This document shows, piece after piece, positions 1 through 45,888 of a DNA stretch of 45,888 nt. Source of the stretch: a virus. The notes under the pieces are model-generated. The model saw only the letters and a list, made by a program, of their open reading frames with translations. It made no database searches and was not told where the DNA came from. The stretch is taken from IMG/VR virus record IMGVR_UViG_3300025110_000029, positions 1 through 45,888 of that record, one strand, 5' to 3'. Within the stretch, counting starts at the first letter, position 1; every line of letters starts with the position of its first letter. The position numbers and the translations under genes were made by a program.

Positions 1-1117
1 CAAAATCAAAACTTTGCGTAGTAGTAGTAAGAGACACACCCTCATCTAAAGTTTGTAAATTAGGAACAAAGCTAGTAATTGGAGTTTTAGTAACAAATCC
101 AGTACCCATAGTTGAATAAGGAGTAGTTGTTGCTCCGGTTGCTACACCTTCAGTAAGCACATATGTTGGTGCACTTTCAGTATTTAAATGATGTAATTTT
201 AAACCTATATTAGTATAAAAAGTTGCTATCATACTTCCAGCAAATCCTTGAATACCTATTTTACCTCCATTACCCCATAACAGAAGATGTCCGTTCTGAG
301 ATTTAACTGTTAAATTACCAAGAAATTTATTAATTAAATTTGATCTAATCCAAATTCTATTGTTTGATGACTCTGCTCCAATTTTTAAAATATTGTCTAA
401 TGCATTATATCGTAGACCTCCATCTGTCTTTGGTAATTGTACACCCGTTTTACTGTCCCATAATCCTACAAAAGTAGTAGCATCTTCAGTGTCCTGCACA
501 TCTATACCAAAACTAGAAATAGCTACTTTACTTACTTTTCCTGGAGTAGCTACACTATCTACTAAAACATTAACTATAGGATCAGGTTCAGATGGAATGT
601 TATTAATAAACAGTCCTGTAGAATCTAAATTCGCTACTTGTGCTGGTGTTCCTCCAGTTAAAAATTGTATAGTATCAGAGTCATCGTGAATATGCATACC
701 TAGACTTGCTGAAAGACTTACTGTATTATTCGTGGATCTTAAAGAAAATGGAGCTCCTTTTGCTGTTACATTATTTGCGTAGTATGATGTGTTAATACTA
801 CTATCACCTATTGTTAATATATTTGAAAGAGCATTGTAAGTTAATGCTTCGTCTGTATAAGGCATTAAACATCCTGTAGCAGCGTCCCATAAACCTACCC
901 ATGTTGTAGCACTTTCTGTATCTACCACATCTGTACATAAACCGCCCGCATTTCTTTTTTCTACATTACCCGCTGTTTCTACTAATACACTTAACGAAGT
1001 AGTAGTTTGAAGGTTAGTTATAGTTAAATTTTGTAACCATGATGGTCCCCACACTTTAAGGGCAGTTCCTAAACCACCCTCGTTCGTTGCTCTTGGTACT
1101 AATTTTTTTGTTGCCAT
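1..1117 (-). CDS. Tail-fibre-like protein, C-terminus cut by window edge
   Basis: About 372 codons are visible, read leftwards from an ATG at 1117; the C-terminus lies outside the window. It begins MATKKLVPRATNEGGLGTAL. Two related modules are visible: one with DTESATTWVGLWDAATG followed by TYNALSNILTIG (about residues 66-107), the other with DTEDATTFVGLWDSKTG followed by RYNALDNILKIG (about residues 205-245). Serine/threonine/asparagine-rich beta-repeat composition and position at the end of the virion module suggest a tail fibre or other appendage. Fibres of this sort often end in a self-cleaving chaperone (peptidase S74), but that part is not visible. Receptor binding is inferred from type and context. 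Confidence 0.6.
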   Translation of the reverse strand, partial: MATKKLVPRATNEGGLGTALKVWGPSWLQNLTITNLQTTTSLSVLVETAGNVEKRNAGGLCTDVVDTESATTWVGLWDAATGCLMPYTDEALTYNALSNILTIGDSSINTSYYANNVTAKGAPFSLRSTNNTVSLSASLGMHIHDDSDTIQFLTGGTPAQVANLDSTGLFINNIPSEPDPIVNVLVDSVATPGKVSKVAISSFGIDVQDTEDATTFVGLWDSKTGVQLPKTDGGLRYNALDNILKIGAESSNNRIWIRSNLINKFLGNLTVKSQNGHLLLWGNGGKIGIQGFAGSMIATFYTNIGLKLHHLNTESAPTYVLTEGVATGATTTPYSTMGTGFVTKTPITSFVPNLQTLDEGVSLTTTTQSFDF

Positions 1118-1127
1118 ATTTTATTTT

Positions 1128-1400
1128 TTAAACCGCTTCCGGCATTATATCATCATTAGCATCTGTGAAGAAATGTCCAGATGGATAAGGATTAACCTCT
1201 GGCATTATATCTCCATTCGCATCTAGATCAAATGTATCACAAAAATCCACAATAGTTGCTTGTGGCATTAACTCGTCTATAAATCCTGGTACATGCTCAA
1301 AAAAACAATCTGGATAATGCGTTATGTGCGAATAGGCCATGTTAACATGAGTCCTAAGTCGTACTAAACTGATCCCTAATGCATTTTGAGTTATTCCCAT
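1128..1400 (-). CDS. Hypothetical 90-aa protein with a short internal repeat
   Basis: I do not recognise a family. The C-terminal third carries an approximate repeat: DANGDIMPEVNPYPSG followed by DANDDIMPEAV at the end. The D-x-N-x-D pattern resembles calcium-binding loops, but this is only suggestive. The start codon shares a base with the stop of the upstream gene (TAATG arrangement), so it is probably translationally coupled to it. Position among fibre-type genes suggests a small virion or assembly protein. Confidence 0.5.
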   Translation of the reverse strand: MGITQNALGISLVRLRTHVNMAYSHITHYPDCFFEHVPGFIDELMPQATIVDFCDTFDLDANGDIMPEVNPYPSGHFFTDANDDIMPEAV

Positions 1401-1804
1401 TATTTATAATATGCTATTAATTTAGGACATTCTTCACACCATGCTTGTATATTACCTCCTCCAGGTCCTTGTAGGTATAGTCCTACTCTTGTAAAATCAC
1501 CATAAAAAGGCATACCTACAGGTAAAGGAATATGTGTTAACCAAGTAGAAGGTGCAGTACCTGGATTATTAGCACCTTTAGCCTCGTCCCAATTTACGAC
1601 AGTATGATCTCCATCTAAGACAACATCATCCCTAAGAGCCATAATGCAATAAAAATCTCCATTAACAGCCATATCTTCTGCAGAAATTATAACTGCACCT
1701 TGTTGACCATAAGGAGCATTTAATAATTGCTCCTCTTTAGTCCTTGTATCATGTGGTTCCTTTACTAGATTATCCGGAAATCTATTTTTTTTAGTTCCTG
1801 CCAT
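1400..1804 (-). CDS. Hypothetical virion-associated protein, distant paralogue of the gene at 20422-20712
   Basis: 134 aa, no family recognised. The middle and end (FYCIMALRDDVVLDGDHTV, then PVGMPFYGDFTRV and a terminal IAYYK) parallel the 96-aa protein encoded at 20422-20712 (FYAITALADADVDVSECDM, then PKGVTIYGKFASI and VIGYKK). The two probably share one small beta-rich domain. This copy has a longer N-terminus and an extra loop with two cysteines (WCEEC) near the C-terminus. Neighbours are fibre genes, so a small structural or decoration role is plausible but unproven. Confidence 0.55.
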   Translation of the reverse strand: MAGTKKNRFPDNLVKEPHDTRTKEEQLLNAPYGQQGAVIISAEDMAVNGDFYCIMALRDDVVLDGDHTVVNWDEAKGANNPGTAPSTWLTHIPLPVGMPFYGDFTRVGLYLQGPGGGNIQAWCEECPKLIAYYK

Positions 1805-1808
1805 AATT

Positions 1809-2261
1809 TTATTCTTTTATAATAATATTAATACTCATTATTTGCTGAGCTGTAATATCTTCAGGTAAATGCTTTTCTGAAATTTTAAATAACGAAACTT
1901 CAATTTCATCCTCTAACATATTATTAAACTCGTCTATTTGTTTTTTTCTATCTTCTACTAGCTTAGCATTATCTTTTTCAATTTTCTCAACTTCAGCTTT
2001 TTTATCATCTACACTTTTATCAGAAGCTTCAATTACTTGAACTTGTTTTGCAAGCTCTAAAAACTCTTCAGAAGGTTTAGCAGCTTCTTCAATGTGCTCT
2101 AATTCAGATTTAATAAGATTTATATTCTTTGTAACCTGCAAAGAAAATCTAACTCCTTTTAAATCTTTCACTGACATTAAGCCCTGCATAAGATCTGCTA
2201 ATTCTCTGTTTGTGTGCTTTGTAAATTCCATTGTGTTTACTTTTTCCATTGTTGTTTCCAT
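1809..2261 (-). CDS. Coiled-coil phage protein of unknown function
   Basis: 150 aa, highly charged. Residues about 45-125 are rich in E, K and hydrophobic residues with heptad-like spacing, predicting a long coiled coil. The N-terminus (about residues 10-60) contains NRELADLMQGLMSVKDLKG and a KNINLIKSELE helix; the C-terminus ends in LPEDITAQQIMSINIIIKE. The arrangement recalls small coiled-coil phage proteins such as those grouped in DUF1617, but I cannot confirm this. The first ATG (2261) follows an A-rich leader; an internal in-frame ATG 10 codons in (MEFTKH) is an alternative start. Its place between two fibre-type genes fits an assembly or chaperone role. Confidence 0.6.
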   Translation of the reverse strand: METTMEKVNTMEFTKHTNRELADLMQGLMSVKDLKGVRFSLQVTKNINLIKSELEHIEEAAKPSEEFLELAKQVQVIEASDKSVDDKKAEVEKIEKDNAKLVEDRKKQIDEFNNMLEDEIEVSLFKISEKHLPEDITAQQIMSINIIIKE

Positions 2262-2304
2262 TTTTGTTGTTGTTTTAATTATTATTATTTAGTTATTTTC
2301 CTTT

Positions 2305-3642
2305 TTATATTGCTGTCTCCCATATTCTAACCCAGCCTTCTGTAGCAGCATCTGTTCCATTTTGAATCTTAACTTTAATTGCTCCAGTTTTTGCAGCTCC
2401 AGTTGCTGTGCTAGTAGATATATTCATAGTACTATCTGCTGCAGCAGTTCCTGTAAATTGTGCAAATGCAAAATTTTGATCATCCTGTTTTAAACTTAAT
2501 ACTGGAATAGCTCCAGATACTTCAGTTTGTTGCACATCTAATAATCCTAAAGGTGTTTTATTTGATGAACTATTTTGAATAGACACTTTTTTATCATTAG
2601 CAATTCTCAATATTGGAAATGTAGTTGAAGATCCAGATCTTGTAAGTAAAGATATATCTCCTGCAGCACCACTAGCTGAAGCACCAGCATATACATTTAA
2701 ATTTCCTCCGTCTCCAGATGTAGAAGCACCTGGCTTAAGATGAATATCTCCTCCATCTGCAGAACTTGTTCCAGGAACAGAACCGTTTATAGTTAAATCA
2801 AATCCATTACCAGAAGCTGGTGATCCTAATGTTAAGTGTCTAGCAGCATCTCCTTTTAAAAATATACTTCCTGATATATTTAAACCTTCAGTTCCTCCAG
2901 TAGCTGTAGCTCCAGTTGGAATTAAATGTGCTCTATTATTTGAATCAAATGATAATCCTAAACTAGCTGCTCCTGTATAATTTATGTATCCTGCTCCTAA
3001 ATCAATATTATTACCAGCCATATCTAGTGTAGCGTTAGCCGTTGCTACGAAAGCTGCTGTTGGGGCTGCTATATATTCTAAGGCCGTTGCTCCTGCATTA
3101 ACAGCTAGCATTTGACCTGCCGTTCCTATCGCTAAAGTTGTAGGATCAGTAGTCCCATCTCCTTGTATAATAGTTCCAGCTGCAAGAGCTGACATTGCTG
3201 TAATAGCACCTGTTCCACTTCCCAATAATATTCCTCCATCAGTTAAAGTAGATGCTCCTGTACCACCATTTGCTACTGGTAATATTGTTGCTCCCACATT
3301 AGATGTTAAATCTACTGTAGATAAAAATGCTGAAGACGTGTTATCACATGCATTAAGAGCTATATTAGCAGCATTTATACCAAGTGATATGTCCGTACCA
3401 GTAGCATCTGATACCGTTAGTATAGATGACGAGGAAAGTATTGATTTAAAATTAAGAACATTACTAACTAATCCTGAGTATATAGATACTCCAGTTCCAG
3501 TACTAGTTGCATTTCCTCCTACTAATGATGATAACGCAATTCTTGATTCTGTATTAGTAGCAGTATTTAGTAAATACAAAAAAGTATTACTTAATGCTAA
3601 TTCGTTAAGAGTTCTAGTTGTTAATTTTCTTAGATTTGCCAT
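2305..3642 (-). CDS. Tail fibre / appendage protein with repeat-rich shaft
   Basis: 445 aa, very rich in A, S, T, G and N. The N-terminus MANLRKLTTRTLNELAL is a plausible virion attachment segment. The middle contains typical fibre-shaft phrases such as LPVANGGTGASTLTDGG, GILLGSGTGAITAMSALAAG and IIQGDGTTDPTTLAIG. The C-terminal half has beta-helix-like stretches (IHLKPGASTSGDGGNLNVYA). Such compositions are common in trimeric phage fibres, so a receptor-binding or adhesion appendage is inferred. It lies 12 bases after the giant repeat protein in the same transcription unit. No catalytic motif is seen. Confidence 0.65.
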   Translation of the reverse strand: MANLRKLTTRTLNELALSNTFLYLLNTATNTESRIALSSLVGGNATSTGTGVSIYSGLVSNVLNFKSILSSSSILTVSDATGTDISLGINAANIALNACDNTSSAFLSTVDLTSNVGATILPVANGGTGASTLTDGGILLGSGTGAITAMSALAAGTIIQGDGTTDPTTLAIGTAGQMLAVNAGATALEYIAAPTAAFVATANATLDMAGNNIDLGAGYINYTGAASLGLSFDSNNRAHLIPTGATATGGTEGLNISGSIFLKGDAARHLTLGSPASGNGFDLTINGSVPGTSSADGGDIHLKPGASTSGDGGNLNVYAGASASGAAGDISLLTRSGSSTTFPILRIANDKKVSIQNSSSNKTPLGLLDVQQTEVSGAIPVLSLKQDDQNFAFAQFTGTAAADSTMNISTSTATGAAKTGAIKVKIQNGTDAATEGWVRIWETAI

Positions 3643-3654
3643 AATTTTTAGTTT

Positions 3655-6600
3655 TTAAAAGTCATAAGTATTTATTCCGTTACCTCCTCCAAAAGGAGTG
3701 CCTGCATTAGGATCTATAGCGGCCCTAGTACCTTCAAAATTATTTTCACAGTCCGGGCAAATGTCTTCTAAAAATTTCGCCCAAGATAGTAAATCTTGAA
3801 GAGTTACACAAGGATTTAAGTTTTTAATTAAATATTTTGTTAAGAGTACTAACCATATTTCTCTCACATCTAATTTGTTTTCTAACAGTCCAGTAATCAT
3901 TCTGTTGTACACTTCATTAGTCAGCGTTCCTAAACACTCTACTAAATCAGATAAATACTCTGGACAATTAATTGGTAATGTACAATCTGCAGTATCAGCG
4001 CTTAAGCACGTGATATTTCCTTGTTCCATAATTACACAATTACTAGCACATTGATACCCAATAGTATCTCCCATAAGGAAATCGTGTTCATATGTCCCAG
4101 CAGTTAGATTTCTACTAGTAATTTTTTTACCATTTACATCTAATATATAATAAGGATCTAATTGAGCTTGAGTAGTTGCACCTACAAATACACTTGTTGT
4201 AGATAAACCAGAAGCTAAACTTCCTTGGAATAAATCAAAAGCTATTCCAGCTACTTGATCTGCAGATGCGTTTGTAGTATTATTCTTAACCCAGAATGTC
4301 AATGTATGACTTCCTTCTGGAATTAAAACAGGCATCATAACATATTCTTTAAAGTTAAGAACATCTACAGCTATATTTTGAGTTCCGCCATTAACTGCAA
4401 ATTCAGAAGTAAGGAAAGTACCACAATTTAAAGTAATTTTATAATCTCCATCTGCTGAAAATCCTAAAATACATAATTGAGGAGAACCAAAACTTACTTC
4501 TATAGGAATTCCTATCCATTCGTTTATTGGAGTAGCTGGTGAAGTAGGACCCTGTTGAGGCCACACACCTATATCCCATAATCTAGTATCAAATATACTA
4601 CCATACGCTTGTGGTACCATCATAGCATCTAATGCTACTTCTAACACTGTACCTGAACCTGCACTTATAAATTGTCCAGGGAATCCTACTATTGTCCCTA
4701 AATCTGTTTTTGTAAATGTATCTGCTGTACTAACGGCAGTAAATGTAGTTGCGGTCCCACCGCTTGGAATATATAATCTAGCACCATTACCGCCATAACT
4801 TGTAGAAGTTAAATTTGCAGCTCCAAATTGTTGAATTGAGTTCGGAGCATTAAAAGTACCAAGGAAAGAAGGAGCATCTGGAGATGTTCCTGCACATGGT
4901 AATGCTGGTGGAGCAGGAGCAGGTTCTATTAATGCATATCCTGCAGGACATGAACAATTACAATCTTCTGCTGCATATATAGCTATAATTCCTAATGTTC
5001 CATTATCTATATATTTACTAATACAAGAAAAGCATCCTGTAGCATCTTTCACTACTATTGTATACCACGCGCCTAAAGCAGTTCCACTGTAATCTAAAGA
5101 TACTGATAAATTATCAATAACTAGTGCTCCATTGGAAGCAACAGTTGTTATACCCGTAGAACTTACAGCCGTTCCATTTATATCTATGTACTGACTTAAG
5201 CCTGGAGTTATAACTCCTGCTGTTTGAAGTGTACAAAGATTACATGCTTGATGTGTTGAAGAGGTGCTTACTGCTACCTCATACGGCGCAGTACCTCCTA
5301 ATATATTAACAGTTATAGACCCATCTGACGATCCTGGTAATGAGTTATTAGTTAATGAAACCCATTGTGTGTTTAAATTTGATAAAGGAGCTAATGTCGT
5401 TTGTGTTCCTGCAGGCCAAATTCCTGTGATGAAATCACTATAACATCCAGGAGCTGTAGTTAATACATTGTCTGATGTGTCAAATAAAGTTTGAACTCCA
5501 CATATAGGGTCTCTTGCCCAAACATTCCAAGTACCTGAACCTACCCCTGTAAAAGTGTATGAAGTAGAAGCTGTTGCTACTGCAGGTTGCCATGTTATAC
5601 CATCATCCATTGAGAATTGATAAGTTCCACTTGATCCTCCGCTAGCTGTTACCTCTATAGTTCCGTCATCACACCCAAATGCGCATAATGGTTGAGAAGT
5701 TACAATATCTGTTACATATACTCTTGGGTCAATAATAATCCAAGTTTCACTTGAATCTGCGTCACAGAGATCTGTAGATGTAAATACATATGTTCCCGGA
5801 TATAAACCACTAAACACTATTGTATCAAACTCTTCATTAGTAGGTGTACCTTGTGTAGAACTTACAACATAAGATACTCCACCTGTAACAACACTACCAA
5901 CTTGTGATCCTATTTGTATACCATCAAGAGTTAACGTCCAGTCAAATGACATCAGTGTACCTGCTGCCCCTTGAGGAATTGGTATTCCGTTTGATATAAC
6001 GTTACTTATAACTCCATTACAACTTACATCATTACAAGCACAACATGTTGGTTGAGTAATAGTTTCTGTATGCACCATCGGTACATACCCAGTACTTCCC
6101 ATAGTATGTATAATAGTTGCTGATGGACAATATGGAGAAGTAGTTCCTCTTAATCTAATATGATATGTAGACCCCATATTAAAACACCATCTATTAGGAG
6201 TATTTTCTTGATAATAAGTATTATTATCTATTTCAACTCCAAATGGAGGTGCTAGATCTGCTGATGTAAATGCCGTTGCTGGGCTATTAGAAACAGTAGA
6301 TACTTTAGTCCAAGTTGCTCCACTATTAGCTGATATTTCTATCCATAATGGGAAATCTCCGGCAGTGTTTACAAATTGAAGAATACCACATCCTGTTGGA
6401 CATGACATTGGTATTTCTGTAACAACTAAATTTTCTTGTAAATCAGTACCAGCAATTATAGTTTCTGTTATTGAAGCTGTACAACCATTACCATCTACTA
6501 TATTAATAGTGTATGTGCCTACCGCTAATCCGGTTTGAGCATCATCTGCAACAGGGAATCCTGGACCAGCTATTGTTGTAGTATTAGAATATCCGCCCGG

Positions 6601-9600
6601 TCCTGACCAAGTAAGTGTATAAGGGTATATAGGTACATTAGCCCAAGGAGCTATAGAAACAGTTATACTTCCATCACTTGATGGCGGGAAATTACATCCC
6701 TGATCACTCTTAATATGTGAAACTGAATAAGTAGCTATACCAATAGTTACAGAAATACTTGCTGTACATCCATTACTATCTACTGCTGTTAAAGTATATG
6801 TATCAGGAGCTAACCCTGTAAATGAATTTGTTACACTTCCAGTACCTAATTGTTGTTGAACTAAAGTCCCACCAGAATCATATAAATTATATGTAAACCA
6901 TAACATAGGAGCAGTAATAGTTCCACCTGTAGCAAAACTGAATGTAAATGACCCATCACTTGCACCACATGTAGCATTAGTAACTAAAGGTTGAGGTGGT
7001 GGTCCTGCCCATTGAGTGAAATCTATCGCAGGTGGATCTGTTAAAGTGACTGAAGCATTTCCTATACACCCATTTGCATCAATTACTTGCACATGGTAAG
7101 TATCGGCAAGTAATGCAGTTGTATTTGCGGATGCCCAGTTAGTTCCTCCAGCAGGTTGCCATCCACTAGAACAATAAGTATCACAATCAAATTGATATAA
7201 ATAAGGTCCTGTTCCTCCAGTAGTTACTTCTGTAAATCCTCCATCAGAAGCTCCAGGACAACTTGGATGTATTGGCGTTAATACAATAGTTGGTCCACCT
7301 AATTGTGGAACAGTTATTATAGTACTTACTGGTGAAGCACTTTGACATGTTAATCCATTAACTCCAAAACAAGGAGTCACTGTAGCATAATAAGTTCCTG
7401 CAGCTAAACCAGTAAAAGTGTGTACATTACCAGTTGTATTGTCTCCAAATGTAGATGTTCCTGTAAATGTTTGACACGATGTCGTCATTGCCGCATCTGT
7501 ACATATTGTAAAATCCCAGTGGTGGAAAGCACTTGTACTTCCTCCAGCTGCTGTTAATTGTATAGTACCATCATTTCCAGGAACGCAAGACGCAGTTCCA
7601 ATAGTTCCCACAGTTACCGCAGGAGAAGATCCTGGATCACTTAGTGTTACTGTACATGAATGTGTACAAGCTGTGACTGCCGGCACATATATTGTAGTTC
7701 CACTTGAATCTAAAACGTGTGGAGTAAAACTTGCAGTAATAGTGTATGTGTCTGCTGGTAATCCACTTACGAGCATTGAAGCTGCTTGTCCTGACCACAT
7801 ATTATTAAAACCTGCAAAAGTATTATTACACACTTGTTGTACTCCAGCACTGTTATACACACAGACTGAAGGAAGATATGTTAATGTTGATCCTGAAGCG
7901 GCATATAATCCACTATTATTATTTATAGATACTTGTATATAACCGTCAGATAAGCCTACTCCACTAGGATCTAATCCTACTGTTCCAGGCGTGCAAGAAA
8001 GTCCTACAGCTGGTGCCGCCCCAACAGTAACATTTCCTGTAGCTTGACAGCCAAGAGAGTCTGTTAGTGTATAACTATAACTACCAGATGGTACAGGAGA
8101 TGCTGAAAGACCTGTATAAGGTAAAGTAGTGTTAGTTGTCGTTTCTTTCCACACAACTGTATATCCAGGAGTTCCTCCTGATGGATTTAAAGTTATTGAA
8201 CCATTACTTAAAATACAATGTGTAGGATCAACAACAGTTTCTGAAACAGTTATACTTCCCCCAACAGTTGAAACTGTTCTTGTACAACTAACTAAACATC
8301 CATTAGCATCTTGAACTATTATTTGATAATTACCTGCAGATAAACCGGCAAACATTTGATTAGTTTGTGTAATATTAGTAACACTTGAAACAAGGGCTCC
8401 TGAACCATCGTATAGAGTTACATCAAAATTAGCTGCTCCACCAGTCCAAGATCCGGACACACTCCCTAAAGTTCCACAACTTACATTTGTACTAGAACAT
8501 GTTAAAACTGGTGGATTTGAAGGACAAGCAATAGAATTATTAGTATTAACAAATCCAGACCATGTAGTACCTCCTGAGCCTGTATTCCATGTATGTCCCT
8601 GACCAGGTTGCCCCATAGCAAACATTGAAGATGTCATAGGAGTAACCTCTATACTATGATTATAATAATCCCCACAAGGAACACTAATAGTAGCAGAAGC
8701 TGTACCAGTCGTATCTCCAGACCCAGTACTAGGAACAAAGTTCATATGACTCTCATCTATAGTTACAATAACTGTATCAGTTACAATTCCTGTATTATTT
8801 TTACTTAAATGTAGTTTTACATCAAAACTATAATCATCTGGAGCATAATTAAAAAATGCAGCATCACAAGGAACTTCCCAATCAAACTCAAATTTTATTG
8901 TCCCTTGAGTAGTACATGTTTCATCTGTAGTTGTAATGCTGTAATTATCAATTGAAATCGCAGCTGTAGGTCCCATTTTTGCAAACACAATAGAACACGT
9001 AGATTTAGGCTCCATATAAAATGCATTGGTCACCTCAGCACAATCTCCAGCGTAAACAGGTGGGCATGAGATAGTAGTAATACTAGTATCCACATTATAA
9101 AATGCAGCTGCTGCCCAATCAGGTTGGTAATAAAGCATAACTTTATCAACTCCATTTGCATTCCAAGTATTACCTGCTCTTACTCTAGTAAAGAATAATT
9201 CATTTATATTAGGATCCAAAATAGGAGCTGGAATATATTCATGTTCTATAATCTGAGTTTCCCACTCTGTCTCATCTCCACAAGTTGGTTGATTAACTAT
9301 AAACGATGTAGGATGAATAGCAGTTGGGTTTACGGTTCCACTACCACCTTGATCTGTAGAAGCTGTTTCATTCTCGAGTAGTGGGGTCCAGCTAAACCAA
9401 TATTCTCTATGATCTACTGAATATAATTGATTATTTGAAGTAGTATTACTGAGAGCTTGATTTGCATGGTTACAATCATTAATAGTACTAAGATCAAGTA
9501 ATCCTTGTGATTTATCATATCCAAAAATTGCTTTATTTCTACCTACACTATCTATATGTGTATCCCAATTCCTAGCTACTCCAGTAGGTAATGGGTAGAC

Positions 9601-10779
9601 ATTCCAATATGTTCCACAAGACATATCATATTGACGACTAGGGTAAAGTCTGTCTGGCAGCAGGCTTTCTGATCTCATTAACTGCAAATTAGAAGTAAGA
9701 GTAGTACTTGCTCTACCAACCAACACTGGTGCTCCACAAATTCTTGCAGTTGGTGTATTTTGAAAAGCGTCTTCCCAACTTGTCTTATTCATGTTATTAC
9801 CAGTTGGAACTGTAGCACTATCTGTAAACCATGTAAATGTTAACCCATCATGTAACTGTTGTCCACTCCAATCAACATAGCATCCCAAGTGTTGGTATCC
9901 TGGAAATTCAGATATAGTTCCATCCATCATAAAGATAGAATGTGTACTTCTGTATGTTACAGCTTCTCTTACACAACCTCTACTGACCCAACTAGATCCA
10001 GTCCACTCTTCACAGCAAAGATCAAAAGACGTTTCATTGTACTTATTTCCATCTACTAAAAAATTACTTGTATCTTGCGTATAACTAAGTGTTGGTTCTT
10101 TTGTAACAAACATACGTTCTACACATCTGTCTTCATCTGCATTACCACTCCAATCATTTAATCCTTGACTACCTCCTTCACCATCATTTAAAAAAGCATA
10201 TGGATTTAATGCTCTAGCAAATACATTTTGAACTTGCCCTAAACTACCAACTCCACCTTGTTCTGCAAGTTTACCAGAAGTAAAAGGAGATGCACCATTA
10301 GTTTGAAACCAAGCATCTTCTATATGTGTAAAAAGTGCATCACTTGTTCTAGCACGATTAAGATTATTAGATACATCGTGTCTTCCACCTGCTCCTTTAA
10401 GAAACCATCTTACATCATGTCCCCAACCACTATTATTTGAATTAAATAGCGCTAGCATTCTTGGATTTCTTATCTCTACAATATTTAACACCCAGAATAT
10501 AGGTGTTCCTGCTAATAGATCATATTGATCATTTACACTGTTATCATTTATAATGTATGATTGCCACGGATCTATATTATTAGATATTAAACTAAATGTA
10601 TTACCACCACCCGGTGCATTATCTATAGACAACGGGTCATTCATATAATTGTAGCTATAAAAAGAATTAGTATTCTGAGTCATAGCTAGTGGATTTATCG
10701 TTAGTGTAACTCCAGACACATCTCGTTCAAAGGATGCGCCTTGATAATATCCGGTTAGATCTATTCCGTATTGTGACAT
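3655..10779 (-). CDS. Giant (2374 aa) virion protein with SprB-like repeats
   Basis: This is the largest gene in the window. Residues 1 to about 750 form a unique N-terminal region. From about residue 755 to 1910 there are roughly ten imperfect repeats of 80-110 aa, each with a cysteine plus SDGSI/NDGTI-type opening, a GGT.PY.Y strand, a GL..GTYT strand and a D.NGC closing motif (for example GLAPDTYTLTAVDSNGCTAS). This matches the SprB repeat known from gliding adhesins of Bacteroidota. The C-terminal 450 residues are different and end in a cysteine-rich helical segment. Cysteines are abundant throughout, suggesting disulfides. It is probably a long tail fibre or adhesin used outside the cell; whether it mimics or binds a host surface adhesin is inference. 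Confidence 0.75.
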   Translation of the reverse strand: MSQYGIDLTGYYQGASFERDVSGVTLTINPLAMTQNTNSFYSYNYMNDPLSIDNAPGGGNTFSLISNNIDPWQSYIINDNSVNDQYDLLAGTPIFWVLNIVEIRNPRMLALFNSNNSGWGHDVRWFLKGAGGRHDVSNNLNRARTSDALFTHIEDAWFQTNGASPFTSGKLAEQGGVGSLGQVQNVFARALNPYAFLNDGEGGSQGLNDWSGNADEDRCVERMFVTKEPTLSYTQDTSNFLVDGNKYNETSFDLCCEEWTGSSWVSRGCVREAVTYRSTHSIFMMDGTISEFPGYQHLGCYVDWSGQQLHDGLTFTWFTDSATVPTGNNMNKTSWEDAFQNTPTARICGAPVLVGRASTTLTSNLQLMRSESLLPDRLYPSRQYDMSCGTYWNVYPLPTGVARNWDTHIDSVGRNKAIFGYDKSQGLLDLSTINDCNHANQALSNTTSNNQLYSVDHREYWFSWTPLLENETASTDQGGSGTVNPTAIHPTSFIVNQPTCGDETEWETQIIEHEYIPAPILDPNINELFFTRVRAGNTWNANGVDKVMLYYQPDWAAAAFYNVDTSITTISCPPVYAGDCAEVTNAFYMEPKSTCSIVFAKMGPTAAISIDNYSITTTDETCTTQGTIKFEFDWEVPCDAAFFNYAPDDYSFDVKLHLSKNNTGIVTDTVIVTIDESHMNFVPSTGSGDTTGTASATISVPCGDYYNHSIEVTPMTSSMFAMGQPGQGHTWNTGSGGTTWSGFVNTNNSIACPSNPPVLTCSSTNVSCGTLGSVSGSWTGGAANFDVTLYDGSGALVSSVTNITQTNQMFAGLSAGNYQIIVQDANGCLVSCTRTVSTVGGSITVSETVVDPTHCILSNGSITLNPSGGTPGYTVVWKETTTNTTLPYTGLSASPVPSGSYSYTLTDSLGCQATGNVTVGAAPAVGLSCTPGTVGLDPSGVGLSDGYIQVSINNNSGLYAASGSTLTYLPSVCVYNSAGVQQVCNNTFAGFNNMWSGQAASMLVSGLPADTYTITASFTPHVLDSSGTTIYVPAVTACTHSCTVTLSDPGSSPAVTVGTIGTASCVPGNDGTIQLTAAGGSTSAFHHWDFTICTDAAMTTSCQTFTGTSTFGDNTTGNVHTFTGLAAGTYYATVTPCFGVNGLTCQSASPVSTIITVPQLGGPTIVLTPIHPSCPGASDGGFTEVTTGGTGPYLYQFDCDTYCSSGWQPAGGTNWASANTTALLADTYHVQVIDANGCIGNASVTLTDPPAIDFTQWAGPPPQPLVTNATCGASDGSFTFSFATGGTITAPMLWFTYNLYDSGGTLVQQQLGTGSVTNSFTGLAPDTYTLTAVDSNGCTASISVTIGIATYSVSHIKSDQGCNFPPSSDGSITVSIAPWANVPIYPYTLTWSGPGGYSNTTTIAGPGFPVADDAQTGLAVGTYTINIVDGNGCTASITETIIAGTDLQENLVVTEIPMSCPTGCGILQFVNTAGDFPLWIEISANSGATWTKVSTVSNSPATAFTSADLAPPFGVEIDNNTYYQENTPNRWCFNMGSTYHIRLRGTTSPYCPSATIIHTMGSTGYVPMVHTETITQPTCCACNDVSCNGVISNVISNGIPIPQGAAGTLMSFDWTLTLDGIQIGSQVGSVVTGGVSYVVSSTQGTPTNEEFDTIVFSGLYPGTYVFTSTDLCDADSSETWIIIDPRVYVTDIVTSQPLCAFGCDDGTIEVTASGGSSGTYQFSMDDGITWQPAVATASTSYTFTGVGSGTWNVWARDPICGVQTLFDTSDNVLTTAPGCYSDFITGIWPAGTQTTLAPLSNLNTQWVSLTNNSLPGSSDGSITVNILGGTAPYEVAVSTSSTHQACNLCTLQTAGVITPGLSQYIDINGTAVSSTGITTVASNGALVIDNLSVSLDYSGTALGAWYTIVVKDATGCFSCISKYIDNGTLGIIAIYAAEDCNCSCPAGYALIEPAPAPPALPCAGTSPDAPSFLGTFNAPNSIQQFGAANLTSTSYGGNGARLYIPSGGTATTFTAVSTADTFTKTDLGTIVGFPGQFISAGSGTVLEVALDAMMVPQAYGSIFDTRLWDIGVWPQQGPTSPATPINEWIGIPIEVSFGSPQLCILGFSADGDYKITLNCGTFLTSEFAVNGGTQNIAVDVLNFKEYVMMPVLIPEGSHTLTFWVKNNTTNASADQVAGIAFDLFQGSLASGLSTTSVFVGATTQAQLDPYYILDVNGKKITSRNLTAGTYEHDFLMGDTIGYQCASNCVIMEQGNITCLSADTADCTLPINCPEYLSDLVECLGTLTNEVYNRMITGLLENKLDVREIWLVLLTKYLIKNLNPCVTLQDLLSWAKFLEDICPDCENNFEGTRAAIDPNAGTPFGGGNGINTYDF

Positions 10780-10792
10780 ATTTTAATTTATT

Positions 10793-11350
10793 TTAACAGT
10801 TACAGTTACAATTTTCTAAACCACACAACTCTACTGCTTTAGCGTACTCTTCCGCTGTCTTTACATACAACGCAGTAGTTTGCACACAGCCGGCTATGTT
10901 TACTTGCATTCCCTGCATTAATAAATAAATATTTGTTAATTCAGACAGCATAGTTACACATTCTGCACATTCTTTACATTTACATTCTAATAATTCTTTA
11001 ACTTTTTTTGCTAAACAACAATTTAAAGCGCAAAGGCCAACAGCCCCCATTGTAATATTACCTATTGGTTGTGGTTCAGTTACAATTACTTTTATTACTC
11101 CGTTCAGTTGTTCTGTAGTAACTCCTGGGATGTTGTCCCAAGTTATTGTTAATTCTCCCGGTGGAAATCCATTGATTCCTCCCAGTTCTTCCAAATCTAT
11201 ATCAGATCCACTAGGGTTAGTAGTAGATCCTGCTGGATCGATCATAGGGTATTGCACCTCATTAATCCACACCTCTACGGGTGCGTCTGTTGATCCTCCT
11301 GTTATAGTTAAGGTTTTACAATCTGCGGATAGTTCTATTTCTAATGCCAT
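10793..11350 (-). CDS. Cysteine-rich virion-associated protein, 185 aa
   Basis: The N-terminal half (to about residue 100) is beta-rich and resembles an Ig-like or fibre-head domain (LEIELSADCKTLTITGGS). The C-terminal half is helical with a dense cysteine cluster: CALNCCLAKK, ECKCKECAECV, and a final CGLENCNCNC. It lies just upstream of the giant cysteine-rich repeat protein, whose own C-terminus has similar cysteine-bearing helices. The two may assemble together, perhaps through disulfides. Clustered cysteines could instead bind metal. No family is recognised. Confidence 0.6.
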   Translation of the reverse strand: MALEIELSADCKTLTITGGSTDAPVEVWINEVQYPMIDPAGSTTNPSGSDIDLEELGGINGFPPGELTITWDNIPGVTTEQLNGVIKVIVTEPQPIGNITMGAVGLCALNCCLAKKVKELLECKCKECAECVTMLSELTNIYLLMQGMQVNIAGCVQTTALYVKTAEEYAKAVELCGLENCNCNC

Positions 11351-11369
11351 AATTATTTATTTTTAAAAA

Positions 11370-11405
11370 GTAAAAAAAGTAGGGGGTTTTTACACCCCCT
11401 TCTTT
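11370..11405 (-). terminator. Strong rho-independent terminator (bidirectional look)
   Basis: Read on the minus strand, AAAAG-A-AGGGGG pairs with CCCCCT-A-CTTTT around a short TGTAAAAA-type loop and is followed by T-runs. It lies directly after the gene at 11416-12375. The plus-strand reading also ends in CCCCCTTCTTTT, so it could terminate both ways. A similar hairpin follows the major capsid gene. Confidence 0.8.
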
Positions 11406-11415
11406 TAAAGTTAAT

Positions 11416-12375
11416 TTACAGTTGAATTACTTCCGCTGTACCTGAAGCAGCAATACCTAAAACAGTACACCAATTCGCATTGTTACCATTTACACTATCA
11501 AAGTAAATAGCTATTTCTGTCACTGCACTAGCATCGCCAGCAGCATTACCAGAAGTACTATTTGGTACATGTAATACAGCACAATCATATCCCTGCGAAG
11601 CAGGAGTTGGTAGTGCATGCGCAACAATCGGTACGATTGCAGCAATTGCAGAACTTGTATAAGTAGCTGGAGTCTGTAAAAAAGATCCTGCTCTTGAGTG
11701 ATACCCGTGCATAGCTTGAGTTTCTTGCTCTGCAGAAAGTACTTGATCATAGTTACCACTACCCTGCACTGATGCAGTTACAGTGTTAACTAATGAAGCA
11801 GTTTCACCATGAACTTCATATTCATGAGTCCACGTATTTCCATAAACCTCAATAGTACCAGGAGTTGTAGTTGAATCAGCTAAAAATCCATAACTCTTAC
11901 CTAAGTCATTAACTACTTTAGCTAATGCATTAGCAATAGTTGTAGCAGTATCACCAGTAACTTCAACATATTCAATGTGAGTTACTTTATCAGTAAAGCT
12001 ATAATCAGTACTTCCATTAAGTCTATCAGAAGACTCCATACCTGTAGCTCTTCTAACTATTTTAAATGAATGAACTGTACCAGCTCCACCAGCAGTAACT
12101 GCCATAGAATTTTTTCCTAAGACTCTCCATACACCTGGTGTATATACAATTTTTAGACCTTTACAGTCAAATATTTGGCTAAAAAGAGGGTATTCTCCCG
12201 CTCCTTTACCTTGAACTACTTGGATTTGGTCTGCAGCAGTTAATGCAGCAGCAGTCTGCCATGCAGCTCCGTTCAGATCCCAAATACCTGTTACACCCGC
12301 AGCCGCTGCAGTAATTGCTGCTCCTGAAGCTGCTAAGTGAATATCGGCATTTGCGATAAATGTTATTCTTGACAT
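11416..12375 (-). CDS. Probable abundant structural protein (tail/neck or decoration), 319 aa
   Basis: Rich in alanine, threonine and glycine, with no signal peptide (MSRITFIANADIHLAASGAA). The fold looks beta-rich with a central helix (TTIANALAKVVNDLGKSYG). It sits after the two neck-type genes and before the giant fibre gene, and is closed by a strong terminator of the same design as that after the major capsid gene. This points to a separately controlled, highly expressed virion protein. A tail tube, tail-hub or capsid decoration protein are all possible; I do not recognise the family. Confidence 0.6.
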   Translation of the reverse strand: MSRITFIANADIHLAASGAAITAAAAGVTGIWDLNGAAWQTAAALTAADQIQVVQGKGAGEYPLFSQIFDCKGLKIVYTPGVWRVLGKNSMAVTAGGAGTVHSFKIVRRATGMESSDRLNGSTDYSFTDKVTHIEYVEVTGDTATTIANALAKVVNDLGKSYGFLADSTTTPGTIEVYGNTWTHEYEVHGETASLVNTVTASVQGSGNYDQVLSAEQETQAMHGYHSRAGSFLQTPATYTSSAIAAIVPIVAHALPTPASQGYDCAVLHVPNSTSGNAAGDASAVTEIAIYFDSVNGNNANWCTVLGIAASGTAEVIQL

Positions 12376-12404
12376 AATTTTAATTTTTTCAAGTTAATAA
12401 ATAA

Positions 12405-13340
12405 TTATTCAGATTTTAGCACTTCTACAGACTGAGTCTGGTACCGAGGATCTGAGATAGCCTCTAGTAAACTATTGACAGTTTTGTCAACAATCTCTTG
12501 ATGTGTATGTAACGGTAAATCACAATTAACGTTAGGTACCGTGACACTATCTACTACAGCAGGATACCTTAGATATGTAATCTTAACAGTAGGAACAACA
12601 AATGTGTTATCCGTATATATATCTAAATTATTCCCTATTATAGTGTATAGTGGTTTTTTAAAAGTTGTAGTATTAAAAGGATCTTTTAATAGTGTAAATA
12701 TGTCATCATGTTGAGCAAAAGTACAACGACTTGAAGTAGTTGATTTTTGCGCATTTAATGTTAAAGCGCCACCAACATCATAAATTAAGTTACCATTATC
12801 ATCTCTTAGATAGGTTCCCACAATTCTATTGCCTGATTGAAAATGCACACAAAGCCAAACACCTCCATTAGCGTCACATGTGGTTGGAGTGGTATACGTT
12901 GCAGGACTTATTGAACACTCACAAAAGTCTAGTGTGTATTCATGATCCCAATCAACTTCCTCACATCCTGAATACTCAACTAATGCTCTAACATTTAATA
13001 GATGTAAATAATCATTTGCCTGAAAATTCTGCCCACCAGATGCTACAGGTATAGGTAAAGTAAAAGAATCAATATAATGTTTAGGCCCAATCTGACCTTT
13101 ATAATTAGTGTTTTGAGAATATTCAACAACTAATGATCTTAAATCATCAATCCTTTTTTGAGATTCTTCAAACCCTGTTTGATACTTATTACCTTTCTTA
13201 TTATACCTTTGCTCTACAAACCGTAAAATCTGCTTATTTAATTCAAGATCTATTTCTTCTGGTAAAAAATTATCAGCATGAAAAGAACCAATCTTTTGCA
13301 GTCCTTGGTTTATGGCTATATGCATTTCAGCTACAGTCAT
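12405..13340 (-). CDS. Probable head-tail connector / ring protein, 311 aa
   Basis: The N-terminus MTVAEMHIAINQGLQKIGSF is followed by LPEEIDLELNKQILRFVEQR, a helical opening that I associate with neck or ring proteins of crAss-like podoviruses, where they form rings below the portal. The remainder is beta-rich, with a C-terminal helix (HQEIVDKTVNSLLEAI). The start overlaps the stop of the previous gene by one base. Position after the capsid gene and before the tail genes agrees with an adaptor role. The assignment rests on resemblance and order only. Confidence 0.55.
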   Translation of the reverse strand: MTVAEMHIAINQGLQKIGSFHADNFLPEEIDLELNKQILRFVEQRYNKKGNKYQTGFEESQKRIDDLRSLVVEYSQNTNYKGQIGPKHYIDSFTLPIPVASGGQNFQANDYLHLLNVRALVEYSGCEEVDWDHEYTLDFCECSISPATYTTPTTCDANGGVWLCVHFQSGNRIVGTYLRDDNGNLIYDVGGALTLNAQKSTTSSRCTFAQHDDIFTLLKDPFNTTTFKKPLYTIIGNNLDIYTDNTFVVPTVKITYLRYPAVVDSVTVPNVNCDLPLHTHQEIVDKTVNSLLEAISDPRYQTQSVEVLKSE

Positions 13341-14146
13341 TATACAATCGCTTCTTTAAGTTTAACTCTTAATATAGTTAAAGTTCCAGAGTTCTTTTTA
13401 TTCTTTAGATATACAACTGCATCATCTAAATCTTCTCCAATAACTTCATCTAAGTATACTACTTGATTACCAATTCTACGTAAAACTCCAGCAGATACTA
13501 ATTCTTCTATTTCAGCTTTTACTTCTAAATTTTTATCTGTAGCGATTTTAAAAAATCTCTTTGGATTAGAATTCTTTATATCATAAAGAGTGTTTTCTTT
13601 TTGTAAAAGAGTCATTTTATCCGGATTTCTATCTGTAGTTAATAATCTTAATATTCTTGTCATCTTTTTATCATCTGCAGTAACTTTAATAAACTCTTTA
13701 TCTGCATCTTTTCTGACTTGTATCTCATTATTCTTTTTAATAAGATCTCTTGTTGTATCATGAATATAAAATCTATGTTTAGAATTCATATCATTTTTAT
13801 TTAAGGCAACTTGAGGATGTTTTACAGCAAATTTATATTTCATATAATCCTCTTTATTAAAAGGGTTTCCATCTTCATCTGTACTAATATCTAAAGTAAC
13901 CCCTTCAAATGGAACAGAGATATTCATTTCAGACCAGAATTTTTTTGATTGTCTAGGCCAATCATCATGGCCAGGTTTAACATCTAAAACTCCAGTTAAT
14001 AATTTCTCTTCTTCTTTTCCTTCAACTCCTCTTAAAGGTTGACGTCCTAAATAAATACTTCCTAATTTTGTTTTTGCACTTACACGAACCTCTTTAGGCA
14101 AATGGTTCATAAGTTCTTTTCTTCTTAATATTACTTCTTTTTTCAT
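13340..14146 (-). CDS. Hypothetical structural-module protein, 268 aa
   Basis: A basic, lysine-rich protein beginning MKKEVILRRKELMNHLPKEV. The middle holds a segment rich in aromatic and charged residues (HDDWPRQSKKFWSEMNISVP) and the C-terminal half is helical (RILRLLTTDRNPDKMTLLQK). It is the first gene after the major capsid gene and its hairpin, and is coupled by a one-base overlap to the probable ring protein. It is likely a head-completion or neck component, but no family is recognised and no enzyme motif is seen. Confidence 0.55.
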   Translation of the reverse strand: MKKEVILRRKELMNHLPKEVRVSAKTKLGSIYLGRQPLRGVEGKEEEKLLTGVLDVKPGHDDWPRQSKKFWSEMNISVPFEGVTLDISTDEDGNPFNKEDYMKYKFAVKHPQVALNKNDMNSKHRFYIHDTTRDLIKKNNEIQVRKDADKEFIKVTADDKKMTRILRLLTTDRNPDKMTLLQKENTLYDIKNSNPKRFFKIATDKNLEVKAEIEELVSAGVLRRIGNQVVYLDEVIGEDLDDAVVYLKNKKNSGTLTILRVKLKEAIV

Positions 14147-14209
14147 GTTCTTTGTTTTTTTAATTAATAATTGTTTTTGGCTCTAAAGAATAACTAGCCG
14201 ATATAAATA

Positions 14210-14243
14210 GGTATAAGGGGGGTAGAAACACCCCCCTCTTACC
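14210..14243 (-). terminator. GC-rich hairpin after the major capsid gene
   Basis: GGTA-AGA-GGGGGG pairs with CCCCCC-TTA-TACC (minus strand) around a TGTTTCTA loop. The T-tract after it is weak (ATACCTATTTATAT), so it may act as a partial terminator or as a 3' stabiliser of capsid mRNA rather than a full stop. Its core, GGGGGTGT then ACCCCC, closely resembles the hairpin at 11370-11405. Confidence 0.65.
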
Positions 14244-14262
14244 AAGGAAACTAAATAATAAC

Positions 14263-15687
14263 CTACACTGCAACACACTGTAGATCCAAACTAGTGTCAA
14301 ATCTCTTTAACACTATACCTGCAGTCTTAAGCATGTGAACTGACGCACCGTCAATATCAGATGCTCTAGTATCTGAACCAGAGAAACCTCTAGGTATAAC
14401 AGAACCAGCAACTGCCCATCTTAACATCTCACGTCCTTTTTTATTAATCATCTGTACGTTAGCTTGGCCATCGTAATTAGATTGATCAACAAAAATCATT
14501 CTGTAAGACTCCATAGAATATCCTGTAACAGGGTGCTTAGAACGAGCTTGAGCAACCGGTCCATGATCGAACATAGGAACTTTTACAACATTTACTGTAT
14601 GCCCATCAACATGGTCATAAGAAGTAAAGTATCCAGTCATTCCTAAAGAACGTCCTGAACCTGTTATAAATTTACTATCTCCATTCACACGCCATGTTGT
14701 TCCGAAGTTAGCACCACCACTATTAAAGTTTTTTAATGCAGTGTCAAATTCTCTAGCACCACCAATACCTGTATAAAGCGTAATTTGCTTTGAACTAGCA
14801 TCAGTCATACCATAGAATAAATCTCCTATTACATTTAAAAGCTTTGATTCTGTTAAAGTAGAATATGTATCTTTATTGATGATTTGTTGAAGTAGACCAG
14901 GTCCAGTAATTACCGGCTGACCATTTTCATCTTTCATCGCAGTTACTCCATTGTTATCGTAAGTTTTCTCACCATACCAGTAAAGTAATTCACATTCTTC
15001 TTTAAATCTTAACATATGTTGGTACTCTTCGTAGTCCATCCAAAGTTTAGTAGTTTTTCCACCCTTCGTTGGAAGTGAGAATTCAGCTACATAATCTTTA
15101 GCATTACCAGCAAAGTGGTAAGACTTTCTAATTGTACCAATTTTGTTTCTTACCAATCCAGGAGTTGACCAATTAGAAGCGTTACCTCTAGAGAAGTCTA
15201 ATCCAACATTAGCATATAATTGAGCCCACATTGCACCTGCAGCAATATCTGATGAAGCAATTGTAGCTGCTGCATCTGGTTCAATTAATTGGAGTGTATA
15301 CTCCCAGTTTGAACCAGTTTGTACTGGCTCAGCCATAATTCTTGCTTGTACTCCAGACTCTGAAATAAGAGTGTATGGAAATACAAACCACTTGTCAGGG
15401 AAAGTTAATTTAAAAGCTGCTCCACCTGCACCAGTACCACTTGAGGCAATTACTGGTCTAATATTAACTTCGTGAGTTTTTACTCGGTACTCATATTCGT
15501 ATCTATCAATAGATTTTACGTTACCTACTCCCTCTGTTAACATGGTTAATGGAAATCTTCTATCTTCTTTTCCTGCAAGATGTGTAATGATTGGAGAAAG
15601 CTCTGCTGGCTTTTCCATCAACGCATTTGCCAAACTATTAGAGTCTGTCATTTGCGAGTCGTTATAAAACGTTTTTAATACTTGCAT
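14263..15687 (-). CDS. Major capsid protein
   Basis: 474 aa from the ATG at 15687 (an upstream in-frame TTG would add three residues). The sequence reads like the HK97-fold major capsid protein of crAss-like phages: an N-terminal helix region (MTDSNSLANALMEKPAELSP), a central segment with KTTKLWMDYEEYQHMLRFKE and ELLYWYGEKTYDNNGVTA, then ENGQPVITGPGLLQQI, and a C-terminal domain with VKVPMFDHGPVAQARSKHP. Length is normal for such proteins. It is preceded by an acidic scaffold-like gene and followed by a GC-rich hairpin, both consistent with high expression. Identification is by recognition of overall sequence character, without alignment. Confidence 0.85.
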   Translation of the reverse strand: MQVLKTFYNDSQMTDSNSLANALMEKPAELSPIITHLAGKEDRRFPLTMLTEGVGNVKSIDRYEYEYRVKTHEVNIRPVIASSGTGAGGAAFKLTFPDKWFVFPYTLISESGVQARIMAEPVQTGSNWEYTLQLIEPDAAATIASSDIAAGAMWAQLYANVGLDFSRGNASNWSTPGLVRNKIGTIRKSYHFAGNAKDYVAEFSLPTKGGKTTKLWMDYEEYQHMLRFKEECELLYWYGEKTYDNNGVTAMKDENGQPVITGPGLLQQIINKDTYSTLTESKLLNVIGDLFYGMTDASSKQITLYTGIGGAREFDTALKNFNSGGANFGTTWRVNGDSKFITGSGRSLGMTGYFTSYDHVDGHTVNVVKVPMFDHGPVAQARSKHPVTGYSMESYRMIFVDQSNYDGQANVQMINKKGREMLRWAVAGSVIPRGFSGSDTRASDIDGASVHMLKTAGIVLKRFDTSLDLQCVAV

Positions 15688-15701
15688 TTTAATCAAATTT
15701 T

Positions 15702-15724
15702 AATGAGGTCCCTATCTCCTCGTT
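15702..15724 (-). promoter_or_regulatory. Hairpin in the major capsid gene leader
   Basis: AACGAGG pairs with CCTCATT (one mismatch) around AGATAGGGA, between the scaffold-like gene and the capsid start. The sequence TTAAAATTTG follows it, ending 6 bases before the capsid ATG. This is close to, but not exactly, the TAnnTTTG promoter form. The hairpin may stabilise or set the 5' end of capsid mRNA. Confidence 0.35.
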
Positions 15725-15739
15725 CCGGGAAAAAACTCA

Positions 15740-16912
15740 CTAAGACATCAGTGATCCGAAATCCAAATCATTCAAATCCAAGTTTGTTTTTGCTTTACTT
15801 TTTTTAGCAACATTCTTCAACGTACTTTTATTAGCCTTTTTTATTCTTTCTTTTAAAGACTTAGTATTTGCAGTTGTCGCTTTTGTTGCTATAATATCTT
15901 TTAAATCTAATTTCTTAAACAATAAATAATCCATAAGAAGTCTTTGCTCCATAGTATTGTTAGCTGCATCTATCATACTTTGAGTTTGACCGTTCTTATT
16001 TACTGGAGTAGATATATATTTAAAAAACTTATTTTTTTCTCTGTTAGGTATTGTAATACCTGCTAATTCATTTTTTTCCTGAATAGTTGCATGAATACCT
16101 TTCCAAAATTCTTTTTCTTCAGCCTGATTTTTAGCATTAGTTTCTTTCTGTTGAATTAGTAACTGTTCTCTTTCTTTTATCTGTGTTTTAGATAGAGCAG
16201 TTTTAGCTAATTCAGCTTTTGCAAAAAGTTTACCTGAGTCTTCATAATCTTCAATCATTTCTTTTATAAAAGCATCGTCATGTCCTTTACCTTTAAAGTA
16301 ATTAGCTAAGACTATTCTTTGTGTTGGTATATCTTTTTCAGTCAATTCTATTTTTCCATAATCTGAACTAGGATCATGAGAAGTCATAAATTTCTCAGAT
16401 TGTCCTCCATTCATTACATATTCTAAATGTTTTTGAACTAAAGGAAATGACTCTAATATATTATCAAGTTGTTCTTCTGCTAATTTATTAGCTACATCTA
16501 ATGTTAAAGTTTTTAAACCTTCTGGAGTGTCTTCATATTCATACTCTCCTTTAAAGCCTAATTTTTCTAAAACTTCTCCTACTATTGTAGTTTCTGTTTC
16601 CTTTACTTCAGGTTCAGCTTGTTCTTCTTTTTCAAAATGCTCATCAATTTCTTCTTTATCAACATCATCTTTATCTGTTGGTTCAGTAATTGAATCATCA
16701 TCAGTTATTGCTTTAGATGCATCTTTATCTAACTCATCTTCAGCTGCAGTCTCTTTATCCAATACTACTGCTTCAGGTTCTGCTGCTTTAATTGTACTGT
16801 CTGACGCATCTAGTTCTGGAACTGTGTCCACTAGAGTATTGTCTGTTGATACAATATCATCAAACGATATATCGTTTAAATCTAATTTTTCTTCGTTGTT
16901 TGGTGTTTCCAT
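15740..16912 (-). CDS. Acidic, coiled-coil protein; probable capsid scaffold
   Basis: 390 aa. The first 120 residues are extremely acidic (repeated D/E stretches such as DKDDVDKEEIDEHFEKEEQ), the middle contains amphipathic helices (ETNAKNQAEEKEFWKGIHA), and the last 50 residues are very basic (RIKKANKSTLKNVAKKSKAK), ending in LNDLDFGSLMS. This charge layout, and its place immediately before the major capsid gene, fits a scaffolding protein whose basic tail binds capsid subunits. No protease motif was found. A TAAATTTG promoter-like box lies 7 bases before the ATG. Confidence 0.65.
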   Translation of the reverse strand: METPNNEEKLDLNDISFDDIVSTDNTLVDTVPELDASDSTIKAAEPEAVVLDKETAAEDELDKDASKAITDDDSITEPTDKDDVDKEEIDEHFEKEEQAEPEVKETETTIVGEVLEKLGFKGEYEYEDTPEGLKTLTLDVANKLAEEQLDNILESFPLVQKHLEYVMNGGQSEKFMTSHDPSSDYGKIELTEKDIPTQRIVLANYFKGKGHDDAFIKEMIEDYEDSGKLFAKAELAKTALSKTQIKEREQLLIQQKETNAKNQAEEKEFWKGIHATIQEKNELAGITIPNREKNKFFKYISTPVNKNGQTQSMIDAANNTMEQRLLMDYLLFKKLDLKDIIATKATTANTKSLKERIKKANKSTLKNVAKKSKAKTNLDLNDLDFGSLMS

Positions 16913-16919
16913 AATTTTA

Positions 16920-16927
16920 CAAATTTA
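16920..16927 (-). promoter_or_regulatory. TAnnTTTG-type promoter box for the scaffold-like gene
   Basis: TAAATTTG on the minus strand, followed by TAAAATT and then the ATG at 16912. It matches the Bacteroidota -7 box, but I see no convincing TTG at -33. If used, the transcript would have almost no leader. Confidence 0.35.
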
Positions 16928-16991
16928 AGGTTAATATTTAGTTGTTTTACACATGTATTATATTTTATAAATAACTTTATTATATAACACT

Positions 16992-19532
16992 TTATTGTTG
17001 TTTGTTTCCATTGTTTTGACTGTTTGTTTCTCCCATTATAGCTGGTATTAAAAGAGGTGTTACTCCAAGAAGCTTTAATTCATTTTCTATAGCATTTGTT
17101 AAATTCTTAGTTAGAGTATTAAAATGTTTAAGAATTTTTTTCTTTTCAGGATTAGCTGTTAAAACTGCTTTCATGTCCTGCATATAATTATGTATGACTA
17201 AAGGTTTTTCTTTTGCTCCAAGCAGAATAGAGTTTTTTTCTACTTGTGAAAAAATCTTTTTATTTGATACCAGATCATCTAGCATACTTTTATACATAGT
17301 ACTAACTACCTTTCTAACCTCCTCCACATATTCTCTTCTACGCTGTGTTATATCTACAGTGTTTTTAAATTTATCAGTAACACCTACATCTACTATATTT
17401 ACATTTCCAGTTTTAGGATTAAATAGAAAATTATTTGGATTAATAAAATCAATGTCAGCGCCAGCTTTTTTTGATTTAGTTATACTAGATAATAAGTTTT
17501 GTACATTCTCAGGACTAAATCTAGCTAAATCCTCTGCACTCATAGTATTAATAGCTTTACCTTCCAGAAAAGGTTGCACTTCAAGATATAAATGATCAGC
17601 ATGAGTATTAGTATTTATTATATCAAATTTAGTTCCTTTGTAACTAGTTACATATTCTTGAGCGAATTGTCCTTCAGTAGCTACTACTTCATCCATCCAC
17701 CCTTCTATTGTTTGATTAAATTTACGTTTATTTCCTGTTATATACTTTCCTACCTCATTGACCTCTACAATATGGGTTGGAGTTCCTACATTAGATGGTG
17801 CTCCCTTTGAATGTAAAGACATAGTTTCTTTTGTCTTGAAATAGTCTCGATTTCTTCTAATGATCATATATTTCTTACCGCCTATCTCAACTTCTGCAAG
17901 ACCCTTATTGAAATAACCTGATTGTAGTGAATTATAATCTGTTTTTCTATTTTTTAAAAATACACCTAATAATGCATCTGGATCTTTAGCAAGCTGATCC
18001 ATAGTCATATTTTTTAATCCGCCCGATTCTTTAATTATCCTATTTGAATTAGTTATGAGATTTTTAGTCTCTTTAGGAAATCTCATATGATCTAACATAA
18101 GCTTGTCTACATAATATGTTGCCATAGTTTTATCTTTACCTGCTTGCACCATATTTATTGTCTCTCCAGTAGTAGTAGTTATATAATTAGGTTTATAAGT
18201 TTCCATAAGGACATTGTAATCACCATGGCTATGTCGTATCTGAGATATACCAGAATCATGAACCATTGGTCCTCCATAAGTTGTATTAGGAGGATCCAAC
18301 GTTTTACCTGCTTTAACTTTAAGTTCATTTACAAGTTTCATAATCTTATTTTCAAGTTTTGGAAGTATCCCTTCTTTCCATTTCGTATGTTCTCCCATAT
18401 ACACCCCTACCCCATCACTTGTATGTTGTCCATGAGGTATAGTAATGCGTTCTCCTATTAATTTCTTCTTCGCCCATTTCTTTAGGTCAAGAAATTTATT
18501 CATCACAGCAGGACCAGCTTTTAATTCTTTTAACATCTGAGGAACTCCTAAGAAATCTATAGTATTCCAAAATGTATTATCTAACGCTGTTACCCAAGAG
18601 TCTGGATTATTCATATCTACCTCTGACCAAGAATTAATTGTGTTAGGTAAAGACATTATACCATGTGTAATAAATCCTGCATTTAGAGTATTAGTACCAG
18701 TTAGTCCAGGAACACCAAATCGTGTTGCATTCATACTATTCCCTAAATACTTAACTCCTGTACCAACACTTTGTCCTACCGTTGATTCTGCTGCCATTGG
18801 TAAAAGAGTTGGTGCGGCATATACTGCTGCAGGTATCATTCCTAGCTGCAGGAATTTTTCATCCCATCCTTCGTCTTTATATTTTTGATAATTAAAACCT
18901 AACATATTCATTTTCATTATCTCTCTATCGGTAGGCGTATTTGTATTACCTACTCCTGTAAATGCGTGACAACTCATACAACTAAATTGATCATCTTTAC
19001 TTACAAAACTTACTGGTGGAATAACTTCATTTGGAATATCTTTATTTATATACGCTTGATACCTATTCCAGAATTCTTCGTTAGTCAGTTCTTCAGGCTT
19101 GTCAGTTGTTATTTTAGGAGCGTCAGAAGGTTTTTCTACAATTGAAGATGGGTCAATTTGTGGAGTTTCATAAATATTCTGACCACCAAAAGGATTTGGT
19201 GATTTTAAACTACCGCCATCGTTAACATTGTTAACCCAATCTGCGTCATCTGTAAGATCATCTTCAAATAAATTGTCAGAAGTATTAAGATTTAAATTTA
19301 ATTTACCAAACTCGTTATTAAAATTTTTTTGATTCGAAGTAAACTCTTGAAATTGTTTACTATTAACAAAGTCACTAATTTCGTCAATAGTTGTTGTTGC
19401 CGGTACTACTTCTTTTTTCTTTTTAGGAATAAATTTAGGAACATCATTAGTATTGAGAGTTATCTCATTACCCTCCATATCTGTAGGATATATAGGTTGT
19501 TGATACTTTCTAGTACTTTTAATTCTAGTCAT
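16992..19532 (-). CDS. Large virion-module protein (846 aa) with kinase-like segment; possible ejection protein
   Basis: Residues 1-180 look disordered. Near residues 184-188 there is a CMSCH sequence, the CxxCH pattern used for covalent haem or zinc binding. About residues 215-240 form a hydrophobic stretch (MIPAAVYAAPTLLPMAAE) that could cross a membrane. From about 480 to 720 the order of elements recalls a protein-kinase/phosphotransferase fold: a G-poor N-lobe with IGGKKYMIIRRNRD, an EVQPFLEGK hinge-like strand, then DIDFINPNNFLFNPKTGNV and NIVDVG, resembling a catalytic HxD...N loop and a DFG loop. It is located between portal and capsid genes, where internal or ejected proteins are common. 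Function is unproven; the kinase resemblance is weak and the lysine and glycine loop are not obvious. Confidence 0.6.
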   Translation of the reverse strand: MTRIKSTRKYQQPIYPTDMEGNEITLNTNDVPKFIPKKKKEVVPATTTIDEISDFVNSKQFQEFTSNQKNFNNEFGKLNLNLNTSDNLFEDDLTDDADWVNNVNDGGSLKSPNPFGGQNIYETPQIDPSSIVEKPSDAPKITTDKPEELTNEEFWNRYQAYINKDIPNEVIPPVSFVSKDDQFSCMSCHAFTGVGNTNTPTDREIMKMNMLGFNYQKYKDEGWDEKFLQLGMIPAAVYAAPTLLPMAAESTVGQSVGTGVKYLGNSMNATRFGVPGLTGTNTLNAGFITHGIMSLPNTINSWSEVDMNNPDSWVTALDNTFWNTIDFLGVPQMLKELKAGPAVMNKFLDLKKWAKKKLIGERITIPHGQHTSDGVGVYMGEHTKWKEGILPKLENKIMKLVNELKVKAGKTLDPPNTTYGGPMVHDSGISQIRHSHGDYNVLMETYKPNYITTTTGETINMVQAGKDKTMATYYVDKLMLDHMRFPKETKNLITNSNRIIKESGGLKNMTMDQLAKDPDALLGVFLKNRKTDYNSLQSGYFNKGLAEVEIGGKKYMIIRRNRDYFKTKETMSLHSKGAPSNVGTPTHIVEVNEVGKYITGNKRKFNQTIEGWMDEVVATEGQFAQEYVTSYKGTKFDIINTNTHADHLYLEVQPFLEGKAINTMSAEDLARFSPENVQNLLSSITKSKKAGADIDFINPNNFLFNPKTGNVNIVDVGVTDKFKNTVDITQRRREYVEEVRKVVSTMYKSMLDDLVSNKKIFSQVEKNSILLGAKEKPLVIHNYMQDMKAVLTANPEKKKILKHFNTLTKNLTNAIENELKLLGVTPLLIPAIMGETNSQNNGNKQQ

Positions 19533-19884
19533 TCTTAAACCAATTATTTATACTTGGCTGTTTATATGTAGCCGGAGTTTCTATAACTTTACCAACTTCA
19601 CTTCCCATAGGTAAATTATTTATACCTGGAGGTACAGACCTATATGATTGTACAAGATCTCCCTGACTATTTTGTTTAGTAATATTTAGGTTGTGTGACA
19701 TATTTTTAGTAGTAAAATCACCAGACGAATTATTAAATGTCATACCAGTATTTTGATCAGAATTGCTTAGACCTATACTTTTTTCTTCTGGAGTATTTGC
19801 CTGCTCCATATCTAAACGTAATACTTCTGTATAACTTTGTCTACTCGCAATTGCATGCTTTAAAAGGTCCATTTCTCTACTCAT
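19525..19884 (-). CDS. Hypothetical small virion-module protein, 119 aa
   Basis: Hydrophilic and rich in N, S, T and Q, with little predicted structure beyond the N-terminal helix (MSREMDLLKHAIASRQSYTE). It overlaps the next gene by 8 bases and shares a base with the stop of the preceding one. It may be an unstructured internal or assembly protein. No family is recognised. Confidence 0.5.
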   Translation of the reverse strand: MSREMDLLKHAIASRQSYTEVLRLDMEQANTPEEKSIGLSNSDQNTGMTFNNSSGDFTTKNMSHNLNITKQNSQGDLVQSYRSVPPGINNLPMGSEVGKVIETPATYKQPSINNWFKND

Positions 19885-20321
19885 TATACTACGCAGATTA
19901 CTTTATGAGTTCCAGTTTTATTAACCAGTTGTTGTGTATACAATTCTCCTGCAGTTAAGCTTTTATTAGTAGTTGGTAAACTTGCTGCCCCTCCTGGTCC
20001 AAGAGCTTTAGCTGACATTGCAAAACTTAGTTGAGCAGGTACTTGAGCTAAAGTAATAAAATTTGCAATATCTGCTTGACTTACCGGATCGTCATCAGTG
20101 GGATTTGTAATATTTTTAACAAACATATGTAGGAATGCTCTAAGTTTTAAAGCTGTAATTCCACCATCTCTTGTTTCAAATAATTGTTCCACCATGTCAA
20201 GTAATTCTGCTCTACTTCTTTTTTCAATTTCCTCAACATTTACTTTTGTAAGAGTCTTTTTTTCTACTAAGTTTTTATACTCAGTTTTTACATCTGAATC
20301 TTTATAATCGTTTTTTGCCAT
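19884..20321 (-). CDS. Hypothetical virion-module protein, 145 aa
   Basis: The N-terminal half is helical and charged (NVEEIEKRSRAELLDMVEQL). The centre contains a conserved-looking LKLRAFLHMFVKNITNPTDD, and the C-terminus is glycine/alanine-rich (AKALGPGGAASLPTTNKSL). It lies between the portal and the probable ejection protein. I do not recognise it. Its size and location suit a head-associated or portal-associated factor. Confidence 0.5.
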   Translation of the reverse strand: MAKNDYKDSDVKTEYKNLVEKKTLTKVNVEEIEKRSRAELLDMVEQLFETRDGGITALKLRAFLHMFVKNITNPTDDDPVSQADIANFITLAQVPAQLSFAMSAKALGPGGAASLPTTNKSLTAGELYTQQLVNKTGTHKVICVV

Positions 20322-20332
20322 ATTATATTATT

Positions 20333-20425
20333 TTAACACCCAAAATCATTACCAAAATCAACCGCAAAATGACACGAACTGTTTGGTTGAGATTCTATAG
20401 TTGCTATTCCTACTGTTAAACTCAT
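20333..20425 (-). CDS. Very small ORF (30 aa) between coupled virion genes
   Basis: Encodes a 30-residue peptide starting MSLTVGIATIESQPNSSC and ending VDFGNDFGC. Its ATG overlaps the stop of the upstream gene (ATGA), the same coupling used by neighbouring genes, and it fills an otherwise unexplained 100-base gap. There is no family match, and expression is uncertain. Confidence 0.35.
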   Translation of the reverse strand: MSLTVGIATIESQPNSSCHFAVDFGNDFGC

Positions 20426-20712
20426 TTTTTATATCCTATTACTTTACCACTTGTTATTGCAATTGAAGCAAACTTTCCATATATTGTAACTCCTTTAGGA
20501 ATCTGAAAATCCACAATGCCTGTAATAAATGACATATCACACTCTGACACATCTACATCAGCGTCTGCTAATGCTGTTATTGCATAGAACGGTCCAGCTA
20601 CAGCAGCTGTTGGTGAAATTAACACTGATTCTGTTGGTTCTACTGTTTTATCTAAAGCTGAGTTCAGCTCTACTAATAATCTTTCGGTATCTGTTCTTGC
20701 TATAAATGTCAT
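20422..20712 (-). CDS. Small structural protein, paralogue of the gene at 1400-1804
   Basis: 96 aa. The key stretch GPFYAITALADADVDVSECD, followed by PKGVTIYGKFASI and a terminal VIGYKK, mirrors the 134-aa protein at 1400-1804. The fold is likely a compact beta domain. Its start shares one base with the stop of the portal gene. A capsid decoration or neck role is possible; direct evidence is absent. Confidence 0.6.
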   Translation of the reverse strand: MTFIARTDTERLLVELNSALDKTVEPTESVLISPTAAVAGPFYAITALADADVDVSECDMSFITGIVDFQIPKGVTIYGKFASIAITSGKVIGYKK

Positions 20713-23048
20713 TATTCTCCTGTATTATTTGGTTTTTCTTTTGCTATTTTTTCATTACTTGCTCTATCAGCTTCTGCACTTCTCTCATCTTTAGAGGCTT
20801 TCATAAACTCTGTTCTTTCTTTACTAGCAGTAGCTTCTTTATTCTCTGATATTTTTTCTTTATCTGTTCTATCTTTGATATGCGTAGTTTCTATATCAGT
20901 AGACATTTTTCTAGTCTCTGTATTATCTTTCATTCTAGCGATTTGTAAATCAGTCTGTGCATTAAGTTCTGCAATTTCTAATTTATTCTCTCTGTCTTTA
21001 TCGTTTTGAACATTCTCATTTTGCATTTTAACTTGCTCAGCTTGTAATTTAGCTTGCTCCATTTGTTGTTGAGCTTGTTGTTGTTGTTGAGCTAATTCTT
21101 GTAAAGACTCTTCAGCATCTCTAATTTTATCTTTAAGTTGTGTGAACGATTGAGTGTCTATCATATCTGCTACAGTAGAAGCAGGAACTCCATTTTGAAT
21201 CATAGATTGCGCTAATCCTTCTACTTTTTGTAATTTTTCTAATTCTGATCCAGAAGCTGAAACAAATATACCATAATTAGCTTCTGCGTGTGATACTGGC
21301 TCTGCAGCTAAATAATCCATAGTTCCGTCAGGCATAACATACATAGTTTTCTTTCCAGTTAACCAAGCTTCTTTAGAATAATCTAAAAGTGCTTGTAAAT
21401 CTCTTTGCTCCATTCGTGCAAATTTTCTAAATATATCTTCTGTGATATGAGAAGACTGTACTATAGATTGCTGAGAAGACGCTTTACCTTCATATTGCCC
21501 CACTTGTCCTTGTCGTTGTCTGTTAACTCCTGATAATTTTTCCCACTCTTCCATGATAGATTGTAATAAAACTATATATTGTTCTATAGTCTTAATCGAC
21601 ATGTCCATAACAGATTGATGTTGAGGATTTAGTTGTATACCTTCTTTGTTATAATCAACCCAAGCGATACCTGTACCTTCTACAAAATACATAAATTTAT
21701 CCATATCCCACTTCTTAGGGATCATATTAATATCAAATTGAGCTATAATATCTTTACTTCTAGCAATTGCAAGCTCTAATCTATATTTATATATATTATA
21801 ATTTAATTGGTACGGAATACCAAGAGACACCATAGATACATTATCTGAATTTGTATCTGAATATCTTATACCATTTATAGGTAACTTACATTTAGCTGGA
21901 TTATCTATAGTACCTCGTTGATTAGCTATCGGTCTAATATTAATAAAAATATCTTCATCTATACGGGTACCTTCCCATACTTCATTAACCCATAACCATT
22001 CTAACTTTGCCCCTAATTCTTTCATTTCATCAGGAAGTACAAATCCATCATCTACCTGCATTTCTTCAACAGACCCTGTCATAGGATCCATAAATGTTAA
22101 AAATCCTAAACGTTTTCTAGATTTCCAATATACTGTAATTACTTCTATTAGATTTCCTCTCGTATTATTATTTGGATTAGTTTTTACAGATCCTGCTAGC
22201 CATCCGTCTAATATATTTTGTTCTGGACTTTCTAATTTATCTATGTTTGCAGGAGTTAACTCGTTGTGGTAGTGATCTATAATAGTTGAAGCATGTACAT
22301 ACTTTCTAACTAGTGCCCAATCTCCTTCTTCTACAAAATCTAAATCTGGATCTAAATCAAAATCTACATCTGTAGGGTTTAATATTTCATAGTAAGGCTC
22401 TCCATTTCTGACTCCTCTATGTGTATAAGCTTCTCCAGATACTAAAAAATGGAACCAAGCTTTTTGTAACTTGTGGTGTACTTCCTGCTCCATCATTATA
22501 TAATTCATAGAGTGCTGTCCAACAATGGCTCTTTGATCTACATAAGATCTTTCAAACATTTCTTCTATCCGTTCAGGCATTTCCACGTCTTGTGTTGGAA
22601 TACCTGTTTCCATACCATCTTTATTTAACTCATTTATAATTCTTTGCTTTAAACTTTCAAGAATTAATTTATTTTTTTCTTCCTCTTTAATTGATACAGC
22701 ATCTGAATTAGTAACAGATACAGTATAATTAAAAGGTCTTTTAGCTTTTTCACCTAATAATAAATCAATTATAGGTTTTATTATAGGATAATTACGCATC
22801 TTAGACGGAAAATTATTACGAGTTTTTCCATAAGGTTTTAAAACATACTCATAATCTTGATCCATTATATCTCCATTATAAAAATCATAGAGTCTTAATA
22901 AATCATTTTTTCTTCCATTTCCGCTGTGACCACCACCGTGCCCTACATTAGAAATATTGATATAAGCTTTAACACAGTCTTCCCTCCATTCCTTGTTTTT
23001 TTTCTTAATTGGAAGTTTTTGTCTAGGTATTTCTTTGTATGTTCCCAT
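20712..23048 (-). CDS. Portal protein
   Basis: 778 aa from the ATG at 23048 (MGTYKEIPRQ). An earlier ATG at 23066 lies inside the TATATTTG promoter box and is unlikely to be used. The sequence has features of large podovirus portals: an N-terminal wing region with LLRLYDFYNGDIMDQDY, a long mixed core with WLWVNEVWEGTRIDEDIF and SGVNRQRQGQVGQYEGKASS, and a C-terminal glutamine-rich coiled coil (about residues 650-780) with QQQQQAQQQMEQAKLQAEQ. The portal forms the dodecameric DNA gate at one capsid vertex. It sits directly downstream of the terminase, the usual order. Confidence 0.85.
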   Translation of the reverse strand: MGTYKEIPRQKLPIKKKNKEWREDCVKAYINISNVGHGGGHSGNGRKNDLLRLYDFYNGDIMDQDYEYVLKPYGKTRNNFPSKMRNYPIIKPIIDLLLGEKAKRPFNYTVSVTNSDAVSIKEEEKNKLILESLKQRIINELNKDGMETGIPTQDVEMPERIEEMFERSYVDQRAIVGQHSMNYIMMEQEVHHKLQKAWFHFLVSGEAYTHRGVRNGEPYYEILNPTDVDFDLDPDLDFVEEGDWALVRKYVHASTIIDHYHNELTPANIDKLESPEQNILDGWLAGSVKTNPNNNTRGNLIEVITVYWKSRKRLGFLTFMDPMTGSVEEMQVDDGFVLPDEMKELGAKLEWLWVNEVWEGTRIDEDIFINIRPIANQRGTIDNPAKCKLPINGIRYSDTNSDNVSMVSLGIPYQLNYNIYKYRLELAIARSKDIIAQFDINMIPKKWDMDKFMYFVEGTGIAWVDYNKEGIQLNPQHQSVMDMSIKTIEQYIVLLQSIMEEWEKLSGVNRQRQGQVGQYEGKASSQQSIVQSSHITEDIFRKFARMEQRDLQALLDYSKEAWLTGKKTMYVMPDGTMDYLAAEPVSHAEANYGIFVSASGSELEKLQKVEGLAQSMIQNGVPASTVADMIDTQSFTQLKDKIRDAEESLQELAQQQQQAQQQMEQAKLQAEQVKMQNENVQNDKDRENKLEIAELNAQTDLQIARMKDNTETRKMSTDIETTHIKDRTDKEKISENKEATASKERTEFMKASKDERSAEADRASNEKIAKEKPNNTGE

Positions 23049-23055
23049 AATCTTG

Positions 23056-23063
23056 CAAATATA
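23056..23063 (-). promoter_or_regulatory. TAnnTTTGC promoter box upstream of portal
   Basis: TATATTTGC on the minus strand, then CAAGATT and the ATG at 23048. It matches the Bacteroidota -7 element. The -33 region is weak (no TTG at the right distance). The spacing to ATG is the same 7 bases as at the scaffold-like gene, implying a nearly leaderless mRNA and supporting the shorter portal start. Confidence 0.45.
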
Positions 23064-23127
23064 CACATTTTATTAAAGTATAATACACGTATATATTATT
23101 TATATATATACTTTATTACTATACCAC

Positions 23128-25107
23128 TTATTTATACATATTGTCAAACCAAATATTGGCGGAATTGTCTTCTAAGATGTCTTTTACCTCTGTATTATAC
23201 AATTCTCTCGTGTGATACATTCCTATCATTAACGCCATAACTCGGTCAAAGTTACCTTTATGATTAAACTTCATTAACTCTGTTAATAAAGCTGGATCAT
23301 AAATCTTATGTAAATTTAATAACTGATCACCATTTTCATCTTTACTTCTTACAGTATTTAACCAATCTCTTATATATAATTCACCTTGTCTTTTTCTTTG
23401 TTCTGTCATATGCATTCCATACTGTCTTTTTACAGTTCTGGATTGTAATTCTTTTTTGTCTAACATTTCAAACTCCTCTTGAAGTTTATGTAACTTTCTA
23501 TATCTCTTAGCGTAGGCTATAATCTCCCCTCGATCATTCTCAAATCCTATCTTACATCCATAATAGTCAGCTAATAAGAATAAGTTTCTATTATATTCAT
23601 CAGAGCTCATAGGCCTTCCTACATAAGATGCTACAATAAAATCATCAGGCCTTGATAAATTATTAGGCCTTTTAATTACATAAGCAGCTCCTAATGATGT
23701 GGAATCTGCAGCTTGACTTTGTCCGTACGGGTCATGACATAATACATACAGATTATGTGGTACTTGTTGTTTCTCATTTTTATAAGGTGACTCGTATATA
23801 ACTATAGTACCTGTGTTATCATCCTCTCTTCTATGTGGGTATCTTAATATAGGTTTAGCCGTAGGACTAGGCCTAAAAGTAACTTTACCTTTAGAATCAT
23901 GATATAAATCACCTGCAGTACCTACAGAATGTAAATTATTAGCTCTTATTTTATTATATTGCTCCTGCAATGAGGCTACGTCAAATAAATTAGCCGTAAC
24001 TTGTAATGTTGCTTCTGCTGGGGAGAAAGGATGCTCTGCGATGTATTGGTCTAATGATTTGGCATCTGCTGCTCCTTTCTTTTTATCCCTAGCAGTTTCT
24101 TCATAAGCAGTGGCTCTTTCCTTTTGTGAATTACCTTGATCATCTATAAAACCGTCTAAATTAGTATATATTGGAATAAAATACCCACATGTAGTTCCCA
24201 TAGAACCTTCATCCCATACATTTTCATAAGCCATACAATCATAAGCTTCAGGATTATAAAATATTTCTTCCATGGCCTCAAAATCTGCTCCTTCAGTACC
24301 GCCCGTTCCGAACGCTACCATCAGTCCCAGAGTCTTGCTACCCTGACGCATGGTAGGCATAGTCACCTCCCACGCTTTCAGGAGGCCAGGGAATGAACCA
24401 GCTTCCTCAAAGAAAACAAGTTCTCCTGCTTTACCCCTCACTTTATCTGGTGCATCTTTTAATGAAACTCCAATAATTTGGGACTTTGTCCCCATTTCAA
24501 TATCTACTCCGTTGATTTTCTTCTTATAACCAGACATTTTACTCATCTCTCTGTCTCGTAAACGTGGTTGAGCCCATGCTGTGTGATCATCTACAAAAGA
24601 TAAGAAATCCCATGCTTTTGACAATAATCCATCTCCAATTAAGTATTCTTTTTGTGCAGCAAATACAAAGTTCTTAGAATTACGTACAAAAAAATAGTTA
24701 CGAGCAAGCATAGATCCCGCTTTATATGAGTATCCCTTACGTCTTGCCTTTAAAACAATCATATGTTTGTTATCCGCCCTAGCTTGATCTATCTGATTAA
24801 AATAATCCCAATCACCATCATAGAATCTAGGAAATGTACGCTCACGTTTAGATTGTGTAGTGCCATCTGGAAGTATCTCATCTATAGCTCTATCTATAGG
24901 GCAATAGTTTAAATAAAAGTAGTGGAAACCAGTAACATGTAGTTCGTCATCAGTTCCTTTATCAGCAGTATAGCCGTATAAACAACGATCACGCTCTTCG
25001 TCCCAAAATTCATAGTAATCTTTAGTTCCAGGTAGAGATCTAGTATACGCACCAGTCTCAAGGAAATTTATAGCGGCAGGCCGTACTCTGTTTGTATTAT
25101 TTAGCAT
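23128..25107 (-). CDS. terL: Terminase large subunit (ATPase and nuclease)
   Basis: 659 aa. The packaging motor couples ATP hydrolysis to DNA translocation into the capsid and cuts the concatemer. The ATPase domain shows a Walker A-like ARRKGYSYKA (residues 121-130), a Walker B strand ending LVFFEEAG (230-237, catalytic Glu about 235) and a coupling motif FGTGG (266-270). The nuclease domain has acidic residues in LCHDPYGQ (D459) and FENDRGE (E523, D525). The ATPase lacks the classical GKS/T signature, a known deviation among terminases. It overlaps the upstream acidic gene by 11 bases and is followed 61 bases later by the portal promoter. Confidence 0.9.
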   Translation of the reverse strand: MLNNTNRVRPAAINFLETGAYTRSLPGTKDYYEFWDEERDRCLYGYTADKGTDDELHVTGFHYFYLNYCPIDRAIDEILPDGTTQSKRERTFPRFYDGDWDYFNQIDQARADNKHMIVLKARRKGYSYKAGSMLARNYFFVRNSKNFVFAAQKEYLIGDGLLSKAWDFLSFVDDHTAWAQPRLRDREMSKMSGYKKKINGVDIEMGTKSQIIGVSLKDAPDKVRGKAGELVFFEEAGSFPGLLKAWEVTMPTMRQGSKTLGLMVAFGTGGTEGADFEAMEEIFYNPEAYDCMAYENVWDEGSMGTTCGYFIPIYTNLDGFIDDQGNSQKERATAYEETARDKKKGAADAKSLDQYIAEHPFSPAEATLQVTANLFDVASLQEQYNKIRANNLHSVGTAGDLYHDSKGKVTFRPSPTAKPILRYPHRREDDNTGTIVIYESPYKNEKQQVPHNLYVLCHDPYGQSQAADSTSLGAAYVIKRPNNLSRPDDFIVASYVGRPMSSDEYNRNLFLLADYYGCKIGFENDRGEIIAYAKRYRKLHKLQEEFEMLDKKELQSRTVKRQYGMHMTEQRKRQGELYIRDWLNTVRSKDENGDQLLNLHKIYDPALLTELMKFNHKGNFDRVMALMIGMYHTRELYNTEVKDILEDNSANIWFDNMYK

Positions 25108-25366
25108 CTGTTTTACACTTAACTAGTTCTGCACACATTTCGTATTCTTCCAAAAGGGAAAAATGCTCTATAACTAAATCAATTTCATCGTTAGATATAT
25201 CCTCATGTAAGAAAGGATTAAATGGTAACGGAAACTCTCTTAATTCTTCTTCGTCTTCATCCTCTAACTCTATAAACACTTCGTCAATACTGACCTTTTT
25301 AGTTATTACATTGTATGCATTTATCATAGCCTCATTGTAAAGTTCAAGATCTTCCATAAAGTCCAT
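25097..25366 (-). CDS. Small acidic protein upstream of terminase, 89 aa
   Basis: Strongly acidic, with a run of D/E residues in the middle (FIELEDEDEEELREFPLP) flanked by helices. It overlaps terL by 11 bases and is coupled by one base to the preceding gene. Small acidic proteins in this position can regulate packaging or mimic DNA, but nothing here proves a role. Confidence 0.55.
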   Translation of the reverse strand: MDFMEDLELYNEAMINAYNVITKKVSIDEVFIELEDEDEEELREFPLPFNPFLHEDISNDEIDLVIEHFSLLEEYEMCAELVKCKTDAK

Positions 25367-25890
25367 TATGCATTATATTTATTTGTTTCTACTCCTCCCC
25401 TATTCATATTAGCGGCTTGTTCTTCTCTTTTCACTATCTCTTCTAACCTTGTTAATCCATCTACTACTTTACCCATCTTCTCTAAGTTATTTATCAGATC
25501 CTTAGCAGCATAGATAGGTTTTCCTCTATCATCCATTGCATGTAGATCTACAAATCTAAAATATTTTTCTAACTTAACAATGGATTCTCGTGCTGCTTTT
25601 AATAATCTTACAGCTGAGGTTTCTATTAATTTTTCATATTTATCACATCCAGCTAATACTTTAGGTGAAGGTTTCCACTTTTTATCTGTTCCAAATATAC
25701 TAATTTTTACCTCTTCTATACGTTGTTCCCACTCATACACAGCATAAGGAGATCTATGATCTATCATAAAATATATAAAAGCTAATTCTGTACTCTTTAA
25801 GTCCTTGAATTCCAGTATAGTACGCGCATACGGACTTGCATGCACATTATTACCATCTTTTATATAGAGTAAATCATCTAAAAGTTTCAT
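25366..25890 (-). CDS. Candidate terminase small subunit, 174 aa
   Basis: Mostly helical, with a conserved-looking central segment (FMIDHRSPYAVYEWEQRIEE) and a C-terminal helical region (NNLEKMGKVVDGLTRLEEIV) suited to oligomerisation. Length and position, two genes before terL, fit a small terminase subunit that recognises packaging-site DNA. I do not see a clear helix-turn-helix, so the assignment is by context only. It overlaps the previous gene by 17 bases. Confidence 0.5.
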   Translation of the reverse strand: MKLLDDLLYIKDGNNVHASPYARTILEFKDLKSTELAFIYFMIDHRSPYAVYEWEQRIEEVKISIFGTDKKWKPSPKVLAGCDKYEKLIETSAVRLLKAARESIVKLEKYFRFVDLHAMDDRGKPIYAAKDLINNLEKMGKVVDGLTRLEEIVKREEQAANMNRGGVETNKYNA

Positions 25891-26080
25891 AGTTTTTTTC
25901 TAATATCTTTAATAATTTCTTATCTGTATACATCTTTTTAGCTCCTTTTATCTGACTATACTCATCTGGATTAAAGATCATTTTAACTTTTGTTAATTTT
26001 CCAGAAGCGTCCTGTGTTATTGTCCATCGTCTCCCTCTAATAGATCTTTTTAAACTCTTTAACTGTGTTCTTAAACTCAT
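25874..26080 (-). CDS. Small basic protein, 68 aa
   Basis: Begins MSLRTQLKSLKRSIRGRRWT and is very rich in lysine and arginine, so nucleic-acid binding is plausible. The second half (IKGAKKMYTDKKLLKILEKN) is helical. It overlaps the downstream gene by 17 bases. No family is recognised. The 110-base gap before it (26081-26191) holds no gene that I can support. Confidence 0.5.
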   Translation of the reverse strand: MSLRTQLKSLKRSIRGRRWTITQDASGKLTKVKMIFNPDEYSQIKGAKKMYTDKKLLKILEKNYETFR

Positions 26081-26191
26081 AATGTAAATTTTTTATGGGT
26101 GTTACCCGTTCTTAAACATAAATAATCTTGTTCTGTTGTATATACCCTTCTTCTACAATCTTTATTGTGAAACCCACAATAATGTAAGAAT

Positions 26192-26434
26192 TTATATCTT
26201 CTTAGTATGTATCTTATTAGCTTTTGCATTAGCTCTTTTAGTTATATGTTTTACTCTATTAGGATTTACTGTAAATTTACCTAAATACGGCAATCTGACA
26301 GTATCAAATCCTCCACTACTCATTATCATTGCTGTAAATTTAAACTGCGAAGATATTATTTCTTTAATAACTTTAGCAGGTAAATTGTACTTATTAGATA
26401 ATGAATATATTATTTCGTGTTTACTGTTCCCCAT
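26192..26434 (-). CDS. HU/IHF-like DNA-binding protein
   Basis: 80 aa. The N-terminal helices (IIYSLSNKYNLPAKVIKEII) and the central GGFDTVRLPYLGKFTVNPNR correspond to the HU/IHF fold, in which G.V.LPGFG.F.V..R leads into the DNA-bending arm. The C-terminus is short and basic (KRANAKANKIHTKKI). Such phage proteins bend DNA during packaging, replication or transcription. It overlaps the upstream zinc-binding gene by 25 bases. Confidence 0.7.
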   Translation of the reverse strand: MGNSKHEIIYSLSNKYNLPAKVIKEIISSQFKFTAMIMSSGGFDTVRLPYLGKFTVNPNRVKHITKRANAKANKIHTKKI

Positions 26435-26643
26435 TTATTAATTGGACAAGCTGCAGTTCCCCATTTACACTTGACTGACATTGTACATCCACATTTCATA
26501 CATTTATTTCCATCTAAATGCTCACACGCATTACATATTTTAAGTCTTTCTTCAAACTTCTCCTCACTTACGATTGGTGCGCCTGCTGCAGCAAATTTTA
26601 CTACTTCTAGACTGAAGTTTTTAACTAGTTTAAGTATATCCAT
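26410..26643 (-). CDS. Small zinc-binding protein (DUF6171-like)
   Basis: 77 aa. The cysteines at residues 37, 40, 48, 51, 53, 59 and 66 form a CxxC...CxxCGC...C...CP pattern (CNACEHLDGNKCMKCGCTM), typical of small zinc-binding phage proteins annotated as DUF6171. The N-terminal 30 residues form an amphipathic helix. The role is unknown. It is coupled by one base to the preceding small ORF. Confidence 0.65.
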   Translation of the reverse strand: MDILKLVKNFSLEVVKFAAAGAPIVSEEKFEERLKICNACEHLDGNKCMKCGCTMSVKCKWGTAACPINKWGTVNTK

Positions 26644-26786
26644 TATTCATCTGTTATTATTAATTCTACTAAATCTCCATTACAATTTTGTACTATAGCT
26701 ATTAATGTTGAGGCTACCCAATAAAAAGATACTATGTGTCCTGTACTATCTCCCTCGTACCACTGTGACAGTAACGTTCTCTTCAT
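26643..26786 (-). CDS. Small protein, 47 aa, overlapping its neighbour
   Basis: Read from an ATG at 26786: MKRTLLSQWYEGDSTGHIVS, then FYWVASTLIAIVQNCNGD and a final LVELIITDE. It fills the gap between two clear genes, ends in a TAATG overlap with the start of the zinc-binding gene, and begins 41 bases inside the end of the upstream gene. It looks like a compact beta-strand domain. No family is recognised. Confidence 0.55.
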   Translation of the reverse strand: MKRTLLSQWYEGDSTGHIVSFYWVASTLIAIVQNCNGDLVELIITDE

Positions 26787-27060
26787 TTCTAAGTAGTCTA
26801 TGTAATTTATATCCGTCATTTGTTAACTCAATTGCATTTTTATCTTTTAATTTCTTTACATAATTGTTTAAAGTATTATAATCTTTTATCTTTCTTTGTA
26901 CAGCTATTGCCTTTTTAGCGTCTAGTGTACACAAACCATATGTAGCAGATATACTAATAAAATCTAATAAGATAGATATTTCTTTCTTAGTTAAGTTAAA
27001 TATACTATTCCAAAAAGTTATATACTTAGCTGTAGTAGTTAATTTTAATGTTAGTTTCAT
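26746..27060 (-). CDS. Winged-helix-like DNA-binding protein, 104 aa
   Basis: Residues about 22-45 (FNLTKKEISILLDFISISAT) form a helix pair, and residues about 60-92 (DYNTLNNYVKKLKDKNAIEL, then a TNDGYKL hairpin) read like the recognition helix and wing of a winged helix-turn-helix. Phages use such proteins as regulators or replication-module DNA-binders. It overlaps the preceding gene by 4 bases. Confidence 0.5.
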   Translation of the reverse strand: MKLTLKLTTTAKYITFWNSIFNLTKKEISILLDFISISATYGLCTLDAKKAIAVQRKIKDYNTLNNYVKKLKDKNAIELTNDGYKLHRLLRNEENVTVTVVRGR

Positions 27061-27293
27061 TGGCGTATAGAAATTATTGCTTTAGTTCCTTCAAACTCTA
27101 TTTTAGACGTCTGCGATTGCACATTAAATGATTGTACATGCTTCTTTATATCCTCTCTACTAGCTAAATATGATAAGAATACTCCTAATTCTTTAGCTGT
27201 AAGTATTAAGTGTTCTCTAGACTCTGCGTTTTTTGCAGCAGCTTCTATAAAAGCGTGATAATCTTCTAATGATATTGTAACGGAACCGTTCAT
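27057..27293 (-). CDS. Hypothetical protein, 78 aa
   Basis: The N-terminus MNGSVTISLEDYHAFIEAAA is typical of small phage proteins with a strand followed by a helix at a Y/F-x-x-L/I motif. The C-terminus is beta-rich (SKIEFEGTKAIISIRQ). It is coupled to the groES-like gene by a one-base overlap. No function can be given. Confidence 0.5.
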   Translation of the reverse strand: MNGSVTISLEDYHAFIEAAAKNAESREHLILTAKELGVFLSYLASREDIKKHVQSFNVQSQTSKIEFEGTKAIISIRQ

Positions 27294-27571
27294 TACATTA
27301 TACCTAAACAGTGAAATTCCGCAACTAGTACGTATGATACTTCATCTACCTCTATGATCATACCTGCAACTGCAGGATCTATCATAACTGTATCACCTTT
27401 TTTCACGTTTTTTGATTCAGGTCCTACAGCTAATACCTCTAATATATTGGTAGTTAGCTTATTAGCTGTTGCTTCGTCTAGAATTATACCGGATTCAGTT
27501 TTGGTTTTCCTAGGATCTGGTAATAAGATCCAATCCCTTAAGGGTTTAAAGTTTACTTTTTTCTTTGCCAT
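27293..27571 (-). CDS. groES: GroES-like co-chaperonin
   Basis: 92 aa, close to the usual 90-100 aa of Cpn10. It contains KPLRDWILLPDPRKTKTESG, the KTESGIIL mobile loop that docks on GroEL, then VLAVGPESKNVKKGDTVMI and a final EVSYVLVAEFHCLGIM, all in family order. Phage co-chaperonins (for example T4 gp31) redirect host GroEL to fold the phage capsid protein. It is the first gene of the minus-strand virion module, with a good TATCTTTG promoter 24 bases upstream. No GroEL gene is present in the window. Confidence 0.85.
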   Translation of the reverse strand: MAKKKVNFKPLRDWILLPDPRKTKTESGIILDEATANKLTTNILEVLAVGPESKNVKKGDTVMIDPAVAGMIIEVDEVSYVLVAEFHCLGIM

Positions 27572-27595
27572 TATTATTTAGTTTTAAATTCCAGG

Positions 27596-27628
27596 CAAAG
27601 ATATAAATTATTTTTTTATACTTCCAAA
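27596..27628 (-). promoter_or_regulatory. Bacteroidota-type promoter for the minus-strand virion operon
   Basis: TATCTTTGC at 27603-27596 (minus strand) with TTTG at 27628-27625, spaced by 21 bases. This matches the TTTG/TAnnTTTG promoter of Bacteroidota primary sigma factor. It leaves a leader of roughly 20 bases before the groES-like ATG. Confidence 0.7.
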
Positions 27629-27639
27629 TAATTTTAAGT

Positions 27640-27898
27640 TTTTTTCAATTGGATGCAACTTTCCCCCTTGGGTTTCCTATTTCAAGCGTTGATTTCAATC
27701 TAGCAGTGCTCCCCTTCTCAGTGGGACCCAAGGATAGTAAGACTGATGTTAATTCACCGCACCTACCTGTGTGCAATCTATCCTAACTAGAGCTTATACG
27801 TTGCTCTTTTTCCAATTACCGGAGAAAATCTCGTTCTTATTTAGAACTACCAATCCGATGTCTAATCCCGTTTTTGGTTACCAGGGGATGATAATATT
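27640..27898 (-). ncRNA. Candidate structured small RNA with its own promoter
   Basis: There is no credible ORF. On the minus strand several helices can be drawn: GTTCT/AGAAC, GAGA/TCTC, AGAGC/GCTCT, GGATAG/CTATCC enclosing a GCAC/GGTGC hairpin, and an 8-bp CCTTGGGT/ACCCAAGG stem enclosing about 50 nt. Base composition is richer in G+C than the surroundings. A strong promoter (27905-27934) sits immediately before it and a second promoter (27596-27628) just after it. I do not recognise tmRNA, RNase P, 6S or SRP signatures. The 3' end is not defined; no clear terminator is seen. Confidence 0.6.
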
Positions 27899-27904
27899 GG
27901 ACTG

Positions 27905-27934
27905 CAAAGATATAGTAAATTTATTACAATGCAA
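27905..27934 (-). promoter_or_regulatory. Promoter of the small structured RNA
   Basis: TATCTTTGC at 27912-27905 and TTG at 27934-27932 on the minus strand, separated by 19 bases. This is a near-ideal Bacteroidota promoter. Transcription would begin near 27898. Confidence 0.7.
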
Positions 27935-27995
27935 CTAAAAATACAAAAATCATTAAAAAAATATAAATGACTGGAGATATATCTATTGTTTTCAT
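27924..27995 (-). CDS. Possible 23-aa hydrophobic peptide
   Basis: An ATG at 27995 opens a 23-codon frame (MKTIDISPVIYIFLMIFVF, then LVAL) ending in TAA. It could form one membrane-spanning helix. A TATATTTG box ends 4 bases upstream, so a transcript would start about at the ATG. Its 3' end overlaps the promoter of the structured RNA. Short hydrophobic frames arise easily in AT-rich DNA, so confidence is low. Confidence 0.25.
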   Translation of the reverse strand: MKTIDISPVIYIFLMIFVFLVAL

Positions 27996-27999
27996 ACTA

Positions 28000-28007
28000 C
28001 AAATATA
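28000..28007 (-). promoter_or_regulatory. TAnnTTTG box facing the virion module
   Basis: TATATTTG on the minus strand. The only nearby TTG (28023-28021) is 13 bases upstream, too close for a standard -33 box, so strength is uncertain. Confidence 0.3.
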
Positions 28008-28013
28008 TAAGTA

Positions 28014-28175
28014 CTCCCCCCAATCTGTGTTAAGGGAACGTTAAATTTTCATATGGAAAAAAAATTTTTTTTTGGGAGAGTTATCGAGCGTATGAAGGTA
28101 TTTAGAAAAGCACCCTACCTTGTCCCCAAAGTCCAAAGGACCCCGGGTTCTAATTATTAACTAAAATTTAACAAC
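28014..28175. other. Divergent intergenic region between virion and replication modules
   Basis: It holds a CTCCC/GGGAG inverted repeat (28014-28018 and 28074-28078) around an A8T9 tract (28057-28073), and a GTCC-AAA-GGAC hairpin (28131-28141) in the leader of the first plus-strand gene. No plus-strand TAnnTTTG promoter is visible, so early genes may use another polymerase or a degenerate promoter. Origin or bidirectional control functions are possible but not shown. Confidence 0.4.
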
Positions 28176-28496
28176 ATGTCATTAAATTTAAAAACAGGTA
28201 GTATCCTTTACGGTCGTACATTCGACGTAAAGAACAAACACGACGAACAAGTTCTGTGTTCGTTAGTAACCATCAAACAAGTGGATGGTACAGTCTCTAA
28301 AGTCTTCGCCTACGGAGAAGACATTACAGACAAAGACGTAATCTTCTGTGATCAGATTACTCATGGTCAACCTCTCTACGAGGGTGGTCCATTGTCCGAA
28401 CCAGGTAAAGACCTTGTGTTCGAAGGTACAGCTTCTGTTCAGAAGCTTAACAATGTCAATGAGACATTGACAGTGTGTAAAGAATTCTCCCTTTAG
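28176..28496 (+). CDS. First plus-strand gene; 106-aa protein with unusual codon use
   Basis: Beta-rich and mildly acidic (MSLNLKTGSILYGRTFDVKN ... SVQKLNNVNETLTVCKEFSL). No family is recognised. Codon choice differs sharply from neighbours: CGT for Arg, and GAC, TTC, TAC and AAC frequent, where nearby genes use AGA, GAT, TTT and TAT. Such bias is typical of very highly expressed genes. It is followed at once by a terminator overlapping its stop codon, so it forms a one-gene transcription unit at the head of the early module. An abundant early protein (for example host take-over or DNA-binding) is a reasonable guess only. Confidence 0.65.
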   Translation: MSLNLKTGSILYGRTFDVKNKHDEQVLCSLVTIKQVDGTVSKVFAYGEDITDKDVIFCDQITHGQPLYEGGPLSEPGKDLVFEGTASVQKLNNVNETLTVCKEFSL

Positions 28497-28516
28497 GAGA
28501 GTTCTTTTCACTTTTT
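28482..28516 (+). terminator. Rho-independent terminator overlapping a stop codon
   Basis: GAATTCTCC pairs with GGAGAGTTC (9 bp including one U-G) around CTTTA, which contains most of the TAG stop. It is followed by TTTTCACTTTTT. Confidence 0.8.
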
Positions 28517-28565
28517 ATATATATATATGTATATAATAGTAGTTAGTAATGGGGAGTCTGTGTGT

Positions 28566-28668
28566 GTGTTATGGTAAGTATTCACTTAAAAACGAAACAA
28601 GTATTGTGATAAACAAAAAAAGACATAGAGTGTTGTGTTGACTAGTGCACAACCTTACCACTTAACAC
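28566..28668 (+). ncRNA. Structured leader or small RNA segment
   Basis: In the gene-free stretch 28517-28880, GTGTT-AT-GGTAAG (28566-28578) can pair with CTTACC-ACTT-AACAC (28654-28668). This encloses a GTTGTG/CACAAC hairpin (28632-28637 with 28648-28653) that abuts it. Downstream are an 8-bp hairpin ATATAACA/TGTTATAT with CTAA loop (28717-28736) and GTCT/AGAC (28741-28752). The stretch has no ORF and follows a strong terminator. It may be the leader of the gene at 28881 or a separate RNA. No promoter was recognised. Confidence 0.4.
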
Positions 28669-28880
28669 CACTTTATCCCACTATTTAACTATTAGTATAA
28701 ACAGATGTATTGTATTATATAACACTAATGTTATATTGAAGTCTAATCAGACGGACTATAAATACAGTTAGTATACTGACTATGAACTGACCAGAGTTAT
28801 TGAGTTAACTTGTGTTGTGAGGCACTTAAAAACTCTAAGAGTAGATAATTAATCGAGTAGAAATTAAAAGAATAAAAAGA

Positions 28881-29168
28881 ATGGAAATCAATTTAAATGA
28901 AGTAAAGGAAGTATTAAGAAGCAGAGAAGACAAGTGTAATAAACTAGCTAGTAAATTAGATAAGATGAATGATTTAACTAGAAATTTGTTATCAGCATTA
29001 TCAGCAAGTATAGGTAGAGAGGATGCTATTGGTTATAAAGAAAGAAATGCAATGAAAGAGGAAACTAAATCATTACATAAATATCTAGATAACATAATGG
29101 ATAGAGAGAAAGAGTTATTAGAAGCTGCTGGAGGTGTAAGAGTAAATGAAGACAGTAACTTACTATAA
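28881..29168 (+). CDS. Hypothetical coiled-coil protein, 95 aa
   Basis: Almost entirely helical and charged (NEVKEVLRSREDKCNKLASK, then LHKYLDNIMDREKELLEAAG). The ATG follows an A-rich leader (AAAAGAATAAAAAGA). It shares one base with the next start, indicating coupling. No family is recognised. Confidence 0.55.
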   Translation: MEINLNEVKEVLRSREDKCNKLASKLDKMNDLTRNLLSALSASIGREDAIGYKERNAMKEETKSLHKYLDNIMDREKELLEAAGGVRVNEDSNLL

Positions 29169-29602
29169 TGGATAGTATAATGCAAAACAATTCTGACATC
29201 CTTGAGTCAACTAGGCTCAAGGTTGTTAGGCTTTCTAATCAACTATTAGTAGGTAATTTCAGTTCACCACATGCATTTACATTTGATGATGGTACTGTAT
29301 TAGATGCTGTTAGTGATTATGATAGTATGAGATTAAAGGTAAACTTCAATGAAACTGTTGTTGATGATAATTTAGCTAAAAAGTATAAAACTATAGAGTT
29401 AGATTTCACACTAAGTGATGAAGTATACAGAGAAATGGAGGTTTGGCAAAAAATGTGGGAACACAATGATGTTGATATAGTTTTATGTCCTTTACCAATG
29501 ATACAAGCACTAGAAGTAGGGTTATTAATGACACCTTTTAGAGCTGTAAGAATGAAGGATAGGATTGCAAAGACTGTTTCATGTAATACATTTACGATAT
29601 GA
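29168..29602 (+). CDS. Hypothetical protein, 144 aa, coupled to the cREC gene
   Basis: Mixed alpha/beta. An N-terminal helix (DSIMQNNSDILESTRLKVVR) is followed by beta strands (PHAFTFDDGTVLDAVSDYDS) and a helical stretch around EVYREMEVWQKMWEHND, then VDIVLCPLPMIQALEVGLLM. It overlaps the downstream receiver-like gene by 4 bases, so the two products may act together. No recognised family. Confidence 0.55.
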   Translation: MDSIMQNNSDILESTRLKVVRLSNQLLVGNFSSPHAFTFDDGTVLDAVSDYDSMRLKVNFNETVVDDNLAKKYKTIELDFTLSDEVYREMEVWQKMWEHNDVDIVLCPLPMIQALEVGLLMTPFRAVRMKDRIAKTVSCNTFTI

Positions 29603-30030
29603 AGTTATTCTTAGATGATTACAGACAACCAAGTGATGTGACATGGGAAAACAATCAAACTTATAAGCTTAGTGGATGGTATGTAATTGATACTGCTGCT
29701 AAGTTTGTAAGTTTAGTTGATGAGTTAACTCATGAAAATATGCCTCATGTAGTATCATTTGATCATGATTTGCTAGATGCTCATTATGAACCAGGAAGAG
29801 ATTGGAGTATAGACGTGTATGATAGTAAAGTATTTAAAGGAGTTGACAATTGGACAGGTTTCCATTGTGCTGAATATTTAATAGAACATTTACTAAAACA
29901 CGATATTACACCACCAGTGATGTTTTGTCACAGTCTTAATCCAAAAGGAGTAAGAAATATTAATCGTATATGGAGTAAGTATTTAAAAGTACACTTCGAT
30001 AAACATGAACATAAAAATGAGAAAATTTAA
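29599..30030 (+). CDS. cREC-type (cyclic-phosphate processing) receiver-domain protein
   Basis: 143 aa. It opens with MKLFLDDYRQP (acidic pair D6-D7), has VVSFDHDLLD (D55, H56, D57), then TGFHCAEYLIEHLL, and MFCHSLNPKGVRNINR (H111, S112, N114, P115). These motifs match the family predicted to be an enzymatic offshoot of receiver domains acting on RNA ends or cyclic phosphates (called cREC or cyclic-phosphate processing receiver domain). It therefore may take part in RNA repair or nucleotide-signal removal. It lies about 630 bases upstream of the large structured RNA. Biochemistry of the family is largely predicted. Confidence 0.75.
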   Translation: MKLFLDDYRQPSDVTWENNQTYKLSGWYVIDTAAKFVSLVDELTHENMPHVVSFDHDLLDAHYEPGRDWSIDVYDSKVFKGVDNWTGFHCAEYLIEHLLKHDITPPVMFCHSLNPKGVRNINRIWSKYLKVHFDKHEHKNEKI

Positions 30031-30031
30031 A

Positions 30032-30262
30032 ATGAGATTAAATAAGAAAATCCTCTTATATGAGGTTGCATCCCTAATAAGTGGATGCATAGGAGCGTTA
30101 ATGTTAGGAGCATTCTTAATGATAGGACTATTTAGTAGATGGACATTAGCAATAGATCTAATTTGGATAGCTTTATCTTTTATATTAATATTTGTATGGT
30201 ATTTTGCTAATAAAAAAGCATACAAACTACAAAAACAGTGGGATTATGATAATAGAAGATGA
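30032..30262 (+). CDS. Small two-helix membrane protein, 76 aa
   Basis: Starts MRLNKKILLYEV immediately after the cREC stop; in-frame ATGs at 30005 and 30017 are alternatives that would overlap the previous gene. Two hydrophobic segments are clear: LISGCIGALMLGAFLMIGLF and LIWIALSFILIFVWYFA, with a short connecting loop. The C-terminus is basic (NKKAYKLQKQWDYDNRR). It is likely an inner-membrane protein; function unknown. Confidence 0.6.
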   Translation: MRLNKKILLYEVASLISGCIGALMLGAFLMIGLFSRWTLAIDLIWIALSFILIFVWYFANKKAYKLQKQWDYDNRR

Positions 30263-30560
30263 AGATGTCGTAAATGGAATCCTCTTAGATGAGGAAATAA
30301 ATGGTAGATTTAGTGCTATGACTGAATGGTGTGAAAGAATGCATCCTTATTACTTTGATAAAGAGAATAATAGAATGGTTGAAATCAATGACTTTAAACC
30401 AGGAGACGACAATGTCTACTGGAAATATGTCGAGAACTCTGATAGAGTAGGAGAAGACCAAACTACTAGATCTATATTAAAAGATTTAAGAAAACGTATG
30501 AAATTCCATGAAGAATTAGTACGAGCACAAAACAAAACAGGTAATATTATTGATAAATGA
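30246..30560 (+). CDS. Hypothetical acidic protein, 104 aa
   Basis: Begins MIIEDEDVVNGILLDEEING at an ATG 17 bases before the end of the membrane-protein gene. A longer in-frame start at 30192 would overlap that gene by 71 bases and is less likely. The central segment is aromatic and acidic (NDFKPGDDNVYWKYVENSDR); the C-terminus is a basic helix (ILKDLRKRMKFHEELVRAQN). After its TGA stop the same frame stays open for 20 more codons up to the terminator. Confidence 0.5.
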   Translation: MIIEDEDVVNGILLDEEINGRFSAMTEWCERMHPYYFDKENNRMVEINDFKPGDDNVYWKYVENSDRVGEDQTTRSILKDLRKRMKFHEELVRAQNKTGNIIDK

Positions 30561-30610
30561 TCACTTATTAAACTTTATGTTAACAGTGACGGTAATATTA
30601 CATGTATAGA

Positions 30611-30657
30611 AGAGAGTAGTTAGTACTCGTATCCTAGCTACTCTCTTTCTTTTTTAT
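30611..30657 (+). terminator. Strong rho-independent terminator
   Basis: AGAGAGTAGTTAG pairs with CTAGCTACTCTCT (13 bp with one G-U) around a 10-base loop, followed by TTCTTTTTT. It ends the small-gene operon and immediately precedes the large structured RNA. Confidence 0.85.
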
Positions 30658-30660
30658 ACA

Positions 30661-31522
30661 CAGACTCTGGATAAGATAGCTGCAGCTATTGGACCTTACA
30701 TTTGAAAAGATAAACTTTGATTTAAGCTTTTAATGTCGACAAAAGAGTCTCCAACTTCATCAGAATACAAGCCTTGACGTGGCGATGAAGCTTTAAACCA
30801 ATTGTATTACACTGGGGCTTAACCCGATAAGTATAGTAATATACCTAAAGACATAGTGTGGAAACTATGTTGCCATAACAATTAGAAATGGTCAATTTAA
30901 GCAAGCAGGATACTACACGGCACCAATGGACGAATGTCTGAGGGTATGTGTATCTCTTCGTTTAGTTGGAGAGATGAGCTAGTGATAGCAATAGGAAATA
31001 ACTGTAGATTTAGTTCTGAGTTAACTGTCGAGTTAATTAAGTGTATAAATCAGTATGATGGGCAATCTTAGGGAATAAGATATAACCTGAAATATCATAA
31101 CGATGAAAAGTTATATGTGAGTAGTATAGTATTTTGTCTCTCAAAAGGAGACGAAGCTATAGGATAACCGCTACTTGCGCCATTAAGAAAGGCAATAACG
31201 CCAAATAACAACTAAAAAGAACAAGTGTTGTTCCGTTAAACATTGAAAGATGACTAAGTCTGGACACGTAAGTGAATTCAGTTGCATTGATCCCTCAAGG
31301 TGATATGTATTGCAAACCAAAGTCAGGAATGGGTCGATCAACCTATCTCCTCGTATGAGTAATTTGTGAGTAGATGTTAACGTTAAGAGTAATTAGCTAT
31401 ACTAATTGTCATTGCACAATACTATGGGAGACTGTAGTGGATACGTTGTAAACCTGGACTAACTGAAAGGGAGTTAAACAACTAAAGATGTGTGTATAAT
31501 GGTGTAATCTCAGCCCATTATA
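30661..31522 (+). ncRNA. Candidate giant ornate non-coding RNA (about 860 nt)
   Basis: There is no ORF of useful size on either strand. Helices visible by eye, in order: AGACTCT/AGAGTCT (30662-30668 with 30744-30750), enclosing ATAGCTGCAGCTAT and an ACATT..AAAAG/CTTTT.AATGT stem; CTTCATC/GATGAAG, whose loop AATACAA (30764-30770) pairs outside with TTGTATT (30802-30808), a pseudoknot; GTATA-GTAA-TATAC; ACATAGT/ACTATGT; ATCTCT/AGAGAT; GCTA-GTGA-TAGC; TTAACT-GTCG-AGTTAA; TATAG..GTCTC/GAGAC..CTATA; GAACAA/TTGTTC; TTGATCCC/GGGtcGATCAA; AATTAG/CTAATT; GTTGT..TAACT/AGTTA..ACAAC; and a final TATAATGG/CCATTATA. Two loops are GNRA type. Size and complexity recall GOLLD or ROOL RNAs of phages, but sequence identity was not tested. 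No promoter is recognised. Confidence 0.7.
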
Positions 31523-31562
31523 AAACTTTAGAGTAGAATATTAATCAAATCAATTAAATAAA

Positions 31563-31724
31563 ATGGCAAAGAAAACAACAACAACAGGTAACAAAAGAAA
31601 AACAATCAAAGAATTACAATATCATATTGATTGTCATGAGAAAACAATGAAACATCAACAGATTGTAATAGCAGGTTTAGTATTATTATGTATTATTCTG
31701 TTTATTAGCCCGTATTTCTACTAA
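31563..31724 (+). CDS. Small membrane-anchored protein, 53 aa
   Basis: Starts MAKKTTTTGNKRKTIKELQY. Residues 1-32 are basic and hydrophilic; residues 34-49 (IVIAGLVLLCIILFIS) form one transmembrane helix, with PYFY at the end. The ATG follows an AAATCAATTAAATA leader sequence also seen before three other genes. Its TAA overlaps the next start (TAATG). It is the first gene after the large RNA. No family is recognised. Confidence 0.6.
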   Translation: MAKKTTTTGNKRKTIKELQYHIDCHEKTMKHQQIVIAGLVLLCIILFISPYFY

Positions 31725-31915
31725 TGAAAGCGGGTAAAGAAAGAGTCTTCCTTGACTTGAATGAAAAGGAAGCCCAATCTAGTGGTATATTTGTTAGGAA
31801 CGATTTAGTTAGAATTGTTCAACAAATAGAATCAGATGGAGACAAGAAAGTCATTGGAATAGTATTCAATGATACATATACTATAGAAATAATAACCAAA
31901 GAAATCAAATTATGA
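31724..31915 (+). CDS. Hypothetical protein, 63 aa
   Basis: Small alpha/beta protein (MKAGKERVFLDLNEKEAQSS; later KKVIGIVFNDTYTIEIITKE). It is coupled by overlaps at both ends, one base with the membrane gene and 4 bases with the next. Function unknown. Confidence 0.5.
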   Translation: MKAGKERVFLDLNEKEAQSSGIFVRNDLVRIVQQIESDGDKKVIGIVFNDTYTIEIITKEIKL

Positions 31916-32106
31916 AACATTACACGAAAAAAGGAGAATGGTGTAAACTAGTTCTCTTCAACAAAATAGAATTGTGCTTAAAATATAATTTTAGTACAAG
32001 AGAAATCGACACATTTATGGTAGGTGCCAAAATAAGACAAGGTATATGTATAGGTGTGTTCGGAATAATGATCGAATTTAATTATGGTGGAAGCACAATG
32101 TTATAA
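31912..32106 (+). CDS. Hypothetical protein, 64 aa
   Basis: Begins MKHYTKKGEWCKLVLFNKIE, with a possible hydrophobic beta or short membrane-like segment near the end (GICIGVFGIMIEFNYGG). It overlaps the previous gene by 4 bases. It may be a small early host-interaction protein; no family is recognised. Confidence 0.45.
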   Translation: MKHYTKKGEWCKLVLFNKIELCLKYNFSTREIDTFMVGAKIRQGICIGVFGIMIEFNYGGSTML

Positions 32107-32116
32107 ACCATGAGTC

Positions 32117-32326
32117 ATGATAATAAAGATGAAAGGACAAAGAGTTGATTTAAAGAATGCGAACACTTCTAAACTTGAAAGAGTTATGAACTGTTTGCAT
32201 TATTTAAAGACTGACTCGACTGTCGTTAAAAAAGAAATGATTAAATTTGTTATCCTTTTATTGGATAAGAAAATAAAAAGATTATATGAAAAAGAAAAAG
32301 TTAAACTCAAACAATCCGAAATATAA
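32117..32326 (+). CDS. Hypothetical helical basic protein, 69 aa
   Basis: Helical with a very basic C-terminus (KKIKRLYEKEKVKLKQSEI). A second in-frame ATG four codons in (MKGQRVDL) is an alternative start. The last 41 bases overlap the next small gene in another frame. No function is recognised. Confidence 0.45.
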   Translation: MIIKMKGQRVDLKNANTSKLERVMNCLHYLKTDSTVVKKEMIKFVILLLDKKIKRLYEKEKVKLKQSEI

Positions 32327-32453
32327 AACTATAAATCCGGATAAAGATGTAAAACCAGTAAGAACTATCGAAAGTAAATGTGCTGTAAGGAATGCAAGTG
32401 GTAATATTGTTCCTAATACATTCGCTAAAGTGACTGCTGTATGGTACGAATAA
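32286..32453 (+). CDS. Small protein, 55 aa
   Basis: ATG at 32286: MKKKKLNSNNPKYKTINPDK, then VKPVRTIESKCAVRNASGN and a final TFAKVTAVWYE. The basic start followed by beta strands with an ASGN turn looks protein-like. It fills the gap up to the leader of the next gene. It overlaps the previous gene by 41 bases. Confidence 0.5.
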   Translation: MKKKKLNSNNPKYKTINPDKDVKPVRTIESKCAVRNASGNIVPNTFAKVTAVWYE

Positions 32454-32508
32454 AAGGTTGTTGATATACCTTCGAAATCAACATTAAACGCTATAAAACA
32501 TAAATAAA

Positions 32509-33126
32509 ATGGCAAATCAATTGAACAGTGGATCATTAGACACTCTAAAACCTAATGAAACTTTATTACTACAAGCTAGAAAAGTAGCTAACGGTAAAAT
32601 ACAATTAGAAGTAGCTGAATCAATTCAAGTAAGTGACAGACCTATGAATGTATTAGGTATGTTAAATAAATCTGATGATAGATTTAAATCAAATGCTAGA
32701 AGAACTTGGGTAACAGCTGAACCAACAGATGCAACAGAGTTATTTAAGATAAACTTTGGTGCTGATGCAGAATGGTACATGGGAACATCTAAATCAGGAG
32801 CTCAAGTTGAGTTATTAGATTTAAATGTATTAAACCCTGTAATCAATGATACAAGATGTAGAATTTTAGTTACTGAAACTATTGATCCTACTGAATGGCA
32901 AGCAGAAAATGTAGAGAGAGCAGCTAAAAGAAAGGGTGCTGAAGGTGCATTTATTACTCATGATAGTAATTATATCTTTTCTAATACTACATTAGTATTA
33001 ACTAATGGAGAGACAAAAGAGATGCATACATTCTTAAAGCCTGACAGTGTAGCAATGCAAACTGAAACTGAAGATGCTTCTGTTATGAGTATGGTAAGTA
33101 CACCTGCTGATCAAATAGATTTATAA
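32509..33126 (+). CDS. Abundant early protein of unknown function, 205 aa
   Basis: Beta-rich with an acidic C-terminal tail (ETEDASVMSMVSTPADQIDL), an arrangement also seen in ssDNA-binding proteins, although the clear SSB is at 40543. Notable segments are PNETLLLQARKVANGKIQLE, then DRFKSNARRTWVTAEPTDAT and ETKEMHTFLKPDSVAM. A small hairpin (GTTGAT/ATCAAC, 32460-32482) lies in its leader and a strong terminator follows it, so it may be separately and highly expressed. It lies just before DNA polymerase. An accessory replication role is possible; the family is not recognised. Confidence 0.55.
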   Translation: MANQLNSGSLDTLKPNETLLLQARKVANGKIQLEVAESIQVSDRPMNVLGMLNKSDDRFKSNARRTWVTAEPTDATELFKINFGADAEWYMGTSKSGAQVELLDLNVLNPVINDTRCRILVTETIDPTEWQAENVERAAKRKGAEGAFITHDSNYIFSNTTLVLTNGETKEMHTFLKPDSVAMQTETEDASVMSMVSTPADQIDL

Positions 33127-33134
33127 TAATAACC

Positions 33135-33170
33135 AAGGGAGGTTTAGACATGGACCTCCCTTTTAAATTT
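33135..33170 (+). terminator. Rho-independent terminator before DNA polymerase
   Basis: AAGGGAGGT (33135-33143) pairs with ACCTCCCTT (33154-33162) and is followed by a T-rich run (TTTTAAATTTT). It separates the 205-aa gene from the polymerase gene, whose ATG is 6 bases downstream of the T-run. Confidence 0.8.
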
Positions 33171-33176
33171 TAACTT

Positions 33177-35075
33177 ATGATTTATACAATAGGAATAGAT
33201 ACATTATTACCTCATACAGAGTTTGCACAATGTGATATACACGATGTTGTGAATTATTGTAAAGATAAAAAAGTATTAGGGGTAGATACTGAAACTGAAG
33301 GATTAGATTTTACTTGTAAAAAGATGATCATGTTTCAAATAGGCGATGAAGACAATCAATTTATAATTGATACAAGAGTTGTTAGTATTTCTCCATTAAG
33401 GACTATATTAGAAGATCATAAGATTATAAAACTGTTTCATAATGCGAAGTTTGACTATAAATTCATCAAGAAATGGAGTGATATTACCTGTGAAGGTATT
33501 TATGACACATTTCTTGTTGAACTAGTCATTAGTTGTGGACGAAATCTTGGGTATAGTCTTAAAGATTTATGTAAACGTTATTTAAATGTTGAATTAAATA
33601 AAGACGTAAGAAATCAATTTGTAGGTTTAACAGGACAACCTTTTAGAGCTGATCAAATAGTTTATGGGGCTAAAGATGTGGAGTATTTATGTCAAATCAA
33701 AGAGCTTCAGAAACCATTAATAGATAAATATAAGCTACAAAATGTTGTAGACTTAGAAAATCAAGCTGTTCTTGCGTTTGCAGACATAGAGTACAATGGA
33801 TTAGATTTAGATACAGAGTCTTGGAAAGAGATAGAAGAAGTAAATGATAGAAAAGCTAAGATGTTAAGTATTAATTTAGATGAAGAGTTAACTGAAGATC
33901 ACAGGTTAAGTGATTTTGTGTCTAAGTATATACAAGCTGATATGTTTACAGCTATTGAGGATCTTAGAAAAGTAAATGTTAAATGGACATCACCAAAACA
34001 AGTGTTAGAAGTGTTTCAAACACTAATACCTAAGTTAGATAATGTGAACGGTAAAGCTATGTATAAGTATAGATATAAATTTCCACTTATAAATACTTAT
34101 ATTGAGTACAAAGAAGCAATGAAATTATGTACATCATATGGAGATGCGTTCTTTAAAAACTTATCCGCAGATAAAAAGATTCATACTAATTTTCATCAAA
34201 TCTTAGACACAGGTAGAGTAAGTAGTAGCAAGCCTAATATGCAGCAGATACCTGCTGATAATATATATAGGAACTGCTTTACTGCACCCGATGGGTGGAG
34301 TTTTGTAAGTGCTGATTACAGTTCACAAGAATTGAATGTAATTGCCTTTGGATCTAATGACCCTGTTTGGTTAAAGGCTTTAGAAGAAGGACAGGATTTA
34401 CATTCTACTTGTGCTGATTTGGTGTACGGTGAAGAGTGGGTTAACGCTGCTGAACCTGATTGTGCATACATGAAAAGTAAAGTAAAATGTAATTGTGTTA
34501 ACCATAAAAAACTTAGAACAAATGTCAAAACTATTAATTTCGGGCTTGCTTATGGGATGGGCCCTAATAAGCTTGCTGATACTCTTAACATCAGTATTGA
34601 TGGAGCTAAAGAACTCATCGAAAAGTACTTCAAAGCGTTCCCAGCAATCAAAGGATTCTTAGATAAGTTGGGGAATTATGGTAAAAAATATGGTTATATT
34701 AAAACATTTCCTCCTTATAATAGGAAGAGATGGTTTACTAATTGGTATCCTAAAATATGGGATAACGCTTCATCTAAAATGGAATTAGGTAGTATTGAAA
34801 GAGCATCTAAAAATACACCTATACAAGGAGCTAGTGCAGATATGACTAAGAAAGCATTAGTTTTACTGCGTAATTTAATAAAACAGAATAAATTAGAGGA
34901 TCAAGTTAAGCTAGTAATGACTGTACATGATCAAATTGATAGTATCTGTGAAACTAAATTTGCACCAAGTTGGGGTAGATTAATGAAAATGACTATGGAA
35001 GAGGCTGCTAAAGAAATAGTAACGAATGGCTTATTAGAAGCTGAAGTATCTATAGCTAGCTGCTGGGAAAAATAA
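33177..35075 (+). CDS. DNA polymerase, family A, with 3'-5' exonuclease
   Basis: 632 aa, the replicative polymerase. The exonuclease domain has Exo I GVDTETEG (D37, E39), Exo II HNAKFDYKF (D93) and Exo III YGAKDVEYL (Y163, D167), all intact, so proofreading is expected. The polymerase domain has DTGRVSSSKPNMQQIP, motif A SADYSSQELN (about residue 380), motif B LRTNVKTINFGLAYGMG and motif C VMTVHDQ (about 582). Motif C has HDQ rather than the commoner HDE; the metal-binding Asp is kept. A short cysteine-bearing insert (KVKCNCVNHKK) precedes motif B. No 5'-nuclease domain is present, as usual for phage polymerases. Confidence 0.92.
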   Translation: MIYTIGIDTLLPHTEFAQCDIHDVVNYCKDKKVLGVDTETEGLDFTCKKMIMFQIGDEDNQFIIDTRVVSISPLRTILEDHKIIKLFHNAKFDYKFIKKWSDITCEGIYDTFLVELVISCGRNLGYSLKDLCKRYLNVELNKDVRNQFVGLTGQPFRADQIVYGAKDVEYLCQIKELQKPLIDKYKLQNVVDLENQAVLAFADIEYNGLDLDTESWKEIEEVNDRKAKMLSINLDEELTEDHRLSDFVSKYIQADMFTAIEDLRKVNVKWTSPKQVLEVFQTLIPKLDNVNGKAMYKYRYKFPLINTYIEYKEAMKLCTSYGDAFFKNLSADKKIHTNFHQILDTGRVSSSKPNMQQIPADNIYRNCFTAPDGWSFVSADYSSQELNVIAFGSNDPVWLKALEEGQDLHSTCADLVYGEEWVNAAEPDCAYMKSKVKCNCVNHKKLRTNVKTINFGLAYGMGPNKLADTLNISIDGAKELIEKYFKAFPAIKGFLDKLGNYGKKYGYIKTFPPYNRKRWFTNWYPKIWDNASSKMELGSIERASKNTPIQGASADMTKKALVLLRNLIKQNKLEDQVKLVMTVHDQIDSICETKFAPSWGRLMKMTMEEAAKEIVTNGLLEAEVSIASCWEK

Positions 35076-35081
35076 TAAACT

Positions 35082-35240
35082 ATGATAACAATATTAATAA
35101 TACTAAGTACACTTATATTTATAAAAATTATAGGGTATGTACTTAATGAGAGAGAGCAAACTAGAAGACATAAAAAATTTATAAAAAACTTTAAAAATTA
35201 TGAAAGACAAACAAGCACGAATACAAGAAATAATAGCTAA
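35082..35240 (+). CDS. Small membrane-anchored protein, 52 aa
   Basis: ATG 7 bases after the polymerase stop. Residues 1-20 form a hydrophobic helix (MITILIILSTLIFIKIIGYV), followed by a very basic tail rich in K, R and N (TRRHKKFIKNFKNYERQ). It overlaps the next small gene by 41 bases. It is likely a membrane peptide that could tether replication proteins or DNA, though that is speculation. Confidence 0.45.
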   Translation: MITILIILSTLIFIKIIGYVLNEREQTRRHKKFIKNFKNYERQTSTNTRNNS

Positions 35241-35376
35241 TCTTGAAGGCACAGTTAAAAAAATGGGCAACAGTACTTTTGTTGAAAGTATAAGTAGCGC
35301 ATTTCAATCAACAAGGGCCAAAAAGTCTACGCTTATTGCTAAAATAAAAGAACTAAAAACTCAATTAAATGGATAA
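35200..35376 (+). CDS. Small helical protein, 58 aa
   Basis: MKDKQARIQEIIANLEGTVK, then GNSTFVESISSAFQSTRAKK and STLIAKIKELKTQLNG: two charged helices joined by a serine-rich linker, suggesting a helical hairpin. It overlaps the next gene start by 8 bases. No family is recognised. Confidence 0.5.
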   Translation: MKDKQARIQEIIANLEGTVKKMGNSTFVESISSAFQSTRAKKSTLIAKIKELKTQLNG

Positions 35377-35809
35377 AGAATTAGTAGACGCTTTTATATT
35401 AGAATGTAAACAAGAGCAAGAATGGAAAGAGAGATTTAAAGCTAATCATATTGAATTTGACAACTATTTTAAATACAGTGGTGAGGTTGAACCTGACACA
35501 CGAGAGTACGCAATGTATATAGAAAATAAAAAAACAATGACAAAATGGATAGCTAATCCTCTTATGAAAAATGATCACATCCGACCAAAAGATATATATC
35601 TACTATTAACTGCTGAAGAAGGGTTAATGGTAGATATATTCTATAAGTATGCAGACAAGCTTAATATGGAGCAAATGGCAAAAAAGATTGGACGATCTAA
35701 AGATTACTTTAAGAAAACAATTGGTAAACATTTAAAAATAATGAGAGATGACAAGAACAACGCAATTAGAGGCCTTCCACGCCTTAAAAAATTTAAGTGG
35801 GAAGCGTAA
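35369..35809 (+). CDS. Helix-turn-helix-containing protein, 146 aa
   Basis: An N-terminal helical region is followed by IYLLLTAEEGLMVDIFYKYA and then NMEQMAKKIGRSKDYFKKTI (about residues 98-118), which reads like a helix-turn-helix. The C-terminus is basic. It could be a transcriptional regulator or replication DNA-binding protein. Its last 62 bases overlap the next gene, also a winged-helix protein. Confidence 0.55.
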   Translation: MDKELVDAFILECKQEQEWKERFKANHIEFDNYFKYSGEVEPDTREYAMYIENKKTMTKWIANPLMKNDHIRPKDIYLLLTAEEGLMVDIFYKYADKLNMEQMAKKIGRSKDYFKKTIGKHLKIMRDDKNNAIRGLPRLKKFKWEA

Positions 35810-36017
35810 AATAGTTTATGATGAAATAAAAAGGTTTACAAAAGATCCTAGATACAGAGGATTAACAAATAGAGAGATAGCTGACCGTTTAGGTTGGGAG
35901 ATAAACCGTGTTACAGGTCGTGTTACAGAATTATTTGACCGGGGCATAATATTAACCAGTGAAACTAGACTGAATGCAGCAACTAACAGAAATCATACAG
36001 TATGGAAAACACCTTAA
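35748..36017 (+). CDS. Winged helix-turn-helix protein, 89 aa
   Basis: KRKIVYDEIKRFTKDPRYRG, LTNREIADRLGWEINRVTGR and VTELFDRGIILTSETR give the three helices and the wing of a MarR/PadR-like winged helix; NHTVWK closes the wing strand. Such small proteins with an NREIADRLGW recognition helix regulate phage genes or bind origins. It overlaps the helicase gene start by 16 bases. Confidence 0.65.
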   Translation: MTRTTQLEAFHALKNLSGKRKIVYDEIKRFTKDPRYRGLTNREIADRLGWEINRVTGRVTELFDRGIILTSETRLNAATNRNHTVWKTP

Positions 36018-37174
36018 AAATGAAAACAAATGAAATTAAAGATGACGAGCAGAGAAAAGCGCTTAATAAATGGGCTCAAAACAACTATTGTGGTTCTATT
36101 ATTGCTGGAACTGGCTTCGGGAAATCGAGATGTGGAGTGGTTAGTATTAATCATGTTCTTAATATACTTGGGAAACAAAATGCTCTCATCTTAGTTCCTA
36201 CCGTTCAGCTGCAAGACCAGTTTAAAGATGAGTTTATTAAATGGGGGTATGACAGTTGTTTGGATCGCGTAGATATTATGTGTTACCAATCTGCTTACAA
36301 GCTTGTAGGTAATCATTATGATATAGTTGTATGTGATGAAATTCATTTAGGTTTAAGTAAAGAATATATAAAATTCTTTAAAAATAATACCTATGATAAG
36401 TTATTATGTATGACTGCAACAATGCCTGAAGATGCGAGTAAAAAGATACAATTGTTTAAATTGGCCCCAACAGTCTATACTATTACATTAGATGAATGTG
36501 TAGACATGGGACTAGTTTCTCCGTACGAAATTTACTGTATTCCAGTAGAATTAACGTTTGGAGAACAGTTAGAATATGACTCAATTCAACAAGAATTTGT
36601 TAAGCATAAAATGTGGTTAGGGCCTGAAGCTTTTGATATGGCTAAGTTTTTTATAGCAAATAAACAATGTACAAGTGAAGAAAAATATCATGCTGCAGGG
36701 TTTTATAAAACTATACGTGAACGTAAAAGAGTTGTAGATACAGCACATAACAAAGTTTCTAAATTTAAATCTATAGTTGATGCTAATTTAACGGAAAAAA
36801 TCATTACCTTTGGGGGCTTAAATGAGTTTACCGACCAATTAGCTGAGAGCGTTTCACCCTTGGCTGAAGTATACCACAGTAAAAGAACTTTAAAACAGCG
36901 TAAAAACGCTTTAAAACGCTTTAAAGAGGATGAAGTTAACATCCTATGCTCTACGAAAGCTTTAAACCAAGGATTTGATATACCTAATGCTAATATAGGT
37001 ATTATCTGTGGTTTAACATCAAAAGCCTTATCTATGGTACAAAGAATTGGTAGATTAATTAGGTTTGAAGAGGGCAAAACTGGAAAGATATATATTATAT
37101 ATGTAAAAAACTCCCAAGAAGAAAAATGGCTTAACAAAGCTGTAGAAAATCTGAAGGGAATAAAATGGTTATAA
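36002..37174 (+). CDS. Superfamily 2 DEAD/DEAH-like helicase
   Basis: 390 aa with motif I GTGFGKS (36-42), motif Ia LILVPTVQLQDQF, motif II DEIH (112-115), motif III MTATMP, motif V ALNQGFDIPNANIGI and motif VI VQRIGRLIRF (about 345). This is a complete RecA-type pair of domains, resembling phage UvsW/RecG-like and type III restriction-type helicases. It probably remodels branched DNA in recombination-dependent replication or repair. An insert of about 60 aa sits between the two domains. The ATG overlaps the previous stop. Confidence 0.88.
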   Translation: MENTLKMKTNEIKDDEQRKALNKWAQNNYCGSIIAGTGFGKSRCGVVSINHVLNILGKQNALILVPTVQLQDQFKDEFIKWGYDSCLDRVDIMCYQSAYKLVGNHYDIVVCDEIHLGLSKEYIKFFKNNTYDKLLCMTATMPEDASKKIQLFKLAPTVYTITLDECVDMGLVSPYEIYCIPVELTFGEQLEYDSIQQEFVKHKMWLGPEAFDMAKFFIANKQCTSEEKYHAAGFYKTIRERKRVVDTAHNKVSKFKSIVDANLTEKIITFGGLNEFTDQLAESVSPLAEVYHSKRTLKQRKNALKRFKEDEVNILCSTKALNQGFDIPNANIGIICGLTSKALSMVQRIGRLIRFEEGKTGKIYIIYVKNSQEEKWLNKAVENLKGIKWL

Positions 37175-37191
37175 AAATAAATTAAATAAAA

Positions 37192-37222
37192 TTAGATATT
37201 ATGGAAAAAAATGTTATATTTG
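37192..37222 (+). promoter_or_regulatory. Bacteroidota-type promoter within the replication module
   Basis: TATATTTGC at 37215-37223 with TTAG at 37192-37195, 19 bases upstream. It lies in the 85-base gap after the SF2 helicase gene, giving a leader of about 33 bases before the ATG at 37260. It is the only convincing plus-strand TAnnTTTG box that I found. Confidence 0.65.
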
Positions 37223-37259
37223 CACAAGTATTGTTATACGTTATAAAAACTATTTTTAT

Positions 37260-37817
37260 ATGAAGGTAGAATTAGACTTTGCCATACTTGAGGAAACGGG
37301 CATGTCAGCGGACGATTTTATATATCTTTATATAGTATATAGAAAAGGATTTAATTACTTGTCAACTCTTGCATTGAAACCGGATTTGACTACACTGCAA
37401 CATAAGGGATACATAAAGATCGGTGATTCTGTTGATACTCATACTATCAGACAAGAATTCATCGATCTTTTTGTCTCTGATTTTGAATCTATGTTTGCAG
37501 AGCTGGTAAGTACTTATCCAATGAAAGTAAATACTGGTAGAGGAACTACAAGAGTTTTACATGCAGCTGACCCGGACGCTAAATCAAACGATAAGGCAAG
37601 AGATAGGTACAAAAAAGTAGTAGGTGACAAAGCTTATAAGCATAAGCATATTATGAAGTGCCTAGACAAACAATTAAAAATAGAAAGAGAAAACCTTGGG
37701 TATTTACAAAACTTAGAGGTTTGGATTAATAACTATACTTGGGAAAAGTATGAAAACTTAGATGAACATGCAACACAAAACGACTCCACCAAACCAAGGA
37801 TCACACGATCTCTTTAA
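37260..37817 (+). CDS. Hypothetical replication-module protein, possible helicase loader, 185 aa
   Basis: The N-terminal region (FAILEETGMSADDFIYLYIV, then LQHKGYIKIGD) looks like a winged-helix domain; the C-terminal region is helical and basic (HKHIMKCLDKQLKIERENLG). It is the first gene after an internal promoter and overlaps the DnaB-type helicase gene by 56 bases, which suggests a partner role such as loader or primosome adaptor. This is inference from context; no loader motif is identified. Confidence 0.55.
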   Translation: MKVELDFAILEETGMSADDFIYLYIVYRKGFNYLSTLALKPDLTTLQHKGYIKIGDSVDTHTIRQEFIDLFVSDFESMFAELVSTYPMKVNTGRGTTRVLHAADPDAKSNDKARDRYKKVVGDKAYKHKHIMKCLDKQLKIERENLGYLQNLEVWINNYTWEKYENLDEHATQNDSTKPRITRSL

Positions 37818-38727
37818 AGATAATGGCTTTAAAAGTATTAATAAAGCTATCAGTGCTTCCTTGTATCAGGTACAAGATGGTATGCAGGGTAAAAGAAGAA
37901 TCTATCCTACCAAATGGCCTAGATTAAATAAGAATCTATTAGGCGGCTTACAGCCAGGTAAAATGTATGTAATTGCAGGACGACCAGGTGTAGGTAAATC
38001 AGCATTCAGTAATCAATTAATATTTGATACTTTAGATAATAATAAAGATAAGAAAATTATAGTATTATACTGGAGCTTTGAGATGCCAGGTTATCAGCAA
38101 ATAATGAGAGCCGGCGCAAAAGGTACCAATAAACAACTTAGTGATTTATTATCGGTAGACCAAAAATTAGAAAGAGATGCTTACGAAGCATTTAAAGCAG
38201 AAGTATTAAAATATGCACATTATCCTATATATTTTAATAGTATTCCTAGAGATATGGAATTTATTAAGAAGGCTAATGTAGATGTAACTAACAAAAAACC
38301 AGACCATATTATTATTAATGTGTATGATCACTCGAGACTTATATTAAGTGAAAGAGAGCAAGAATTACAAAAACTTAATGAAGTGTCTAAAGGATGTATG
38401 TGGCTACAATCTAAAATAGGGTGTGTAAATATTTTATTATCTCAGCTTAACCGTAACATAGAGCAAGAGCACCGTGCTAAAGCTCAATACCAACCTTTAT
38501 TAACAGATTTGTTTGGAGGTGACAGTATTGGTCAGGACGCACATGTAGTTATGATGTTACAAAGACCTTATGATTTATATGGTATAACTGATCCGTATTG
38601 TGGTGAAGACCCAATAGGATTATTAGCTATACATATGGAGAAAAATAGAGATGGTTTATTAGGACTAATACCATTTGAGGCAGAATTGTCCACATTTACA
38701 ATAACAGAACGTTTAATAACAAAATAA
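37762..38727 (+). CDS. DnaB-type replicative helicase (RecA-fold)
   Basis: 321 aa. Walker A is GRPGVGKS (73-80), following [13 protein letters not shown] as in DnaB/gp41-like helicases. Later segments VLYWSFEMP and [20 protein letters not shown] (DnaB motif with SQLNR) and [20 protein letters not shown] are typical. The N-terminal primase-interaction domain of bacterial DnaB is absent. The Walker B strand reads [15 protein letters not shown] rather than the usual DYLQL form. It is probably the hexameric fork helicase working with the polymerase, primase and SSB encoded nearby. Confidence 0.85.
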
Positions 38728-38731
38728 ATTT

Positions 38732-39175
38732 ATGGAAATATTAGTAATAGCCACTGTTTTAGCAGTTGGTATAGCTGGAGGTATGTATATTGCCTCACAG
38801 ATTGAAAAAAGAGTAGTTAAAAATATACAGAAAGGTGATACCGGTGACCGGGGACCTACTGGAGCGGTTGGACCTACAGGACCAATTGGACCTCAAGGTG
38901 AACGTGGACCTATTGGAGAACAAGGAGATAGAGGTGTTAAAGGAGATACTGGTAGAGCAGGAGAAGATGCAACCGCATCTAATACATCTATTCAAGAAAT
39001 AAATAAAAGAATAGATAAACTTGATGATGCTATGTATGAGTTAAATAAACATATTGGTGTTATACTAGACTCTAGGCCTAAAGATAAGGACTATGAGACA
39101 GACCCTGAAGAAGATGAAAATCTAGAAAAGAATAGATTGGGTGGAGGTGTTAGAAATTGGAAAAGAATAGAATAA
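38732..39175 (+). CDS. Membrane-anchored collagen-like protein
   Basis: 147 aa. Residues 2-22 form a hydrophobic N-terminal segment ([19 protein letters not shown]). Residues 35-79 are 15 perfect Gly-X-Y triplets ([19 protein letters not shown] and onward), followed by an alpha-helical coiled coil ([20 protein letters not shown]) and an acidic tail. Collagen triplets form triple helices, and such repeats are usual in phage fibres, yet this gene is embedded in the replication operon between the helicase and a RecA-like ATPase. It is likely a trimeric, membrane-tethered or virion-surface protein. Confidence 0.8.
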
Positions 39176-39176
39176 A

Positions 39177-39884
39177 ATGAAAGAAATGGAATTACCAACT
39201 AAAAAGGTAAAGGCTAGCCGTAAATCGCCTAAGAACATGATAATATATGGAGCTCCAAAGATTGGAAAAACCACGGTATTATCTCAACTAGATGACTGTT
39301 TGATAATTGATTTAGAAAATGGGTCAGATATGCTAGACGCTTTAAAGGTTAAAGCAAATAGTTTAAAAGAATTAGCTGATGTAGGTAGAGCTATTATGAC
39401 AGCTAATAAACCATATAAGTATATTGCTATTGACACTATCTCTAAACTAGAGGAATGGTGTGAAGCAGAAGGTAAACAAATTTATATGAAAACACCAATG
39501 GGTAAAAATTTCGAGACAAAAAACCCTGGTATGTCTATTTTAGCCTTACCTAATGGTGCAGGGTATTTATATTTAAGAATGGCTTATAAGAAATGGATAG
39601 ATAGATTAAATATGCTAGCAGATCATGTTATCTTAGTTGGACATTTAAAAGATAAAATGCTTGAGAAGAAAGGTAAAGAGGTTGCTGTTAAGGACCTTGA
39701 TTTAACCGGTAAAATTAAACAAATTACATGTGCAAATGCAGATGCAGTTGGATTTATATTTAGAGAGGGAGATCAAACTATGATTTCTTTTAATTCTTTA
39801 GATGACACTGTAGCTGGTAGTAGATGTGATCACTTAAAAGGCGAGACCATGCCTATGGATTGGTCAAAAATATTTATAGATTAA
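39177..39884 (+). CDS. Sak4-like RecA-fold ATPase (single-strand annealing/recombination)
   Basis: 235 aa. Walker A GAPKIGKTT (25-33), DLENGSD strand, Walker B YIAIDTIS (D86), and a C-terminal core with ADHVILVGHLKDKMLEKKG match the AAA_24/Sak4 group of small RecA-like ATPases encoded by phages, which promote annealing or strand exchange with their cognate SSB. The SSB gene is two genes downstream, a common pairing. It starts 1 base after the collagen-like gene stop. Confidence 0.8.
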   Translation: MKEMELPTKKVKASRKSPKNMIIYGAPKIGKTTVLSQLDDCLIIDLENGSDMLDALKVKANSLKELADVGRAIMTANKPYKYIAIDTISKLEEWCEAEGKQIYMKTPMGKNFETKNPGMSILALPNGAGYLYLRMAYKKWIDRLNMLADHVILVGHLKDKMLEKKGKEVAVKDLDLTGKIKQITCANADAVGFIFREGDQTMISFNSLDDTVAGSRCDHLKGETMPMDWSKIFID

Positions 39885-39897
39885 TTAAACAAAAAAA

Positions 39898-40518
39898 ATG
39901 ATTAAAATGAGAGAACAAACAAAAGCAGGTGAAACTCCTGAAAGAATTACTGTTTCTATGATCGACCAAGATCTTAAAGACGGTATAAGTAAAGCAGACA
40001 TGGCTATCAAATACAACATTAAGCCGTGGGAAGTAGATGAGATGTTTAAACATCCTTTTCTTAAAGGTAGAAGACCAAGCAGAAAGAAAGCTTTATCTTT
40101 TAGTTTTATAGATGACACAGAACCAACAGAGAATGGCACTATTGCTCCGGCAGAAAAGCTTAAGCCTAGAGGATTTGTTGGAGACGATACTGTTGTAGAA
40201 CAAGAAGTAGAGGTAGACCCTAATCAAATAACTTTACACGATGCTATAGATGATGCTATAGAGTCAGCTACACAGGCTCAAGAAGCTTTAACAGAAGCTG
40301 TGGAAGCTGTTGAAGAAATCTTTCCTACTCAACAAGAGGACAGTGATTTATCTGCAGATCCAGAGGGAATGTATCAAGAAGCAGCAGACACTTTAGGTGA
40401 TCCAGATGAGGATTATGACTTAGGAGAACCTCCAACTGTTGAAGATACTTTAGATTTAGTAAAAGAGCAGCAAGAGGAAGAAGAACTAGAAATGGACGAT
40501 GATACGTTCGAATTATAA
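39898..40518 (+). CDS. Acidic hypothetical protein with N-terminal HTH-like segment, 206 aa
   Basis: The N-terminus (ITVSMIDQDLKDGISKADMA, then IKYNIKPWEVDEMFKHPFLK) resembles a short DNA-binding helix-turn-helix. The remaining 130 residues are strongly acidic and low in complexity (VEAVEEIFPTQQEDSDLSAD; EEEELEMDDDTFEL). The acidic tail may bind or displace partners as SSB tails do, or mimic DNA. It lies between the Sak4-like ATPase and SSB. Confidence 0.55.
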   Translation: MIKMREQTKAGETPERITVSMIDQDLKDGISKADMAIKYNIKPWEVDEMFKHPFLKGRRPSRKKALSFSFIDDTEPTENGTIAPAEKLKPRGFVGDDTVVEQEVEVDPNQITLHDAIDDAIESATQAQEALTEAVEAVEEIFPTQQEDSDLSADPEGMYQEAADTLGDPDEDYDLGEPPTVEDTLDLVKEQQEEEELEMDDDTFEL

Positions 40519-40542
40519 TAACCAATAAAAAAAATTTTAAAA

Positions 40543-41331
40543 ATGGCAATACAAAGTAATGCAAGCACAGAAGCAGTAGCAGGAACAGGAGTAACATTAT
40601 ACTCTGGATTAACTAATATGAAAGTATTAGCGGTAAATCCAACAATGGCAGAATTACACGGTTTAGGAATAAATGTTAAACAAGAACCTAATTATTCAGT
40701 AACATTCTCAGATCAAGATTACAATAAAGTTGTATTTTGGGTAGGGAACAGTGACACTAAAGTTAAAGTAGAAATCTTAATGCAACCAACTCCGAGAACA
40801 TCTCAGACAGGTAAAAAGCAATGGATTAATAATTTTGGGGCTACTACATGGTCTGAAGAGGCTCCTACCTATGATTGGTGGAAATCCGACGGACAAAGAC
40901 CAGCTTATGTTGGTGAGGAAACTTTAATTGAGTTTACTAAAGCTTGGGCTAATGTTGCTGGAGGAGATGAAGTATCTTATGATTCAATGCCTGCAATAGC
41001 TAGTGGAAATGTTAGAGAAATACAACTTTTAGCTGAAGCTTTAATGAATAATGAAGTTAGACTTCTAGTAGGAGTTAAAGATGAAAAATATCAAACAGTT
41101 TACACTAAATCTTTTGGTAGAGTTAAACCTCAAAGAGATCAATATTTTATCAAATCTTTAAATGATGATTATGGTTCATTTAATGCTGATTTTAATGCTG
41201 ATTTAGTTTGGGGCGTACATACTCCAACAACTGCTCTAGTTAGTCCAGATGCACCAGCTGAAGAGGAGGATTGGGTAACAAGCGGTAGCCCAGCAGCAGC
41301 AACTCCAAACTCAGACGACCTGCCGTTCTAG
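40543..41331 (+). CDS. ssb: Single-stranded DNA-binding protein
   Basis: 262 aa. The beta-rich body includes NYSVTFSDQDYNKVVFWVGN, and the C-terminus is flexible, acidic and ends SDDLPF, equivalent to the DDIPF tip by which SSBs recruit replication partners. Length is longer than bacterial SSB (about 170) but fits phage SSBs. It is located beside a Sak4-like ATPase and the primase, whose GTG start shares one base with the SSB stop. Confidence 0.82.
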   Translation: MAIQSNASTEAVAGTGVTLYSGLTNMKVLAVNPTMAELHGLGINVKQEPNYSVTFSDQDYNKVVFWVGNSDTKVKVEILMQPTPRTSQTGKKQWINNFGATTWSEEAPTYDWWKSDGQRPAYVGEETLIEFTKAWANVAGGDEVSYDSMPAIASGNVREIQLLAEALMNNEVRLLVGVKDEKYQTVYTKSFGRVKPQRDQYFIKSLNDDYGSFNADFNADLVWGVHTPTTALVSPDAPAEEEDWVTSGSPAAATPNSDDLPF

Positions 41332-42341
41332 TGGCTATACGTAGTCGAAGCAGTGAAGATCACTTACATACAAATGTCATACTTGGTAGAATTACTGAGT
41401 ATGACATTTTTAAGTATTATTGTCCAAGTTTTAAGGAATTAGGTAAAAAATTTAACAGTGATCTTCGTGACGATAGATCGCCAACTGTTTCTATAATTCC
41501 TTATAATGGTAAGTTATTGTACAAAGACTTCGGACATTCTGAACATACCTTTGACTGTTTTAATTATGTAAAATTCAAGTATAATTGTAGTTTTCTTGGA
41601 GCTTTAAGAATTATAGATTGCGACTTTAGTTTAAATTTAGGTAATAAACAAAACGCAATTAAATTCACTATGGGAGTAATGGCATATAAACAAAATAAAA
41701 ATATAGATTACTCTAGAAAACAAATAATAATACAAAAAAAGAGACGGCCTTGGAACAAAGAAGATGCAAAATTTTGGTCTAAATACTTGGTAAGTAAACA
41801 AACTTTACTTAGTTTTGCGGTCGAACCTATAAGTCATTTCTGGATAAATAACAACAGATTTACGTGTAAGTCAATAAGTTATGCATTTAGATTTAAGAAT
41901 CGATATAAAATCTATTCTCCTTATGAGGAAAAAAATAAGTGGTTGAGTAATACAAGAAAAACAGATATACAAGGTTACAACCAACTCCCGTATAAAGGTG
42001 AGCACCTTATCATTACCTCATCTCTCAAAGATGTAATGTGCCTATATGAATTAGGCTATCCAGCTATCGCGTTGCAAAGCGAAATGCAAATCCCCGAAGA
42101 GAAATTAATAAGTGAGTTAAAGTTTAGATTTAGTAAAATAGATGTTTTATATGATAACGATTTCGACAATGTAAATAATCCTGGCCAGACTATGGCTAAA
42201 AAGATCTGTGATTTATATGGTTTAAATAATATCTGCCTACCAGAACAGTTAGGGTGCAAAGACCCTTCTGATTTAGTCAAAGAGACAGGTAGCATGATAA
42301 AACTTAAAAACATATTAAATGACAAGAGAAGAGATTATTGA
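41331..42341 (+). CDS. DNA primase with Toprim domain
   Basis: 336 aa from a GTG at 41331. The N-terminal part resembles the CHC2/DnaG-associated region but lacks an obvious zinc finger: SDLRDDRSPTVSIIPYNGKL, KDFGHSEHTFDCFNYVKF. The C-terminal Toprim core shows HLIITSSLKDVMCLYELGYP (the usual E replaced by S), IDVLYDNDFDNVNNPGQTMA with the DxD pair, and KDPSDLVKETG. It probably makes RNA primers for the DnaB-type helicase fork. The unusual first Toprim residue needs structural checking. Confidence 0.75.
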   Translation: MAIRSRSSEDHLHTNVILGRITEYDIFKYYCPSFKELGKKFNSDLRDDRSPTVSIIPYNGKLLYKDFGHSEHTFDCFNYVKFKYNCSFLGALRIIDCDFSLNLGNKQNAIKFTMGVMAYKQNKNIDYSRKQIIIQKKRRPWNKEDAKFWSKYLVSKQTLLSFAVEPISHFWINNNRFTCKSISYAFRFKNRYKIYSPYEEKNKWLSNTRKTDIQGYNQLPYKGEHLIITSSLKDVMCLYELGYPAIALQSEMQIPEEKLISELKFRFSKIDVLYDNDFDNVNNPGQTMAKKICDLYGLNNICLPEQLGCKDPSDLVKETGSMIKLKNILNDKRRDY

Positions 42342-43476
42342 AAAACTGAGAACAAAAAAAGGATTCTTAAAAAAAGGAGCACAATGGTTAGCTGACAAAT
42401 GGGAAGTAGACATAGCTATTATTAAAGATTGTAAAAAACTAGTAACCTCTGAAGAGTGGGTACAAGAGAGAATGAACAATGACAACGGTCACGAGTTGAG
42501 TCAAAGTCAAGCATTTTCCAAACATTTACTAGATAACGGATTAACAATGGCAGATGTAAAGTCTGTTAAATTCTGGCAAAACTTTAATGGTGAACAAAGA
42601 TATAGTATAGTAACTCACAATCAGTGGCATGAACAGCCACAAGTTAAAGACGAGTTATTAAATTATATAAAGAGTAGATCTGTTAAAGTTCCAAAACTTA
42701 AATATAAAAAACCAAAAGACCCTATTTGTTACGAAATATCTTTACCAGATATACATTATGGTAAGATAACTGATGAAAGTCCTAAAGCAATAGAAAAACA
42801 TTATTTACAGGCTATTCAGGATTTACATAGAAAAGCCGACGGTTTAGAGATTGAAAGATTTCTTTTACCTGTGGGTAATGATGGACTTAACTCAGAAGGT
42901 ATGAGTCGAGCTACAACTAAAGGTACACCTCAACAAGATAATATGAGATGGAGACAATCTTTTAGAGGATACTGGCATTTAGTTACAAAAGCAATTGAGT
43001 ATTTATCACAATTTGCTCCTGTAGATGTAGTAGTTATACAAGGTAATCATGACTTTGAACGTATGTTTTACGTCGGAGAAGTATTAGATGCTTTATATCA
43101 TAAGAATAAGAATGTAAATGTAGATAATAGCTTAGACTCACGTAAATATTACGAATATGGAACTAACATGATTATGTTTACTCATGGTGATAAAGAAAAG
43201 GCGCAAGAGCTTCCGCTATTGATTGCCACTGAACAACCAGAAATGTGGAGTAGATGTAAAGTTAGGGAAGTACATTGTGGACATAAGCACAAAGAAATGC
43301 TTAATGAATACATGGGAACTAAAGTTAGATTTATACCTAGCATCTGTGCTAACGACGCTTGGCATAAAACTCAAGGTTACGTAGGTACGCTACGCTGCGG
43401 ACAAGCATTTATTTGGAATAAGAATAGAGGTCTGGAAGGGTACCTTCAAACTAATGTTATGAATTATGGGATTTAG
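42319..43476 (+). CDS. Calcineurin-like metallophosphoesterase
   Basis: 385 aa. After a helical N-terminal region (about 1-120, with a possible DNA-binding helix-turn-helix at LKKGAQWLADKWEVDIAIIK) comes the phosphoesterase core: DIHYG (D144, H146), GND (D188), GNHD (N243, H244, D245), THGD (H289) and CGHKH (H322, H324). All metal ligands are present. Such phage enzymes are often SbcD-like nucleases or act on nucleotides. It overlaps the primase gene by 23 bases and the nuclease gene by 11, so a DNA-processing role is likely. Confidence 0.85.
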   Translation: MTREEIIEKLRTKKGFLKKGAQWLADKWEVDIAIIKDCKKLVTSEEWVQERMNNDNGHELSQSQAFSKHLLDNGLTMADVKSVKFWQNFNGEQRYSIVTHNQWHEQPQVKDELLNYIKSRSVKVPKLKYKKPKDPICYEISLPDIHYGKITDESPKAIEKHYLQAIQDLHRKADGLEIERFLLPVGNDGLNSEGMSRATTKGTPQQDNMRWRQSFRGYWHLVTKAIEYLSQFAPVDVVVIQGNHDFERMFYVGEVLDALYHKNKNVNVDNSLDSRKYYEYGTNMIMFTHGDKEKAQELPLLIATEQPEMWSRCKVREVHCGHKHKEMLNEYMGTKVRFIPSICANDAWHKTQGYVGTLRCGQAFIWNKNRGLEGYLQTNVMNYGI

Positions 43477-43900
43477 AAAGAAGTACACTAAAAAAGTTAA
43501 GAATGCTAAAAAGCAAACATTTGATGGTAAAGAATTTCAATCTAGATTAGAATTACATTGTTATAAAACATTAAGAGCTGCTAAAATAGAAGTAGAATAT
43601 GAAGAAACTACTTATACTATATTTCCCGCTACCGTATATCCTCAAGCATGTTATGAGGGCACAACTAAAAGATTATATAATAAAGGGTCTAAAATCAGAC
43701 CTATTACATATACTCCTGATTTTGTGGATCCAAACGGTAAATGGATTATAGAAACAAAAGGCTATGCAAACGAGTCTTTTCCTTTAAGATGGAAGTTATT
43801 TAAAAAACATCTTAAAGATACCAATCAACAATATGTACTTTTTATGCCTAGAAATAAGGCACAAGTAGATGAGGTTGTTGAATTAATCAAACAATTATAG
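43466..43900 (+). CDS. DUF1064-like endonuclease
   Basis: 144 aa. The DUF1064/Holliday-junction-resolvase-like nuclease pattern is visible: FQSRLELHCYKTL (conserved E), ITYTPDFVDPNGKWIIETKG (D and E-x-K of the PD-(D/E)xK core), and a C-terminal helix. The N-terminus is basic. It likely resolves branched DNA before packaging, following the metallophosphoesterase gene, which it overlaps by 11 bases. Confidence 0.78.
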   Translation: MGFRKKYTKKVKNAKKQTFDGKEFQSRLELHCYKTLRAAKIEVEYEETTYTIFPATVYPQACYEGTTKRLYNKGSKIRPITYTPDFVDPNGKWIIETKGYANESFPLRWKLFKKHLKDTNQQYVLFMPRNKAQVDEVVELIKQL

Positions 43901-43905
43901 GTTAA

Positions 43906-43962
43906 GGGGCGTATACTGATTGCAAAAGTAACGCGCGCGACATTCAGTGCCCTTTTTCCTTT
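43906..43962 (+). terminator. Rho-independent terminator after the nuclease gene
   Basis: GGGC plus ACTGA (43907-43919, with a GTAT bulge) pair with TCAGT-GCCC (43944-43952), enclosing a loop containing ACGCGCGCG, followed by TTTTTCCTTTTCC. Confidence 0.65.
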
Positions 43963-43969
43963 TCCAACA

Positions 43970-44069
43970 GGTAAAGGGGAGGTTAGTAATTTAAAGGGCA
44001 ATATTGCCCAATATAACTCAGCGGTTATACTTTGTGAAACTATTACAATTCCTCCCCCTTTTACCTTTT
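43970..44069 (+). ncRNA. Compact structured RNA candidate
   Basis: GGTAAAGGGGAGG (43970-43982) pairs with CCTCCCCCTTTTACC (44051-44065) and closes a domain holding the perfect palindrome GGGCAATATTGCCC (43996-44009). The last helix strand is followed by TTTT, so it also resembles a terminator with a very large loop. It follows the terminator of the nuclease gene and precedes a leader with AATCAATTAAAT. It may be a small RNA, a riboregulator or a stabilised 5' end. Confidence 0.45.
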
Positions 44070-44088
44070 AATCAATTAAATATAAATT

Positions 44089-44304
44089 ATGAATTACGAT
44101 GATTGGAAGTTATCCAACCCCATTGACGATGGGCATGGATATAATATGGTAAGTAACTGCTGTGGAGCAACTATGGACGAAGAAATTGATGTCTGTTTAA
44201 ACTGCCACGAAGCATGTACACCTATAGAAGATTACGAATACGAAGCTGCTAAAGAAGAAGCATATAAAGAAATGCAAGCAGACGGAGAACGAGACGAATT
44301 TTAA
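44089..44304 (+). CDS. Small zinc-ribbon-like protein, 71 aa
   Basis: NCCGATMDEEIDVCLNCHEA (about residues 23-43) has two cysteine pairs spaced like a zinc ribbon; the N-terminus MNYDDWKLSNPIDDGHGYN is a motif I associate with small phage proteins. The C-terminal half is acidic and helical. It is likely a zinc-binding accessory protein; role unknown. Confidence 0.6.
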   Translation: MNYDDWKLSNPIDDGHGYNMVSNCCGATMDEEIDVCLNCHEACTPIEDYEYEAAKEEAYKEMQADGERDEF

Positions 44305-44320
44305 ATCAATTAAATTAAAA

Positions 44321-45499
44321 ATGAAAACAGTACAAGATCAACTTGCGAGAATATCTAAAACATTGATATTTTCCGAGCCTTTCTACGGTATATTTCTTAT
44401 TGGACTACAAAAAGAGTTCACTAAGAGTTGTGCTACCGCAGGTGTAGGAAAACACGGAATAGGAATGAGGCTAGTGATAAATCCGGATTTCTTTGGAGAT
44501 CTAAGTGAGCATCATCAACATGGCTTGCTAAAACATGAGCTATTACATATAGCTTTTGGTCACATTATACTAGCAGATAGATACCCTAATAAAAAGTTAT
44601 TTAATATTGCGGCAGATATAGAAATCAACCAATATATTGATGACCACATGTTACCCGAGGGTGGACTAACATTAAATTCTTTTCCTGGTAGCGGTATACA
44701 TAAACATCCTAGAGCAGGTACTAAAGTATATTATGATATACTTAATGATACTTGTGATGGTGACGGTAACAGTAGTAATGAGGCTCTTCAGAAAATCCTA
44801 GATCAAATGGATGGTGAAAGTCAATATTGCCACAAAACGTGGGATGAAATTACAGAGCTGCCTGAAGCAGAGAAAAAGTTAGTGCAGAAGCAATATGAAC
44901 ATCAGATGAAGACTACCGCGGAAGAGATCCAAAAGAAATGTGGGAGCATTCCTGGTGAGTTAGCAGAGATTATTGAGAGATTATTTCATATAGAGCCTCC
45001 TAAATTCAATTGGAAAGCTTTTCTTAAACGTTATGTTAACAATGCATCTAAAGTGTACACTAAAAAGCTTAGGCGTAAAGATAACAAACGTTACGCAGCT
45101 AACCCGGGCCTTAAGATTAAACACAGGAACCACGTGCTGGTTGGTGTAGATACTTCAGGCTCTGTAAGCAGTGAAGAATTAGTAGAATTTATGCATGAGT
45201 TAGCACATATGCATAGAACTGGTAATCAAATTACAGTAGCACAGTTTGACACGCAGATTACAGATATATCTACATTTGATCCTAAGAAAAATTGGGAAAT
45301 TAAAGGTAGAGGTGGTACACACTTTCAGCCAGTTGTAGATCATTACAATGAACCTAAAAATAAGTATTCAGGATTTATATGTCTTACAGACGGTGAAGCA
45401 GAAATTCCATCACATTGCCCTAAGAATGCTTTATGGGTACACAGCAGCAAATCCCAGATAAATACTGATTTACCTGGTATGAAAATTCAATTAAATTAA
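44321..45499 (+). CDS. VWA-like metallopeptidase-type protein (DUF2201-like)
   Basis: 392 aa. The N-terminal domain has a zinc-peptidase signature HELLHIAFGH (H72, E73, H76, H81). The C-terminal domain has a von Willebrand A MIDAS motif DTSGS (D277, S279, S281) followed by ITVAQFDTQITDIS and KGRGGTHFQPVVDHY. This combination corresponds to DUF2201, a putative metal-dependent peptidase family encoded next to MoxR ATPases. The MoxR-type gene follows 20 bases later. In bacteria such pairs act as chaperones or metal-insertion machines; the phage role is unknown. Confidence 0.8.
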   Translation: MKTVQDQLARISKTLIFSEPFYGIFLIGLQKEFTKSCATAGVGKHGIGMRLVINPDFFGDLSEHHQHGLLKHELLHIAFGHIILADRYPNKKLFNIAADIEINQYIDDHMLPEGGLTLNSFPGSGIHKHPRAGTKVYYDILNDTCDGDGNSSNEALQKILDQMDGESQYCHKTWDEITELPEAEKKLVQKQYEHQMKTTAEEIQKKCGSIPGELAEIIERLFHIEPPKFNWKAFLKRYVNNASKVYTKKLRRKDNKRYAANPGLKIKHRNHVLVGVDTSGSVSSEELVEFMHELAHMHRTGNQITVAQFDTQITDISTFDPKKNWEIKGRGGTHFQPVVDHYNEPKNKYSGFICLTDGEAEIPSHCPKNALWVHSSKSQINTDLPGMKIQLN

Positions 45500-45519
45500 A
45501 TCAATTAAACACAAAAATT

Positions 45520-45888
45520 ATGAATGAAGTAAATTTAAACATTGATGAACTACAAGATTTTGTAGGGCACATCATTAAAAACAACCGCCACTTACAAACA
45601 GGCGGGAAGAAGCCTGTTGCTATAGAAGTAGTAGGTGAATCAGGTATTGGTAAAACTACTAGTATCATGGACATGACAGCTAAACACGGCCTAGACTTTG
45701 TTAAGCTTAATTTAGCACAGATCGAGGAACTAGGTGATTTAGTAGGATTCCCTATTAAACAGTTCCAAATGTGGATAGAAAAAGATGGTAAAAAGCGAGG
45801 TAAATGGGTAGATGAAGTAGCAGTTAATGATCATTCTAAAGGAGGATGGCAAACTACTGGTAAAAGTAGAATGTCTTATTCAGCCCCG
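45520..45888 (+). CDS. MoxR-type AAA ATPase, C-terminus cut by window edge
   Basis: The first 123 codons are visible: MNEVNLNIDELQDFVGHIIK, then a Walker A GESGIGKTTS (about residues 43-52) and VKLNLAQIEELGDLVGFPIK, a MoxR/AAA_5 feature in which the substrate-binding Q-x-x-E-E-L-GDLVGFP follows Walker A. The remainder lies outside. It should act with the VWA-like protein encoded just upstream. The leader carries an AAATCAATTAAAC element. Confidence 0.75.
   Translation, partial: MNEVNLNIDELQDFVGHIIKNNRHLQTGGKKPVAIEVVGESGIGKTTSIMDMTAKHGLDFVKLNLAQIEELGDLVGFPIKQFQMWIEKDGKKRGKWVDEVAVNDHSKGGWQTTGKSRMSYSAP

What the first reader, a model, noticed from the sequence alone, without database searches (positions are those of the whole stretch)
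30661..31522. Giant, highly structured gene-free segment: candidate ornate phage RNA
About 860 nt lack any ORF in a genome that is otherwise packed. At least a dozen hairpins, two GNRA tetraloops (GUAA, GUGA), nested helices and a 7-bp pseudoknot (AATACAA 30764-30770 with TTGTATT 30802-30808) are visible by eye. A strong terminator lies immediately 5' and a small operon 3'. GOLLD and ROOL RNAs are the known phage RNAs of this size; this could be a divergent member or a new class. Unlike many such RNAs no tRNA is adjacent.
Basis: partly seen in the sequence, partly recalled or inferred. Interest (0 to 1): 0.88.

Follow-up and report, generated by a model that had tools for sequence, protein, structure and literature searches.

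The report
GOLLD cage RNA in crAss-like phage
The gene-free stretch is a GOLLD RNA, a known class of giant phage RNA that can assemble into hollow cages, here a variant carried by crAss-like phages that has an extra folded piece at its front and lacks one of the hairpins that hold the two halves of the known cage together.

Summary
Observation confirmed; the 'GOLLD or new class' question is settled as GOLLD. Rfam GOLLD (RF02032) matches 31117-31516 (+) over its whole length (211.6 bits, cut-off 150, E 1.5e-58). That model covers only the conserved 3' domain. The 5' domain (30813-31116), not modelled by Rfam, is conserved in 12 phage contigs and strongly supported by compensatory changes (38 pairs, 17.4 in shuffles, 0/500). 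It shares its opening hairpin and loop pairing with other GOLLD. The phage is crAss-like (Crassvirales). The clade lacks the P21b hairpin that bridges the half-shells of the env-38 cage, and its L21a loop switches between 4-nt palindromes, consistent with retained self-assembly. GOLLD is patchy among close relatives, so it is accessory. ROOL, OLE and HEARO are not matched. New variant of a known kind; function unproven, probably a self-assembling RNA cage made during infection. A separate candidate new RNA (27650-27901, minus strand) lies nearby.

The parts
30609..30657 (+). terminator-like hairpin (15 bp, 10-nt loop) with U-rich tail, ends just before the RNA
   Evidence: fold -20.1 kcal/mol, z -4.5; similar hairpin in L144, absent in L129/L158/L159
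30658..30812 (+). extra 5' structured module (type I), upstream of canonical GOLLD; five phages plus a diverged copy in L267
   Evidence: alignment A3, covariance model R1; 100% pairing, 4 pairs changed on both sides, 0 in every slid control
30755..30808 (+). H-type pseudoknot: 30755-30761/30784-30790 (covarying) crossing 30764-30770/30802-30808 (invariant)
30813..31116 (+). GOLLD 5' domain (cap domain in the env-38 structure)
   Evidence: 12 contigs; covariation 0/500 shuffles
30814..30825 (+). 5'-most hairpin GGG-GCUUAA-CCC; its 6-nt loop pairs with UUAAGC 30897-30902
   Evidence: both helices covary within the clade; same arrangement in 22 of 22 group-A members where the partner was located and 11/11 of group B
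31117..31516 (+). GOLLD 3' domain
   Evidence: RF02032, 211.6 bits, model 1-416
31179..31219 (+). short variable linker (cage interior in env-38); no tRNA here, whereas five group-C relatives examined carry a tRNA in it
   Evidence: Rfam alignment, ARAGORN
31329..31346 (+). L21a-equivalent hairpin; loop UCGAUCAA with 4-nt palindrome that switches GAUC/CUAG/GGCC among relatives; the following P21b hairpin is missing
31496..31532 (+). 3' terminal hairpin (P27-like) extended beyond the Rfam end
   Evidence: fold
31563..32326 (+). downstream small-ORF operon (53, 63, 64, 69 aa), not part of the RNA

Best explanation
The segment is a single-copy GOLLD RNA gene on the + strand of a crAss-like phage. 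Shown: it has the canonical 3' domain and a homologous, shorter 5' domain (core about 704 nt), preceded by a lineage-specific 155-nt structured module. Inferred: the RNA is transcribed during infection and folds into a cap (5') and ring (3') domain. It then self-associates through loop-loop and A-minor contacts into a hollow RNA-only particle with the short linker inside, as env-38 GOLLD does. Because P21b is gone in this clade, the half-shells would be held by the L21a self-kissing loop, enlarged to a 4-nt palindrome, rather than by L21a plus L21b. The 5' module is most likely an added leader or accessory domain of the same transcript. The particle is an accessory factor rather than an essential one. 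What it encloses or sequesters (ribosomes, tRNA, protein) is unproven.
For: RF02032 match over the full model, single copy in the record. 43 of 120 IMG/VR records found by a short GOLLD motif also match the model, so the motif alone does not make a GOLLD. Strong 5'-domain covariation. 5' hairpin/loop pairing shared with the other large GOLLD group. L21a palindrome switching, the same kind of evidence used for bridge B8 in PMC12286853. GOLLD env-38 forms a 14-mer cage in vitro (PMC12286853). An ~800-nt ORF-less RNA that the authors compare with GOLLD/ROOL is the most abundant ICP1 transcript, and the L. brevis prophage GOLLD accumulates in lytic growth but is dispensable (PMC7567579). Patchy occurrence: relatives with TerL 79-83% identical (G155, G159, G163, 82-90 kb records) lack it.
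Against: No transcript was observed. No promoter of host type was recognised just upstream: the scans found nothing above chance. Oligomerisation cannot be tested here. The P21b loss could mean this clade does not close a full cage. The palindrome argument rests on three loop types, and L269/L270 are an exception.
Confidence: 0.85

Rival explanations
1. The extra 5' module is not part of the mature GOLLD particle: it is a separate cis-acting leader (for example an antitermination or processing element) that is cleaved off.
For: In every group-A GOLLD (38/38) a GTTCTTT[GA]A element resembling the Bacteroidota rRNA leader box lies between the promoter and the RNA (16S leaders), so a leader with a likely transcriptional role exists in that group. 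L145 and L268 have a GOLLD whose 5' domain follows an ORF end directly, with no module. The module lies upstream of the position that corresponds to env-38 nucleotide 1 (inference from domain lengths).
Against: The window has no GTTC[AT]TT box near GOLLD; the module has its own covarying pseudoknot, more than a boxA needs.
Confidence: 0.45
2. A divergent ROOL or a wholly new large RNA class.
For: Blastn found no similar sequence in 50,697 phage records; the 5' half is not modelled in Rfam.
Against: GOLLD model scores 61 bits above its cut-off; no ROOL match; 5' opening hairpin shared with other GOLLD.
Confidence: 0.02
3. A degraded protein gene or chance structure in AT-rich DNA.
For: None found.
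Against: No long frame; relatives at 70-94% identity keep base pairs through compensatory change.
Confidence: 0.01
4. The RNA works as a monomeric decoy or host-factor sponge; cage formation by GOLLD is not relevant in this clade.
For: Loss of P21b, which forms a half-shell bridge in env-38.
Against: L21a palindrome switching is hard to explain without self-pairing.
Confidence: 0.12

Closest known systems
GOLLD RNA (Rfam RF02032)
   Same: 3' domain over the full 416-position model at 211.6 bits; total length about 700-860 nt; phage-borne
   Different: 5' domain only about 304 nt against about 391-428 in group A; P21b hairpin deleted; extra 5' pseudoknot module; short linker without tRNA; no adjacent tRNA
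GOLLD env-38 (cryo-EM 14-mer, PMC12286853)
   Same: two-domain layout, L21a self-complementary loop, variable linker in the 3' region
   Different: no L21b (bridge B9 in env-38); L21a palindrome is 4 nt rather than 2; assembly not tested
ROOL RNA
   Same: size class and phage context
   Different: no Rfam match
ICP1 ~800-nt ORF-less RNA (PMC7567579)
   Same: large phage ncRNA without tRNAs nearby
   Different: sequence relation not tested here

Membership tests
GOLLD (RF02032) | 3' domain matches the curated covariance model above its gathering score | tested here: met
   211.6 against 150 bits, model 1-416; the 12 clade members score 192.7-226.2 bits
GOLLD (RF02032) | structured 5' domain supported by covariation | tested here: met
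   0/500 shuffles; slid controls 33-41% paired against 97.7%
GOLLD (RF02032) | 5' domain homologous to that of other GOLLD | tested here: met
   opening hairpin with 6-nt loop pairing 6/6 downstream: 11/11 of group B, 22/22 scorable of group A; group C by eye. Blastn similarity only weak
GOLLD env-38 cage | L21a self-kissing loop (bridge B8) | tested here: met
   loop palindrome GAUC/CUAG/GGCC in the clade; L269/L270 carry a non-palindromic tetranucleotide
GOLLD env-38 cage | P21b/L21b hairpin (bridge B9); seen in the env-38 structure, not used here to define the family | tested here: not met
   17-position deletion in Rfam alignment and in all 12 members
GOLLD env-38 cage | homo-oligomeric RNA-only cage | not testable with these tools
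   needs mass photometry or cryo-EM
GOLLD (RF02032) | frequent tRNA nearby or in the linker (common, not defining) | tested here: not met
   no tRNA in window
ROOL / OLE / HEARO | match to the Rfam model | tested here: not met
   no match at gathering
Crassvirales (host phage) | crAss-type TerL, portal and major capsid protein | tested here: met
   TerL 41% to Suoliviridae phages, MCP about 31% to Intestiviridae and other crAss phages; PHROGs 6681, 6547, 11589

The most novel reading that the evidence does not exclude
A crAss-phage lineage of GOLLD builds an altered RNA cage: half-shells joined only through a strengthened L21a palindrome after loss of L21b, with an added 5' pseudoknot module that decorates or regulates the particle and can pair over 10 nt with a second conserved ORF-free element (28554-28563) of the same phage.
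Probability: 0.25. Interest if true: 0.6.

Novelty: new variant of a known kind. Interest (0 to 1): 0.4.

Why it matters
GOLLD function is unknown. This clade offers natural gain and loss among close relatives (TerL 79-93% identical), a natural deletion of one inter-shell contact and a natural extra domain. These make the questions 'which contacts does the cage need' and 'what does the phage gain from it' directly testable. It also places GOLLD in crAss-like phages, a very abundant group; five gut crAss-like genomes tested here had none.

Tried and rejected
ROOL/OLE/HEARO: no match. Nucleotide similarity to isolated phages: none. Promoter scans upstream: sigma-70-like and Bacteroidota-like hits no more frequent than in shuffles, so no promoter is claimed. 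boxA in the window near GOLLD: not found. The idea that the module's UUUAAGC competes for the GCUUAA loop was dropped because it does not covary in L144 (my reading). Plain MFE z-scores of the module pieces are unremarkable (-0.5 and -1.3); only comparison with relatives shows the structure. Paper searches for GOLLD with crAss or boxA gave nothing relevant.

Full report
What is there. Rfam's GOLLD model matches window 31117-31516 (+) end to end, 211.6 bits against a cut-off of 150, E 1.5e-58; nothing else in Rfam reaches its cut-off in the 45.9-kb window, there is no tRNA, and the record holds one copy.

Relatives. A 14-nt motif from the RNA's 3' end found 120 IMG/VR stretches; the GOLLD model confirms 43 of those records, and two subfamily patterns plus a neighbour protein added 24 more. 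By the 450 nt upstream of the 3' domain they fall mainly into three groups: A (38), C (11) and B (12, with the window). Within group B the 3' domain is 70-89% identical to the window.

The 5' domain. Rfam models only the 3' domain. In group B the stretch equivalent to 30813-31116 aligns across all members. On 11 distinct sequences, 97.7% of cells pair (88.3% in shuffles), 38 pairs change on both sides (17.4 in shuffles), and sliding the partners by 1-3 columns drops pairing to 33-41%. The domain opens with a hairpin whose 6-nt loop pairs with 6 nt about 75 nt downstream (GCUUAA 30817-30822 with UUAAGC 30897-30902). Both helices covary, and the same arrangement with different sequences is found in 22 of 22 group-A members where the partner was located. 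The 5' domain is therefore homologous, not a replacement. It is about 100 nt shorter than in group A.

The extra module. 30658-30812 is present in the window, L129, L158, L159 and L144. A covariance model of it also finds a weak copy in L267 (26.6 bits, E 0.0056). All 31 named pairs are kept in all five sequences; four pairs change on both sides, against 0 in every slid control (only five sequences, so moderate evidence). G-U pairs that replace A-U in helix 30755-30761/30784-30790 fit the + strand being the RNA. In L145 and L268 a protein gene ends 309-319 nt before the 3' domain, so the module is absent there. L147, L269-L271 carry a different element at that place (by eye). The boundary 30813 matches the env-38 start by domain length (420-nt 5' region), which is inference.

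Cage contacts. PMC12286853 reports that env-38 GOLLD is a closed 14-mer, with self-kissing loops L21a and L21b joining the half-shells. In group B the P21b hairpin is missing in all 12 members, and the L21a loop carries a 4-nt palindrome at its centre that changes as a unit: GAUC, CUAG, GGCC (L269/L270 are an exception). Assignment of the two hairpins to L21a and L21b is by order and by numbering (index about 230-236 of the 3' domain against nucleotides 656-657), not by reading the figure. I take this as evidence that self-association is retained, at moderate strength.

The phage. TerL is about 41% identical to Suoliviridae crAss-like phages and the capsid protein about 31% to other crAss phages. 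PolA, SNF2-type helicase, DnaB, primase and exonuclease lie downstream. Close relatives split: with GOLLD, TerL 80-93% identical (G108, G021, G122, G076); without, 72-83% (G163, G159, G155, G148; records of 82-90 kb). The gene downstream (205 aa, 32509-33126) is conserved in both sets, so GOLLD is an accessory cassette at a fixed place. In G148 (L240) a different 620-nt ORF-free region with no Rfam match lies at that place. Records may be incomplete, so absence is provisional.

How it probably works. Step 1 (inferred): transcription of the + strand. A terminator hairpin at 30609-30657 separates it from upstream genes here, and I could not identify its promoter. Step 2 (shown for structure, inferred for kinetics): folding into cap and ring domains. 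Step 3 (inferred from env-38): assembly into a hollow particle with the 41-nt linker inside; in the five group-C relatives examined the linker holds a tRNA, here none. Step 4 (unknown): benefit to the phage. GOLLD in the L. brevis prophage accumulates in lytic growth and is dispensable (PMC7567579), which fits an accessory role.

Side result on expression. All 38 group-A GOLLD genes have GTTCTTT[GA]A between a Bacteroidota-type TANNTTTG promoter box (36/38) and the RNA; shuffles expect 0.1. The same kind of box occurs in 64 of 113 16S rRNA leaders of mostly Bacteroidota contigs, shuffles 1.5 (slightly wider pattern; the exact GTTCTTTGA in 37). Group A therefore looks as if it uses an rRNA-like leader, which would suit a long untranslated RNA. 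The window's own GOLLD has no such box.

Novelty. Membership in GOLLD is secure; the 5' module, the P21b loss and the crAss-like host make it a variant. I found no report of GOLLD in crAss-like phages in the held library, but that library is partial.

Noticed in passing
27650-27901 (-), promoter-like TATCTTTGC at 27904-27912 (-): Conserved, ORF-free, covarying RNA candidate of about 250 nt between the two divergent arms; 53 IMG/VR contigs by pattern; on 17 sequences 95.9% of cells pair, 21 pairs changed on both sides against 11.0 in shuffles, 0/500. No Rfam match better than E 2.9, no blastn match in INPHARED. Possibly a new RNA class of crAss-like phages.
   Followed up: partly
28497-28880 (+): Second conserved ORF-free region after a terminator-like hairpin, 77-95% identical in relatives. 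It carries GAGTCTGTGT (28554-28563), exactly complementary to the start of the GOLLD 5' module (30658-30667); both are kept in all five type-I phages and are the only copies in each.
   Followed up: partly
L240 4709-5328: 620-nt ORF-free region at the GOLLD place in a relative without GOLLD, tRNA-Met upstream, no Rfam match at E 1; 82-84% similar stretches in L242 (pieces in a rearranged order that suggest two tandem copies) and L243.
   Followed up: partly
group-A GOLLD loci, e.g. L155, L139, L134: rRNA-leader-like GTTCTTT[GA]A box between TANNTTTG promoter and GOLLD in 38/38; a box of the same kind in 64/113 16S leaders.
   Followed up: yes
L131, L146, L160, L163, L148 (3' domain linker): All five group-C GOLLD examined carry a tRNA gene inside the linker that lies in the cage interior of env-38.
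   Followed up: partly
L447 (LR745206.1 420875-421280): A 635-kb uncultured phage genome carries a GOLLD at 287 bits, unannotated.
   Followed up: no
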